Assembly: GCA_022508805.1 (NCBI GenBank)
Contig: JAFLUM010000011.1
Location: 1 to 53,602, forward strand
Source of the DNA: Oscillospiraceae bacterium
GTDB taxonomy: Bacteria; Bacillota; Clostridia; Oscillospirales; Acutalibacteraceae
DNA length: 53,602 nucleotides
Reading direction: 5' to 3'
Of the stretch, positions 1 to 53,602 are shown one piece after another. The first letter of the stretch is position 1, and each line of letters starts with the position of its first letter. Position numbers and translations under genes: made by a program. The notes beneath the pieces are model-generated. The model was not told the origin of the DNA and did no database searches. It worked only from the letters and a program-made list of their open reading frames with translations.

Positions 1-62
1 AGATTCGAACTCCGGACACCTTGATTAAAAGTCAAGTGCTCTGCCAACTGAGCTAGTGGATC
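1..62 (-). tRNA. tRNA-Lys(TTT), partial at window edge
   Basis: On the minus strand the 5' acceptor strand (56-62), D-arm, anticodon arm CTTGA-CTTTTAA-TCAAG with anticodon TTT, variable loop and start of the T-arm (GTTCGAAT) are visible. The 3' acceptor strand and CCA lie outside the window. It sits downstream of secG on the same strand. Confidence 0.95.
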
Positions 63-88
63 ATATTTCCGGATAAAACCGGAATCAT

Positions 89-343
89 TTATTTAACAAA
101 CAACATAACTATTGATGCAACGAGAGCGAGTACAAAAAACACACCGGCAAGGATTTTAGTGATAAAAGAAACTTTAGCTTCATTCGTTCTGCTCTTGTTC
201 TTACCGAAGAAAGACTCAGATGAGCCACCCGAAATAGCACCGGAAAGTCCTTGCTGATTGCCTTCCTGCATCATAACGAGAACAATAATAGCTATTGCCA
301 ATAATATAAGAAATACACCGAAAACTATCTGAAGCGCAGACAT
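89..343 (-). CDS. secG: Preprotein translocase subunit SecG
   Basis: This 84-residue protein has the SecG layout: a first membrane helix at about residues 5-24, a Gly/Ser-rich cytoplasmic linker (residues 28-48) and a second helix at about 60-82. SecG is the small accessory subunit of the SecYEG channel in the plasma membrane and stimulates SecA-driven export. The start follows an AGGTTACGCAAA ribosome site. It has its own promoter (385-413) and lies between tgt and tRNA-Lys. The family is poorly conserved in sequence, so the call rests on length, topology and the MMQEG motif. Confidence 0.93.
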   Translation of the reverse strand: MSALQIVFGVFLILLAIAIIVLVMMQEGNQQGLSGAISGGSSESFFGKNKSRTNEAKVSFITKILAGVFFVLALVASIVMLFVK

Positions 344-384
344 TTTGCGTAACCTCCGAACATCACAAATTTAACAGCCTATGT

Positions 385-413
385 ATTCTATCATACACTT
401 ACAAAAAATGCAA
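385..413 (-). promoter_or_regulatory. Sigma-A-type promoter of secG
   Basis: On the minus strand TTGCAT (408-413) is followed after 17 bp by TAGAAT (385-390), about 40 bp ahead of the secG start. It lies in the short gap between tgt and secG. Confidence 0.6.
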
Positions 414-459
414 GTCCTTTTTTGCAAAAATATGGAATTTTATTGAACTGTATGTAAAA

Positions 460-1590
460 TCAGATTCTTATATCAAGCTTTATTGCATATTTACTGTAAA
501 AATCATCAAAAGTATCATTATCCAGAGCCTTGCGGATGCGGCTCATAAGATTATTATAGAAATACAGATTATGCATAACACAAAGTCGCATGGCAAGCAT
601 CTCCTGAGCTTTAAAAAGATGCCTTATATATGCGCGGGAATGCTTTTGACAGGTCGGGCAATTGCAGGTCGGATCAATCGGCTGCAAATCACGCTCGTAT
701 TTTTTATTATTAATATTTATAATGCCATCTTCCGTAAAAAGGTGCCCATGGCGGGCGTTTCGGCTGGGCATAACGCAGTCAAACAGGTCTACTCCCCTTT
801 TTACGCCTTCAATAATGTTTCCGGGAGTTCCCACGCCCATAAGATACCTCGGCTTATCGACCGGCATAAAGGGCTCAACGGCAGAAATGATTCTGTACAT
901 ATCTTCTTTCGGCTCACCGACAGCCAATCCGCCTATCGCGTAGCCGTCAAGGTTTAATTCTGCAATCCGTTTCATATGTTCAATTCGTAAATCGTCATAT
1001 GTACATCCCTGATTTATTCCGAAAAGGAGCTGATTGTTATTTACGGTATCAGGAAGAGAATTCAGCCTCTCCATTTCAGTTTTGCACCGTTCAAGCCAAC
1101 GTGAGGTACGTTCGCATGACTCCTTTGCATAGCTATATTCTGCAGGATTCTCAACACACTCGTCAAAAGCCATTGCAATTGTTGAGCCAAGGTTCGATTG
1201 TATCTGCATACTTTCCTCAGGACCCATAAATATTTTTCTGCCGTCAATATGTGAAGAAAAGTAAACTCCCTCTTCTCTGATTTTTCGAAGAGAAGCCAGC
1301 GAAAAAACTTGAAATCCTCCGCTGTCGGTAAGTATAGGACCGTCCCATCCTGTAAACTTATGTAATCCTCCAAGCTCTTTAACGAGAGTGTCTGTGGGTC
1401 TTAAGTGAAGATGATATGTGTTGCAAAGCTGCACCTGACATCCGATATCCTTTAGATCAAATGCAGATACTCCGCCTTTTATTGCTCCTTGCGTGGCAAC
1501 ATTCATAAAAGCAGGTGTTTGAACCGTTCCGTGAACGGTTTCAAATTCGCCTCGCCTTGCTATCCCGTCTTTTTTTAATAATTTGTACAT
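460..1590 (-). CDS. tgt: Queuine tRNA-guanine transglycosylase (Tgt)
   Basis: The 376-residue protein exchanges guanine-34 for preQ1 in GUN-anticodon tRNAs (Asp, Asn, His, Tyr), a cytosolic step of queuosine synthesis. The TIM-barrel signatures are present: D89 in the DSGGFQVFSL segment, the nucleophile D271 in FDCVMPSRNARHG, and a zinc site made of C309, C311, C314 and H340. Length is normal for the family. It is the last gene of a minus-strand group with queA (2500-3528) and an intervening phosphoesterase. QueA acts on the base Tgt inserts, so the grouping supports the function. Confidence 0.98.
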   Translation of the reverse strand: MYKLLKKDGIARRGEFETVHGTVQTPAFMNVATQGAIKGGVSAFDLKDIGCQVQLCNTYHLHLRPTDTLVKELGGLHKFTGWDGPILTDSGGFQVFSLASLRKIREEGVYFSSHIDGRKIFMGPEESMQIQSNLGSTIAMAFDECVENPAEYSYAKESCERTSRWLERCKTEMERLNSLPDTVNNNQLLFGINQGCTYDDLRIEHMKRIAELNLDGYAIGGLAVGEPKEDMYRIISAVEPFMPVDKPRYLMGVGTPGNIIEGVKRGVDLFDCVMPSRNARHGHLFTEDGIININNKKYERDLQPIDPTCNCPTCQKHSRAYIRHLFKAQEMLAMRLCVMHNLYFYNNLMSRIRKALDNDTFDDFYSKYAIKLDIRI

Positions 1591-1605
1591 AATTTCACCT
1601 ATATT

Positions 1606-2469
1606 TTATATAATTTCAAGATCTTTTGCTGCTTTTACCCAGTACTTTTCGGGTAAAATTTGCCCGCCGACAAAATTATCTTTTTTTGCATAATCCCAAG
1701 CCAAAACAACACATTCATATGCAAGATCACCGTGCAGTTGCAAGCTTTTTATTATACATTCGGAAAATATCGGTGCATATTTTATTAAATCACTTTTTCT
1801 GTAATCATCGATTAAAGTATCTGCTTCATATTTTATGTCAATAAACTCTGTTTCCCAATTATTTTCAGTTGAGGTCAAAAGAGTAATCCAAGAGTGCCCA
1901 TATTCTTCACCATCTTGAGGTAATCCTAAACTCGGACAGAAAACTATTTGTTTGTCTTCGATTGGGACTAATTTTCTGTGATGGGTATGCCCGCACAATA
2001 AAATGTTTCCTTTGATATCTTTTTGTATATTCGATATGGCTGATGAATTCAGTAACATATTTTCCGTTGTACTTTTAGGCGAACCGTGGCAAGCAGTTAT
2101 AAGCGGAGCCCCGTCAACTTTAATATCTTGGCAAATCGGCATATTGCTGAAAAAATCAAGATCATCCTCGGTTAAACTTTCATATGTATAAAGTAACGAA
2201 CCGACACTTGAGCTGTAACACCAACCATCGTTAAGATTTTGTCTGTGTTGCAACAAGTAGTCTTCTCTGTTCCCTCTTATAAACCAACATCTATATGCGG
2301 ATTTACATTTATATAAAACATCCATAGTCCTTTGCGGATACGGAAAATCTGTCACATAATCGCCGAGAAAAATAATACCGTCGGGATTTATTCTTTCGAT
2401 AGTATTAAAAGCAGATTCAAAAGCAGCATAATTTGAATGGATGTCGGAAATAACGGCAATTCTTGTCAT
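1606..2469 (-). CDS. Calcineurin-like metallophosphoesterase, YfcE/MJ0936-like
   Basis: A 287-residue protein opening with the metallophosphoesterase motif DIHSN (D9, H11) and carrying the later metal-binding blocks GD (near 40), GNRED (near 70), HGSP and GHTHH. These place it in the calcineurin-like fold that uses two metal ions to hydrolyse phosphomonoesters or diesters; the substrate cannot be told. A C-terminal extension of about 70 residues follows the core. Start M at 2469 is preferred over one 12 bases upstream because a GGGG ribosome site precedes it. It lies between queA and tgt on the same strand, which is not a partner I recognise for those genes. Confidence 0.8.
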   Translation of the reverse strand: MTRIAVISDIHSNYAAFESAFNTIERINPDGIIFLGDYVTDFPYPQRTMDVLYKCKSAYRCWFIRGNREDYLLQHRQNLNDGWCYSSSVGSLLYTYESLTEDDLDFFSNMPICQDIKVDGAPLITACHGSPKSTTENMLLNSSAISNIQKDIKGNILLCGHTHHRKLVPIEDKQIVFCPSLGLPQDGEEYGHSWITLLTSTENNWETEFIDIKYEADTLIDDYRKSDLIKYAPIFSECIIKSLQLHGDLAYECVVLAWDYAKKDNFVGGQILPEKYWVKAAKDLEII

Positions 2470-2499
2470 AAAATACCCCATTTAGTGAGCTGCTAATTC

Positions 2500-3528
2500 T
2501 CACTCAATAAACATTGCATCGCCGAAGCTGAAAAATCTGTATTTATTTTCAACTGCCGTTTTATATGCTTCAAGAACTTTTTCTCTGTTATAAAAAGCAG
2601 AAACAAGCATAATAAGCGTACTTTCGGGCAAATGGAAATTAGTAATGAGCGCATCAATGCACTTGAACTTATAACCCGGATAAATAAATATGTTTGTCCA
2701 GTCGTCAAATTCTTTCATTTCTCCTTGACTTGTCATAACACTTTCAAGGGTTCGGCAGCAGGTTGTGCCCACTGCTACAACTCTTCCGCCGTTTTTCTTG
2801 GTTTCATTGATTATTTCGGCAGTTTCTTTTGGAATTTGGTAATGCTCGGAATGCATTTCGTGATCTTCAATATTTTCTGCTTTTACAGGTCTGAATGTGC
2901 CTATGCCGACATGAAGAGTGACATAGCATATTTTTACACCTTTGCGTGAAAGTCTTTCAAGCAAATCCTCTGTAAAATGAAGTCCTGCGGTTGGTGCGGC
3001 TGCTGAACCCAGTTCCTTTGAATAGACAGTTTGATAACGCTCTTTGTCCTTGAGTTCCTCTGTAATATAATGCGGAAGCGGCATTTCACCTATTTTGTCG
3101 AGGACCTCATAAATATTTGTGCCGTCATATGAAAACTTGGCAATTCTATTTCCGTTCTCAAGAACTTCCTCAATTCGACAAGTCAAAAGACTGTCGTTAA
3201 AAGAAAACTCTGCTCCCTGCTTTGCTCTTTTTCCGGGTCCGGTTATCGTCTCCCAACAGTCGTTACCAAGGTTGTTCAAAAGGAGAAATTCAACTACTGC
3301 TCCTGTGTCTTTTTTTGTACCGTAAATTCTTGCAGGAAGAACACGGGTATTATTAAGTACAAGACAGTCGCCGGGATTCAAATAATCCACTATATTATAA
3401 AAATGTTTATGGGAAATTTCCCCGCTTTTGCGATCAATTACCATCATTTTTGAGTGGTCGCGAGCCTGTAAAGGAGTCTGTGCGATCAACTCCTTTGGTA
3501 AATCGTAATAAAAATCTGATTTTTTCAT
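2500..3528 (-). CDS. queA: tRNA preQ1(34) S-adenosylmethionine ribosyltransferase-isomerase
   Basis: QueA moves the ribosyl part of S-adenosylmethionine onto preQ1 already in tRNA to make epoxyqueuosine. The 342-residue product starts with the hallmark [14 protein letters not shown] and contains the conserved blocks [22 protein letters not shown] and [11 protein letters not shown], with FHLPESTL near the C-terminus. Length is normal. It is the first gene of the queA-phosphoesterase-tgt group and is divergent from the lysine-riboswitch operon. Confidence 0.98.
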
Positions 3529-3567
3529 TTAAGAACTCCGCAATATTTATAAAATTTATAAAAATAT

Positions 3568-3596
3568 TTGACACAAAGACACTATAATGATATTAT
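3568..3596 (+). promoter_or_regulatory. Sigma-A-type promoter of the lysine-riboswitch operon
   Basis: TTGACA (3568-3573), 17-bp spacer, TATTAT (3591-3596). Transcription would begin just before the riboswitch that follows. Confidence 0.7.
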
Positions 3597-3602
3597 AATA
3601 AT

Positions 3603-3775
3603 TAACGATTGAGGCGCGGCTAATATCAGTACCGCTTTTGAAACCGCCAAGGGTTTATGATAAAGCGTGAAAGGATTTGCCGCCGAAGAAAAATGTGATT
3701 TGGCAAGCATTTTTCTGGGTGCATTATTAAAAGTAATGCAACTGTCATCATTTTGATGGAGTGCTTTCGTATTTG
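3603..3775 (+). promoter_or_regulatory. Lysine riboswitch (L-box)
   Basis: The leader holds L-box blocks in the right order: GAGGCGCG near 3611, AGTA near 3629, AAGGGTTTATGA (3649), GTGAAAGGATT (3666), GCCGAAG (3682) and the closing GGAGTGCTTTCG (3758). L-boxes bind lysine and switch off lysine synthesis or uptake. Here it precedes asd, dapA and dapB, three early steps of diaminopimelate/lysine synthesis, and ends in an intrinsic terminator, so control is probably by premature termination when lysine is high. Confidence 0.9.
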
Positions 3776-3797
3776 ATAATAATACATTAGCGCTTTT

Positions 3798-3830
3798 CAG
3801 TAATGATGATAAATCATTACTGATTTTTTA
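3798..3830 (+). terminator. Regulatory terminator of the lysine riboswitch
   Basis: A 9-bp stem CAGTAATGA/TCATTACTG (3798-3806 with 3814-3822) is followed by a T-run. It lies between the aptamer and the asd start and would be the expression platform. Confidence 0.85.
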
Positions 3831-3870
3831 TAACAAATGATAGAATATCATCTTTTGGAGGTAATTGCAA

Positions 3871-4950
3871 GTGAAAAAGTATAATGTAGGCGTAATAGGC
3901 GCAACCGGTATGGTTGGACAGCGCTTTATGACCATACTTGACTCTCATCCGTGGTTCGAGGTCAAGGTTCTTGCCGCAAGTCCAAAATCGGCAGGTAAGA
4001 GATACAGTGATGCAGTAGGCGCAAAATGGTGTATGGATACCGATATTCCCGAAAAAATGAAGGATATTATAGTTATGGACGCCACCGCAGACGTTGAAAA
4101 AATCGCATCACAGGTTGATTTTGTGTTCTGTGCGGTTGATATGAAAAAAGATGATATTAAGGCATTGGAAGAGGCCTATGCTAAAGCAGAGTGCCCCGTT
4201 GTTTCCAATAACAGTGCCCACAGGCATACTCCCGATGTCCCGATGGTAGTTCCCGAGCTTAACGCCGAGCACATAAACATAATTCCCGCTCAGAGGAAAA
4301 GACTTGGTACAAAACGTGGATTTATAGCAGTAAAATCAAACTGCTCACTGCAAAGCTATGTTCCCGCCCTCTTTCCGCTATCGGAATTCGGTATTAAAGA
4401 CGTGCTTGTGTGCACTTATCAGGCAATATCAGGCGCAGGAAAAACATTTGAGACATGGCCCGAAATGCTTGATAACGTGATTCCATATATCGGCGGCGAA
4501 GAAGAAAAGAGTGAAAAAGAGCCTCTTAAAATTTGGGGGAAAATTGAGGGTGACGAAATAGTTCCAGCGAAATCTCCTAATTTTACGGCTCAATGCCTTC
4601 GTGTTCCTGTGTCAAACGGACATATGGGCGCAGTTTTTGTAAAATTTGAGAATAAACCTTCAAAAGAAGAAATATTAAATATATGGAAGAATTTCTCGGG
4701 ACGTGCACAGGAATTAGACCTACCCTCTGCACCGAAGCAGTTCTTGAACTACTTTACAGAGGATAATATGCCGCAGACTAAACTTCAAAGAAATCTTGAA
4801 GGCGGAATGGCTATTTCAATTGGACGACTTCGCGAGGATACCCAGTACGATTACAAATTCGTTTGCCTTTCGCATAACACGTTAAGAGGAGCTGCAGGCG
4901 GTGCAGTGCTTATGGCTGAGCTTCTTTGTGCCGAAGGATATATGGATTAA
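3871..4950 (+). CDS. asd: Aspartate-semialdehyde dehydrogenase
   Basis: The enzyme reduces aspartyl phosphate to aspartate semialdehyde with NADPH, at the branch to lysine/DAP and threonine/methionine. The nucleotide-binding GATGMVGQRF motif is at the N-terminus and the catalytic cysteine is in SNCS near residue 155. SNCSLQSY, GTKRGF and RVPVSNGH resemble the archaeal/fungal-type branch of the family (about 350-360 residues) rather than the E. coli type; this subfamily call is from memory of the signatures. GTG at 3871 is taken as start because GGAGGT sits 9 bases upstream; a TTG at 3865 is too close to it. It is the first gene after the lysine riboswitch. Confidence 0.96.
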   Translation: MKKYNVGVIGATGMVGQRFMTILDSHPWFEVKVLAASPKSAGKRYSDAVGAKWCMDTDIPEKMKDIIVMDATADVEKIASQVDFVFCAVDMKKDDIKALEEAYAKAECPVVSNNSAHRHTPDVPMVVPELNAEHINIIPAQRKRLGTKRGFIAVKSNCSLQSYVPALFPLSEFGIKDVLVCTYQAISGAGKTFETWPEMLDNVIPYIGGEEEKSEKEPLKIWGKIEGDEIVPAKSPNFTAQCLRVPVSNGHMGAVFVKFENKPSKEEILNIWKNFSGRAQELDLPSAPKQFLNYFTEDNMPQTKLQRNLEGGMAISIGRLREDTQYDYKFVCLSHNTLRGAAGGAVLMAELLCAEGYMD

Positions 4951-4962
4951 AGGAGAGATACG

Positions 4963-5847
4963 ATGAGGTCTATTTTTACAGGTTCAGGCGTTGCGATCGT
5001 AACACCGTTTAACGAGGATGGCAGTGTAAATTATAATTCACTTGAAAAATTACTGGAGTTTCATATTGAAAATAAAACTGATGCAATTGTAATTTGCGGT
5101 ACAACAGGCGAAAGTGCCACTCTTACGCCGAGAGAACATTCAGATGTAATAAAATTTACGGTTGATGCTGTTAACCACAGAATTCCCGTTATTGCAGGCA
5201 CAGGAAGCAATGAAACCGCCTATGCTCTTGAACTTTCTAACGATGCCGAAAAAGCCGGAGCGGACGCTCTGTTAATCGTTACCCCCTACTACAACAAAAC
5301 CTCTCAAAGAGGACTTGTGAAGCATTATACATATATTGCTGACAGAGTATCAACTCCGATTATTATTTATAATGTTCCCAGCCGCACAGGTGTTGACGTT
5401 AAGCCGGAAACATACGCCGAGCTTGCAGAACATAAAAATATTGTCGCAACTAAAGAAGCAAGCGGAAATCTGTCGTCAATAGCCAAAACAATTGCACTTT
5501 GCGGTGACAAGCTCGACATTTACTCGGGTAACGACGATCAGATAGTTCCCATAATGTCTCTCGGCGGTAAAGGCGTAATATCTGTTCTTTCAAATATTTG
5601 TCCGACCATTGCTCACGATATTGCAGCAAAATATCTTGAAGGTGACTGTAAGGGCAGCGCACAGCTTCAGCTTGAATATTTAGAGCTTTGCAATGCTATG
5701 TTTATGGATGTCAATCCCATTCCCGTTAAGGTCGCCATGCGTATGATGGGCTTTGACGTAGGCCCGTTGCGTATGCCTCTTTGTGATATGGATGACGCAT
5801 CAACAGAAAAATTAAGGACGGTTCTAAAAAAATATAATTTAGTTTAA
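4963..5847 (+). CDS. dapA: 4-hydroxy-tetrahydrodipicolinate synthase
   Basis: DapA condenses pyruvate with aspartate semialdehyde, the committed step to DAP and lysine. The 294-residue TIM barrel shows the Schiff-base lysine K164 (VATKEASGN), Y136 and R141 of the active site (YNVPSRTG) and GTTGES (46-51). It follows asd after 12 bases with an AGGAGAG ribosome site. DAP feeds peptidoglycan synthesis and, in spore formers, dipicolinate. Confidence 0.98.
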   Translation: MRSIFTGSGVAIVTPFNEDGSVNYNSLEKLLEFHIENKTDAIVICGTTGESATLTPREHSDVIKFTVDAVNHRIPVIAGTGSNETAYALELSNDAEKAGADALLIVTPYYNKTSQRGLVKHYTYIADRVSTPIIIYNVPSRTGVDVKPETYAELAEHKNIVATKEASGNLSSIAKTIALCGDKLDIYSGNDDQIVPIMSLGGKGVISVLSNICPTIAHDIAAKYLEGDCKGSAQLQLEYLELCNAMFMDVNPIPVKVAMRMMGFDVGPLRMPLCDMDDASTEKLRTVLKKYNLV

Positions 5848-5868
5848 ACCGTTTTAGGAAGTGAAAAT

Positions 5869-6630
5869 ATGACAAGGATTATTTTAAGCGGTGCTTTTGG
5901 CAAAATGGGTAAGGCTATCACATCGTGCGTCGGTTCACGCGAAGATTGTGAGATAGCTGTCGGCGTGGACGTTGCAACGGGCAATTCGGATTTCCCCTTA
6001 TATCACTCTTTTAAAGAGATTTCCGAAGATGTCACTGCAGATGTTATTGTCGACTTTTCGCATCCATCCGCTCTGAATGACCTTTTGGAATATGCAATCA
6101 GCAAAAAATTACCCGCTGTTATTGCGACAACAGGACTTAACAATCAGCAAATTCCACTAATAAAAGCGGCTTCAGAAAGTATTCCCGTGTTCTTCTCGGC
6201 AAATATGTCGGTCGGCGTAAGTCTTATTTCAGAACTTGCGAAGAAAGCGGCTAAAATACTTCAAAATGATTTTGATATTGAGATAGTAGAAATGCATCAC
6301 AATCAAAAAATCGATGCCCCCAGCGGTACGGCTCTTATGCTGGCGGATTCAATATCCGAAGTGCTAAATGACGAACCCTTTTATGAATTTGACCGTCACT
6401 CAAAGCGTATGAAACGAAACAAGAATGAAATTGGCATTCATTCCGTACGCGGCGGGACGGTAGTCGGCGAGCATGAAATAATTTTTGCGGGAAACGATGA
6501 GGTAATCAAAATTTCTCATTCCGCTTTTTCAAAGCAGCTTTTTGCCGTCGGCGCGGTAAATGCAGGAATTTTTCTCGTAGGCAAAGAACCGGGATTTTAC
6601 AGTATGAAGGATCTTATTAATTCCATATGA
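5869..6630 (+). CDS. dapB: 4-hydroxy-tetrahydrodipicolinate reductase
   Basis: DapB reduces the DapA product to tetrahydrodipicolinate with NAD(P)H. The 253-residue protein has the N-terminal dinucleotide motif GAFGKMGKA, the signature EMHHNQKIDAPSGTA holding the catalytic His and Lys (near 145-160), and the RGGTVVGEHEI block. It ends the asd-dapA-dapB operon, just before a bidirectional terminator. Confidence 0.98.
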   Translation: MTRIILSGAFGKMGKAITSCVGSREDCEIAVGVDVATGNSDFPLYHSFKEISEDVTADVIVDFSHPSALNDLLEYAISKKLPAVIATTGLNNQQIPLIKAASESIPVFFSANMSVGVSLISELAKKAAKILQNDFDIEIVEMHHNQKIDAPSGTALMLADSISEVLNDEPFYEFDRHSKRMKRNKNEIGIHSVRGGTVVGEHEIIFAGNDEVIKISHSAFSKQLFAVGAVNAGIFLVGKEPGFYSMKDLINSI

Positions 6631-6635
6631 TTCAG

Positions 6636-6680
6636 CAAAAAATGCGGGCTGTCTGAAATTCAGACAGCCCATAATTTTTA
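6636..6680. terminator. Bidirectional intrinsic terminator between dapB and tyrS
   Basis: A 12-bp inverted repeat GGGCTGTCTGAA/TTCAGACAGCCC (6646-6657 with 6659-6670) has an A-run on its left and a T-run on its right, so it can end transcription from both convergent genes. Confidence 0.85.
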
Positions 6681-7904
6681 TTCGATTACAGCTTTATAAA
6701 AGATTTTTTTGCCTTTTTTAACAATAACGTATCCTTTTTCGAAATCGCTCTTGCTAAGTGATTTGAACACGTCTGCAATCTTAACATCGTCGACAGATAC
6801 GCCGCCCTGCTCAATAAGTCTGCGGCACTCGCCCTTGGATTTCGCGATTCCCGCCTTGATCATAATGTCTGAAACGAGCACTGAGCCGTCCTTAAAATCA
6901 TCTTCAGTCAATTTCACCTCAGGCATATTATCGGTATTTCCCGCGCCCGAAAACAGCGCTTTAGCCGCGTCTGCCGCCTTTTGTGCCTCATCCTCGCCGT
7001 GTACAAGCTTGGTAAGCTCAAAAGCAAGTATCTCTTTCGCAGTATTGAGCTGACTGCCTTCCCAGCCGTCCATTTTTTCGATTTCCTCAAGCGGCAGGAA
7101 CGTGAGCATTCTAATACATTTCAGCACATCAGCATCGGCCACGTTTCGCCAATATTGATAAAAATCAAAGGGTGAAGTTTTATTCGGGTCAAGCCAAACG
7201 GCATTACCCGCAGTTTTGCCCATCTTATTACCCTGCGAATCGGTCAACAGTGTGATCGTCATTGCGTGCGCGTCCTTACCCAGCTTTTTGCGGATAAGCT
7301 CCGTTCCGCCCAGCATATTACTCCACTGGTCGTCGCCTCCGAACTGCATATTACAGTCATAGTGCTGGAATAAATGATAAAAGTCGTATGATTGCATTAT
7401 CATATAGTTAAATTCAAAGAATGAAAGTCCTTTTTCCATTCTTTGCTTATAGCACTCTGCTCTGAGCATATTATTGACGGAGAAGCAAGCACCTACCTCA
7501 CGAAGAACATCAACGTAATTAAGGTCTAAAAGCCAATCAGCGTTATTCACCATCAATGCCTTACCGTCTGAAAAGTCAATAAACCGCTCCATTTGCCTTT
7601 TAAAGCAGTCAGCGTTATGGTCGATATCCTCACGCGTCAGCATTTTGCGCATGTCCGTTCTTCCCGAAGGGTCGCCTATCATAGTCGTACCGCCGCCAAT
7701 TAGGGCGATTGGCTTATTTCCTGCCATTTGCAAACGTTTCATAAGTGTAAGTGCCATAAAGTGACCTGCCGTAAGGCTGTCAGCCGTGCAGTCAAAGCCT
7801 ATATAAAACGTTGCCTTTCCGTTATTGACCATTTCTCTGATCTCATTTTCATTTGTGACCTGAGCTATCAGTCCGCGAGCCACAAGTTCTTCATAAATCT
7901 GCAT
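6678..7904 (-). CDS. tyrS: Tyrosyl-tRNA synthetase
   Basis: A 408-residue class I synthetase that charges tRNA-Tyr. The HIGH-like motif reads AGHFMAL (near 48), the KMSKS-like motif reads KMGKT (near 230), and a C-terminal S4 RNA-binding domain begins near residue 345 (KSKGECRRLIEQGG). The ATG at 7904 is chosen because GGAGG lies 8 bases upstream; the longer reading from a TTG would overlap that site. A T-box leader precedes it. Confidence 0.97.
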   Translation of the reverse strand: MQIYEELVARGLIAQVTNENEIREMVNNGKATFYIGFDCTADSLTAGHFMALTLMKRLQMAGNKPIALIGGGTTMIGDPSGRTDMRKMLTREDIDHNADCFKRQMERFIDFSDGKALMVNNADWLLDLNYVDVLREVGACFSVNNMLRAECYKQRMEKGLSFFEFNYMIMQSYDFYHLFQHYDCNMQFGGDDQWSNMLGGTELIRKKLGKDAHAMTITLLTDSQGNKMGKTAGNAVWLDPNKTSPFDFYQYWRNVADADVLKCIRMLTFLPLEEIEKMDGWEGSQLNTAKEILAFELTKLVHGEDEAQKAADAAKALFSGAGNTDNMPEVKLTEDDFKDGSVLVSDIMIKAGIAKSKGECRRLIEQGGVSVDDVKIADVFKSLSKSDFEKGYVIVKKGKKIFYKAVIE

Positions 7905-7917
7905 TTTTATAACCTCC

Positions 7918-8170
7918 AAAAAAAACGTCCCCTGTCAAAACAGAGGACGAAAAATTCGTGTTACCACCTCATATTCGCCGTTTTCTCACAAAAACGACCT
8001 CACCGAGTAACTGACATTACTCCGTACTGTAACGGGTACGCCCGACTTTTCCTACTTAATTCAAAAAAGCGGCTCAGCGATGTATTTCGCAAGTTCTGCG
8101 CACGCCCTCACACCAAACGGACGCTCTCTTTGCCGCAGAGGATTTGTTACTTCTTCGCGTCAATGCCTTT
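7918..8170 (-). promoter_or_regulatory. T-box leader of tyrS
   Basis: On the minus strand the invariant T-box sequence GGTGGTAACACG lies at about 7952-7965, and the terminator stem GTCCTCTGT...ACAGGGGAC with a T-run sits at about 7920-7950. Upstream are the long stem I region and a GCGTACCCG segment (about 8032-8042) that may hold the UAC tyrosine specifier codon. T-boxes sense uncharged tRNA and prevent termination, here presumably tRNA-Tyr. Confidence 0.9.
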
Positions 8171-8176
8171 AAAAGT

Positions 8177-8204
8177 ATTATACACAAAAAACTTCTAAAG
8201 TCAA
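8177..8204 (-). promoter_or_regulatory. Promoter of the tyrS T-box transcript
   Basis: On the minus strand TTGACT (8199-8204) and TATAAT (8177-8182) are separated by 16 bp. The -35 overlaps the last bases of recN. Confidence 0.7.
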
Positions 8205-9877
8205 GAATTATTTTCGGCGTTAGCTATCATTTCCTCCGCAGTACTGAGTGATAGCTTTGTCGGCTCTATGCCACCTATAATACGCGCAAGTTCATTGATT
8301 CTTCCATCTTTGTCAAGAGGTTCGATGTGAGTGTATGTCTTATTATCGCTCTCGGATTTTGAGATAAGAAAATGATTATCTGCATATGAAGCAATTTGCG
8401 CCAAATGAGTCACACATAAAACCTGACGGTTTAAAGACACTTCTTTTAGCTTTTTACCGATTTTTTGTGCGGCTCTTCCGCTAACACCGGTATCAATTTC
8501 ATCAAAAATCAGCGTACCGACGTTGTCTTTAGAAGCGAGCACATTTTTTATAGCCAGCATTATTCTTGACAGCTCTCCGCCCGAGGCAATTTTTGAAAGA
8601 GGTTTGGGTTCCTCGCCTTTATTGGCAGAAATAAGAAAATATATTTCGTCCGCGCCCGTTGCATCATACTCCTTTATGTTATGAACGGTTTTAAAGGTTA
8701 TTGACGACATATCAAGGAATTTAAGTTCATCACTTACAGCATTTATAAAATCAAGGCTGAATTTTTTTCTGTTCGCTGAAAGTAAATCGGCAGATTCTTT
8801 TAATTTCGCTGATTTTTCAAAGAGCTCTCGCTCATACTGCTCCTTTAATTTATCAGAAAAAGTTATTGAATCAAGCTCGGATTTTGCACTCTCAAGATAT
8901 TCGAGAATTTCTTCCTCGGTTGAACCGTATTTTTTTGAAAGACGGAAAAGGAGATCCAGTCTTTCCTCAATTTCATTCAGTTCGTTCGGATCAACATCGA
9001 GTGAATATAAAAATCTGCTCAATTCCGATGCACAGTCAGCAATATTATATGATGTTTCGGCAACTATATTTGCAGTTTCAGTGAGGCTATCGTCAAAAGC
9101 AGAAGCCCTTATAAGATTATCTGAAGCAATTGACAGTAAATCCCCTGCTCCGCGAAAGTTGTCGTCACCGTTTAAAACCTCAAGCGTTCCGTTGACAAGA
9201 CTTATAAGGTTCTCTGCATTTTGAAGGACTTTTTGTCTTTTTTGGAGTTCTTCCTTTTCACCTACGCGTATTGATGCGCTTTCAATTTCGTTTATTTGAA
9301 AGGTCAATAAATCGATTTTTCTTGCCTTTTCTCCTTCGTCTGTAACAAGACTATCAAGTTTTCTTTTAGTGTTCAGAAAATTTTCATAGCACTCTGTGTA
9401 ATCATTTCGCAAATCAACGTTTTCTGCAAAGCTGTCAATATATGTATAATGTAACTCTTGATTCAAGAGATTATGGTTATCCATCTGACCATGTACGTTT
9501 ATAAGCAACTGTCCGATTTTTTTCAGCATTGAAACGGTTACACTCTCACCGTTTATTCTGCAAATATTCTTGCCGTCCTGCGTTATCTTTCTGTATAAGA
9601 GCAACGAACTATCGTCTTCATTTGTTATTCCCATCTCTGAAAGCAAGTCTTTTACTTCACAATTTATATTGCAAAAAAAAGCCGACACATCAGCAGAATT
9701 GCTGCCTGTACGGATAAGCTCACGCGAGGTTCTTTCACCAAGTATGGCGTTTATAGCATCAATAATAATGGATTTACCTGCACCGGTCTCACCCGTAAGT
9801 ACATTAAGTCCGCTGTCAAAGTGAATATCGGCTTCTTTAATAATTGCTATGTTATTTATTCTTAAATCGTAAAGCAT
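8201..9877 (-). CDS. recN: DNA repair protein RecN
   Basis: A 558-residue SMC-like ATPase that gathers and tethers DNA ends in double-strand break repair. Walker A GETGAGKS is near residue 30, a long helical coiled-coil middle follows, and the C-terminal head carries the ABC signature SGGELSR and Walker B LIFDEIDTGVSG with the HLAQIA switch. Normal family length. It is the last gene of the nusB-recN chain, 4 bases after argR; the argR-recN pairing is common in Firmicutes. Confidence 0.98.
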   Translation of the reverse strand: MLYDLRINNIAIIKEADIHFDSGLNVLTGETGAGKSIIIDAINAILGERTSRELIRTGSNSADVSAFFCNINCEVKDLLSEMGITNEDDSSLLLYRKITQDGKNICRINGESVTVSMLKKIGQLLINVHGQMDNHNLLNQELHYTYIDSFAENVDLRNDYTECYENFLNTKRKLDSLVTDEGEKARKIDLLTFQINEIESASIRVGEKEELQKRQKVLQNAENLISLVNGTLEVLNGDDNFRGAGDLLSIASDNLIRASAFDDSLTETANIVAETSYNIADCASELSRFLYSLDVDPNELNEIEERLDLLFRLSKKYGSTEEEILEYLESAKSELDSITFSDKLKEQYERELFEKSAKLKESADLLSANRKKFSLDFINAVSDELKFLDMSSITFKTVHNIKEYDATGADEIYFLISANKGEEPKPLSKIASGGELSRIMLAIKNVLASKDNVGTLIFDEIDTGVSGRAAQKIGKKLKEVSLNRQVLCVTHLAQIASYADNHFLISKSESDNKTYTHIEPLDKDGRINELARIIGGIEPTKLSLSTAEEMIANAENNS

Positions 9878-9881
9878 AATA

Positions 9882-10328
9882 TCAGCCTTTCAGCATGGGA
9901 GAAACAGCACTTATAATATCCGAAGCGCACTCCGTATCCTTACAAGCAACAAAAATCGTATCGTCGCCCGCTATAGTACCGACGATTCCCGGCAGATCCA
10001 TGCCGTCAAGAGCAATACAGGCGGCGTTAGCAGTACCCGAATAGCATTTAACCACAATGATATTCATTGCAGCCTCAATGGACAGTACAGAGTTTGTGAA
10101 TATCATTCTGAAGTTGTCATTATCAGCATTTTTTTCGCTGATGGCATATCTGATATCATTTTTACCGAAATGTTCCTTAACCAGCTTTAATTCTTTAATG
10201 TCGCGAGATATTGTCGCCTGCGTAACGTTAAATCCGTTATCCGCAAGCATTGTAATTATTTCTTCCTGAGTGGAAACATTATTATTTTTAACAAAATTCA
10301 AAATCAACTCATGTCGTTTCTTTTTCAT
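9882..10328 (-). CDS. argR: Arginine repressor ArgR
   Basis: A 148-residue regulator with an N-terminal winged helix (KKRHELILNFV..., VTQATISRDIKELKL) and a C-terminal oligomerisation and arginine-binding domain (GTIAGDDTIFVAC near 115-128). ArgR binds ARG boxes when arginine is abundant and in Firmicutes represses synthesis and activates catabolism. Its start lies inside the nadK 3' end (20-base overlap), so the two are translationally close. Confidence 0.96.
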   Translation of the reverse strand: MKKKRHELILNFVKNNNVSTQEEIITMLADNGFNVTQATISRDIKELKLVKEHFGKNDIRYAISEKNADNDNFRMIFTNSVLSIEAAMNIIVVKCYSGTANAACIALDGMDLPGIVGTIAGDDTIFVACKDTECASDIISAVSPMLKG

Positions 10329-11184
10329 CCGTTCTACCTACCTTTAACTTGCTGTTGAGTATATCAAAGAATTCATCGGATTTTATACGGATAAACTCTG
10401 CAAATAATTCCGATTTTGAAATTATAATTTCTGCACCGTCAGAAACAGTAATTGAATTCTCACCGTCAGTTGAAACCGAAAATTCATTGCATCCTTTATG
10501 CGGTTTAATTGTGATGACAGAATCTCCGCTAAAAACAAGAGATCTATTTAGCGGTGAGTGGGTACAAATGGGGGTCAGCGTCATACATTCAAGCTGAGGA
10601 TCGATGACAGGACCACCTGCCGACCAAGAATAAGCCGTTGAACCTGTGGGGGTGGAAATAATCACACCGTCCGCCCTATAATTGTTGATTTTTCGTCCGT
10701 CACAAAAAATGTCGATATCAATAAGCCTTATTTCTGCCCCACGTGCCGCTGCTACGTCGTTGAGGCAATATCCGAGAGACATTTCACAGTCTGAATTTTT
10801 CATTACGGCTTTCAGCATCATACGCTTATCGGTCACATAGTCGCCGGAAATAAGCTTTTCAAGTAAACCCAGCTCATTACCCTCAAGTCCGGCTAAAAAC
10901 GCCAAATTCCCGGCGTTAATGCAAAGTACAGGCTTTTTGTGTATTGCCGCCTGCTTTGCAGTGTGAATAAAAGAGCCGTCGCCGCCGATAGCAATAATAA
11001 TATCGGATCGCTCATAGAGTCCTTCCGTAAAATTATCAGAATCGATTTTAACAGGAAATAAATTTAAAAGCGACTTATCAAAGAAATATTCTATATTCAG
11101 TTTGCGGAGCTGCTCGGTAACCTTTAATGTAATCTCAGGAGCTTTATCGCGCGTGAAATTCGGAACTATTCCGATTTTCGGCAT
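10309..11184 (-). CDS. nadK: NAD kinase
   Basis: Phosphorylates NAD to NADP in the cytosol. The 291-residue protein has the GGDGSFIHTA motif (near 68) with the catalytic Asp, CINAGNLAFLAGLE (family NxGxLGFL region), and the Gly-rich TPTGSTAYSWSAGGP block. It overlaps tlyA upstream and argR downstream. Clostridial genomes often keep tlyA-nadK-argR-recN together. Confidence 0.97.
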   Translation of the reverse strand: MPKIGIVPNFTRDKAPEITLKVTEQLRKLNIEYFFDKSLLNLFPVKIDSDNFTEGLYERSDIIIAIGGDGSFIHTAKQAAIHKKPVLCINAGNLAFLAGLEGNELGLLEKLISGDYVTDKRMMLKAVMKNSDCEMSLGYCLNDVAAARGAEIRLIDIDIFCDGRKINNYRADGVIISTPTGSTAYSWSAGGPVIDPQLECMTLTPICTHSPLNRSLVFSGDSVITIKPHKGCNEFSVSTDGENSITVSDGAEIIISKSELFAEFIRIKSDEFFDILNSKLKVGRTDEKETT

Positions 11185-12002
11185 ATATAATCACCGCTCA
11201 ATTCATTATGGGATTTATCTGCAACGGCAGATATAATTTCGTCAGTTACACTGTTAATAGCCTGTCCGTCCTTAGACACAAACATAAGGTACTCGATATT
11301 GCCCTCAGGACCTTTAATCGGCGAATAATCAAGTCCTTTGATCGAATATCCTGCCTCAAAGGCAAAGCTGACAATATCGGAAATAACCTCTTTATGAACG
11401 AGAATGTCTCTTACAACGCCTTTTTTACCGATTTTTTCTTTTCCTGCCTCAAACTGAGGTTTTATAAGCGTGACAGCGCTACCACCCTCTTTTAAGAATT
11501 CAAAAAGAACCGGAAGAATTTTCTTAAGAGAGATAAAAGAAACATCTACGCTTGCAAAATCTATTTTTTCAGTGACGGTTTCATCTGTCAAATACCTGAA
11601 ATTAGTTCTTTCAAGATTAACTACACGCTCATCTGTACGCAGTTTCCATGCAAGCTGACCGTATCCAACATCAATGGAATACACCCTTGCAGCGCCGCAT
11701 TGGAGCATACAATCGGTAAATCCCCCTGTAGAAGCTCCGATGTCCATACAAACAGTGTTATCAAGTGTTATTGAAAAGGAGTTTATCGCCTTTTCAAGCT
11801 TAAAGCCTCCGCGGCTTACAAATGGCATTTGCTTGCCGTGGAGCTCGATATTATCGGTATCCTTAACGCTGTAGCCTGATTTTGTCTCTTTCTGACCGTT
11901 AACATATATCTGTCCCGACATAATAAGGGCAGACGCTTTCGAGCGCGTCTCGGCAAGTCCCATTTCAAAAACTGCAGTATCAAGTCTTTTCTTTTCAGCC
12001 AT
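11166..12002 (-). CDS. tlyA: TlyA family rRNA 2'-O-methyltransferase / hemolysin-like protein
   Basis: A 278-residue protein with an N-terminal S4 RNA-binding domain (1-60) and an FtsJ-like methyltransferase domain with the SAM motif DIGASTGGFTDCML near 88-101 and IKPQFEAGKEK near 185. TlyA of mycobacteria methylates 16S and 23S rRNA; whether this clostridial member does the same is inferred from family membership. It overlaps the nadK and dxs ends by a few codons in the same operon. Confidence 0.93.
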   Translation of the reverse strand: MAEKKRLDTAVFEMGLAETRSKASALIMSGQIYVNGQKETKSGYSVKDTDNIELHGKQMPFVSRGGFKLEKAINSFSITLDNTVCMDIGASTGGFTDCMLQCGAARVYSIDVGYGQLAWKLRTDERVVNLERTNFRYLTDETVTEKIDFASVDVSFISLKKILPVLFEFLKEGGSAVTLIKPQFEAGKEKIGKKGVVRDILVHKEVISDIVSFAFEAGYSIKGLDYSPIKGPEGNIEYLMFVSKDGQAINSVTDEIISAVADKSHNELSGDYICRKSE

Positions 12003-13857
12003 TTGTATTCTCCGATATCATTTTAACGATACTGTCACAGTCAAAGCCGTATTTTTTCATAAGAGAATCAACGGGAGCATGTGCGACAAATTCATCCGGA
12101 ACGGCAATATGACGGTATTTACCGCAAAAGCCTAAACCGTACAGCATATCTGCAAAGCTTTGACCGATTCCGCCGGATTTTACCGACTCCTCGTAGAAAA
12201 ATATATTTTCAAATTCCGCCGCAGTTTTAACAGCGGAAAGTGATATTGGCTTGATTTTATTGAGCGAAAGTACAGAAATGTCTATTCCGTCAGCCCTTAA
12301 CGCCGTAAGTGCAGATATCGCGTTAGCGGTAATTCTTCCGTATGTAACGATAAGCGCTTTTTTACCGTTTCCAAAAACATCATAATCTCTGTCTGACGCA
12401 TTAAAGCCATCAGGTAAAGTTGCTTCACACCCTCGCGGATATCTTATAACCGTAAGATTTTCTGCACTGTTTACCACTTTTTCAAAAAAAGATCTCAAAT
12501 TTGCAAAAGTATACGGAGAATAAACGGTAATATCAGGTATACTGTTAAGAAATGAAACATCCAAAAGACCCTGATGAGTCACGCCATCCTCTCCGACAAA
12601 GCCGGCACGGTCAAGAGCAACTATCAGCTTTTGCTTTTGAAGAGTTCCGTCGTGAACAAGCTGGTCATAAGCTCGCTGAATAAACGTAGAATATACGGCG
12701 ACAACGGGTATCATTCCGCCCTTTGCAAGTCCGGACGCAAATGTTACAGCGTGTTCCTCCGCAATACCCACGTCAAAAAATCTGTTAGAAAACTTTTGAG
12801 AAAATTCATTAAGACCTGTTCCCAGTGACATTGCAGCAGTTACTGCGCAAATTTTGCTGTCATTTTCAGCAAGCTCACAAAGTTTTTTTCCGAAACAGGA
12901 TGAAAAATCCTTTCCTCCGATGTGCGGTTCGCCGCTGTCGATATTAAATTTTGATATGCCGTGAAAGGCATCCGGTGATTTTTCAGCAAAATCGTACCCT
13001 TTGCCCTTAACGGTATTTATATGGAGCAAGACAGGAGCATTTATCAATTTTGCAGTGTACAGAGCCTCAGAAAGCTGTTCAATATTGTGTCCGTCAATGG
13101 GACCCATATAGCGAAAACCAAGCTCTTCAAAAAACGTACTCTTATACATACGGTTTTTAATTTGCGTTTTAAGATTAAATATATTCTTTGCAAGCCGATT
13201 TCCAACAACCGGAATTCTATTGATAGCATCCTCGGTTCTCGCCTTTAATCTGAAATACTCCGGCTTTGAGCGGATAACAGCCAGATATCTTGCCATTGAA
13301 CCTACGTTTGGTGAGATGGACATTTCGTTGTCATTGAGGATAACGATCAGGCGTGTTTTTGAACGTCCGGCGTTATTAAGGGCCTCATATGCCATACCGC
13401 CTGTTAGGGCCCCGTCACCGATAATCGCAACTGTATATGCATCATTTCCGCTTATCTTATTCGCCGCAGCAATTCCGAGAGCAGAAGAGATAGATGTGCT
13501 GGAATGACCGCTGAAAAATGTGTCATGTTCACTTTCATTGGGTGCACAAAAGCCTGAAATCCCATTTACTTTTCTCAAAGTGGGAAATTCGTCTTTGCGT
13601 CCCGTTATGATTTTATGGGTATATATCTGATGTCCAACGTCCCACACAATCTTGTCACGCGGAGATTCAAAAACCCTGTGTAAAGCTATGGAAAGCTCTA
13701 CAACGCCGAGATTTGAAGAAAGATGTCCCCCGTTTTCAGAAACAGTTTCAATGAGGTAATCTCTTATTTCTTGCGCCAATGCAGGCAAGTCGTTTCCATT
13801 CAGTTTTTTTAAATCGTCGGGAGAATATATATTTCCCAGTAATTTAAAGTCACTCAA
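11995..13857 (-). CDS. dxs: 1-deoxy-D-xylulose-5-phosphate synthase
   Basis: The 620-residue thiamine-diphosphate enzyme condenses pyruvate and glyceraldehyde-3-phosphate, the first step of the MEP isoprenoid pathway. Visible are the ThDP motif GDGALTGGMAYEALNNAG (near 150), the GHSSTS loop and the pyrimidine-domain GIAEEHAV glutamate near 370. The TTG at 13857 is taken as start because GGAGA lies 8 bases upstream, giving MSDFKLL. It is directly behind ispA, so the cell couples precursor supply to prenyl chain synthesis. Confidence 0.97.
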   Translation of the reverse strand: MSDFKLLGNIYSPDDLKKLNGNDLPALAQEIRDYLIETVSENGGHLSSNLGVVELSIALHRVFESPRDKIVWDVGHQIYTHKIITGRKDEFPTLRKVNGISGFCAPNESEHDTFFSGHSSTSISSALGIAAANKISGNDAYTVAIIGDGALTGGMAYEALNNAGRSKTRLIVILNDNEMSISPNVGSMARYLAVIRSKPEYFRLKARTEDAINRIPVVGNRLAKNIFNLKTQIKNRMYKSTFFEELGFRYMGPIDGHNIEQLSEALYTAKLINAPVLLHINTVKGKGYDFAEKSPDAFHGISKFNIDSGEPHIGGKDFSSCFGKKLCELAENDSKICAVTAAMSLGTGLNEFSQKFSNRFFDVGIAEEHAVTFASGLAKGGMIPVVAVYSTFIQRAYDQLVHDGTLQKQKLIVALDRAGFVGEDGVTHQGLLDVSFLNSIPDITVYSPYTFANLRSFFEKVVNSAENLTVIRYPRGCEATLPDGFNASDRDYDVFGNGKKALIVTYGRITANAISALTALRADGIDISVLSLNKIKPISLSAVKTAAEFENIFFYEESVKSGGIGQSFADMLYGLGFCGKYRHIAVPDEFVAHAPVDSLMKKYGFDCDSIVKMISENTNG

Positions 13858-13872
13858 TATATAAATCTCCAA

Positions 13873-14754
13873 TCAAAATGTTCTGTCAGCAAGCATAAGA
13901 GCAATTTCTTTTAGAATGTGCGTGTCTCCATTCAGTCTATCTAAAGCTGATATCGCTTTCTCAGTAAGCTCGTCTGCAAGCTCTTTAGCTTTATTAATAC
14001 CGTAAATCGACACTAATGTCGACTTATCATTTTTTGTATCACTGCCTATTGGCTTACCTAACTTTTCGCTGTCACCGATAATATCGAGAATATCGTCAAC
14101 TATTTGAAAGGCAAGACCGATATTCTCGCCATATTCACAGGCTGCAGATACAGCGTCATCACTGCAATTTTCGGCTGTAAGACAGCCGAGTACGGCAGAG
14201 ACTTTTAAAAGCGCGCAGGTTTTAAGAGAGTACATTTTTAAAATCTCTTCAGCCGTAGGAGATGTATTTTCAAACTGCAGGTCAAGAACCTGTCCGCCTA
14301 CCATTCCGTCTATACCTGCAAAATCGGAAAGCGCACCAACTGCTCTCACAATATTTTCAGCCGGAAGTCCCGTAACGCCCGATAAAACGCTGAATGCTTT
14401 TGTAAGCAACGCATCACCTGCAAGCAAAGCATTGTCTTCGCCGAATGCAATATGGCAGGAAGGCTTTCCCCTACGCATATCATCGTCATCCATACACGGC
14501 AGATCGTCGTGGATAAGAGAATACGTGTGTATCATTTCAACAGCACAGCCGAAATCAAGCGCAGCAGAAAGATTTCCGTCGCATACTCTTGAAAATTCCA
14601 AAGTAAGTACTGGGCGTATACGCTTTCCACCACCTTCAGCGCTGTATCTCATTGCATCTGAAACAACGGAAGCTGCATCGGTATTCAGCAGCACGTTTAG
14701 TCTTTCTGAGACCTTACACGCCTGGACTTTTACATATTCGCTGATGTCAGTCAT
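13873..14754 (-). CDS. ispA: Polyprenyl synthetase (farnesyl/geranyl diphosphate synthase)
   Basis: A 293-residue all-helical prenyltransferase making C10-C15 diphosphates from IPP and DMAPP. The first aspartate-rich motif is DDLPCMDDDDMRRG (near 85-98) and the second is DDILDIIGD (near 225); KRIRPVLTLE is the IPP-binding segment. Start ATG 14754 overlaps the xseB stop and has a GAGG site upstream; an ATG 15 bases further up is possible. xseA-xseB-ispA-dxs is a common gene order. Confidence 0.96.
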   Translation of the reverse strand: MTDISEYVKVQACKVSERLNVLLNTDAASVVSDAMRYSAEGGGKRIRPVLTLEFSRVCDGNLSAALDFGCAVEMIHTYSLIHDDLPCMDDDDMRRGKPSCHIAFGEDNALLAGDALLTKAFSVLSGVTGLPAENIVRAVGALSDFAGIDGMVGGQVLDLQFENTSPTAEEILKMYSLKTCALLKVSAVLGCLTAENCSDDAVSAACEYGENIGLAFQIVDDILDIIGDSEKLGKPIGSDTKNDKSTLVSIYGINKAKELADELTEKAISALDRLNGDTHILKEIALMLADRTF

Positions 14755-14941
14755 TCTGCTCAACCTCATTTAAATCCGTTATTCTTTGGCGTGCTTCTTT
14801 TAAGAGTTTATGGCAGAATTCAGAGAGTTTAGCGCCCTCTTCATATAGCTTGAGCGATTCCTCCAAAGGAAGCGAACCGTTTTGGAGCTCTGTAACTATT
14901 TCTTCAAGTCTGCCGACTGCCTGTTCATATGTCATTTTCAT
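14747..14941 (-). CDS. xseB: Exodeoxyribonuclease VII small subunit
   Basis: A 64-residue helical protein with the family signature YEQAVGRLEEIVTELQNGSLPLEESLKLYEEG in pieces (TYEQAV, LEEIV, PLEESL, YEEG). XseB forms complexes with XseA that degrade single-stranded DNA to oligonucleotides. Its start overlaps the xseA stop (ATGA) and its stop overlaps the ispA start, implying translational coupling. Confidence 0.97.
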   Translation of the reverse strand: MKMTYEQAVGRLEEIVTELQNGSLPLEESLKLYEEGAKLSEFCHKLLKEARQRITDLNEVEQND

Positions 14942-16143
14942 ATCTGCACCTCGGTTATAACTGCTTTTGCTTTTCCGTCACTGAAATCAATGTCAATTTT
15001 TTCGCCTTCAATAACATTTTCAGCGGAGGATATAATTTTATCGCCGCCGCGTATTATTGAATATCCGCGTGCAAGCACTTTAATAGGACTAAGCGCATCA
15101 AGTGACGAGCAAACAGATGAAAAATGCGTCGAAAGCGTATAGACTTTATTCGAAAATAAAGTATTGATTTTTTCCCAATTTGAATCAAGATACAACTCAC
15201 ATCTATCAACAACGGAAAGCGGATTAGCTATTACCGACGATTTTTCAATAAATTCAAGCTCACGCTCAGCGCTGCGAATGAATTCAATTATTAATGAATA
15301 TATAGTATTTTTTAAAGATGAAATGTAATATATTTGCTCGCCCAAATCGGGAACTGCCAGCTCAGCAGCAGCTGACGGCGTGGGTGCTCGCTCGTCGGCA
15401 ACAAAATCACATATAGTAAAATCCGTCTCGTGACCGACACCCGAAATTATCGGTATTTTTGACTCGTAAATGGCGTATGCCAGCTTTTCGTCGTTAAATT
15501 GCCACAAATCCTCAGCAGAGCCTCCTCCGCGAGCGATTATTATAACGTCAGCTGCGGAAAGTGAATTAAATTTGTTAATAGCGTCGCAAATTTGCGGTGC
15601 AGCCGAATCGCCTTGGACCTGCACACCTGCAAAAACAACTTCCGCAGCAGGAAAGCGCCTTTGTAAAACATTGAGAACATCCTGCACTGCAGCACCTGTC
15701 GGCGAAGAAATTACGCCTATTTTTGACGGAAAACGAGGTAATGGCTTTTTATGATCTGAATCAAAAAGTCCTGCTTTAGCAAGTTTTTCTTTTCTTTGCT
15801 CAAAAGCCAACGTCAGCGCTCCGACACCGTCAGGCTGCATATCGTCGATATATAACTGATACTGACCGTCACGCTCATATATCGAGACTCTTCCGCGAAC
15901 AATGACTGAGATTCCGTTTTCTGGCGTAAATTTGAGCCTTGAGGCATTGCCCGCAAACATAACCGCCTTAATTGCGGCTCCATTGTCCTTTAGGGTCATA
16001 TACAGGTGACCGCTACGGTAATGATTGACAAAATTTGAAATTTCGCCAGCTACGAATACATTATTCAGACGTATATCTCCGTCCAACATCGAGCGTGTAT
16101 ATGAATTGAGCTGTGATACTGTTAAAATAAGAGGTGTTTCCAT
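14938..16143 (-). CDS. xseA: Exodeoxyribonuclease VII large subunit
   Basis: The 401-residue catalytic subunit begins with an OB-fold DNA-binding domain (LTVSQLNSYTRSML, VAGEISNF, HLYMTLKD) and continues into the nuclease domain with FPSKIGVISSPTGAAVQDVL (split over 125-145), IIARGGGSAEDLW and GVGHETDFTICDFVAD. It is followed by xseB with a 4-base overlap. Length is slightly short but within the family range. Confidence 0.97.
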   Translation of the reverse strand: METPLILTVSQLNSYTRSMLDGDIRLNNVFVAGEISNFVNHYRSGHLYMTLKDNGAAIKAVMFAGNASRLKFTPENGISVIVRGRVSIYERDGQYQLYIDDMQPDGVGALTLAFEQRKEKLAKAGLFDSDHKKPLPRFPSKIGVISSPTGAAVQDVLNVLQRRFPAAEVVFAGVQVQGDSAAPQICDAINKFNSLSAADVIIIARGGGSAEDLWQFNDEKLAYAIYESKIPIISGVGHETDFTICDFVADERAPTPSAAAELAVPDLGEQIYYISSLKNTIYSLIIEFIRSAERELEFIEKSSVIANPLSVVDRCELYLDSNWEKINTLFSNKVYTLSTHFSSVCSSLDALSPIKVLARGYSIIRGGDKIISSAENVIEGEKIDIDFSDGKAKAVITEVQI

Positions 16144-16144
16144 G

Positions 16145-17086
16145 TTATTCTCCCTCTTTATTACAAAGCGAAGCTAATACTGCTGTTCCGCATGCGTTAT
16201 CGGCTGAAAATTCAGGCTTTGCAAAATACGCACCGTATCTTTTTTCAAAGTCACCGCGTATTATCGAGTTTGACATAACGCCGCCTGAAAATACCATCGG
16301 CAGATCGCCGTACTGATTTCTGATTTCAGTTACCGTGCCGTCAAGAGCACATCTTATATAATTTATGCAATACAACGCGATATCTTCAGGTTTCTCGCCG
16401 TTTTCAAGCATTTTTCGGCATTGATTCTCCACACCCGATAGACTAAAATAACCGTCACGGCGAAAAACCTTTATTTTATTTAAAGGTTGTGTGCTTTTGA
16501 GCGCAAGTTTTTCAAGCTGCGGACCGCAGGGAAATGTCAGTCCCAGCATTAATCCAACCCTGTCCACTGCCTGACCTGCTTTGAGGTCAAGGGAATCGGA
16601 AATCAAAGTTGTTTTAAAATAGGACCTATTAGGCTCCACAAGCAACACCTGCGATGTTCCGCCGGAAATATGAAAGGCGAAAAAAGGCGTTTTAATTAAA
16701 GAAAGCTTATCGGCAGAAAAAAGTGCCGCCGCAATATGACCGTCTTGATGCGAAAATTTATAAATCGGAATTCTCAGCACATCGGCAAGAGAGGAAGCCA
16801 CGGAAATCCCCGCAAGAAAGCACGGCATATATGATCCCTCAGTATTACAGGGCTTTACCGAAACACCAACACTTGAAATATTACCGTCAAATTCCGTAAA
16901 TAATTCGTGAATAAGCTCAGGTAGCTGAACAGTATGATGAAATACCGCATCACTTTGCCTTATCCCCTTCTCACCGGATTTTACAGGTAAAAGTTTTTTT
17001 CGGCTGATGACTTTATTTTCTACATCATCATAAAAAGCAACAGAAGTTGTGTAATTGCTTGTGTCAATTCCGAGATGAATACTCAT
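16145..17086 (-). CDS. Kae1/TsaD-like (peptidase M22) protein
   Basis: A 313-residue ASKHA-fold protein starting HLGIDTSNYTTSVA. It has a metal-binding HxxxH-like pair in HQDGHIAA (TsaD has HxEGH), the HISGGTSQVLL block and FSGGVMSNS near the C-terminus. True TsaD makes the threonylcarbamoyl group on ANN-decoding tRNAs and is usually about 340 residues. This one looks like the shorter clostridial paralogue often called O-sialoglycoprotein endopeptidase, found beside nusB and xseA; its own function is not known to me. It overlaps nusB by 4 bases. Confidence 0.8.
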   Translation of the reverse strand: MSIHLGIDTSNYTTSVAFYDDVENKVISRKKLLPVKSGEKGIRQSDAVFHHTVQLPELIHELFTEFDGNISSVGVSVKPCNTEGSYMPCFLAGISVASSLADVLRIPIYKFSHQDGHIAAALFSADKLSLIKTPFFAFHISGGTSQVLLVEPNRSYFKTTLISDSLDLKAGQAVDRVGLMLGLTFPCGPQLEKLALKSTQPLNKIKVFRRDGYFSLSGVENQCRKMLENGEKPEDIALYCINYIRCALDGTVTEIRNQYGDLPMVFSGGVMSNSIIRGDFEKRYGAYFAKPEFSADNACGTAVLASLCNKEGE

Positions 17087-17487
17087 GACTCAGAATGTTC
17101 TCTTACGTATTTTCCCAAAATTCCGTTTATAAATGAGGCGTCCGCCTGAGTGGCAAATTTTTTTGCGAGCTCAACAGCTTCATTAATAGATACACCCTTG
17201 GGAATTGACGGAACAAAGAGAATTTCACAGAGTGCCATACGCATAATGGCAAGAGTGACCTTTGGAAGTCTTTCTATTTTCCATCCGACTGAATTCTCGT
17301 CAATTATTCTGTCTATTTCCTCGCGGTTGTCATAAGTAAGCTGTGCCAGTGAAAACGCGAAGGTATTTTCATCAATAAGACGGGCTTCAACGGCGTTATC
17401 CATTATCTCTTTAACGGTCAACTCGTCATTGAATATTTTTTCAAATATAAGCGTAAAGGCAAGCTCTCTTTCTTCTTTACGGGTCAT
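17083..17487 (-). CDS. nusB: Transcription antitermination factor NusB
   Basis: A 134-residue helical protein with the family start TRKEERELAFTLIFEKIF and the conserved C-terminal block PKGVSINEAVELAKKFA...SFINGILGKY. NusB with NusE binds boxA RNA and supports antitermination on rRNA operons. The ATG at 17487 is preferred to one 9 bases upstream because the latter is only two bases from GGAAAGG. It is the first gene of the nusB-to-recN operon. Confidence 0.94.
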   Translation of the reverse strand: MTRKEERELAFTLIFEKIFNDELTVKEIMDNAVEARLIDENTFAFSLAQLTYDNREEIDRIIDENSVGWKIERLPKVTLAIMRMALCEILFVPSIPKGVSINEAVELAKKFATQADASFINGILGKYVREHSES

Positions 17488-17499
17488 AATTACCATAGC

Positions 17500-17646
17500 C
17501 TTTCCGGCTACAAATGGTTGGGAACATCACGTTTGATCCTTGCGTAGCCTGACAAGGCGTGACGGTAATTCGGTCCGTTTCAAAATTTGTTTTGTACAAA
17601 TTTTGAGGAACATACAATTAGGCAGCGTGATATTACGCGCTATCCT
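17500..17646. other. Structured intergenic stretch upstream of nusB
   Basis: No convincing gene. The stretch holds a perfect 10-bp hairpin CAAAATTTGT/ACAAATTTTG with a 5-base loop (17581-17605), a short CCTTG/CAAGG hairpin (17538-17557) and a CGTGATATTACGCG pseudo-palindrome near 17630. On the minus strand a 28-codon open frame runs across it, but its ribosome site is poor. It may be the nusB leader or a degraded repeat. Confidence 0.4.
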
Positions 17647-17691
17647 CAAAAAAATAATAACGCTCCCCGTCAGAAAAAACAGGGAGCGTTC
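17647..17691 (-). terminator. Terminator of the spoIIIA operon
   Basis: The inverted repeat AACGCTCCC/GGGAGCGTT (17659-17668 with 17682-17690) is followed on the minus strand by a run of seven T, about 95 bases after the spoIIIAH stop. Confidence 0.8.
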
Positions 17692-17784
17692 TAAATTTTC
17701 TGCGGTTCGGAATGTATATACATCAATTTATGTATATTGTAGCACCTTACTTGCAGAAATTCAATAGATAATTCACTATATATG

Positions 17785-18321
17785 TTATTTTAATTCAATT
17801 ATTGTTATATTTTGAGCCGAAACGGACGTTTTAGATAGAATAATATCCTTGATTTTTATTAAAACATCATCATTAACTGTTCCTTTGGGTAAAATGACCT
17901 CTGCATTTTCCGAATCGAGTGTTACAAGACATAAATTGTTTATTTGAGCCGTTATTAAATTTTCAATGTCTGCTTCCAGTTTTATTTGCTCGGATATTTT
18001 TATAAGCCTCTCCTGTGCCAGTGCCTTCGTATCATCATCCGTTTCTCCTGCTGAAATAATGTTTTCCAGTTGCTCCTTAGCGTTATCGTGAGCCTTCGTT
18101 CTGTTGAGCTGTGCTGAGGTGAAATAATCGCTGCTTTCCTCAACGGCACTGCTGTTAACATATTGTGCATCGCCCAAATTCACACTACTCGTCACCTCGG
18201 GCTCCGTCTGCTGTATTCCTTTGGGGTTGGTATAGTACCAATTCACAAATACCGCCGCCCCAAGAGACAGTACGAGCGCTCCCACAAGAAGCTGTTTTCT
18301 GCCGATAATTTTACTTTTCAT
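17785..18321 (-). CDS. spoIIIAH: Stage III sporulation protein AH
   Basis: A 178-residue protein with a short cytoplasmic N-terminus, one membrane helix at about residues 10-27 and an extracytoplasmic domain made of a helical segment plus a C-terminal ring-building alpha/beta domain. SpoIIIAH in the mother-cell membrane contacts forespore SpoIIQ across the intermembrane space and, with SpoIIIAG, forms the feeding-tube channel. It is last in a spoIIIAA-AH operon in canonical order. Confidence 0.95.
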   Translation of the reverse strand: MKSKIIGRKQLLVGALVLSLGAAVFVNWYYTNPKGIQQTEPEVTSSVNLGDAQYVNSSAVEESSDYFTSAQLNRTKAHDNAKEQLENIISAGETDDDTKALAQERLIKISEQIKLEADIENLITAQINNLCLVTLDSENAEVILPKGTVNDDVLIKIKDIILSKTSVSAQNITIIELK

Positions 18322-18876
18322 TTATTTTTCCTCCGTTACAGTAAGTTTTGATATTGATATTCTGGAAGTGCTTAAGCTTAACACGGCGCCTACCGCTGAA
18401 TATATCTGTTGCTGAACCTGAGCATTATCTCCGCCCTCGCAGACCACCGCTACTCCTTTTACTTTCGGTTCAATGGTTTTTAACAATAGTCCTGAATCAT
18501 TTTTATCCCTCTCGATGATTACATATTCATTCTCACTGTCAATATCGGCAGAGTTCTCAGAGTTTTTTCTGTTGATTTTATCGTTAGTTGCATAGACGTA
18601 TTCAGTTGTCTCCGATAAGGTGATCATAACACGGGTTTTGCCTGCTCCGTCGATAGATCCGACTATCTCTTCAACCTTCCTTTCAAGATAATCGCAATAC
18701 TGGGCACTTGAAAATGTATCACTTGTAATATTCTTTTTATCATTTTCCGAACTGAAATCCATTTCGGAAATCAGTATAAGAAACATTCCCGCAAGACCTA
18801 TTACAACAAATAAAGCTGTTTTTTTATTTATATGTGCTTTAGTTATTTTTTCTTTTAAATTATCAAGTACTTTCAA
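18322..18876 (-). CDS. spoIIIAG: Stage III sporulation protein AG
   Basis: A 184-residue protein with a membrane helix at about residues 21-39 and an extracytoplasmic ring-building domain (EEIVGSIDGAGKTRVMITL..., VVCEGGDNAQVQQQI). SpoIIIAG oligomerises into a large ring in the engulfed-forespore channel. The next gene, spoIIIAH, starts one base after its stop, and its own start overlaps the spoIIIAF stop. Confidence 0.95.
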   Translation of the reverse strand: MKVLDNLKEKITKAHINKKTALFVVIGLAGMFLILISEMDFSSENDKKNITSDTFSSAQYCDYLERKVEEIVGSIDGAGKTRVMITLSETTEYVYATNDKINRKNSENSADIDSENEYVIIERDKNDSGLLLKTIEPKVKGVAVVCEGGDNAQVQQQIYSAVGAVLSLSTSRISISKLTVTEEK

Positions 18877-19307
18877 TATATGTTCACCTCGAATCCAAGC
18901 TGAGTCTTTAATTCTCTCTCGATCTCGTCGCTTTTTTCGGGCGAATCCGTTTTAACATCTAAAGACCGGATATTCAGATATCCCTCACTGTCAATATATG
19001 ATGACATATCGACCGATAAAACCCTAACGGACATTTTTTCACAAATATTTTTTATTGAGTTCTCTACAAGCCTCTTGTATCCGTCCTCGTAATATTCTTC
19101 ATAAGCCGTTTCATCATGCAAGTTAAAATCAATTTTTTCTTTTGAAAATACATTTTGTAAAGGAATAACCGTATAAAACAGTACAAAAAGCGAAAAGAAT
19201 ATGTTGAGCATCTTAGAAATTGACGAATTAGAAAGAAGTATTTTGAAAACCGCCGTTATTGCCATGGCACCGCTCACTGATAAAATCCAAAATTTAAAGC
19301 TTTCCAT
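18873..19307 (-). CDS. spoIIIAF: Stage III sporulation protein AF
   Basis: A 144-residue protein with two N-terminal membrane helices (about 7-25 and 33-51) and a C-terminal extracytoplasmic alpha/beta domain resembling a ring-building motif. It is a component of the SpoIIIA-SpoIIQ channel. Identification rests on topology, length and its position between spoIIIAE and spoIIIAG. Confidence 0.92.
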   Translation of the reverse strand: MESFKFWILSVSGAMAITAVFKILLSNSSISKMLNIFFSLFVLFYTVIPLQNVFSKEKIDFNLHDETAYEEYYEDGYKRLVENSIKNICEKMSVRVLSVDMSSYIDSEGYLNIRSLDVKTDSPEKSDEIERELKTQLGFEVNIY

Positions 19308-19310
19308 CTC

Positions 19311-20417
19311 TTATTTTCCCATCGTTATAATAATTCCCGTGGATATGGTAAGTACAAATGTTATAAAAAAAAGTATTATATTGAGAAGTGATATGACTGA
19401 AGCGAGATTATCAATCGTATCAGTAATATAATTCAAACCGAACATTGAGGATATAATCGAGCAAAAACTGAGAGCAAAATACCACACAAGAAGCTCTGCC
19501 ATAACAGGCAGATTTATTATGATTATTACTGCTATTACAAATACACCCAGCGTATTCCTCATAATAATAAAGCTGCTGAATACCGACGATATTGCATCCC
19601 CTACTCCGCTGCCGACAACAGGAACAAAAGCTCCTGAAATAAATTTGATGCCTTTTAGGGCTAAGCTGTCGGAAGAGCTTGCCAAAACGCTTTGAGTCGT
19701 CAAAAGTCCCGTATAAACTGTGGAAAACAGCGAGAGAACAATAATTATAAGCCGTCTCACGGTTTTTATCAGTCGATCTCTGTAATTCTCAAAAGAAAAA
19801 GACGATAATATATTCAGAGACATCAATGCGCTTATGCACGGAACGAACAGTTTGTCGGCAAAAGCCACGATTGCAGATGAAAGAAAAACAGAAAATGAAT
19901 TGTATGTCAATGCAAGTGACGGATTTTTTGACGCTATAATGATTGCTGACATAACAGGAAGGTATGAATCGACGAATACAGCAGAGGTTTTAATTCCTGC
20001 GGCGGCGTCGGCGAGTATTTTGCTTATCGGAACAATAACACTCGATATGACGGCAAGCGTACAGATAAAATATATAACATTTACCGTCTTGTCAGAGTTT
20101 TTTAAAAAAGCTGCTGCAATTGCGGTTATTATCAGCATTACTGCTATCAAAATAACGTTTTTAAATACTTTGACCCCTGCTCCGCGGCATATGTCAAATA
20201 AAAATTTTATGACACGTGTCGGTGAAAGATTAAATAGATCCTCAAAGCTTATCTCGTCAATGCCCAGCTCTTCAAGATATTCACGGGTATCATCATCGGT
20301 AAGCTCCCACACACTGTCAAATTCATTGTAAACGCTTTCGGCATATGAGGGAACGGACAAACTCAGTAAAACTGATATTATCACAAACAGAAATACAATC
20401 TTTTTTTTCATACTCAT
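19311..20417 (-). CDS. spoIIIAE: Stage III sporulation protein AE
   Basis: A 368-residue polytopic membrane protein with a cleavable-type signal sequence (residues 5-26) and about seven to eight membrane helices after residue 85. SpoIIIAE is the large membrane subunit of the mother-cell channel. The family blocks GVKVFKNVILIAVML, SALMSLNILSSF and GVGDAISSV are visible. It starts within the spoIIIAD stop. Confidence 0.95.
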   Translation of the reverse strand: MSMKKKIVFLFVIISVLLSLSVPSYAESVYNEFDSVWELTDDDTREYLEELGIDEISFEDLFNLSPTRVIKFLFDICRGAGVKVFKNVILIAVMLIITAIAAAFLKNSDKTVNVIYFICTLAVISSVIVPISKILADAAAGIKTSAVFVDSYLPVMSAIIIASKNPSLALTYNSFSVFLSSAIVAFADKLFVPCISALMSLNILSSFSFENYRDRLIKTVRRLIIIVLSLFSTVYTGLLTTQSVLASSSDSLALKGIKFISGAFVPVVGSGVGDAISSVFSSFIIMRNTLGVFVIAVIIIINLPVMAELLVWYFALSFCSIISSMFGLNYITDTIDNLASVISLLNIILFFITFVLTISTGIIITMGK

Positions 20418-20803
20418 TCAACAAATTTTAAACAGAATATTATAAGCGCATTTATCATTGGAAGCGCCATAAACAGAATTATAAATTTCGCCGACAGTGC
20501 CACTACTCCCGCAATAGATGTCTCCCCGCTGTCTTTCAAGGTGTCACATATAAAATCGGTTATTATGGCAATTCCTACTGATTTTAGCAGCAGAGCAATA
20601 TGCACAGAGTCTATATTAAAAGCAGAAAATGCTGTCAGCATATTCGTAATAAATGACGATATATCGTCAAGCATCAAAAAAAATATGGCTGCGACGGTGC
20701 CAATTCGCAGAATAAAGACATATTCAGGACGATTGGACTTTAAAATCACCGAAAAACATGCAAAAATCAGTGCAATGACCGACGCTTTTATCAGTACGCT
20801 CAT
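20414..20803 (-). CDS. spoIIIAD: Stage III sporulation protein AD
   Basis: A 129-residue membrane protein with four predicted helices. The family motif LLKSVGIAIITDFICDTLKDSGE (seen as LLKSVGIA and CDTLKDSGE) lies near 68-92. It belongs to the SpoIIIA channel and overlaps both neighbours by 4 bases. Confidence 0.94.
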   Translation of the reverse strand: MSVLIKASVIALIFACFSVILKSNRPEYVFILRIGTVAAIFFLMLDDISSFITNMLTAFSAFNIDSVHIALLLKSVGIAIITDFICDTLKDSGETSIAGVVALSAKFIILFMALPMINALIIFCLKFVE

Positions 20804-20994
20804 AAGTCAAATATTGATTTTATTTCATCAAAGATCGACGTGAGCTGCGGAATAAGCATGGCAATTATCACGACTATTCCCGTAAGCACCGTAAGTGTTG
20901 CATACTCCTCACGTCCCGCCTTTGACAGCATTTGATGCAATACTGCCGCTATCAAACCGATTCCTGCGATTTTAAAAAGAAACGTTATATCCAT
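20800..20994 (-). CDS. spoIIIAC: Stage III sporulation protein AC
   Basis: A 64-residue protein with two membrane helices and the conserved LFKIAGIGLIAAVLHQ segment and LPQL-like turn. The ATG at 20994 is chosen because AAGGTG lies 6 bases upstream; a GTG nine bases further up overlaps that site. SpoIIIAC and AD are homologous small channel subunits. Confidence 0.93.
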   Translation of the reverse strand: MDITFLFKIAGIGLIAAVLHQMLSKAGREEYATLTVLTGIVVIIAMLIPQLTSIFDEIKSIFDL

Positions 20995-21007
20995 TTTTCG
21001 CACCTTA

Positions 21008-21517
21008 TCAAATTAAAATTATGGCGGCTGCGATCCCCGCACCCAATATCAAAGTACCGATACTTTTGCACTTTCCTTCCTCGGATTTTTCCAAGGACAA
21101 AAGCTTTGTTTTAAAAAACTCCTTGTACAGCTTACAGTTTGCAATTTGACCGGATACGTCTGATTTGCCCAGCATTGACAAAAAACCTGTCATATACTCC
21201 CTGTCCTCTTTATCGTAATATTTAGAAAATCGGTATTCATTGATAACCTCGCGGTAAGCCGTTTCATAATCAATTCTCATCCCGAGTCTTCGGTTTATTT
21301 CACCGATAAATAATAACAAAGTAAGATTTGGTGACAGTGACAGACTGCGGAATATCTCTTCGATCGTCAGACTTCTGTATTCTAATAATATCTCAGTATT
21401 TTCAATCATAAGGACACTTTGCCTGACGGCATCTGTATGATTTTTAATTTGCCTTACTGAGATCAGGGCCGCCGCGATACTCGCTGATAATATCAAAAGA
21501 ATACCCGAAATTTTCAT
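21008..21517 (-). CDS. spoIIIAB: Stage III sporulation protein AB
   Basis: A 169-residue protein with an N-terminal membrane helix (2-20), a helical soluble domain related to GspF-type secretion proteins, and a C-terminal helix ending GAGIAAAIILI. ATG 21517 follows GAGGTG; the frame is also open 15 bases upstream. Its first 74 bases overlap the 3' end of spoIIIAA in another frame, a larger overlap than the 1-4 bases seen elsewhere in the operon. Confidence 0.93.
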   Translation of the reverse strand: MKISGILLILSASIAAALISVRQIKNHTDAVRQSVLMIENTEILLEYRSLTIEEIFRSLSLSPNLTLLLFIGEINRRLGMRIDYETAYREVINEYRFSKYYDKEDREYMTGFLSMLGKSDVSGQIANCKLYKEFFKTKLLSLEKSEEGKCKSIGTLILGAGIAAAIILI

Positions 21518-22463
21518 TAAGCACCTCGTCATATGTAATTATTCTGTCTATCCGACACGGAGCACTGCTGCCGACAAGTAAGGCGATATTACGAAATTCT
21601 CCCGTTTCACAAAGCATTTTAAGCTGCTTTTTATTTCGCAATTCATCTGTGTCCTTGGCGTGAATACTTAATATAAATTTGACACCGCTATTCATGCCCT
21701 CGGTAATTTTTTCGACCTCACATCCGTTTCCGATTTCGTCACAGATTATCACCTCAGGCGAAAGCGTTCTCACTGCCATAGAAATACCTATTCCTTTCGG
21801 GAAACCGCTTATAATATCAGTATTAGGACCGAGCGCCGTAGCCTCTCCTTTTGAAGAAAACAACTCCTTGCGTTCGTCAACAACACATACTTTGTAGTAT
21901 TTTCCAAGCCGTCCGCTCGATAACTGATAAGCTATATCCTTTAGCATTGTCGTTTTTCCTGAGGACGGCGGCCCGGCAATTATAAGATTTGATATATCCT
22001 TTGTAAAAAGCTCTTCCATTATTTGCTCTGAAACGCCTCTTACGGTTCTGGGGATTCTTATGTTTATACAGGAAATATCCTTAACGGATTTAATTTGCTC
22101 TTTTTCATACACTGCAGTGCCGCACAGCCCTACCCGTGAACCGTTTGGCAAAGTAACATAACCGTTCAAAATGTCTTCATAGTGACTGTGCATTGAATAT
22201 CCGCAAATTTTATTTACCGTATCAATAATTTCGTTTTCCGTAGCAATTACGCAATTCTCGGAGAAAATATATGTGGTTTTTGAATTCGAAGTTAAAAAAC
22301 TGCTTCCCGACTTTGTAACCGCCACAACAGGTCGCTCAGCACGAAGTCTTATTTCCTGTAAATCCGATATTATGGCTTCGCTTAAATTTGCAAGAATCAT
22401 TCTTATTCTCGGTGAGATAAATGATATTGAATACTCAAAATTATCTTTAAGGACTTTGTCCAT
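21444..22463 (-). CDS. spoIIIAA: Stage III sporulation protein AA (secretion-type ATPase)
   Basis: A 339-residue ATPase of the type II/IV secretion superfamily, thought to power the SpoIIIA channel in the mother cell. Walker A is GPPSSGKTTML near residue 164 and Walker B is VIICDEIGNG near 235; LSIHAKD is the His-box equivalent. It is the first gene of the spoIIIA operon, with GAGGTGATC upstream of the start. Sigma-E control is expected from the family; I could not make out a convincing sigma-E promoter. Confidence 0.97.
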   Translation of the reverse strand: MDKVLKDNFEYSISFISPRIRMILANLSEAIISDLQEIRLRAERPVVAVTKSGSSFLTSNSKTTYIFSENCVIATENEIIDTVNKICGYSMHSHYEDILNGYVTLPNGSRVGLCGTAVYEKEQIKSVKDISCINIRIPRTVRGVSEQIMEELFTKDISNLIIAGPPSSGKTTMLKDIAYQLSSGRLGKYYKVCVVDERKELFSSKGEATALGPNTDIISGFPKGIGISMAVRTLSPEVIICDEIGNGCEVEKITEGMNSGVKFILSIHAKDTDELRNKKQLKMLCETGEFRNIALLVGSSAPCRIDRIITYDEVLNENFGYSFDIISEYRGGPDLSKAN

Positions 22464-22518
22464 TTGATCACCTCGATAATAGTTATGATTACTTGTCCCC
22501 GTTTAGTACAAAACTTTC

Positions 22519-22547
22519 TTGAAAAGGTTTATTTGGTGTGCTATACT
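22519..22547 (+). promoter_or_regulatory. Promoter of the YfhO-like gene
   Basis: TTGAAA (22519-22524), 17-bp spacer, TATACT (22542-22547), about 38 bases ahead of the start codon. Confidence 0.7.
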
Positions 22548-22585
22548 GATTACAATACATTTAGCAGATATTGGAAAGGAACAAT

Positions 22586-25396
22586 ATGGTTAAAAAATTT
22601 AAATCATTTTTTTCTGAAAATAAGTATATTTTGATTTCCGGTGCGGCGGCGCTCTTTATAATGCTGCTCGTATATTTTTGCTATGAAATAATACCGTTCG
22701 GTGATAAAACTGTTTACAGAATGGATCTTTACCATCAATACGGTCCTCTTTTTTCCGAACTGTACGACAGACTGACAAGCGGTCAATCATTGATATACTC
22801 ATGGAACACCGGACTCGGAGGATCTTTTTTAGGCAACTTTTTCAACTATCTTTCTAGCCCGATTTCATTTATAATACTCTTCTTCGGTCATAAAAACACC
22901 TTTGAAGCAATAGCCGCGATGATAGCAATTAAATCGGTATTAAGTGCTATGTCTATGTCCTATTATCTTAAAAAGTCGCAAAAGGATAACACACTTGCCA
23001 TTTCAGCTTTCGGTATTATGTACGCTTTCTGCGGATACTTTATCGCCTATTACTGGAATATAATGTGGATCGATGCCATGTATATTTTGCCCTTTGTTAT
23101 CTTGGGTATAGAGCGAATAATTGCTGGGGGCAAGTCAAAAACTTATCTTTTAGCACTTATGCTTGCAATTTTTTCCAATTACTACATCGGGTACATGATA
23201 TGCATATTTTCAGTTATTTACTTTGTGTATTACTACTTCTGCTCGATCGGCAAGCTCAGAAAAAGCAAAAAGAATTTAGAGATTAAAAAAGGTCCGATCA
23301 ATAAGCTTAAAAATTCATTTTTCTTTAAAAGCGGTTTTAAATTTGCATTTGCCTCAATAAGCGCCGTAATTATATTATTATTTATGCTTGTTCCCGTAGC
23401 CTTTGTGCTTCGCTCCTCCTCCGCAACCGCAGGGTACACTTTGACAGAAGGCAAGTTTTATTATAATATTTTTGACTTTTTAGCAAATCATCTTGCAAGC
23501 CTTGAGCCCACGATCAGAAGCAGCGGTGAAGACGTTCTGCCAAATATATACTGCGGAATTTTGACAATAATTTTAATACCTCTTTATATGTTTTCAAAAA
23601 AAATACCGTCGGTTGAGAAAATTGCCACTGTTGTTTTGCTTATTGTGATGTATTTCAGCTTTAATTTGAATTATCTCAACTTTGCGTGGCACGGTTTCCA
23701 CTTTCCCAATGATCTGCCCTACCGCCAATCCTTTATGTATTCATTTATACTTTTAATTTTGGCATTTATGGCATTCAAAAATATCGATGAATTCAAAAAG
23801 GAGCATATTCTCGGCATTGGACTTGCAGTTTCGGCATTTATAATAATTGCTGAAAAAGTGGGCTCAAAAAATATTTCACACGGTTCTGTATATATAAGCT
23901 TAATTTTTGTAATTCTTTTTTCTATTGTACTGGGACTTATTACGAGTAAAAAAAATCAGGCTTTCGCGCTGTCGGTGCTGATGATGTGCTCAGTTTCTGC
24001 TGAAATTATTACAGCCAACACCGACCACTATGTTGCGAATCAGACTAAAACGGCTTTTTCAAGCGATTACGATGATTTCAAGGCATTACAGACAAAGGTC
24101 GATAACTATGACGACGGTATGTTCTATCGCACTGAAATGTCTTCACTGAGGGCGCGTATGGATCCAAGCTGGTACGGCTATAACGGCGTATCCGTATTTT
24201 CATCTATGGCTTATGAAAAGGTCGCTAACTTACAAAAATATATCGGCTTATACGGAAATAAGATAAATAGTTATACCTATAATCCGCAAACGCCGATATA
24301 TAACGCAATGTTTTCATTGAAATATGTCTATGACAAAAAGAATTATGTCTCCGACTCCGACTATTACACTTTTAAGACCGCAAATGATACTTTTACGGCT
24401 TACGAAAATAATTATATGTTAAATATCGCCTATCCAGTATCAAGCGAAATAACAGAATGGGATGCATCAATTTATGTCGATCCTGTATCAGCACAGGAGG
24501 AATATTTCCGTTTGGCAACAGGTGTCGACGGAGTATTCACACGACTGTATGATTACGACATTGTATATGACAATATTCTGCAGATAGGTGAAGAAAGTAT
24601 TATTGTCGGCTCACTGCCTTTCAACAAAATAAGTAGCGGAATCGGCGCATCCGTTGAGGCAAAAATAACTGCAAAGAGTGATGAAAACATATATATTTAC
24701 GTTTATTCGAGAAATCTTGACACTGTAACTGTAACTTCACCTGAAATCACAACGACAATGACCGTATCGGACGGGTATATACTTGATTTAGGAAAGCATT
24801 ACACAGGTGAAACCGTATCGGTCACTTTGCCACTTAAAGATGACGTTGACAGTGCAGCTGTCGACTTTGTAGCTTTCACTGTCGACAAGGATAAATTTAT
24901 CGAAGGATATGAACGTTTAAAGGACGGACAGCTTGAATATACAAAATTCGATGAAACTTATATAGGAGGCGTTTTCACTGCCGAAAATGACGAGGTACTG
25001 TATACTTCAATACCTTACGACGAGGGCTGGCACATATATATTGACGGAGAGCGCGTTGATTCTGAAGATATATTCAAAATATCCGATGCATTACTCGGCA
25101 TAAAAGTATCCGAGGGAGAACACGATATAACTTTTGTTTACGAGGCTGTGGGTCTAAAATATTCAATTATAATATCAGCCGCTTTTATAATTCTCTTGGT
25201 TATTTTTGCACTTCTTAAAAAAAAGCATTGGCTCTTTTTCAAAAACAAGCGCCCCGATCTTTGGGAAAGAGCGAGAAATGCCGTTCCCGCAGCGAATTCA
25301 GAACCCGTGGATGAAAATACAGGGTGCGAACCTCCCGCTTACGAAGATACCACAATATTCTTCGATGATTCATATGATAAATTTAACGATGAATAG
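22586..25396 (+). CDS. YfhO family membrane protein
   Basis: A 936-residue polytopic protein with a first helix at about 15-35, about a dozen further helices up to residue 500, a large extracytoplasmic domain (about 500-840) and a final helix near 855, followed by a charged cytoplasmic tail. DLYHQYGPLF near 50 and WNTGLGGSFLG near 75 are typical of the YfhO family, a GT-C-like group linked in Bacillus and Listeria to lipoteichoic acid glycosylation; that role here is inferred. ATG 22586 follows GGAAAGG. The gene stands alone with its own promoter and terminator. Confidence 0.9.
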   Translation: MVKKFKSFFSENKYILISGAAALFIMLLVYFCYEIIPFGDKTVYRMDLYHQYGPLFSELYDRLTSGQSLIYSWNTGLGGSFLGNFFNYLSSPISFIILFFGHKNTFEAIAAMIAIKSVLSAMSMSYYLKKSQKDNTLAISAFGIMYAFCGYFIAYYWNIMWIDAMYILPFVILGIERIIAGGKSKTYLLALMLAIFSNYYIGYMICIFSVIYFVYYYFCSIGKLRKSKKNLEIKKGPINKLKNSFFFKSGFKFAFASISAVIILLFMLVPVAFVLRSSSATAGYTLTEGKFYYNIFDFLANHLASLEPTIRSSGEDVLPNIYCGILTIILIPLYMFSKKIPSVEKIATVVLLIVMYFSFNLNYLNFAWHGFHFPNDLPYRQSFMYSFILLILAFMAFKNIDEFKKEHILGIGLAVSAFIIIAEKVGSKNISHGSVYISLIFVILFSIVLGLITSKKNQAFALSVLMMCSVSAEIITANTDHYVANQTKTAFSSDYDDFKALQTKVDNYDDGMFYRTEMSSLRARMDPSWYGYNGVSVFSSMAYEKVANLQKYIGLYGNKINSYTYNPQTPIYNAMFSLKYVYDKKNYVSDSDYYTFKTANDTFTAYENNYMLNIAYPVSSEITEWDASIYVDPVSAQEEYFRLATGVDGVFTRLYDYDIVYDNILQIGEESIIVGSLPFNKISSGIGASVEAKITAKSDENIYIYVYSRNLDTVTVTSPEITTTMTVSDGYILDLGKHYTGETVSVTLPLKDDVDSAAVDFVAFTVDKDKFIEGYERLKDGQLEYTKFDETYIGGVFTAENDEVLYTSIPYDEGWHIYIDGERVDSEDIFKISDALLGIKVSEGEHDITFVYEAVGLKYSIIISAAFIILLVIFALLKKKHWLFFKNKRPDLWERARNAVPAANSEPVDENTGCEPPAYEDTTIFFDDSYDKFNDE

Positions 25397-25440
25397 TTTA
25401 AAAGCCTTCCCGATAGAACTCAGGAAGGCTTTTAAATTAT
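25397..25440. terminator. Bidirectional terminator between YfhO gene and uvrA
   Basis: The inverted repeat AAAAGCCTTC/GAAGGCTTTT spans about 25400-25434 with T-rich sequence on both outer sides, between two convergent genes. Confidence 0.8.
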
Positions 25441-28262
25441 CATTTAAGAATTTTCTTTAAATATTGACCTGTATACGATTTTTTATGCTTTGCGACCTCC
25501 TCGGGAGTTCCGCAGACAACTACTTTGCCGCCTTTATCCCCTCCCTCAGGACCGAGATCTATAATATAGTCGGCAGTTTTGATAACATCAAGATTATGTT
25601 CAATAACTATTACCGTATTGCCGGAATTAACTATCCGCTGTAACACATCTATGAGCTTATGAACATCCGCCGTGTGCAGACCCGTGGTAGGTTCATCGAG
25701 GATATACACGGTTTTACCTGTCGGACGCCTTGAAAGCTCTGTAGATAGCTTTACACGCTGCGCCTCGCCGCCTGAGAGAGTTGTTGCCGACTGACCGAGT
25801 TTAACATACCCTAACCCTACGTCATAAAGCGTTTGGAGTTTACGGTAAATTTTAGGTATGTTCTCAAAAAAGTTCATTGCCTCTTCAACAGTCATTTCAA
25901 GAACGTCGAAAATGCTCTTTCCCTTATATTTGACCTCTAATGTTTCTCTGTTATACCGCGTTCCTTTACATACCTCACAGGGAACATATACGTCGGCAAG
26001 GAAATGCATTTCAATTTTAACTATACCGTCTCCCTGACACGCCTCGCACCGTCCGCCTTTGACGTTAAAGGAAAATCTGCCTGCGCTGTAACCGCGAATT
26101 TTCGAGTCTTGCGTTGATGCAAAAAGCTCACGTATATCAGTAAAAACCCCTGTATAAGTCGCAGGATTTGAACGTGGCGTTCTGCCGATCGGCGACTGGT
26201 CTATATCTATCACTTTATCAAGATTTTCAAGACCAAAAATCTCTTTAAATTTACCTACAGGCTTTTTTGCGTGATTTAATTCGTTCGCGAGACTTTTATA
26301 GAGAATTTCATTGATAAGCGAGGATTTTCCCGAGCCTGAAACGCCTGTAACACATATAAAAGAACCCAGCGGGAAATCAACATCAATATTTTTTAAATTA
26401 TTTTCGGCAGCACCCTTTACCGTGAGAAACTTTCCGTTTCCGGGACGTCTTTTAGTCGGTATTGGAATTTTTCGTTCGCCCGAAAGGTACATACCTGTAA
26501 TTGAATCCTTACAGTTAATTATATCGTCCACATTACCTGCGCAAACTACCTCGCCACCGTGAATACCTGCACCGGGTCCGATATCAACAACGTAATCCGC
26601 CGCATACATTGTATCCTCGTCGTGTTCGACCACGATAAGCGTATTACCCAGGTCGCGAAGCTCCTTTAAGGTATTAAGCAGCTTGTCGTTGTCACGTTGG
26701 TGCAGTCCAATGCTCGGCTCGTCAAGAATATATACTACCCCCATAAGAGACGAGCCTATCTGCGTAGCAAGCCTTATTCTTTGGCTTTCACCGCCTGAAA
26801 GCGTTCCTGATGAGCGCGAAAGGGTAAGATATTCAAGTCCGACGCTCTGCAAAAATTTAAGCCTGTCGTTTATCTCCTTTAAAATCGCCTTTGCAATAAA
26901 TTTATCCCTATCACTAAGCTCAAGATTTTTAATAAATTCGATAGCTGATGTTATGGACATATCGCAAAATTGACTTATATTTTTACCGCCGACCGTGACT
27001 GAAAGTATTTCGTCGCGCAGGCGCGTACCGTGGCAATCGGGGCACTCACAGGCAGTCATAACCTGCTCTATCTCCCATTTTGCCCAGTCACTTGTAGTCT
27101 CTTTATATCTGCGCTCAAGGTTATTAACGATACCCTCAAATTCAGTCATATAGCTGCCCGATCCGTAAAGCGTAGGACGGCTCATTTTCAGCTTTTTGTC
27201 CGTACCGTAAAGAAGAGCGTCAACCCCCTGCTTGGAAATATCCTTTATAGGCGTTTTAAGTGTAAATCCGTATTCCTTGCCGAGGGCGGTATAATACATC
27301 GCCGCGATAGAGCCTTTTTCCGCCTTACTCCAGCCACTGGCGCATATGGCTCCGTCGGCAATCGAAAGATTTTTATTTGGAATAACCAAATCGGGATTTA
27401 CCTTTAAAAATACACCCAGTCCCGTGCAGGTCGGGCACGCACCGTAGGGATTATTGAAGGAAAACATTCTGGGCGAAAGCTCGTCGATGCTTATACCGTG
27501 CTCGGGACAAGCGTAATTGAGTGAAAAAAGGTATTCCTTATCTCCTATTGCATCAATAATCACGTTACCGCCCGACAATTCTGTTGCAGTTTCAATTGAA
27601 TCAGCAAGACGAGTTCTTATATCTTCTTTTACAACAAGACGGTCAACAATTATTTCAATATTGTGTTTAAAAGATTTTTTCAGCTTGATATCTTCCGACA
27701 GTTCGGTCATCTCGCCGTCAATTCTCGCCCTTACAAAGCCCGATTTCATTGCATTAGCTATCTCTTTTGCGTGCTCGCCCTTTTTGCCCCTTACTACCGG
27801 TGACATAATTTGAATTCTTGTGCCTTCAGGGAATTCAAGAACGCTGTCAACGATCTGATCAACCGTTTGCTGCTTTATTTCTCTGCCGCATTTAGGGCAA
27901 TGGGGTATTCCTATTCTGGCGTAAAGCAAACGCAGGTAATCATATATCTCCGTTACGGTTCCTACTGTTGAACGCGGGTTTTTCGAGGTAGTTTTTTGGT
28001 CTATGGAAATTGCCGGAGAGAGCCCCTCAATGGATTCAACATTTGGTTTTTCCATTTGACCTAAAAACATTCGCGCATATGACGAGAGCGACTCAATGTA
28101 TCTTCTCTGCCCCTCTGCATATATGGTATCAAACGCCAGCGATGACTTGCCCGAACCCGACAGACCGGTAAAAACAACGAGCTTATCACGCGGGATCTCA
28201 ACGTCAATATTTTTTAAATTATTTTCTTTAGCGCCTCTGACGATTATCTTATCGTGCTCCAT
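25440..28262 (-). CDS. uvrA: Excinuclease ABC subunit UvrA
   Basis: The 940-residue damage sensor of nucleotide excision repair. Two ABC ATPase halves are visible with Walker [10 protein letters not shown] near 33 and GVSGSGKSS near 640, signature LSGGE in both halves, and cysteine pairs of the zinc modules (CPKCG, CPTCTG, CPDCHG, CEACQG, CEVCKG). ATG 28262 is preferred to a GTG just before it. The start overlaps the end of the MATE gene upstream, so it is the last gene of a uvrB-MATE-uvrA transcript. Confidence 0.98.
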
Positions 28263-29682
28263 CACACTCGACGTCCTTCTTTTTCAAAAATTCCTCAAGC
28301 CCGTTTTTGCCCTCATCGGTAACGGGCTTTATCCATTTAAGCGATCTGTAATACCGTATGCATAACGCCGTTTTAACGTAATCTTCAAATATATACATAA
28401 CGGCAAATGCAACAGTAAAAGGTAATTTGAGTACATATACCGCGATAAGTGTAGCAGGCAGTGAAAGACCCCACAGACAGCATAAATCATATTTTACGCC
28501 TGTGACTGTATCGCCGCCTGAACGGAAAACTCCAACGATAGATATATAGGGAATTTGCCGCACGGTAAATTCAAAGGCATAAAATGCCATAATTGTCATT
28601 GCAGTTTTAAGCGTTACATCGCTGATATTGTTTCCCATATTGAATATTCCGATAAGCTGTGGGCGGAATATGTAAATCAAAATCGAAATGAAAATTGCCA
28701 GTATCGGCGCAATTATCATAAAGCGCTTGGAATCTTGAATTCCGCGCTCTATCATTCCTTTACCCACTGATTTACCCACCATTATACAGCAGGCGGTGCA
28801 AATACCGATAAAGAAAACAAATGCGATATTTTCAAAGCTTCTGAGTATTGTCAGCGCCGCAAAATACTCATGTCCCATATGACCGAAAATAATATTAAAG
28901 GCAAAAGTCCCTACACCCCACATAGACTCGTTAAATATGACAGGAAACGCCTTTTTATAAAATGCCGAAACATCCTCTAACTTGAAACCAAAGGTTGTTT
29001 TAAGCGGAGCTATCAGTATATTTTTCTCGATCACTGATATGAGTAAAATTGCTGCGACTCCAACCCATGCAGAAATTGATGTGGCAAGCGCAGCCCCTTT
29101 TATTCCCATCTCGTTAAAACCGAATTTACCGAAAATCATACCGTAGTCAAGAAAAATGTTTAAAACCGTAGTCAGAACGGAGACGTACATGGGCAGTCTG
29201 ACACGCTCTACAGAGCGCAGAACTGACGATAAAATATTTGATATTGCAACGGCGGGATAAGAGAATAACACAATTAAAAGATATTCCTTACCCTCGGTTA
29301 TAACATTATCTTCACCGTTAAAAATATTAACTACAAGTTCAGGGAAAAAGAAGCTGACAGCAGTGAATACACCTGAAACAAGCAACACCGAAATCACTGC
29401 AATACCGCAGGTCATATTTATCCGTCTTTTATCCTTTATTCCCCAGTATTGGGAAACAAATACGGAAGTGCCTGAACTTATTCCGATTATTATCATATTG
29501 AGAAGCCAGCCCCACTGACCTATCATTCCCACTGCGGAAAGCGACACATCTCCCAAACGGCTTACAAAAAGCGTATCAGCAAGAGTAAACGAGCTGATAA
29601 GCATATTTTGCAAAGCGATAGGTGTGGCTAACTTTATTGCGTTTTTCCAAAATCCTTTATCATTAAAAATCTTAAATTTCAA
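28249..29682 (-). CDS. MATE family efflux transporter
   Basis: A 477-residue protein with about twelve membrane helices in two MATE repeats. Family features include the N-terminal [20 protein letters not shown] region and [18 protein letters not shown] proteins expel cationic drugs or metabolites using sodium or proton gradients; the substrate is unknown. It starts 3 bases after the uvrB stop and overlaps uvrA, so it sits inside an excision-repair operon with a putative SOS box. Confidence 0.93.
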
Positions 29683-29685
29683 ACT

Positions 29686-31632
29686 TTATTTCTCCGATTT
29701 TAATTTTTCTATTTTGTCACGAAGATACGCTGCATGCTCAAACTCAAGGATTTTTGCCGCAGCCTTCATCTCTTCGGTAAGGCGAATTATGAGCTTTTGC
29801 TTTTCTTCTCTACTCATCTTGCGCTTAGAGCTCTTATCACGTGCTGATATTTCGAGGACTTCACGCACGTCTTTAATAATAGTTTGGGGAACTATACCGT
29901 GTTCCTCATTATAGGCTATCTGTTTTTCACGGCGTCTGTACGTCTCGGATAAGGCTTTTTCCATAGAAGGCGTTACACTGTCGGCATACATAATGACCTG
30001 TCCGCCGGAGTTACGGGCAGCGCGTCCGATGATTTGAACAAGCGACGTTTCCGAACGTAAAAAGCCCTCTTTATCAGCATCGAGTATTGCGATAAGCGAG
30101 ACCTCGGGAATATCCAGTCCCTCACGTAAAAGATTTATACCCACAAGAACGTCAAACTCCCCGAGGCGAAGATCCCGAATAAGCTCCATACGCTCAATAG
30201 TGTCAATATCATAATGCATATATCGAACCTTTATACCGTGTTGCCCCAGATATTCGGTCAGATTTTCCGCCATCTTTTTCGTAAGTGTTGTAACGAGAAC
30301 ACGCTCTTTTTTCTCTATTCTTATATTTATTTCCGAAATCAGATCGTCGATCTGTCCTTCGGTGCTGCGGACAAAAATCTCAGGATCAAGAAGTCCTGTA
30401 GGACGTATAAGCTGTTCGGCAGTCTGAACACTTTTTTCCTGTTCAAACGGTCCGGGTGTGGCGCTGACAAATATTTTTTGTCCTGTTTTTCCGTAGAATT
30501 CATCGAAATTTAACGGGCGGTTATCGTATGCCGACGGTAAACGGAATCCGAAATTTATTAGGCTCTCTTTTCGCGATCTGTCACCGCCGAACATACCTCT
30601 TACCTGCGGAAGTGTAACGTGTGACTCGTCAACAAAAAGCAGAAAATCATCGGGGAAATAGTCAAGCAACGTAAAAGGCGGTTCACCCGATTTTCTGCCG
30701 GACATAATTGCGGAATAGTTTTCAATTCCCTTACAAAATCCTGTTTCCCGCAGCATTTCCATATCATATTCAGTACGCTGCCTTATACGCTGTGCCTCAA
30801 TAAGCTTACCTTCTTTTTCAAATCGGGCGACTTGTTCCTCCATTTCAGCGTTTATTTTTTCAAGGGCAAATTCCATTTTTTCAGGTGAAACAACATAGTG
30901 AGAGGCAGGATATACTGCAACGTGTGAAACAATATTTTTGACAGCTCCCGTGAGCGGATTTATTTCACTTATCCTGTCGATCTCATCACCGAAAAATTCT
31001 ACCCGTATTGCGGTATCATTGGAATAAACAGGAAAAATTTCGACTATATCCCCTCTTACTCTGAATTTATTTCTTATAAAATTGATATCGTTACGCTCAT
31101 ACTGTATCTCAACAAGTTTTTTAATAAGGTCGTCGCGGCTTTTCTGCATACCCGTTCGCATTGAAATGACCATACTCTTATAGTCGATGGGGTCACCGAG
31201 AGAATATATGCACGAAACACTTGCGACTATTATTACGTCTCGACGCTCAGAAAGCGCCGAAGTCGCAGAATGGCGCAGCTTGTCAATTTCATCGTTTATC
31301 GCCGAATCTTTTTCGATATAAGTATCAGTCGTGGCAATATATGCCTCAGGCTGATAGTAATCGTAGTAACTGACAAAATATTCAACAGCGTTATTTGGGA
31401 AAAACTCCTTAAATTCTGAACAAAGCTGACCTGCTAAAGTTTTATTGTGGGCAAGAATCAATGTAGGGCGGTTAAGTTCTGCAATAATATTCGCCATGGT
31501 AAATGTTTTTCCCGAGCCGGTAACGCCGAGAAGAGTCTGTTCTTTATATCCGTTATTTACGCCGTCAACAAGTTTTTTTATCGCCTGAGGCTGATCTCCT
31601 GTGGGCTTGAACTGACTAACTAACTGAAACAT
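29686..31632 (-). CDS. uvrB: Excinuclease ABC subunit UvrB
   Basis: A 648-residue helicase-like protein that receives damage from UvrA and positions UvrC. Walker A GVTGSGKT is near residue 37, the beta-hairpin [10 protein letters not shown] near 93, DESH near 338, helicase motif [11 protein letters not shown] near 540 and a C-terminal UVR motif ([18 protein letters not shown]). ATG 31632 follows GAAAGG; the open frame upstream covers the promoter and is not coding. Confidence 0.98.
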
Positions 31633-31657
31633 ACTGTTCCTTTCGTATTTGGTATCG

Positions 31658-31671
31658 CGTACATTTGTTCG
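31658..31671 (-). promoter_or_regulatory. Putative LexA/SOS box upstream of uvrB
   Basis: On the minus strand CGAACAAATGTACG matches the Gram-positive SOS box CGAAC-N4-GTTCG at all but one position of the two half-sites. It lies just downstream of the -10 element, a usual repressor position. Confidence 0.7.
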
Positions 31672-31675
31672 TTTA

Positions 31676-31704
31676 ATTATACAACATCCCTCGGATAAAA
31701 TCAA
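31676..31704 (-). promoter_or_regulatory. Promoter of uvrB-MATE-uvrA
   Basis: On the minus strand TTGATT (31699-31704), 17-bp spacer, TATAAT (31676-31681). Confidence 0.75.
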
Positions 31705-31766
31705 CATTATTCTTTAAATAAACGCATAAAATTTCTTAGAAAATTTGTTGGTTTGAGATGATTTTT

Positions 31767-32351
31767 ATGATGAATAAGATATGGTCGAGTCTAATCCTCT
31801 TTTCGCTTATTGCCGCAGTCTGTTTAGGAAATATCAGCGAATTATCAAGGGGTATTATTACAAGCGGCAATACCGCAGTCGATCTCGCCATAACACTTTT
31901 GGGCTCGTTTTGCCTATGGAACGGCATTATGAATATAGCGGAAAAATCGGAGCTTACAAAATCGCTTTCAAAGGTAATGTCACCGATTTTGTGTAAATTA
32001 TTTAAGGGTTTAAAAAAGGACGATGACGCCGTTCTGCCCATGTGTTTGAATATTACTTCAAATCTCTTGGGTCTCTCAAACGCCGCAACACCGACAGGTA
32101 TTGAAGCTATGAAAAGGCTTGCGGCAAAAAATGAGGGAAAAACAACGCCGAGCAACAATATGGTACTGTTTGTCGTTATGAATTCCGCTGCACTCAGAAT
32201 AATCCCTACCACAGTTGCAAATATAAGAGCAAGTCACGGTTCAGAAAATCCTGCTGGAATTGTTTTACCGTCAATAATTGTATCAATTTGCGCTCTGACT
32301 GTCGGAATCACTATGACAAAAATCACGGAGAGGTTTTTTAAATATGAGTAA
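31767..32351 (+). CDS. spmA: Spore maturation protein A
   Basis: A 194-residue membrane protein with helices near the N-terminus, at about 35-55 and in the C-terminal third, and the family motif CLNITSNLLGLSNAATPTG (near 96-114, nucleoside-recognition Gate domain). SpmA and SpmB are needed for proper spore core dehydration in Bacillus and Clostridium. ATG 31767 is preferred because GAGATGAT lies upstream; ATGs at 31758 and 31770 are also possible. The stop overlaps the spmB start. Confidence 0.94.
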   Translation: MMNKIWSSLILFSLIAAVCLGNISELSRGIITSGNTAVDLAITLLGSFCLWNGIMNIAEKSELTKSLSKVMSPILCKLFKGLKKDDDAVLPMCLNITSNLLGLSNAATPTGIEAMKRLAAKNEGKTTPSNNMVLFVVMNSAALRIIPTTVANIRASHGSENPAGIVLPSIIVSICALTVGITMTKITERFFKYE

Positions 32352-32865
32352 TATTTCAAATTACATACTTCCGATTTTTGTCTGTCTGATAGTAGTATAC
32401 GGATTTTTAAAGAAAGTAGACGTATTTGACGCTTTTACTGAGGGCGCTAAAAATGGGTTTAACGTGTTTTTGTCAATTCTGCCGTCACTGACAGCACTTT
32501 TTTTGGCAATAGAAATGCTCAAATCATCAGGGGGAACTGAGATCCTTACAAAAATACTATCCCCAGTCGGAAAGCTTTTGAATATCCCGAATGAAGTTTT
32601 ACCAATGTGCATATTATCTCCTGTCTCGGGCGGAGGTTCTCTGAGTATATATGAGTCGATTATAAGTGAGTACGGACCCGATTCTTATATAGGAAGGGTC
32701 GCATCGGTTATGATGGGGTCTTCCGAAACGACGTTTTATGCCATTGCAGTCTATTACGGCGCGGTAAACATAAAAAAGATACGGCACACAGCGATTTGCT
32801 CACTGTGCGCCGATTTTACAAGCTTTATCGTTTCGGGAGTTGTAGTAAGAATTTTATTTTATTAA
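32344..32865 (+). CDS. spmB: Spore maturation protein B
   Basis: A 173-residue membrane protein with the paired Gate-domain motif MCILSPVSGGGSLSIYESI near 90-108 and SSETTFYAIAVYYGAV near 125. It overlaps spmA and ends 12 bases inside the convergent gpmI gene, so the two stop regions interlock with no terminator between them. Confidence 0.95.
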   Translation: MSNISNYILPIFVCLIVVYGFLKKVDVFDAFTEGAKNGFNVFLSILPSLTALFLAIEMLKSSGGTEILTKILSPVGKLLNIPNEVLPMCILSPVSGGGSLSIYESIISEYGPDSYIGRVASVMMGSSETTFYAIAVYYGAVNIKKIRHTAICSLCADFTSFIVSGVVVRILFY

Positions 32866-34383
32866 CGAAACTCCGTCCATTTCGGCAGGCTGTTCGAGTC
32901 CCAAAATTTTAAGCATTGTGGGAGCAATATCGCAAAGTCTGCCGCCCTCACGCAGCTCGCACGGGTAGTTAGCAACGATAAATGGTACGGGATTTGTAGT
33001 GTGCGCCGTAAACGGCGAGCCGTCCTCCTCATACATTTTATCGGCATTACCGTGGTCTGCAGTGACAAGAAGTGCACCGCCCATTTCCGCAACTGCATCA
33101 AAAAGAGTTCCGACACAAGTATCAACTGCTTCAACAGCGGCAACAGCGGCTTCAAACACGCCAGTATGACCAACCATATCGCAATTAGCGAAATTGAGGA
33201 TTACAACGTCATATTTTCCGCTTCTTACTGCTGCATTAACCTTTTCCGATACCTCATAAGCGCTCATTTCAGGCTTTAAATCATATGTTGTAACTTTGGG
33301 GGAATTTACAAGTATTCTATCCTCACCTGCATATTGAGCCTCAACGCCGCCGTTAAAGAAAAATGTTACGTGAGCGTATTTTTCAGTCTCTGCAATGCGG
33401 AGTTGAGTCATACCTTTGTCTGAAAGATATTCACCGAGTGTGTTTGTAAGTGACTGCGGCTTAAATGCAATATCGACATTAGGCATTGTAGCATCATATT
33501 GAGTCATACAGACGTAAGTAACAGGGAAATAATCGCGCTCAAAGCCGTTAAAATCGGGATCGACAAATGTTCTTGTGATTTCACGCGCACGGTCGGGGCG
33601 GAAATTGAAGAACACCACGCTGTCATTAGCCGATATCCTGCCCTCATTTTCAAGGCATACGGTTGGTTCAATAAATTCATCTGTGATGTTTTTACCGTCG
33701 TTGTCAACTCTTTGGTAGCTTTCCTCAACCGCTTTGACAGGATCAAGAGCAAATATACCTTCGCCTTTTACAAGGGCGTTGTACGCTTTTGAGACGCGCT
33801 CCCATCTGTTGTCCCTATCCATAGCATAGAAACGTCCAACAACTGTGGCTATTTTACCTACGCCGATCTCATTAAGCTTTTCCTGTGCCTCTGCAAGAAA
33901 ATCCTTACCGCTTGTGGGCGGAACGTCACGTCCGTCCATAATACAGTGAAGGTAGACCTTCTCAAGTCCCATTTTCTTGGCAAGTTCAACGATTGCCCAA
34001 ACGTGGCTGTTGTGGGAATGTACTCCGCCGTCACTCATAAGTCCGATAAGATGAAGAGAAGTCCCGTTGTCAATAGCGTTTTTAACCGCCTTGATCAATG
34101 TCTCATTATTAAAGAAGTCGCCGTCTTGAATGGACTTTGTAATTCTTGTAAGCTCCTGATATACAACGCGACCTGCGCCGATATTGGTGTGTCCGACCTC
34201 GGAGTTACCCATCTGACCGTCGGGAAGACCTACGTCCATACCCGACGCACCGATATACGTCATCGGATATTTTGACATAAGCTCGTCAAGACGAGGAGTA
34301 TTTGCGGCGACAATAGCGTTGCCGTAATCGGACGGATTTTTACCGAAGCCGTCCATTATACATAATACTAAAGGTTTTTTCAT
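32854..34383 (-). CDS. gpmI: 2,3-bisphosphoglycerate-independent phosphoglycerate mutase
   Basis: A 509-residue alkaline-phosphatase-fold enzyme interconverting 3- and 2-phosphoglycerate with two Mn ions. D11 (MDGFG) and the nucleophile S61 (GNSEVGH) are visible, with metal-site blocks DGRDVPP, MVGHTGV and LVTADHGNADKM. In Bacillus the Mn and pH sensitivity of this enzyme helps stall glycolysis in spores. It ends the pgk-tpiA-gpmI operon. Confidence 0.98.
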   Translation of the reverse strand: MKKPLVLCIMDGFGKNPSDYGNAIVAANTPRLDELMSKYPMTYIGASGMDVGLPDGQMGNSEVGHTNIGAGRVVYQELTRITKSIQDGDFFNNETLIKAVKNAIDNGTSLHLIGLMSDGGVHSHNSHVWAIVELAKKMGLEKVYLHCIMDGRDVPPTSGKDFLAEAQEKLNEIGVGKIATVVGRFYAMDRDNRWERVSKAYNALVKGEGIFALDPVKAVEESYQRVDNDGKNITDEFIEPTVCLENEGRISANDSVVFFNFRPDRAREITRTFVDPDFNGFERDYFPVTYVCMTQYDATMPNVDIAFKPQSLTNTLGEYLSDKGMTQLRIAETEKYAHVTFFFNGGVEAQYAGEDRILVNSPKVTTYDLKPEMSAYEVSEKVNAAVRSGKYDVVILNFANCDMVGHTGVFEAAVAAVEAVDTCVGTLFDAVAEMGGALLVTADHGNADKMYEEDGSPFTAHTTNPVPFIVANYPCELREGGRLCDIAPTMLKILGLEQPAEMDGVSLIK

Positions 34384-34402
34384 TTAAGTCACCCAAATAG
34401 AT

Positions 34403-35170
34403 TTATTTTGAAGCAGCTTCAACGATTTTTGCAAAATCAGCAGCCTTAAGTGAAGCACCGCCGATAAGTCCGCCGTCAACATTTGCTTTTGCCAGAAGTT
34501 CATCGGCATTACCTGCGTTCATTGATCCGCCGTACTGTACAGTAACGGTTTCGGCAACATCTGCACCGTAAGCCTCAGCAATAGCGGCACGTACAAATCC
34601 GTTGCCCTCGTCAGCCTGCTCGGCAGTTGCAGTAACGCCCGTGCCTATCGCCCAAACAGGCTCATAAGCTATTATAACATTAGCGAGCTGCTCTTTTGTA
34701 ACGTTTGTAAGAGCCATTTTGGTCTGATATTTCAAAAGAGTTTCAGTGTAGCCAAGCTCTCTCTGCTCAAGAGTTTCGCCGACACAGATAATTGCCTTAA
34801 GTCCTGCGTTAAGAGCTGCAAGAGAGCGAAGATTTACGGTTTGGTCAGTCTCACCAAAGTATGTTCTTCTCTCGCTGTGACCGATAACAACATATTCAAC
34901 GCCTGCTTCTTTGAGCATATCTGCGGCGATTTCGCCCGTGTATGCTCCCGAAGCTTTGAAATGTACATTTTCAGCACCGATTTTTATGTTTGAGCCTTTT
35001 GCAGCCTCAACAGCGGCAGGAATATCAATAAAAGGTACACAGAGCACCACATCACAATCGGCATTTGCCACAAGAGGCTTCATCTCATTTATAAGAGCCT
35101 TTGCCTGTTCAGGGGTTTTATTCATTTTCCAGTTACCTGCTATAACTGTTTTACGCAACTGCTTATTCAT
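34403..35170 (-). CDS. tpiA: Triose-phosphate isomerase
   Basis: A 255-residue TIM barrel interconverting dihydroxyacetone phosphate and glyceraldehyde-3-phosphate. The catalytic lysine is in GNWKMN, the histidine in GHSERR (near 98), the glutamate in AYEPVWAIGTG (near 168), and the phosphate-binding YGGS follows. It lies 20 bases before gpmI and 60 bases after pgk. Confidence 0.98.
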   Translation of the reverse strand: MNKQLRKTVIAGNWKMNKTPEQAKALINEMKPLVANADCDVVLCVPFIDIPAAVEAAKGSNIKIGAENVHFKASGAYTGEIAADMLKEAGVEYVVIGHSERRTYFGETDQTVNLRSLAALNAGLKAIICVGETLEQRELGYTETLLKYQTKMALTNVTKEQLANVIIAYEPVWAIGTGVTATAEQADEGNGFVRAAIAEAYGADVAETVTVQYGGSMNAGNADELLAKANVDGGLIGGASLKAADFAKIVEAASK

Positions 35171-35195
35171 ATAAATTTCTCCTTATCGCAAATTG

Positions 35196-35219
35196 TGGGA
35201 GGACTTTAAAGTCCTCCCA
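35196..35219. repeat. 24-bp perfect palindrome between pgk and tpiA
   Basis: TGGGAGGACTTT and its exact reverse complement abut with no loop. There is no clear T-run on the minus strand, so it is a weak terminator at best. It may act as an RNA processing or attenuation hairpin within the operon. Confidence 0.6.
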
Positions 35220-35230
35220 TTATAGTTTAA

Positions 35231-36424
35231 TTATTTCTCGTCAAGAGCAGCAATACCGGGAAGCTCTTTACCCTCAAGGTATTCAAGCGAAGCTCCGCCG
35301 CCGGTTGAAATGTGAGACATCTTGTCAGCAAACCCGAGCTTTTGGATAGCCGCCGCAGAGTCACCGCCGCCGATTATTGAGATAGCGCCGCTTTCGGCAA
35401 TAGCAGTAGCAACAGCAACTGTACCTGAAGCAAAATTCTCCCACTCTGAAACGCCCATAGGACCGTTCCAGATAACAGTGCCCGCGTCCTTAACGGCGTC
35501 GGCAAACATCTTTTGAGTTTTGGGACCGATATCAAGTCCCATCCAACCGTCGGGAATGTCGTCGGAGTTTACTACCATAGCCTCTGTATCGGGTTTATAC
35601 TCTTTGCCGACCTTGTTGTCAACGGGAATAAGGAACTTAACTCCTTTTTCCTCAGCTTTTTTCATCATTTCAAGAGCAAGGTCAACCTTATCAGCCTCAA
35701 GAAGTGATGTGCCTATATTATGACCGAGAGCCTTCATAAAGGTATATGCCATACCGCCGCCTACGATAAGAGTATCGCACTTATCAATAAGATTGGTGAT
35801 AACGCCGATCTTATCTGAAACCTTAGCGCCGCCGAGAATGGCAACAAGAGGTCTTTTGGGGTCTTCAAGAGCCCCGCCGATGAACTGGATCTCTTTCTGA
35901 ATAAGATAACCGCAAGCGGAGGGAAGATAATCTGCAACGCCTGTCGTTGAAGAATGGGCTCTGTGTGCTGAACCGAAAGCATCATTTACATAAAGCTCGG
36001 CAAGATCAGCAAACTTTTTGGAAAGCTCTGGATCGTTCTTTGTCTCGCCATTTTCAAAGCGAACGTTTTCGAGAAGAAGAACCTCACCGTCTTTAAGGTC
36101 GGCAGCAAGAGCCTGAGCGCTCTCGCCTACAACGTCTCCTGCCATTTTAACTTCCTGTCCGAGAAGCTCGGAAAGTCTTGCGGCAACGGGAGCCATTGAG
36201 AACTCGGGAACTACCTCACCCTTAGGACGGCCGAGATGAGAGCAAAGAATAACCTTTGCACCGTTATCGATAAGATATTTGATGGTCGGCAGAGATGCGA
36301 CTATTCTTTTGTCGCTGGTGATCACACCGTTTTCCATCTTAACGTTGAAGTCGCAGCGTACAAGGACCTTTTTGCCTTTAACCTGAAGATCTTCAACAGT
36401 CTTTTTGCTTAAAGCACTGCTCAT
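35231..36424 (-). CDS. pgk: Phosphoglycerate kinase
   Basis: A 397-residue two-domain kinase that makes ATP from 1,3-bisphosphoglycerate. The N-terminal [11 protein letters not shown] and SHLGRPKG blocks bind 3-phosphoglycerate; [10 protein letters not shown] and the C-terminal GGGDSAAA bind nucleotide. GGATG lies upstream of the start. It leads the pgk-tpiA-gpmI operon; gapdh is not in this window. Confidence 0.98.
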
Positions 36425-36457
36425 TGAAAATACATCCTTTCAATATATAAATTTACC

Positions 36458-36476
36458 GTAGTATATTCTATACTAC
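36458..36476. promoter_or_regulatory. Operator-like palindrome over the pgk -10 region
   Basis: GTAGTATA-TTC-TATACTAC is a perfect 8-bp inverted repeat with a 3-bp centre. It covers the -10 of the pgk promoter completely, a position typical of a repressor site. Confidence 0.6.
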
Positions 36477-36493
36477 TGCTTAAAATTTTTCAA
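36465..36493 (-). promoter_or_regulatory. Promoter of pgk-tpiA-gpmI
   Basis: On the minus strand TTGAAA (36488-36493), 17-bp spacer, TAGAAT (36465-36470), about 40 bases ahead of the pgk start. Confidence 0.75.
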
Positions 36494-36522
36494 GAGTAAA
36501 GGGATATTTTGTTAATAAAATA

Positions 36523-37530
36523 TCATTTTGACTGATTATAGAGCGTCAAAATCGAATTAATTTTGTCAATAATCATATTTTTAAGCTCATTCGGGTGTAC
36601 AACCATAATATCATCCCCAAACTGCATTATCCACGATACAAGACCCTCATTGACCGCAACGCTTACTTTTGCGGAAAAATGACCGTCGTCAAAAGGAACT
36701 ATAGTACATTTTTCGCCGAATCTGTCTATAAATTCCTCGATAATATCATTTTTGCAAATAAGCTCAACGGGCTTAATATCACCCGAGAACATTGATAGAT
36801 GCTTATTACTGTAGTCTGCCGCATCAAATGCAGTAGTATACGGTGACACCTCAGAAAAGCGTCGGGCAGGTGTATCGGTCAGCTCAACGCTCTTGAGCCT
36901 GTCAATGCGCAAGTGAATAAGATTATCGTATTTGCTGTAATTTCCTATAAGATAATAGTGATCATTTGACCAAATAAGAGCATACGGATTTATCGTCATC
37001 TGCTTTTTCTCATATAACGCCCGTTTTCCGTCAACGATCTTTCTTCTGTGGTAAGTCACAACTACCTGCCGCTTGTTTTCAATAGCTGTATTCAGAATAT
37101 CAATGTTATAAAAAACATTTTCGTTTTCGGATTTGTTGCGGTTATCAATGTAAATCTGCGTTCTAAGCCGTGAAAACTGATGTTCGCCGACAAACTTACC
37201 CAATTTTTCTAAAAGCATCTTAGTCTTTTTGGCGGAAATGAAATTTGCCGCCTGAACAGCATCAATCAACAGCCTTAATTCGGGCAACTCAAAGTAATAA
37301 GGTGCAGCAAAATATCCACGCGGAGAGCTTGAATATATTATTTCATAACCGAATTCGTTAAGACACTCAATACAGTCATATACGGTTTTTCTGTCGCACT
37401 GAATACCGTACAGCTCGTCGAGATAAGACATAATGTCATTAGCCGTCAAGGGGTGTTCCTCGTCGGATTTTTTCGACAGTATCTCGGCAATGTACAGTAA
37501 TCGTAATTTTTGTTTGGATGCAGCTTTCAT
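36523..37530 (-). CDS. WYL-domain HTH transcriptional regulator (YafY type)
   Basis: A 335-residue regulator with an N-terminal winged helix (residues 5-75, DRKTVYDCIECLNEFGYEI) and a central WYL domain (about 145-215; VVTYHRR, INPYALIWSNDHYYLIG, HLRIDRLKSVEL) plus a C-terminal WCX-like part. WYL domains sense nucleic-acid or small ligands in many regulators; the target is unknown. It starts 8 bases after the GH2 gene stop, so it may be co-transcribed with it. It is also the nearest regulator to the pgk operator palindrome. Confidence 0.88.
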   Translation of the reverse strand: MKAASKQKLRLLYIAEILSKKSDEEHPLTANDIMSYLDELYGIQCDRKTVYDCIECLNEFGYEIIYSSSPRGYFAAPYYFELPELRLLIDAVQAANFISAKKTKMLLEKLGKFVGEHQFSRLRTQIYIDNRNKSENENVFYNIDILNTAIENKRQVVVTYHRRKIVDGKRALYEKKQMTINPYALIWSNDHYYLIGNYSKYDNLIHLRIDRLKSVELTDTPARRFSEVSPYTTAFDAADYSNKHLSMFSGDIKPVELICKNDIIEEFIDRFGEKCTIVPFDDGHFSAKVSVAVNEGLVSWIMQFGDDIMVVHPNELKNMIIDKINSILTLYNQSK

Positions 37531-37538
37531 AGGTAGTA

Positions 37539-39287
37539 TTACAAAACCAGTTTATTATTAATTTCAATGAGAGTTTCCTCGTCAACTTTAATATTCTCAC
37601 GGTCATAGGTCATAATGCCGTTGACCTCGTTTTCGACGTCGCTGACTTGGGTATAAACGGTCGCGGAAAGTCCCTTTTTAATAAGCGGGATAACCTGTTT
37701 TTCGTGGAGTTTTTTGTAAGCGGCTGAAAGCTTGGCTTTATCCTTGAACATCAAATATCCAAAGCTCTTGGACTCGTCCCAAGTGTGACCGCGGTCAATT
37801 CTGCTGTATCCGCCGTATTCGGTGAGAGCAAAAACTCTTTCATCCAGTTTAGGCATTATTACGGGGACAACATATTTGTGCATACTGTTAAAGTCGCCTG
37901 CTCCGTGGTCATACCAGCCGCTGGCGTGGTCAACAAGACGTGTTGGGTCGAACTGCTTGACACAGTTAGCAATTTCGGCTGAGTCAAACTGACCCCAGCC
38001 CTCATTAAACGGTACCCAACAGCAAATGGACGTGTGATTGAAAAGCTGATTGAGCATCTCGTTAAGCTCACGCTTAAAGTCTGCGCGCCATTCATTTTCG
38101 GTACGCTTAAAGAGCTTATATTTATTGTCCTTAACTTTAAGTCCGAAGAAAGGCAGAACACCCGCTACGACTACGCCTATATACTCACCGCCGCTCATCA
38201 TATCCTGCCAAACAAGCATTCCAAGTCTGTCGCAGTGATAATACCAACGGTCAAGCTCCAGCTTAATATGCTTTCTGAGCATATTAAAGCCGAGACGTTT
38301 CATAGTCTCAATATCGTATATCATTGCCTCGTCGCAGGGAGGTGTAAGTCCACCGTCGGACCAATATCCCTGGTCAAGCAAGCCTTTTTGGAAATAAGGT
38401 TTGTTGTTAAGGAAAAAGCGCGGAATACCGTTTTCGTCTTTATCTACCGAATATTTGCGCATTCCCACATAGCTCTTAACGGTATCAACGACCGTTCCGT
38501 CCTTTAACAACTCGATTTTAAGATCATAAAGGAACGGTGACTCCGGCGACCACAGCTTGATATCATCAAACTTTATTTCACCGTCAAGAGAAATGATATT
38601 TTCGGAAACTTTATTGCCCTCGTCAAATACCGTAACGTTTACCTGACAGTCTTTATCGGTCGTAAAAGTCTTAAATTTCAGCACCTTTGTGTCTATATCG
38701 GGTATCATTCTGAGCTTTGTTATGTGACAGGGATCGACAGCCTCAAGCCATACGCTCTGCCATATTCCCGACGTGGCAGTATACCAAAATCCCGTTGTTT
38801 TGATTACCTGCTTACCGCGCTGTTGATATCCTTTATCAGTCGGGTCGTAAACGCAAACGACAAGCTCATTTTCGCCGTCTTTTATAAGTCGTGTAATGTC
38901 AACAGAAAACGAGCAGTAACCGCCTGTATGCGTTCCTGCAAGCTCTTTATTTATGTAAACGCTGCACTGCCAATCGACTGCTCCGAAATTGAGCAAAACA
39001 TTTTTTCCTGCAAAACTTTCCGGCAGCGTAAATACTTTTTTGTACCAAAGCCTATGCTCGGGCAAAAGCGGTTTTTCAACGCCTGAAAGCATACTTTCAA
39101 TTGCGAAAGGTACGGTTATTTCACCGTCGAATGTATCCGCCCATTCACAGTCAGCATCTTTAATGGCGTATTCATATACTCCGTTAAGTGATAACCAGTC
39201 CGCTCTCTCCATTTGAGGACGAGGATATTCAGGCAACGGATTAGTTTTATCGACTGAATCAGTCCATCTTGTTTTTAAAAATCCCAT
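37539..39287 (-). CDS. Glycoside hydrolase family 2 (beta-galactosidase/glucuronidase-like)
   Basis: A 582-residue enzyme with the GH2 order: N-terminal jelly roll (residues 20-165, [19 protein letters not shown]), Ig-like middle (about 180-275) and TIM barrel. The acid/base glutamate is in [10 protein letters not shown] (near 435) and the likely nucleophile in [10 protein letters not shown] (near 505). There is no signal peptide, so it should act on short glycosides in the cytosol. Exact sugar specificity cannot be read. A WYL regulator follows. Confidence 0.9.
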
Positions 39288-39340
39288 ATATTGATCCCTC
39301 CATTTTCTTATATTTTATACCAAATTTAGGTTTTTGTCTA

Positions 39341-39369
39341 TTGAAATAGGTAAAAAAATTTGGTATAAT
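39341..39369 (+). promoter_or_regulatory. Promoter of the interrupted tRNA-Leu locus
   Basis: TTGAAA (39341-39346), 17-bp spacer, TATAAT (39364-39369). The expected start is just before the tRNA 5' half at 39383. After integration this host promoter would read through the half tRNA into the element's complete tRNA-Leu. Confidence 0.85.
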
Positions 39370-39382
39370 CCTATCAATATCC

Positions 39383-39422
39383 GCGGATATGGTGGAATTG
39401 GCAGACACGCAAGATTTAGGAT
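39383..39422 (+). pseudogene. 5' half of host tRNA-Leu(UAG), broken in the anticodon loop
   Basis: The sequence starts with acceptor strand GCGGATA, continues through the D-arm and 5' anticodon stem CAAGA and stops in the loop TTTAGGA. The matching 3' half lies 4.68 kb away at 44089-44142. Joined, the two give a canonical tRNA-Leu: GCGGATA pairs with TATCCGC and CAAGA with TCTTG. Confidence 0.93.
39412..39422. repeat. attL core of the integrated element
   Basis: AGATTTAGGAT, identical to 44089-44099. It contains the whole 7-base anticodon loop (TTTAGGA) of the host tRNA-Leu, the usual overlap region for tyrosine integrases that use the anticodon-loop site. Confidence 0.85.
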
Positions 39423-39427
39423 AATAT

Positions 39428-39509
39428 GCACCTGTGGTGGAATGGCAGACACGTTGGTCTTAGGAGCCAATGCGAAAGCGTGGGGGTTCAAGTCCCCCTA
39501 GGTGCACCA
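39428..39509 (+). tRNA. tRNA-Leu(TAG) carried by the element
   Basis: A full 82-base tRNA with acceptor GCACCTG/TAGGTGC, long-type variable arm TGCGAAAGCG, T-arm GGGGG-TTCAAGT-CCCCC, encoded CCA and anticodon arm TTGGT-CTTAGGA-GCCAA, giving anticodon TAG. It decodes the same CUN codons as the broken host gene but differs in acceptor, anticodon and T stems. It begins 6 bases inside the element. With no promoter of its own in between, it would be expressed from the host promoter at 39341 and need 5' trimming, presumably by RNase P. Confidence 0.95.
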
Positions 39510-39518
39510 ACATTTGTG

Positions 39519-39565
39519 AGGACTTTTTAAGTAATTTTTTTGCTTAAAAAGTCCTTGTTTTTTTT
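39519..39565 (+). terminator. Terminator of the element tRNA-Leu
   Basis: A perfect 13-bp stem AGGACTTTTTAAG/CTTAAAAAGTCCT (39519-39531 with 39543-39555) followed by a run of eight T. It separates the tRNA from the recombinase gene. Confidence 0.92.
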
Positions 39566-39583
39566 GTTGCTTTTGCTTATAAT
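39555..39583 (+). promoter_or_regulatory. Promoter of tyrosine recombinase 1
   Basis: TTGTTT (39555-39560), 17-bp spacer, TATAAT (39578-39583). It overlaps the T-run of the preceding terminator and is followed directly by the repeat at 39592. Confidence 0.6.
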
Positions 39584-39591
39584 ATTTTTGT

Positions 39592-39606
39592 TAATCTAGC
39601 GTGTTA
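39592..39606 (+). repeat. 15-bp repeat TAATCTAGCGTGTTA, left copy
   Basis: Identical to 43951-43965. The first nine of the bases AATCTAGCG recur inverted as CGCTAGATT at the right attachment site (44085-44093). Likely a recombinase or excisionase binding site; it lies at the start of the recombinase transcript. Confidence 0.65.
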
Positions 39607-39670
39607 CTTTCTAGCAAAAAAGCAGAAAGGAAACACAAAAAAAATGAGAAATTACAGACGGAGAACACAA

Positions 39671-40606
39671 ATGGCAACACACGAAAAAACTTTAATAAAA
39701 GATGCGTATGCGTTTTTTGTAGTAGAAAAGAAAGCAGAAAACCTTTCACAAAGCACACTTGACACATACGACATACACATTAAAAATTTTATGGATACTA
39801 TGGAAATAAGCAATTTTTCCTGTGCCTTGCTAAATGAAAACAATGCTATGTATCTCGATTGGGTAGAAGATTTACAAACAGAACAAGGAAAGAAAGATGT
39901 TACAATAGCAAGTTATTGCAGGTCAGTCCGTGCCTTCTTGTATTGGTTACAAGATAACAGTTATATAGACCCCTTTTCTGTTAAAATCCCTAAATATCAA
40001 AAAACTATAAAGCAATGCTATTCAGCAGACGAATTATCAACCTTATTAAAAAAGCCTGCAAAAACTTGTTCGGAAGTGCAATATCAAACTTGGGTGTTTA
40101 TAAATTTAATATGTGCTACGGGTTTGCGGTTATCCTCTGCACTTAACTTAAAAGTCCGCGATATTAACATAAAAGAAAAGGCTTTATATGTTCAGCAGAC
40201 AAAAAATAACAAAGCACAGATTTTGTTCTTAAATGATAATATGCTTACAATTCTTAAAAAATATGTTGCCTTATTCGACCTAGAAACAGACGATTTCCTA
40301 TTTTGCACGGCTGAAAAAACACAATTAGCAAAAAGGACAATACAGGACAATGTAGCAACCTATAATAGAAAACTAGGTATAGAAAAAACAAGTATACACC
40401 TATTCCGTCATACCTATGCTAAAAACTACTATCAGCAAACAAAAGATATATATAGTCTGTGTCAAGTCCTTAATCATAGCAGTATAGCAGTTACAGAAAA
40501 CTATTTAAGAGATTTAGGCTTAACGCTTGCAAACGCTACGGCATACAATCCACAAGCCCTTTTTGTGCAGTCCGCAAAAAAGAAAAGACGAGGCAAAATG
40601 TCATAA
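39671..40606 (+). CDS. Tyrosine recombinase 1 (integrase)
   Basis: A 311-residue tyrosine recombinase with an N-terminal SAM-like core-binding domain (about 8-95) and a catalytic domain. The catalytic set is complete: R153 (ATGLRLSSALNL), a lysine near 178-181, H243 and R246 (HLFRH), H269 (LNHSS) and Y278 (TENYL). ATG 39671 is chosen for the GGAGA site six bases upstream; ATG 39644 gives 9 more residues. Compact XerC/D-like architecture without the arm-binding domain of lambda-type integrases. It is closest to attL and is the leading candidate for integration into the tRNA. Confidence 0.93.
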   Translation: MATHEKTLIKDAYAFFVVEKKAENLSQSTLDTYDIHIKNFMDTMEISNFSCALLNENNAMYLDWVEDLQTEQGKKDVTIASYCRSVRAFLYWLQDNSYIDPFSVKIPKYQKTIKQCYSADELSTLLKKPAKTCSEVQYQTWVFINLICATGLRLSSALNLKVRDINIKEKALYVQQTKNNKAQILFLNDNMLTILKKYVALFDLETDDFLFCTAEKTQLAKRTIQDNVATYNRKLGIEKTSIHLFRHTYAKNYYQQTKDIYSLCQVLNHSSIAVTENYLRDLGLTLANATAYNPQALFVQSAKKKRRGKMS

Positions 40607-40610
40607 ATAT

Positions 40611-40636
40611 AACCGCCCAAACAGGGCGGTTTTTTC
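40611..40636 (+). terminator. Terminator after recombinase 1
   Basis: Stem ACCGCCC/GGGCGGT with an AAACA loop and six T, 5 bases after the stop codon. Confidence 0.9.
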
Positions 40637-40654
40637 ATAGCCTAAAGCCTTTTA

Positions 40655-40724
40655 AAAGTTGCTTAAGGGGGTCGAGGGGGGACCGCTTGCGGTGGGTTCC
40701 CTATTATTACCCTTAAGCAACTTT
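40655..40724 (+). other. Putative rolling-circle origin with CRESS-type nonanucleotide
   Basis: A perfect 15-bp inverted repeat (40655-40669 with 40710-40724, core TTGCTTAAGGG) encloses a 40-base loop with small G-rich hairpins. The loop ends in TATTATTAC (40702-40710), which matches the NANTATTAC nonanucleotide nicked by geminivirus and circovirus Reps between bases 7 and 8. As in geminiviruses, its last base enters the right arm. Iterons begin inside the right arm. A CRESS-type rep gene follows on the same strand. The origin role is inferred. Confidence 0.8.
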
Positions 40725-40894
40725 AGTAGTCAAGAATTTTACAAGATAGTTATTTGAAGAAAAACAATTAACTATCTAAAAATTTTGACTACTGCAACTT
40801 TAGTAGTCAAATAGTCAAAATGCTATATTTACAAATAATTATCAAAAAAAACAACAGTTCACTTTAGTAGTCAAAATAACTTTAGTAGTCAAAA
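40719..40894 (+). repeat. Iteron array, probable Rep-binding sites
   Basis: Four direct copies of ACTTTAGTAGTCAA start at 40720, 40797, 40861 and 40879, and one inverted partial copy TTGACTACT lies at 40785-40793. The first copy overlaps the origin stem. Spacing is irregular and the copies are not separated by uniform spacers. A weak extra match, TTTAGTAGT, is at 43860. Confidence 0.85.
40725..40793. repeat. Long imperfect palindrome next to the nonanucleotide stem
   Basis: AGTAGTCAA-G-AATTTT on the left pairs with AAAATTTTGACTACT on the right, and an inner perfect 9-bp stem AGATAGTTA/TAACTATCT (40744-40752 with 40769-40777) has a 16-base loop. It could be a second origin structure such as a lagging-strand initiation site. 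Confidence 0.65.
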
Positions 40895-40905
40895 TTTTTG
40901 ATGTA

Positions 40906-40935
40906 TTGATAACTTAATAAAGAATGTTATATAAT
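40906..40935 (+). promoter_or_regulatory. Promoter of the rep leader
   Basis: TTGATA (40906-40911), 18-bp spacer, TATAAT (40930-40935), right after the last iteron, so Rep bound to iterons could repress it. Transcription would start about 220 bases ahead of the proposed rep start. Confidence 0.65.
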
Positions 40936-40946
40936 TCATTCAAGCA

Positions 40947-41023
40947 CAAAAAAAAGACCGTTGGCGAAACGGTCTGAGACAATAAAGATAAAAAAGTTAG
41001 GGGTCAAAAGGCGATTTGACTAT
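40947..41023 (-). ncRNA. Candidate antisense RNA against the rep leader
   Basis: On the minus strand a TTGATT (41051-41056) and TATAAA (41030-41035) pair with a 15-bp spacer could start a transcript near 41023 that ends at a hairpin AGACCGTT/AACGGTCT followed by eight T (40947-40975). The RNA of about 75 bases would be fully complementary to 40981-41012 and nearly so to the rep start at 41174-41205. Proposed from sequence only. Confidence 0.5.
40981..41012 (+). repeat. Partial duplicate of the rep start region in the leader
   Basis: 32 bases match 41174-41205 at 29 positions. The copy encodes NKDKKVRGQKAI and a stop; the rep copy encodes NKDKKIRGQKAF. It lies within the proposed antisense RNA. 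Confidence 0.75.
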
Positions 41024-41094
41024 ATTTATTTTATACTACAGAAAAATTAAAATCAATAGATAAATATATAAATATATTCAAACGAAAACTTTTG

Positions 41095-41128
41095 ACACTT
41101 GCTTATTCTTTCGGCAAGTGTTTTTTTT
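41095..41128 (+). terminator. Terminator/attenuator in the rep leader
   Basis: A perfect 8-bp stem ACACTTGC/GCAAGTGT (41095-41102 with 41114-41121) with an 11-base loop and eight T, located after the rep promoter and before the rep coding region. Its position suggests control of rep by premature termination. Confidence 0.75.
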
Positions 41129-41164
41129 GTTGCTAAAAAAAATTATAAGAAAGGCTGTGATTTA

Positions 41165-42217
41165 ATCAACGAAAATAAAGATAAAAAAATTAGGGGGCAA
41201 AAAGCTTTTTTAACAGTTAACAACCCCCAAAAGCATAACTATTTAACAAATAGTCCCGAAGATATGAAAGCGGTATATTTTCAAAAAGCACTAAACCAAT
41301 GGGGTAGCATAATATATATGTGTTGCACAAAAGAAAAAGGCAAAAAAGGTACAGTACACGACCACTTGTATATACACTTTGAAAGGCAAGTATATATAAC
41401 AAGTCTTCAAAAGGTATTTCCCCATTGTGACATAGAATTTCACAACGGCAGTGATGAAGATAACCGCAACTATATTTTTAAACAAGGTGAAAAATACGAA
41501 AACGATAAGGCTGAAACCCGTATTGACGGCTTTCAATTTGAATGGGGCGAAATGGAAAAGTTTAGACAGAATCAAGGCAAAAGGAACGATTTAGAAGAAT
41601 TAAGAACGCTTATACTACAAGGAAAAAGCAATGCTGAAATTTACAATTACAATGCAAATTATTTAAAATATGCTACCTACATAGACAAAATAAGATTAGA
41701 CCTCATACAAGACAAATACAAAAAAGAAAATAGGTTCTTAAAGGTTGTCTACCAAACAGGCGAAACAGGTACAGGAAAAACAAGAAGTGTAATGGAAAGT
41801 TACGGGTATGAAAATGTTTATCGTGTTACGGACTACTCCCACCCTTTCGATAGTTATAATCTTCAAGACACTATCATTTTTGAAGAATTTAGAAGCAGTT
41901 TAAAAGCAGAGCAGATGTTAAATTATTTAGACCTATACCCTGTTGATTTACCTTCCCGTTATGCCAACAAGGTTGCTTGTTATCATAATGTTTACATTAA
42001 CACGAACATTCCACTACAAGAACAGTTTAAAAACATTCAAGAGCAACAACCGCAAACTTGGCAAGCCTTCTTAAGAAGGCTTGACGAAATCCGTGTTTTT
42101 GAAAATAACGAAATCTATGTTTATAAACAATATAGGAAACAAGACGGCACATTTGATTTTTTAAGCAATAACGGGTTACTCTATTTTGATAGGTTTAATC
42201 CAATACAAGCACAGTAA
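41165..42217 (+). CDS. rep: CRESS-DNA-virus-like replication initiator (HUH endonuclease + SF3 helicase)
   Basis: A 350-residue Rep with both domains of eukaryotic CRESS-DNA virus Reps. HUH motifs: I FLTVNNP (15-21), II HDH (65-67), III YIFK with nicking Tyr103. Superfamily 3 helicase: Walker A GETGTGKT (199-206), Walker B TIIFEEF (236-242), motif C YINTN (277-281). It should nick the nearby origin and unwind DNA for rolling-circle replication. No AUG, GUG or usable UUG exists near the N-terminus; the only in-frame UUG (41099) lies inside the leader terminator. AUC at 41165, spaced after AGAAAGG, is the proposed start. The stop lies in its own terminator. Confidence 0.9.
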   Translation: MNENKDKKIRGQKAFLTVNNPQKHNYLTNSPEDMKAVYFQKALNQWGSIIYMCCTKEKGKKGTVHDHLYIHFERQVYITSLQKVFPHCDIEFHNGSDEDNRNYIFKQGEKYENDKAETRIDGFQFEWGEMEKFRQNQGKRNDLEELRTLILQGKSNAEIYNYNANYLKYATYIDKIRLDLIQDKYKKENRFLKVVYQTGETGTGKTRSVMESYGYENVYRVTDYSHPFDSYNLQDTIIFEEFRSSLKAEQMLNYLDLYPVDLPSRYANKVACYHNVYINTNIPLQEQFKNIQEQQPQTWQAFLRRLDEIRVFENNEIYVYKQYRKQDGTFDFLSNNGLLYFDRFNPIQAQ

Positions 42218-42232
42218 TGTGCTTGTTTTTTT
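42205..42232 (+). terminator. Terminator overlapping the rep stop codon
   Basis: Stem ACAAGCACA/TGTGCTTGT (42205-42213 with 42218-42226) with loop GTAA holding the TAA stop, followed by T7. Confidence 0.88.
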
Positions 42233-42849
42233 ATGCTTATTATTCCTATCCCCCGTGTTGTAAAAGTAGCACATATGTGCTCCGGCACATATGTGCTACT
42301 CTAATAAGCATAAGACAGACAGAGCGGTTAGGGCAACAAAAACAGCGTGTTTTTGTTGGACTAAACGGGGATGTCTTGCATTTTGGAAATTTTAATTATA
42401 AAATCAAAGTATAAAAGTTTTAATAGAATATTGTGCTCTCATTGAACAGAGCCATAGGCAAAAGCCTATGAAGTTATTTAAAGTGTTTCTTAAGTGAAAT
42501 ATTAGATTGCAAGTTTCAGAATTTTTAGCAATTAAAACATTAAAATGAAGTTATTTAATACCTTTTTCAAGGTCAAAAGTAAAGTGTTACAAAGTCAAGG
42601 ACTACAAAAAATTAGGCTTTGGGCTACATAATTTTTATTAAAGGTATCAAGTATACCATTATTTATATAGAGAAAAATTATAATTTAATGAAAAAAATGG
42701 AACGGGAAACCATTAGAAAAAAATCCTATCTGTACTTAACAAATTTTTACAAAAAAATAAGTAGTAGATATGTATTAAAAACTATCGTTTTTAACACATA
42801 TGTGCTACCTATTAAAAAAGGCTGACAATAATTTTAAGGGGGTGATTTA
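42233..42849. other. 617-bp stretch of the element without a supported gene
   Basis: No open frame here has a ribosome site or recognisable product. It contains the double palindrome at 42265-42300, a CATAGGC/GCCTATG hairpin (42453-42470), a 14-bp direct repeat ATGAAGTTATTTAA (42468-42481 and 42545-42558) and a third copy of the palindrome half-site at 42795. Likely functions are a lagging-strand origin, a recombination site or regulatory RNA. Confidence 0.5.
42265..42300. repeat. 15-bp inverted repeat made of two nested palindromes
   Basis: AGTAGCACATATGTG and CACATATGTGCTACT flank CTCCGG. Each arm is itself close to the palindrome AGCACATATGTGCT. A single copy of the half-site (CACATATGTGCTAC) recurs at 42795-42808, about 40 bases before recombinase 2. 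Confidence 0.75.
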
Positions 42850-43776
42850 ATTAAAACATTACAACAGCAAGTTAAAACGAACCTGAATGGCAAAAGAGCA
42901 ATGGGCGAAAGTAGGCACAATGCAAAAATAGAACTTAAAGAAAAGATGGGCGAAGATTACCGCTTTGGTATGTCGGTTGATACTATACATAGTTATAAAA
43001 CATTTGATATATATACAGAGCATTGTAACCGCTTTGTCGAGTGGTGCATTAACGAAAAAGGTGTAAATAAATATTCTAGCCTAAACAATATAAAGCAATA
43101 TGCAAAAGAATATTTACAAGCAAGAGAAGAAAAAGGGTTAAGCCTTTATACTTTAAAGTCGGAAAAATCTGCATTAGGCAAGTTGTACGGGGAAACAATA
43201 GATTATAAATTTCAAAAGCCTAGAACTACAAAAGAAATCACAAGGTCAAGAAACGAGGTCAAAAACGATAAGCATTTTTCTGTAGAAAAAAATCAAGACC
43301 TTGTTGACATTTGCCGAGCAACAGGCGGTCGCAGAGAAGATATAGAAAAACTAACAAAAGACTGCTTTTTTACTGACAAAAACGGTCAAATGTGGGTTCG
43401 ATTTGAACAGAGCAAGGGCGGTCGTGATAGAATTGCACCCGTCTTGCCTGAATATCAAGCAAGAGTGCAGATGATATTAGAAACAAGAGAACCAAACACC
43501 CCCCTATTTAGCAACATTCACGGAGCGGCGGATATTCACTCATTCCGCCGTGAGTATGCACAAGAACTGTATAAAGCCGTATGTAATAATGATACTTTAA
43601 AAGAAAAAATATTAAGCGAATATCCCGCAAGAAATGAGCCAAATATAAAGGGTGATACATACCATAGCCACGATAAAGAAAATCAGTTTAAAGGTGATAG
43701 AGATAATATTTATATTGTATCGGAAGCACTCGGACACAACAGGCTAGAAGTATCTGTAAATCACTACTTAAAATAA
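42850..43776 (+). CDS. Tyrosine recombinase 2
   Basis: A 308-residue recombinase with an N-terminal core-binding domain (about 40-118) and catalytic residues R161 (TGGRREDI), K189, H230 and R233 (HSFR), H296 (LGHN) and Y306 (NHYL). A stretch of about 45 residues separates HSFR from LGHN, longer than in recombinase 1. The proposed start is AUU at 42850, because AAGGGGGTGATTT, almost perfectly complementary to the 16S rRNA 3' end, precedes it and the frame codes on without AUG until 42901, which has no ribosome site. Confidence 0.88.
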   Translation: MKTLQQQVKTNLNGKRAMGESRHNAKIELKEKMGEDYRFGMSVDTIHSYKTFDIYTEHCNRFVEWCINEKGVNKYSSLNNIKQYAKEYLQAREEKGLSLYTLKSEKSALGKLYGETIDYKFQKPRTTKEITRSRNEVKNDKHFSVEKNQDLVDICRATGGRREDIEKLTKDCFFTDKNGQMWVRFEQSKGGRDRIAPVLPEYQARVQMILETREPNTPLFSNIHGAADIHSFRREYAQELYKAVCNNDTLKEKILSEYPARNEPNIKGDTYHSHDKENQFKGDRDNIYIVSEALGHNRLEVSVNHYLK

Positions 43777-43780
43777 AAAG

Positions 43781-43825
43781 CAGATAATTAACTGAAAATA
43801 AAAACAGTTAGTTATCTGTTTTTTT
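43781..43825 (+). terminator. Terminator of recombinase 2
   Basis: Stem CAGATAATTAACTG/CAGTTAGTTATCTG (43781-43794 with 43805-43818, one G-U-type mismatch) followed by seven T. Confidence 0.88.
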
Positions 43826-43925
43826 GCTATTTCTACGGCAGAATGATTTTTAAATCCTTTTTAGTAGTAAATATTCATCAGCAAAAATAAAAACAATTAT
43901 ACAGAAATTTTTGTTAAAATCCCTA

Positions 43926-43954
43926 TTGAAATAATAGCATATATGTGTTATAAT
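43926..43954 (+). promoter_or_regulatory. Right-end promoter facing out of the element
   Basis: TTGAAA (43926-43931), 17-bp spacer, TATAAT (43949-43954). No gene follows before the element's end. Integrated, it reads into the tRNA 3' half; in a circle it would read across the attachment site into the element tRNA-Leu about 140 bases away. Confidence 0.7.
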
Positions 43955-43965
43955 CTAGCGTGTTA
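43951..43965 (+). repeat. 15-bp repeat TAATCTAGCGTGTTA, right copy
   Basis: Identical to 39592-39606; here it overlaps the -10 of the right-end promoter, so a protein bound to it should block transcription. Confidence 0.65.
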
Positions 43966-43973
43966 GAGGCATA

Positions 43974-44011
43974 TTTTACAAGTTAAATTTTAAATTTTTA
44001 ACCTTGTAAAA
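43974..44011. repeat. Hairpin near the right end of the element
   Basis: Perfect 9-bp arms TTTTACAAG/CTTGTAAAA with further pairing GTTAAA/TTTAAC inside. No T-run follows on either strand, so it is not an obvious terminator. Confidence 0.5.
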
Positions 44012-44088
44012 AGTGCTAAAAACCCTTATATATCAACGAAAGTTAATATGTTAGATTACTTAAATATTATGTGTTCTGCATTTTCGCT

Positions 44089-44099
44089 AGATTTAGGAT
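44089..44099. repeat. attR core of the integrated element
   Basis: AGATTTAGGAT, identical to the left copy at 39412. Just outside it on the element side lies CGCTAGATT, an inverted match to the 15-bp repeats. Confidence 0.85.
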
Positions 44100-44142
44100 C
44101 TTGTGCGAAAGCGTGCAGGTTCAAGTCCTGTTATCCGCACCA
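44089..44142 (+). pseudogene. 3' half of host tRNA-Leu(UAG)
   Basis: Continues the broken tRNA from the anticodon loop: stem TCTTG, variable arm TGCGAAAGCG, T-arm GCAGG-TTCAAGT-CCTGT, acceptor TATCCGC and encoded CCA. It pairs with the 5' half at 39383 in acceptor and anticodon stems. The original gene terminator follows. Confidence 0.93.
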
Positions 44143-44179
44143 AACCGCATTTGCAGCCTTAACTGCGAGTGCGGTTTTT
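44143..44179 (+). terminator. Terminator of the original tRNA-Leu gene
   Basis: Stem AACCGCA/TGCGGTT (44143-44149 with 44170-44176) and T5, directly after the CCA end. Confidence 0.85.
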
Positions 44180-44233
44180 GTATAAATTGGGCAGTAATTA
44201 ATCTACGAAGGTTTTGTATTGGAGGGAAATTAT

Positions 44234-45258
44234 ATGGCAATTGAACGTTCTGTGCTTAATAGTGAAAGCATAGCTGATATTGTAATGAAAGAATGGAAAA
44301 TATGCGTAAGTTCAATAACTACAGTTCAAAACTGTACTGCAAATTGTTTTATCATCAATGCTTATCCCCAAAAATACTTTCTTAAAGAATTTCAGCCGTC
44401 ATATGATATACAAAGAGCTATATCTGAAGAAAGATTGTTGTCGTTTTTAAAAAAGCATAATTTCCCTGCCTCAGTAGTAATTCCGACAATCAGCGGAAAA
44501 GGGTTCGTGGAATACAGAGGAAGAATATTACAGCTTCAAGATTTTTTTAAAGGCACAGTTCCTCGTCAAAACACTTTGGAACAAGACACAGTTATTCAAG
44601 CCGCTCAACTGTTAGGCAAATTGAATTCTTTGCTTAAAATTATAGACTGCCCGTAGCGATGGGAAAAGATTGGCTGCTTAAATATAACAAAAATGAATAT
44701 AAACAATTTTACAATGAAACGCTCTTAAAATTAAAGGATTCCAACGTTGAACAAAAAACATATGAGAAGATAGAAACGGATATAGAATTTAGACTGCTAA
44801 TAAATGAAAAAATGGATGAATATCAAAGCTATTTTGATAAAATCACTTATACTTCATCACATGGAGATTATATTTACAGTCAGCTCATATGCGAAGATAA
44901 TCAAATTAAGCGTATTATAGATTTTTCATATGCACACAGTGTACCGATCTCTTTAGAGCTGATGCGCTTTTTCACTCTTTCATCAAACAGCTTTTTGGAA
45001 ATAAATGAAATGAATTTTGATTTGTTAAAAGCTTATATTTCCGCATATTTATCATATTTTCCATTATCGAGAGATGATCTAAGATGTATGCCATACGTAT
45101 ATCTTTACTATATGGGGCGCAACAAATTTTTGTATCGTGAATTTATTCAAAATAACAATAATGATTTATTTAATATTTCCTCTTGGCGTTCTGACATATG
45201 TCAACTCATATATAATAATGCCGAAAATATTTCAAATCAACTTATTAGACTTTTATAA
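44234..45258 (+). pseudogene. Frameshifted aminoglycoside phosphotransferase-like/CotS-like kinase
   Basis: Two adjacent open frames (44234-44656 and 44659-45258) together give a phosphotransferase-fold protein of about 340 residues. The first has the N-lobe (FLKEFQPSY with the ATP lysine). The second has the Brenner-type catalytic motif HGDYIYSQL and the metal motif IIDFSYA. The frame changes at the AAAA run 44636-44639: one extra A would give an uninterrupted LLKNYRLPVAMGKDW. ATG 44234 follows GGAGGG. Either a genuine pseudogene, a sequencing error or two coupled frames. The catalytic-loop Asn of the family is Gln here. Substrate unknown. Confidence 0.75.
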
Positions 45259-45331
45259 TTTAATGCTTTTTAAGTCTACATTTGCACGTTCACGAATGGT
45301 CTGAAATGATAGATATACTGGAGAATCAGAA

Positions 45332-46048
45332 ATGAATCAATTAGTAATTGATTATGTGTGGGAGCATAACGGCGATGACAGCTTGATTTATGCCGACAAT
45401 TTTCCGGGTGCGTTCGTACGCGGAAAAAGTAAGGAAGAAGCTCTCAGTAAATTCACCGATGAAATTAAATCATATATTATGTGGCGGGATAGCGTTGATT
45501 TTGACGGTATTATTGCTCTGAATGAGGTTGGAGAACATATTACATCTCTCAACGTTTGCGATGCAGATTCAGAGGCGATTTTCGAAAGTGAACAATTACC
45601 GTTGACAGAATCGGAATATGCTGAATTAAAGTCACTGGCTCTTAAATCTGCAGAGTATTTTCAAAGGTTATATGACTCTATCCCGAATAAAAATATTACC
45701 TGTAATCCTAAACGCGATACGTTTTACGGTGCAATTCCCGTAACCGCAAGCGAAATGTATGTGCATACAAAGAATGTAAACGAATATTATTTTGCACAAA
45801 TCGGGATAGATGCTGATAATGAACCCGATATTTATACCTGCAGAGAGAAAGCGTTTAACATATTAGAAAATCAATCCGACTATTTGCAAAACACGGTTTT
45901 TGACGGTGCTTACAATGAAAAATGGTCACTTCGCAAGGTACTCCGCCGTTTTATTTGGCATGACCGTATACACGCAAAAGCAATGTGGAGAATGGCGGTA
46001 AAGTTATTCGGAGCGAAAAACATTGAAAACCCCTTCTATTTCTCATAA
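45332..46048 (+). CDS. HicB-like/DinB-like domain protein
   Basis: A 238-residue protein. Residues 1-45 resemble the HicB antitoxin beta-alpha fold (DNFPGAFVRGKSKEEALSKF). Residues 95-235 are helical, ending in WSLRKVLRRFIWHDRIHAKAMWRMA, which recalls DinB-type four-helix proteins, where two or three His bind metal (here HDRIH). I do not know the function. GGAGA sits seven bases before the ATG. It stands alone with no HicA-like toxin beside it and ends at a bidirectional terminator. Confidence 0.6.
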   Translation: MNQLVIDYVWEHNGDDSLIYADNFPGAFVRGKSKEEALSKFTDEIKSYIMWRDSVDFDGIIALNEVGEHITSLNVCDADSEAIFESEQLPLTESEYAELKSLALKSAEYFQRLYDSIPNKNITCNPKRDTFYGAIPVTASEMYVHTKNVNEYYFAQIGIDADNEPDIYTCREKAFNILENQSDYLQNTVFDGAYNEKWSLRKVLRRFIWHDRIHAKAMWRMAVKLFGAKNIENPFYFS

Positions 46049-46049
46049 A

Positions 46050-46088
46050 CCAAAGGGCAAGTCAAGCGACTCGCCCTTTAATTTTTGA
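46050..46088. terminator. Bidirectional terminator after the HicB/DinB-like gene
   Basis: Stem AAAGGGC-AAGTC/GACTC-GCCCTTT with loop AAGC and T-rich right flank, between convergent genes. Confidence 0.75.
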
Positions 46089-46094
46089 ATTAAT

Positions 46095-46577
46095 TTACCA
46101 ATTATTTACCCCTGTGATGTGAACACCCTGTACTGAAACATAGTGATAAGTATCAAGCGAACGCATATACGAATCGGCAGTATGGCAGCATATCAGCGGT
46201 ACGCCGTCCGAAAATCCGGTTATAACCAGTGTATGATAAAATCTTTGACCGTTGCTGAGGAATATCAAGTCCCCTTCTTGCAAATCACTTATCTCCGCAA
46301 GTTCTGCGACAGGACCGACACTTCGGTTATTCGTTAAGAATTTATACAGGTATTCTACTCCAGACCATGCGGCGGCGCGGTCTGACGGGGAATTGTAATA
46401 CCAGCCTGTATCCTTTGTGTAATTCATAACCTTACTGCCGGCGTAAATGCACTGTGATGCAAAATTTGTGCAGTCACCGCCTATTCCGTCAAAGTTATAA
46501 TATCTCGGGTTGCGCAACAATGCCCATTTTTTAGCATATTCAACCGTTTGCGCCCGATCATATTCGGTTATTCTCAT
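46095..46577 (-). CDS. Amidase domain protein (Amidase_6-like, NlpC/P60 fold)
   Basis: A 160-residue protein with YDRAQTVEYAKKWAL at the start and the probable catalytic cysteine in GGDCTNFASQC near residue 34 and histidine in FYHTLVITG near 116. This matches the putative amidase domain family common in clostridia, cysteine hydrolases thought to act on cell-wall peptides. There is no signal peptide, which is odd for a wall enzyme. ATG 46577 is chosen because GGAGGG lies 8 bases before it. Confidence 0.85.
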   Translation of the reverse strand: MRITEYDRAQTVEYAKKWALLRNPRYYNFDGIGGDCTNFASQCIYAGSKVMNYTKDTGWYYNSPSDRAAAWSGVEYLYKFLTNNRSVGPVAELAEISDLQEGDLIFLSNGQRFYHTLVITGFSDGVPLICCHTADSYMRSLDTYHYVSVQGVHITGVNNW

Positions 46578-46645
46578 ATACATCCCTCCTCTTCATTGTA
46601 TGCGCAAATCGGATAAGAGATAGAGTTTTAAGACCTTTCCATTTG

Positions 46646-46674
46646 TTGACACTGAATTTCATTTAATGTATAAT
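46646..46674 (+). promoter_or_regulatory. Promoter of the PI-PLC operon
   Basis: TTGACA (46646-46651), 17-bp spacer, TATAAT (46669-46674): consensus hexamers. Strongly conserved sigma-A-type promoter. Confidence 0.85.
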
Positions 46675-46701
46675 TTTTCATATTAGAGGGAGGGAAAATT
46701 A

Positions 46702-47601
46702 ATGATTTATGATAGCTGGATGTCTTACATAAAAAACGACGTAAAAATAGTTGATTTGGTTATTCCCGGTGCTCACAACGCGGGAAGCTACGGAATGAGT
46801 AAAACTGCGGAATGCCAAAAGGACGGTATTTTGACACAGTTTAAATACGGTATGAGGCAGTTTTGTTTGCGCCTTGATACAGATAAAAAAGGAAATATCG
46901 TTTTGGCCCACGGAATATCAAAAGGCGATCTTTTTGAAAACGCGCTGAGAGATTTAAGTGAAATAATTGACCGTTTTCCGACAGAAATGCTCCTTTTGGA
47001 TATAAGAGAATATTATCCGCAGAAATTCGGGCCGATAACACTTAAATTTAAGGCGGATAAAGACAAGATCAACGCGTTGCTCGAAAAATATATTGATCCC
47101 GCAAAAAACGCCTTTTGCGATTTTGAGCACATTAAGGACGTAACAGTCGGAGATATACGCAAAGCGGGCAAAAAATTTATTTTGATAAATGACAATGAGG
47201 AATACGCTTTCAGCAGGAACTGTGAGCAGATACTTCCTTGGGAAAAGCAGGTCAACGGTGCATATGCCAAAAATTTTGCGGCACAGACACTGCGATTTTT
47301 TGACGATTATCAAACTGACGGTCTTTATTGGTTCCAAACTCAGCAAACACCGAATCTCGGTACTGAAATCGGCTTCACTCTGCCTGTTAAACTTGACAAT
47401 GATTTAAGAAAATATTTCCTGCAAATCATTGACGGAATCGCGGCAAATCCTTTTTATCTTGAAAGTGCAAACATAATTGCAGGCGATTTTATGACACACG
47501 ATTATATGAAAAGCGAGGCAATTCTTAAGCTGAATTTGCTGAAAAATAACGTTGAAAATGAGCTAATAAAAGAATATGAGGAGGGTCTTAAATGGAGCTG
47601 A
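46702..47601 (+). CDS. Phosphatidylinositol-specific phospholipase C-like protein (X domain)
   Basis: A 299-residue protein with the PI-PLC X-domain histidines: IPGAHNAGSYGM (near 26) and LAHG (near 74), with LRLDTDKKGN and LLLDIREYYP between and after. Bacterial members cleave phosphatidylinositol or glycosyl-PI; they are normally secreted, but no signal peptide is seen here, so substrate and location are uncertain. It has a consensus promoter and overlaps the next gene by 10 bases, starting a three-gene operon. Confidence 0.87.
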   Translation: MIYDSWMSYIKNDVKIVDLVIPGAHNAGSYGMSKTAECQKDGILTQFKYGMRQFCLRLDTDKKGNIVLAHGISKGDLFENALRDLSEIIDRFPTEMLLLDIREYYPQKFGPITLKFKADKDKINALLEKYIDPAKNAFCDFEHIKDVTVGDIRKAGKKFILINDNEEYAFSRNCEQILPWEKQVNGAYAKNFAAQTLRFFDDYQTDGLYWFQTQQTPNLGTEIGFTLPVKLDNDLRKYFLQIIDGIAANPFYLESANIIAGDFMTHDYMKSEAILKLNLLKNNVENELIKEYEEGLKWS

Positions 47602-48281
47602 CCGTTCTCGGTAAATACGGTCCTTACGGTAAAGCAGGCACAGGCGCTGCAAGCGGATACATCGTGAAAAACGGTGACGATTATCTTGTTATGGATATGG
47701 GCAGCGGAACACTTTCGCGTCTTATGGCGACGGTGGATGTCAAAAAAATCAAGCATATTTATATATCTCACCTACACTTTGATCACACGAGCGACCTTCT
47801 CCCCTTTCGGTATCTTTTAGAGGACTTAAACCATAAGGTAAATATTTATACGCATTTTGAGGACAGTGAATGGTACAGGATTTTATTTGACCATCCGAAT
47901 TTTAACGTGATAAATATCGATGAAAATACCAAAATCACCGTTGGGAGTATGGAACTCACTTTTTTGCCTATGAAACACACCGTTACAGATTACGCAGTAA
48001 TTATTAAAGGTGAAAAAACACTTTGCTATACGGGTGATACGCTTTATAACGGTAATATCCCGATTTGTCTTGAACAAAGCGATTGGGTTTTGATGGACTG
48101 CAGTAAACCCAAAGGCTTTACAGGTCCTCATATGAATGTTGAACACGCAAAAGAGCTGGCAGAGAAATATTCGGCAAAAATTATCGCCACACACCATTCT
48201 ACCGATTATGATCCGACAGAAGATTTGAGAGATTATCCGTCTATAACTATTGCAGAGGAGTTGAAAACGTATGAGCTGTAA
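47592..48281 (+). CDS. Metallo-beta-lactamase fold hydrolase (RNase Z-like)
   Basis: A 229-residue MBL-fold protein with HLHFDH (near 61-66), MKHTVTDYAV, YTGDTLYN and a late HHSTD. These are the zinc ligands of the family, in the RNase Z/YhfI-like group of small hydrolases. Substrate unknown. GAGGAGGG lies before the start, inside the previous gene, and the next gene starts 11 bases before its stop. Confidence 0.88.
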   Translation: MELTVLGKYGPYGKAGTGAASGYIVKNGDDYLVMDMGSGTLSRLMATVDVKKIKHIYISHLHFDHTSDLLPFRYLLEDLNHKVNIYTHFEDSEWYRILFDHPNFNVINIDENTKITVGSMELTFLPMKHTVTDYAVIIKGEKTLCYTGDTLYNGNIPICLEQSDWVLMDCSKPKGFTGPHMNVEHAKELAEKYSAKIIATHHSTDYDPTEDLRDYPSITIAEELKTYEL

Positions 48282-49173
48282 GCATTATGACAGCGTAATA
48301 ATAGGACACATAACAAAAGATCACAATATCGACCACTTAGGCAATTCGGTTGAAATTTGCGGCGGCGCAGTACTTTATTCCTCAGCATCAGCTCACGCTT
48401 TGGGACACAAGGTCGCGGCAGTTACTCGTCTTGCAAATAAGGATGCTGATCGCCTCGACGCGTTTACTATTCCTAAAGAGGATATCTACTCTATTGAATC
48501 GGAAAATTCAACAACGATGAAAAATGTGTATTTTGCTCCTGACAAAGAGCGTCGCAAATGCACTTGTCTGTCTTTAGGTGATCCTTTTACCGTCAATGAT
48601 ATTCCCGAAATTAAAGCTGATATATACCATTTTGCAGGTCTTATATACGGCGATTTCCCCAATGATTTGATAAAAAAATGCGCTGAATTGGGAGCTGTTG
48701 CAGTAGATGTGCAAACTTGCCTGAGACATGCGGATATGACTGACGGCTCAATGTTTTTTGAGGATTGGGCAGATAAAAAAGAAATGATGCCCTATATCAA
48801 ATATTTGAAAACCGACGCGGCAGAGGCGGAAATAATGACGGGTACATCCGACAGAGTAGAAGCTGCAAAATTGCTCCACTCTTGGGGAGCGGACGAGGTT
48901 TTGATAACTCATAATACTGAGGTGCTCGTCCATGACGGAAAATCAGTCTACACCTGCCCTATCAGAGCAAGGAATTTGAGCGGCAGAACAGGTCGGGGTG
49001 ACACAACCTTTGCGGCTTACATAAACGAGAGATTACATAATGATATTGAAATCTCTTTGTTATACGCCACGGCTACCGTCTCGCTTAAAATGGAAACTCC
49101 CGGTCCTCTTAATTGCAGCCGTCAAGATATTGACGAATATATTAAAAATTTTTATTCTGACTGCAAAAAATAA
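48271..49173 (+). CDS. PfkB family carbohydrate/nucleoside kinase
   Basis: A 300-residue ribokinase-fold protein with the N-terminal GGAVLYSSASAHALG sugar-binding block and the C-terminal GRTGRGDTTFAAYI anion-hole motif with the catalytic Asp. It phosphorylates a sugar or sugar-like alcohol; members with this N-terminus are close to the adenosine/fructokinase type, but the substrate is not readable. Last gene of the PI-PLC-MBL-PfkB operon, followed by a strong terminator. Confidence 0.88.
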   Translation: MSCKHYDSVIIGHITKDHNIDHLGNSVEICGGAVLYSSASAHALGHKVAAVTRLANKDADRLDAFTIPKEDIYSIESENSTTMKNVYFAPDKERRKCTCLSLGDPFTVNDIPEIKADIYHFAGLIYGDFPNDLIKKCAELGAVAVDVQTCLRHADMTDGSMFFEDWADKKEMMPYIKYLKTDAAEAEIMTGTSDRVEAAKLLHSWGADEVLITHNTEVLVHDGKSVYTCPIRARNLSGRTGRGDTTFAAYINERLHNDIEISLLYATATVSLKMETPGPLNCSRQDIDEYIKNFYSDCKK

Positions 49174-49184
49174 TAATTAAAAGT

Positions 49185-49238
49185 AAAACTGCTGTCTTTT
49201 GGTGAGTTAATCACTCTTAAGACAGCAGTTTTTTATTT
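49185..49238. terminator. Bidirectional terminator between PfkB kinase and pmbA genes
   Basis: Stem AAAACTGCTGTCTT/AAGACAGCAGTTTT flanks a 20-base loop, with T-run on the right and A-run on the left, between convergent genes. Confidence 0.88.
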
Positions 49239-49241
49239 TGC

Positions 49242-50588
49242 TTATTTACCGGCTATCGTAAGTCCCTCAACTAACACTGCCGGTGAGCCGTATGCGGTCA
49301 TACCGCCAAAGCCCGGAAGCTCAACTTTGTTTGAGAGAGCAGTAATTTGATTTAAAAGCTCATAGAAATTACCGGCTACGGTGAAGGATTTAACCGCACG
49401 GGTTTTCTTTCCGTTTTCTATCATATATCCGCCGCTTTGGAGTGAAAAATCACCGGTTATTGGATTTGCTCCAGCGTGAAGACCGCCAAGGGAATTTATA
49501 TATACGCCGTTTTCGGCTTTTTGGAGAAGCTCTTCTTCCGTAAGGTCCCCCACATCAAGATACATTGTAAATGGGCTGATATCTACCTTCGAATTATAAG
49601 AAGCTTTAGAAGCGTTACCCGTTGACTTTTTGCCTGCAGCATCCGCCGTTTTAAGGTTATAAAGTAAAGTTTTTAATACACCGTTTTCAATTACGTTTTT
49701 AGTGTGTGTGGGCGAACCTTCGGCATCGAAATTTATCGGCATAGTGCTATCCTTATAAAATGGGTCATCAACGAGTGTGACAATATCAGCAGCTATCTTC
49801 TCCCCTTCTTTTCCTGCAAGACGGGAAAGCCCCTTCTGCGTTTTCTCAGATGAGAATATACCCGAAAATGTAGCAAGAAGACTGGTCATTGCATCGGGTG
49901 AAAATACAACGGGATAAGCTCCGGTTGGGGCAACATCGGCATCAAGCTTGGATTTTGCATCGGCAACTGACTTCGACACGATTTTATCTATCTCAAGCTC
50001 CGACAACGGACCTGCTTTTACATCAAAGCTATTCGTCATTTCTTTTCCGTCTGTCACAACGGGCGCTGCAATAAAAAGGGAAATGTTATTCTCGTAATTT
50101 AAATCAAGTCCGTTTGAGTTATAGATAGCGATACACTCTTTGCCGCTGCTTACAGCTGCAGCTGAACCGTCTGTAACGGAAGAATCCTCATCATAAAGCA
50201 GTTTATCGCCTTTTAGTACGGAATCCGTCATTTCCTGAACTGTGGGAAGAGCGTATAGAGAAAGGCAGAGAGTTTCATAGTCTTCTCCGCCCTTGCCGAG
50301 AAACACCTTATCCTCTGTCTCAAGTATCTTTGCATTGTCAGCGGCACGACGGACAACACTGACCGCCTGCTCAGCACTCAATTCTTCAGTTGAGGCATAG
50401 CCCATTTTTCCGTCAACTATACAACGAAAGCAAACGCCGCCATCAAGGGAGTTTGAAAACTCCTTTATTTCATGCTTAAACGTTTCCACATTGGTGCTCT
50501 CTGAAACACGGTAGTAGAGTTCATATTCATTAATTCCTTGCTCTTTTGCCGCGGCAATAACAGCTCCTTTAAAATTATTGAAATCCAT
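49242..50588 (-). CDS. pmbA: TldE/PmbA family protein
   Basis: A 448-residue member of the TldD/PmbA family lacking the metal-binding HExxxH of TldD, as expected for the E partner. Family blocks VSRAADNAKILE-like near 85, GNASKASYNSKVDISPFT near 315 and the C-terminal FGGMTAYGSPAVLVEGLTIAGK region are visible. TldD and TldE form a heterodimeric metalloprotease that degrades unfolded peptides and matures some modified peptides. It starts 12 bases after tldD. Confidence 0.95.
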   Translation of the reverse strand: MDFNNFKGAVIAAAKEQGINEYELYYRVSESTNVETFKHEIKEFSNSLDGGVCFRCIVDGKMGYASTEELSAEQAVSVVRRAADNAKILETEDKVFLGKGGEDYETLCLSLYALPTVQEMTDSVLKGDKLLYDEDSSVTDGSAAAVSSGKECIAIYNSNGLDLNYENNISLFIAAPVVTDGKEMTNSFDVKAGPLSELEIDKIVSKSVADAKSKLDADVAPTGAYPVVFSPDAMTSLLATFSGIFSSEKTQKGLSRLAGKEGEKIAADIVTLVDDPFYKDSTMPINFDAEGSPTHTKNVIENGVLKTLLYNLKTADAAGKKSTGNASKASYNSKVDISPFTMYLDVGDLTEEELLQKAENGVYINSLGGLHAGANPITGDFSLQSGGYMIENGKKTRAVKSFTVAGNFYELLNQITALSNKVELPGFGGMTAYGSPAVLVEGLTIAGK

Positions 50589-50600
50589 AATTCTTCCTCC

Positions 50601-51983
50601 TTATCTGCCGCCAACGGTGATAGATGATACGCGGATAAGCGGCTGACCGACATTAGTGGGAATCGAGCCGCTGGATGCGCCGCACATACCCTGACCCATA
50701 TTGAGATCAGAGCCGACCATATCAATGTTTTTGATAACCTCAGAGCCTTTGCCCACAAGGCTTGCGCCTCTCACAGGTTCACAGATCTTACCGTTTCTAA
50801 TAATATAGCCTTCATTAACAGCAAAGTTGAATTCACCTGTAACAGGATTTACGGAACCTCCGCCCATAGATTTAGCAAAAAGTCCGTACTCAATGGATGC
50901 AATGATGTCATCGTTATTATCAGGACCGTTTGCAATATAAGTATTCGTCATTCGTGAAGTTGTAACATAGCTGTAACTCTGACGGCGGGCATTACCCGTC
51001 GACTTCATACCCATACGGCGACCGTTAAATTTATCTATCATATAGGATTTAAGAACACCGTTTTCTATAAGTACATTCTTTTGAGCAGGTGTACCCTCAT
51101 CGTCGATATTGATAGAACCCCATGCATTGGGAATGGTACCATCGTCAATGGCTGTAACCTTTGATCCTGCCACCTGCTGACCGAGCTTTCCTGCAAATTC
51201 TGAGGTGCCGTAAGCAACACTGCTTGCCTCAAGAGAATGTCCGCAAGCCTCGTGGAAAATAACACCGCCGAAGCCGTTGCCAATAGCAACAGGCATTACA
51301 CCCGCAGGACAGTAATCAGCGCCTGCCATTGTAACAGCCTGTCTCGCTGCCCTTATCCCTGTTTCGCGTGCGTTTACCTCATGCTCGAACATTTCAAGTC
51401 CCATTCGGCGACCGGGATAATAACCTCCTGTCTGGGTCTCTCCGTTCTTTTCCGCCACTGCATCAATCATAAGACGTGTACGGATTTGGCGGTCCTGTGC
51501 GTAAAGCCCCTCGCTGTTTGCTATAAGGATATTATGGTCCACATCGAGAAAAGTGCCTGTGACCTGTTTAATAGCGTCGCTGTATTCGCGAGCGGCAAAG
51601 TAGCCTTCCTTTAAAACAGCCAGTTTGTCGGCGTTAGGTGCACTTGCAGGTACGATCTTTATTGGGTGTATATCTCCGTAAAGACACTCACGCAGATTGA
51701 TTGATATTTGTGCTTCTCCCTGTCCAAGTGCCTCTGCCGCACGTTCAGCACAACGCAAAAGACCTGCCTCGGTCGTGTCAACAGTTGATGCCGCAACACT
51801 TCTGAGTCCCTTAAAAATACGGATGCTTGCTCCGGCGATCACGGTATCGTTGGCAGAGTCTACTCTGTCGGCAATCATATTGATAGAATGATTAAGGGTG
51901 TTTTCCGCAAAAAGTTCAGCATAGTCAGCACCTGTCGATACCGCTTTTTGCAAAACTCGTTCACATATTTCTTTTGAAATCAT
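50601..51983 (-). CDS. tldD: Metalloprotease TldD
   Basis: A 460-residue protein with the metalloprotease motif HEACGHSLEA (near 247-256) that supplies the zinc ligands, plus the family blocks GNGFGGVIFH, STGNARRQSY near 325 and MGGGSVNPVTGEFNF near 385. With the adjacent PmbA it makes the TldDE protease. First gene of the pair, AGGGAC upstream of the start. The window shows no RiPP precursor nearby, so a general peptide-degrading role is more likely. Confidence 0.96.
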   Translation of the reverse strand: MISKEICERVLQKAVSTGADYAELFAENTLNHSINMIADRVDSANDTVIAGASIRIFKGLRSVAASTVDTTEAGLLRCAERAAEALGQGEAQISINLRECLYGDIHPIKIVPASAPNADKLAVLKEGYFAAREYSDAIKQVTGTFLDVDHNILIANSEGLYAQDRQIRTRLMIDAVAEKNGETQTGGYYPGRRMGLEMFEHEVNARETGIRAARQAVTMAGADYCPAGVMPVAIGNGFGGVIFHEACGHSLEASSVAYGTSEFAGKLGQQVAGSKVTAIDDGTIPNAWGSINIDDEGTPAQKNVLIENGVLKSYMIDKFNGRRMGMKSTGNARRQSYSYVTTSRMTNTYIANGPDNNDDIIASIEYGLFAKSMGGGSVNPVTGEFNFAVNEGYIIRNGKICEPVRGASLVGKGSEVIKNIDMVGSDLNMGQGMCGASSGSIPTNVGQPLIRVSSITVGGR

Positions 51984-51989
51984 TTTGTC

Positions 51990-52221
51990 CCTCCTACGAT
52001 CTTATTATAATAATGGTATTTTAATCCTATTCGCATCACTTTTCAAGCAAAATATATTAATTATGAATATTTTGTTGTGATTCGTTCCGTTTTCTCATAT
52101 CAAACTACAGATTTATATAAAAACAAAAATAACAAATTCGGCTTTGCGGAATAGAATGTATTGAGTGCAAAGGACAACACCCGTTTTGTCCTGCACAACA
52201 AAATAAAGGAGAGCAGATATA
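51990..52221. other. Leader and promoter region of cotJABC
   Basis: A 230-bp AT-rich gap between divergent tldD and cotJA. It contains a stem GGACAA/TTGTCC reinforced by GTGCA/TGCAC (about 52166-52197), just ahead of the AAGGAGAG ribosome site. No clear sigma-E or sigma-K promoter could be read. No gene seen. Confidence 0.4.
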
Positions 52222-52416
52222 ATGGAAAATAACGAATGCAGATGCGCCTGCAGAGATTTACCTAAGCTTCCCGAGGACCCCGTTGTGGCAATGGCGTATG
52301 TGCCTATGCAGACGGAGCTTGTAACGTATCCGAGTGCTGAGGGCTTTAATAACGGAACGCTTTTCCCTGAGCTTGATAAGAAATTTTACGGAGGTAAGTG
52401 CTGTGGACAGATGTAA
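52222..52416 (+). CDS. cotJA: Spore coat associated protein CotJA
   Basis: A 64-residue protein with the CotJA core PKLPEDPVVAMAYVPMQTE and a C-terminal FPELDKKFYGGKC. CotJA is a small inner-coat protein made in the mother cell, needed for coat assembly with CotJC. A cysteine-rich N-terminus (ECRCACRD) is noticeable. AAGGAGAG upstream sets the start; the stop overlaps cotJB. Confidence 0.93.
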   Translation: MENNECRCACRDLPKLPEDPVVAMAYVPMQTELVTYPSAEGFNNGTLFPELDKKFYGGKCCGQM

Positions 52417-52651
52417 GCTTTTGCGTGAACTTTCAAGCACACAATTTGCTGCATGGGAGCTTCACCTATATCTTGATACACATGAATGTGATGAAAAAGC
52501 ACTGCATATGCAGCGTAAATATGCAAAAAGAGCGGCAGAACTTAGAGAAGAATTCGAGGAAAAATACGGTCCCCTTTCTGCCAATACCGAAAGCGGCAGA
52601 GAATGGCTTCAAAATCCGTGGCCGTGGGAATATAAGGAGTGTGACTGCTGA
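52403..52651 (+). CDS. cotJB: Spore coat protein CotJB
   Basis: An 82-residue protein with the CotJB features LRELSSTQFAAWELHLYLDTH and a C-terminal WLQNPWPWE. GTG 52403 is the start because GGAGG lies eight bases upstream, inside cotJA; the frame is open farther up but lacks a site. It overlaps cotJA by 14 bases and the cotJC start by one base. Confidence 0.93.
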   Translation: MDRCKLLRELSSTQFAAWELHLYLDTHECDEKALHMQRKYAKRAAELREEFEEKYGPLSANTESGREWLQNPWPWEYKECDC

Positions 52652-53292
52652 TGTTTCAATATGAAAAGAAATTACAGTATCCCGTAAAAATTAAAAATCC
52701 CAATCCTAAATATGCTAAAATAATAATCAGCCAGTACGGCGGACCGGATGGCGAATTGGGAGCATCACTTCGATATCTTTCTCAAAGATTTTCAATGCCC
52801 TTCCCCGAGCTTAAGGGACTTTTAACAGATATCGGCACCGAAGAACTGGGACACCTTGAGATGATCGGAGCTATTGTTTATCAGCTCACGAGAAACCTTA
52901 CAATCGATGAGATCAAAAAATCAGGCTTTGACACGTATTTTGTTGATCACACTACGGGTGTTTATCCCGTTGCGGCATCCGGAACACCGTTTACGGCAGC
53001 TTATATCCAGTCCAAAGGCGACGTTATAAGCGATCTTCACGAGGACCTCGCGGCAGAGCAAAAGGCAAGAACGACTTATGATAACATTCTTCGCCTTGTT
53101 GATGATCCCGACGTGCGCGAACCGATTAAATTTTTGCGCGAACGCGAAATCGTGCATTATCAAAGATTCGGCGAAGGCTTACAAATCGCCACCGATAAGC
53201 TTGACAGCAAGAATTTCTATGCTTTTAACCCGAGCTTTGATAAACATTGTCTGAAAAACGTTAATAATAACAATAATCGAAACAGGCGCTGA
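52651..53292 (+). CDS. cotJC: Spore coat protein CotJC (manganese-catalase-like)
   Basis: A 213-residue ferritin-like four-helix protein. The dimetal ligands are recognisable in GTEELGHLEMIGA (near 68-80), HEDLAAEQKARTTY (near 130) and EREIVHYQRFGE (near 170). The gene family is manganese-catalase-like and sits in the spore coat. The C-terminus is Asn-rich. Third gene of the cotJ operon, followed by a hairpin with T-run (53297-53337). Confidence 0.95.
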   Translation: MFQYEKKLQYPVKIKNPNPKYAKIIISQYGGPDGELGASLRYLSQRFSMPFPELKGLLTDIGTEELGHLEMIGAIVYQLTRNLTIDEIKKSGFDTYFVDHTTGVYPVAASGTPFTAAYIQSKGDVISDLHEDLAAEQKARTTYDNILRLVDDPDVREPIKFLREREIVHYQRFGEGLQIATDKLDSKNFYAFNPSFDKHCLKNVNNNNNRNRR

Positions 53293-53296
53293 CACT

Positions 53297-53338
53297 TTGC
53301 GGTATTCGTTCCTTAACGAATACCGCATTTTTCTTTTT
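53297..53338 (+). terminator. Terminator of cotJABC
   Basis: The inverted repeat GCGGTATTCGTT/AACGAATACCGC, followed by a T-rich stretch. Confidence 0.85.
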
Positions 53339-53353
53339 TATTACAAAAAAGTC

Positions 53354-53382
53354 TTGATTTTATTAAAATAATCCGATATAAT
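53354..53382 (+). promoter_or_regulatory. Promoter of tRNA-Ser
   Basis: TTGATT (53354-53359), 17-bp spacer, TATAAT (53377-53382), 15 bases ahead of the tRNA. Confidence 0.8.
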
Positions 53383-53397
53383 ATTGGAAGTCAATAC

Positions 53398-53490
53398 GGA
53401 GAGTTGTCCGAGCTGGTCGAAGGAGCACGATTGGAAATCGTGTAAGCTGCTAAAACGGCTTCGAGGGTTCGAATCCCTTGCTCTCCGCCA
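53398..53490 (+). tRNA. tRNA-Ser(GGA)
   Basis: Acceptor GGAGAGT/GCTCTCC, D-arm, anticodon arm CACGA-TTGGAAA-TCGTG with anticodon GGA, long class II variable arm, T-arm GAGGG-TTCGAAT-CCCTT and encoded GCCA. Decodes UCC/UCU. Confidence 0.96.
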
Positions 53491-53494
53491 AAGA

Positions 53495-53535
53495 ATCACC
53501 GCAATTTTGATACAAAGTTGCGGTGATTTTTCTCA
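53495..53535 (+). terminator. Terminator of tRNA-Ser
   Basis: Stem AATCACCGCAA/TTGCGGTGATT with a 13-base loop, followed by TTTTCTC. Confidence 0.82.
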
Positions 53536-53550
53536 AATAAGGTGATGATT

Positions 53551-53602
53551 ATGAATCTATTCAAAAGGATCAAGACGCACAGACAGATAAACAAATCATT
53601 AA
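53551..53602 (+). CDS. Start of a gene cut by the window edge
   Basis: ATG 53551 follows AAGGTGATGATT. Seventeen codons are visible (MNLFKRIKTHRQINKS...), basic and not recognisable. The rest lies outside. Confidence 0.55.
   Translation, partial: MNLFKRIKTHRQINKSL

Follow-up and report, generated by a model that had tools for sequence, protein, structure and literature searches.

The window, by which we mean the whole stretch of 53,602 nucleotides that was analyzed, carries a mobile element of 4,677 bp (39423–44099) that interrupts the host tRNA-Leu(UAG) gene at the anticodon loop; the element and all of the features at its locus lie on the forward strand. Its G+C content is 32.4%, against 41–43% in the flanks. 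Upstream, a promoter-like site, TTGAAA-17-TATAAT (39341–39369), with 11 of 12 matches, ends 13 bases before the 5′ end of the host tRNA. The 5′ half of the gene (39383–39422) comprises its first 40 bases and terminates with an 11-bp core, AGATTTAGGAT (39412–39422), in the anticodon stem-loop. A second copy of this core forms the right junction (44089–44099) and is followed, about 4.7 kb downstream of the 5′ half, by the 3′ half (44100–44142), in which CCA is encoded. When the host flanks were joined at the core, a perfect and complete tRNA-Leu(tag) of 83 nt was obtained. As the sequence stands, no tRNA is predicted at the right junction, and the sole tRNA predicted at the left junction is the element's own, the host tRNA being left unrestored at both because the core is only 11 bp long. 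Canonical 3′-end repair of the target tRNA was therefore rejected.

The element's own tRNA is a complete tRNA-Leu(UAG) with an encoded CCA (39428–39509), which starts five bases past the boundary between core and element. An earlier note, made from the sequence alone, had proposed a complete tRNA of the same anticodon just inside the element, and two programs agree on exactly this interval, with ARAGORN reading the anticodon as TAG and the Rfam tRNA model scoring 54.3 bits (E = 5.5e-9) over 71 of 71 model positions. As the note also held, the gene is no simple duplicate: its identity to the rejoined host tRNA is 73.5%, and its anticodon stem is unlike that of the host, a difference that may keep the integrase from targeting the element's own tRNA. 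The note further placed this tRNA behind the host promoter and ahead of a strong terminator. A terminator-like stem-loop of 19 pairs followed by a T run (39516–39558) lies behind the tRNA and such stems are in excess in the region (9 vs. 2.7, SD 1.7, in shuffles). The upstream site is promoter-like, and its class shows no excess over shuffled sequence (25 vs. 20.1, SD 5.4).

Proteins and relatives of the element

Three open reading frames (ORFs) of the element exceed 100 aa. The first encodes a tyrosine recombinase of 320 aa (39644–40606; PF00589, 2.6e-27), in which we take TGLR, HLFR, NHS, and a late Y (in ENYLR) to be the catalytic motifs; this enzyme probably makes the insertion into tRNA-Leu(UAG). 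The second encodes a CRESS-type Rep of 372 aa (41099–42217; PF02407, Viral_Rep, 2e-8), whose HDH (HxH), YIFK (YxxK), GETGTGKT (Walker A), and FEE (Walker B–like) fit the HUH nuclease and SF3 helicase motifs. Its seven matches in the PDB are weak (E from 0.00046 to 0.05): five are named replication-associated protein, replicase-associated protein, or Rep helicase, and the remaining two, which align to another part of the protein, are designed enzymes. In a plasmid collection searched by tblastn, the Rep of Bifidobacterium p4M was the only relative (32.7% identity). The third ORF encodes a second, divergent tyrosine recombinase–like protein of 291 aa (42901–43776), with 26.0 bits for PF00589 (cut-off 27.1) and 1.7e-10 for phrog_1.

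A 15-nt exact direct repeat, TAATCTAGCGTGTTA, occurs on either side of the attachment core, some way from it (39592–39606 and 43951–43965). The two copies are candidate arm-type integrase sites and, if so, would place the tRNA between the core and one arm. Near the right end lies another promoter-like site (43926–43954), which in the excised circle would stand 150 bp ahead of the element tRNA. Scans of viral contigs yielded no relatives of the Rep or the integrase, and a blastn search of phages with the whole element gave 194 records, among which the 20 listed matches cover 1–2% of the query, at the tRNA. With a length of 4.7 kb and two tyrosine recombinases and a Rep as its ORFs over 100 aa, the carrier does not look like a phage, and its gene content suggests a plasmid-like element.

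A search of genome contigs with the integrase gave two relatives, each 92% identical, in HAN080 (L088, on the same contig as G033) and in Ruminococcus sp. HAN024 (L089). In HAN024, the whole element, with its genes in the same order, lies between two cores 4,648 bp apart and occupies the tRNA-Leu(UAG) gene of a second species, which is split and has a different acceptor stem. In HAN080, the tRNA and the recombinase are present, and the contig ends after the recombinase. We counted both as one host lineage because they are 99.06% alike over their 1,599 shared bases. The association of tRNA, recombinase, and Rep that the earlier note anticipated thus recurs in full in HAN024 and, for the tRNA and recombinase, in HAN080. 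The HAN024 element also carries TAATCTAGCGTGTTA exactly twice, an identical right-end promoter-like site, a terminator-like stem-loop that differs at its last base alone, and a Rep that matches PF02407 with 26.5 bits; its counterpart of the second recombinase-like protein has no Pfam match.

The element tRNAs of the window and HAN024 differ at 8 of 82 positions. Six of these differences form three compensated pairs (27-43, 29-41, and 45-52), and the other two fall in loops; all 22 pairs of the tRNA are kept, which random substitutions manage in 828 of 100,000 trials. These compensated changes suggest that the element tRNA is under selection. The three protein genes of the element look to be under purifying selection, with dN of 0.061, 0.143, and 0.140 vs. 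dS of 0.65, 1.09, and 0.62. In five neighboring host genes dS is 1.0, 1.5, 1.8, 2.6, and 2.8. These values only hint that the element moved between hosts after their split, because the ranges of element and host touch and the host values are near saturation.

More distant relatives include elements that repair their target. Among 98 genomes, a search with the Rep gave six loci besides the window's (37–45% identity). Three of them have an intact target tRNA and a direct repeat that extends from its anticodon loop through its 3′ end, measuring 57 nt in tRNA-Leu(CAA) (L042) and 45 nt each in tRNA-Pro (L046) and tRNA-Trp (L047); no further tRNA was found in the 12–14 kb examined at these loci. In the stretches examined, a fourth locus (L044) has no repeat and the other two (L043 and L045) have no tRNA. 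The integrase has six distant relatives. At one of them (L055, 36%), a repeat covers 62 nt of tRNA-Leu(CAG) and begins at the tRNA position where AGATTTAGGAT begins in the window; within the stretches examined, three (L056, L086, and L087) show no such repeat and two (L057 and L058) no tRNA. Judging from these few cases, repair seems to be the usual habit and replacement the derived state. At about 4042–4271 of L055, two tRNA-Leu 5′ fragments, each with the same flanking repeat, lie ahead of the intact tRNA-Leu(CAG).

Leucine tRNAs in the genome and across the genus

The window's genome is a draft assembly of 30 contigs that is 99% complete. A genome-wide tRNA search gave 32 matches, and ARAGORN was used for naming on 32 of 34 loci, the other two being stretches of the window. 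The leucine tRNAs found are CAG, TAA, CAA, and GAG, besides the element's TAG. Other intact host UAG tRNAs would have spoken against the earlier note, and none was found in this 30-contig draft, from which another copy could be missing. Three tRNA matches at contig ends span 53–55 bases, with no room for a long variable arm, and are probably not tRNA-Leu. A weak match of 84 bases is a tRNA-Thr truncated in the T arm, which is followed after about 60 bases by an intact tRNA-Thr(CGT) that shares its 5′ sequence (L033 1499–1685; G000:C26, about 128261–128447), perhaps as the trace of another insertion. Elsewhere in the window, we noted a lysine riboswitch (3601–3774, forward strand) and a T-box leader (7940–8172, reverse strand), both above the gathering score, and a tRNA cut by the contig end (1–62, reverse strand, 43.5 bits).

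The earlier note had argued that the UAG tRNA reads all CUN codons, which is overstated, the genome also having GAG and CAG tRNAs for leucine. Given these two, established decoding rules leave CUA as the single codon that loses its cognate tRNA. Twenty ORFs of the window, chosen as host genes, have 15 CTA among 8,794 codons; the genes of the element have 13 among 986, so the tRNA could serve the element as well. Loss of the UAG tRNA may be lethal.

Across the genus, a strict pattern for the 5′ half of the UAG gene matched 27 of 39 genomes, once in each. The gene is intact in 25 of them, and in the other two, the window's genome and G033, it is split and accompanied by the element tRNA; the core AGATTTAGGAT is present in all 27 UAG genes. 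The remaining 12 genomes were searched with up to three mismatches, and ARAGORN was then run on all 23 loci; G001, G002, and G006 proved to have an intact UAG gene, G032 a split one accompanied by a replacement, and eight genomes GAG or CAG tRNAs alone. The gene is thus intact in 28 of the 39 genomes and split with a replacement in three, and no split gene without a replacement was found among the 39. None of the 28 element-free loci (1.7–3 kb per locus) has a second leucine tRNA. The eight genomes that yielded no UAG tRNA at up to three mismatches include two that are 93% and 97% complete. Either these are losses of assembly or pattern, or the UAG tRNA is dispensable in the genus, and unless they are such losses they count against its essentiality.

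Serine recombinases at leucine tRNAs

A different element, of 12,502 bp (G032:C12 215680–228183; L114 and L115), interrupts the host tRNA-Leu(UAG) of G032 at the same loop and contains a complete UAG tRNA that starts after 71 bases. When the flanks were rejoined, a perfect tRNA was obtained. Neither the window's Rep (at a threshold of E 1e-5) nor its integrase (at E 1e-20) has a match in this genome. In register, the two junctions share TT alone, and such a short shared junction suits a serine recombinase. The element encodes a serine recombinase of 544 aa (PF00239, PF07508, and PF13408), and Pfam detected no tyrosine recombinase in its 12 ORFs of at least 80 aa. This serine recombinase, whose gene lies mid-element, is the probable agent of the insertion. 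The tRNA of the element is 80.5% identical to that of its host and 89.7% identical to the UAG tRNAs of G001 and G002.

Relatives of this serine recombinase are present in eight other genomes of 395 (E of 1e-130 or better, 43–63% identity), and all eight stretches (11–20 kb) contain a complete tRNA-Leu, either UAG or CAG. In five of them (G106, G260, G565, G267, and G569; L156–L159, L162, L164, and L165), a tRNA-Leu 5′ half that ends in the anticodon loop lies 69–146 bases ahead of the complete gene; none was found in the stretches examined of G180, G511, and G087. The matching 3′ half is present in G106 and G267 and was not found in the examined stretches of G260, G565, and G569. Rejoined, the two halves in G267 give a perfect tRNA-Leu(CAG), which is 73.6% identical to the adjoining complete tRNA. 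When the half and the 5′ part of the complete gene were compared, they were 94.7% alike in G260 and identical in G106, G565, and G569, and in G106 the identity extends over the whole gene; in such a case the complete gene could simply be a copy. The junctions share six bases in G106 and seven in G267. On these comparisons, G032 and G267 stand out as the two strong further cases of replacement. At about 11480–11770 of L162, two successive tRNA-Leu 5′ halves precede a single intact tRNA-Leu(CAG), such as repeated insertion into the same tRNA might leave.

A family-wide pattern search for further cases matched 24 of the 395 genomes. It excluded the window's element by design, recovered G033 as a positive control, and missed G032 by one base; the other 23 genomes were judged from the matched letters to be chance or tandem tRNAs. 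In one locus (L133, G123:C25), a tRNA-Leu(GAG) truncated in the T loop stands immediately before an intact tRNA-Leu(GAG) that has the same 5′ sequence.

Probable replacement of a host tRNA

We consider it very likely that the element breaks the host tRNA-Leu(UAG) gene and supplies a substitute tRNA behind a captured host promoter. The central idea of the earlier note, that the element swaps its target tRNA rather than repairing it, is supported by the split gene, the lack of a rebuilt junction, the finding of no other UAG tRNA in the draft assembly, and the recurrence in HAN024. In the mechanism that we propose, the tyrosine recombinase would integrate the 4.7-kb plasmid-like element into the anticodon loop of the tRNA-Leu(UAG) gene, and the host tRNA promoter would read through the orphaned 5′ half into the element tRNA. 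RNase P and the encoded CCA end would then yield a mature tRNA, which LeuRS would charge and which would take over CUA decoding, making integration survivable and the host dependent on the element tRNA. In the excised circle, the promoter-like site at 43926–43954 would drive this tRNA. With neither half damaged, precise excision would give the host its gene back, so the dependence would act against decay of the element, not against its clean excision. Joining of the split host tRNA in trans was rejected, there being no evidence for it and no need of it.

Could the second tRNA belong to the host? Its position, on the host side of the recombinase and after a host promoter-like site, would suit a tandem gene left by an old duplication beside which the element had landed, and the earlier note had itself named such a tandem as the danger to its reading. 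However, the tRNA stands between the two copies of the core, it accompanies the recombinase and Rep in another host lineage, and the 28 element-free loci examined in the genus are uniformly without a second leucine tRNA, which makes a host origin very improbable. We give even less credence to an artefact in which an excised circle or a chimeric contig accounts for the element's place in the tRNA. The source is a draft, but the assemblies of HAN080 and HAN024 also contain the left junction and both junctions, respectively, in host tRNAs whose sequences are unlike the window's.

A different origin for the arrangement would be that the tRNA is cargo that translates the element's own CTA-rich genes, the match in isotype being secondary. 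The codon counts given above agree with this, yet the isotype is the one destroyed, the gene lies right at the junction, the three repairing Rep relatives have no further tRNA in 12–14 kb, and a different element in G032 shows the same isotype match; we regard the cargo explanation as quite unlikely. We also think it unlikely, if slightly less so, that the host UAG tRNA is dispensable, with CAG and GAG reading CUN well enough and the element tRNA a bystander. The eight genus genomes that yielded GAG or CAG tRNAs and no UAG speak for this possibility, whereas the distribution in the genus, where every split gene found has a replacement, and the compensated changes in the element tRNA, which point to selection on it, speak against it.

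Replacement rather than repair of a tRNA is already known as a principle from phages. The usual rule is that an intact tRNA is reconstituted on integration (PMC8371274). tRNA-dependent lysogeny has been proven by experiment in mycobacteriophages, and further actinobacteriophages are listed by Guerrero-Bustamante and Hatfull (2024), with Fionnbharth, LeBron, and Gaia as examples and the Lactobacillus prophage Lj965 as a likely case outside actinobacteriophages, in a survey that covered phages with tyrosine integrases only (PMC10865867). The window's element shares with this system a tyrosine integrase, the destruction of a host tRNA, and the carriage of a tRNA of the same isotype, and its core of 11 bp compares with 8–17 bp in the phages (Table 2, PMC10865867). 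Several of the features by which tRNA-dependent integration is recognized are found here: a tyrosine integrase, a core in the host tRNA that is too short to rebuild it, and no other UAG copy in the 30-contig assembly. A like contrast between replacing and repairing is described for the Gaia and Omega phages at tRNA-Leu-CAA (PMC10865867). The carriers described there are temperate phages, whereas the carrier here is 4.7 kb long and encodes a CRESS-type Rep. The tRNA of Fionnbharth has a promoter to itself and overlaps a gene of the opposite strand (PMC10865867), whereas here the tRNA is at the junction behind a host promoter-like site.

Outside these phages, an insert in Sinorhizobium meliloti supplies an isoacceptor tRNA for an inactivated tRNA gene (PMC11476347); it is phage-related and in an alphaproteobacterium, and the accessible text makes no mention of a CRESS Rep, in contrast to the element described here. 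The accessible part of another report describes isoacceptor replacement as absent in other prophages (PMC12429752), and a mycobacterial satellite with a serine integrase is reported to use no tRNA gene (PMC10654092). p4M-like Reps have been placed in pCRESS1-3, groups of plasmids that lack capsid genes and are for the most part integrated (Kazlauskas et al. 2019, PMC6668415). With these the window's element shares a viral-type Rep, nuclease and helicase motifs, site-specific integration, and, among its ORFs over 100 aa, the lack of a capsid gene, and its Rep has the 32.7% match to that of p4M. The word "tRNA" is absent from the main text of that paper. Of the six distant Rep relatives examined here, three rebuild their target tRNA, whereas the window's element appears to replace it. 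A search by title and abstract opening, in which subscription papers were mostly outside coverage, found among the papers listed none on tRNA replacement by elements with a CRESS-type Rep or a serine recombinase. What appears to be new is the plasmid-like carrier with a CRESS-type Rep and the position of the tRNA at the junction.

Taken together, these findings lead us to favor, by a modest measure, the broader view that non-phage elements of this bacterial order have repeatedly adopted the replacement of a leucine tRNA as their strategy. This strategy would have arisen at least twice, once with a tyrosine recombinase and a CRESS-type Rep and once with large serine recombinases, whose two to seven shared junction bases are unable to rebuild a tRNA, and the elements would capture the host promoter and keep the host dependent while they stay. 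If this is true, tRNA-dependent integration reaches beyond phages to include plasmid-like elements and, probably, a second class of recombinase, and the serine recombinase cases make tRNA replacement more than a curiosity. It would also explain how elements with a very short core can use tRNA genes without killing the host. Programs that find islands by seeking a regenerated tRNA would miss such elements, which orphaned tRNA halves beside intact tRNAs, used as a search signature, would find. Site-specific integration could then exchange host tRNAs for foreign ones, which would be a route for the turnover of tRNA genes.
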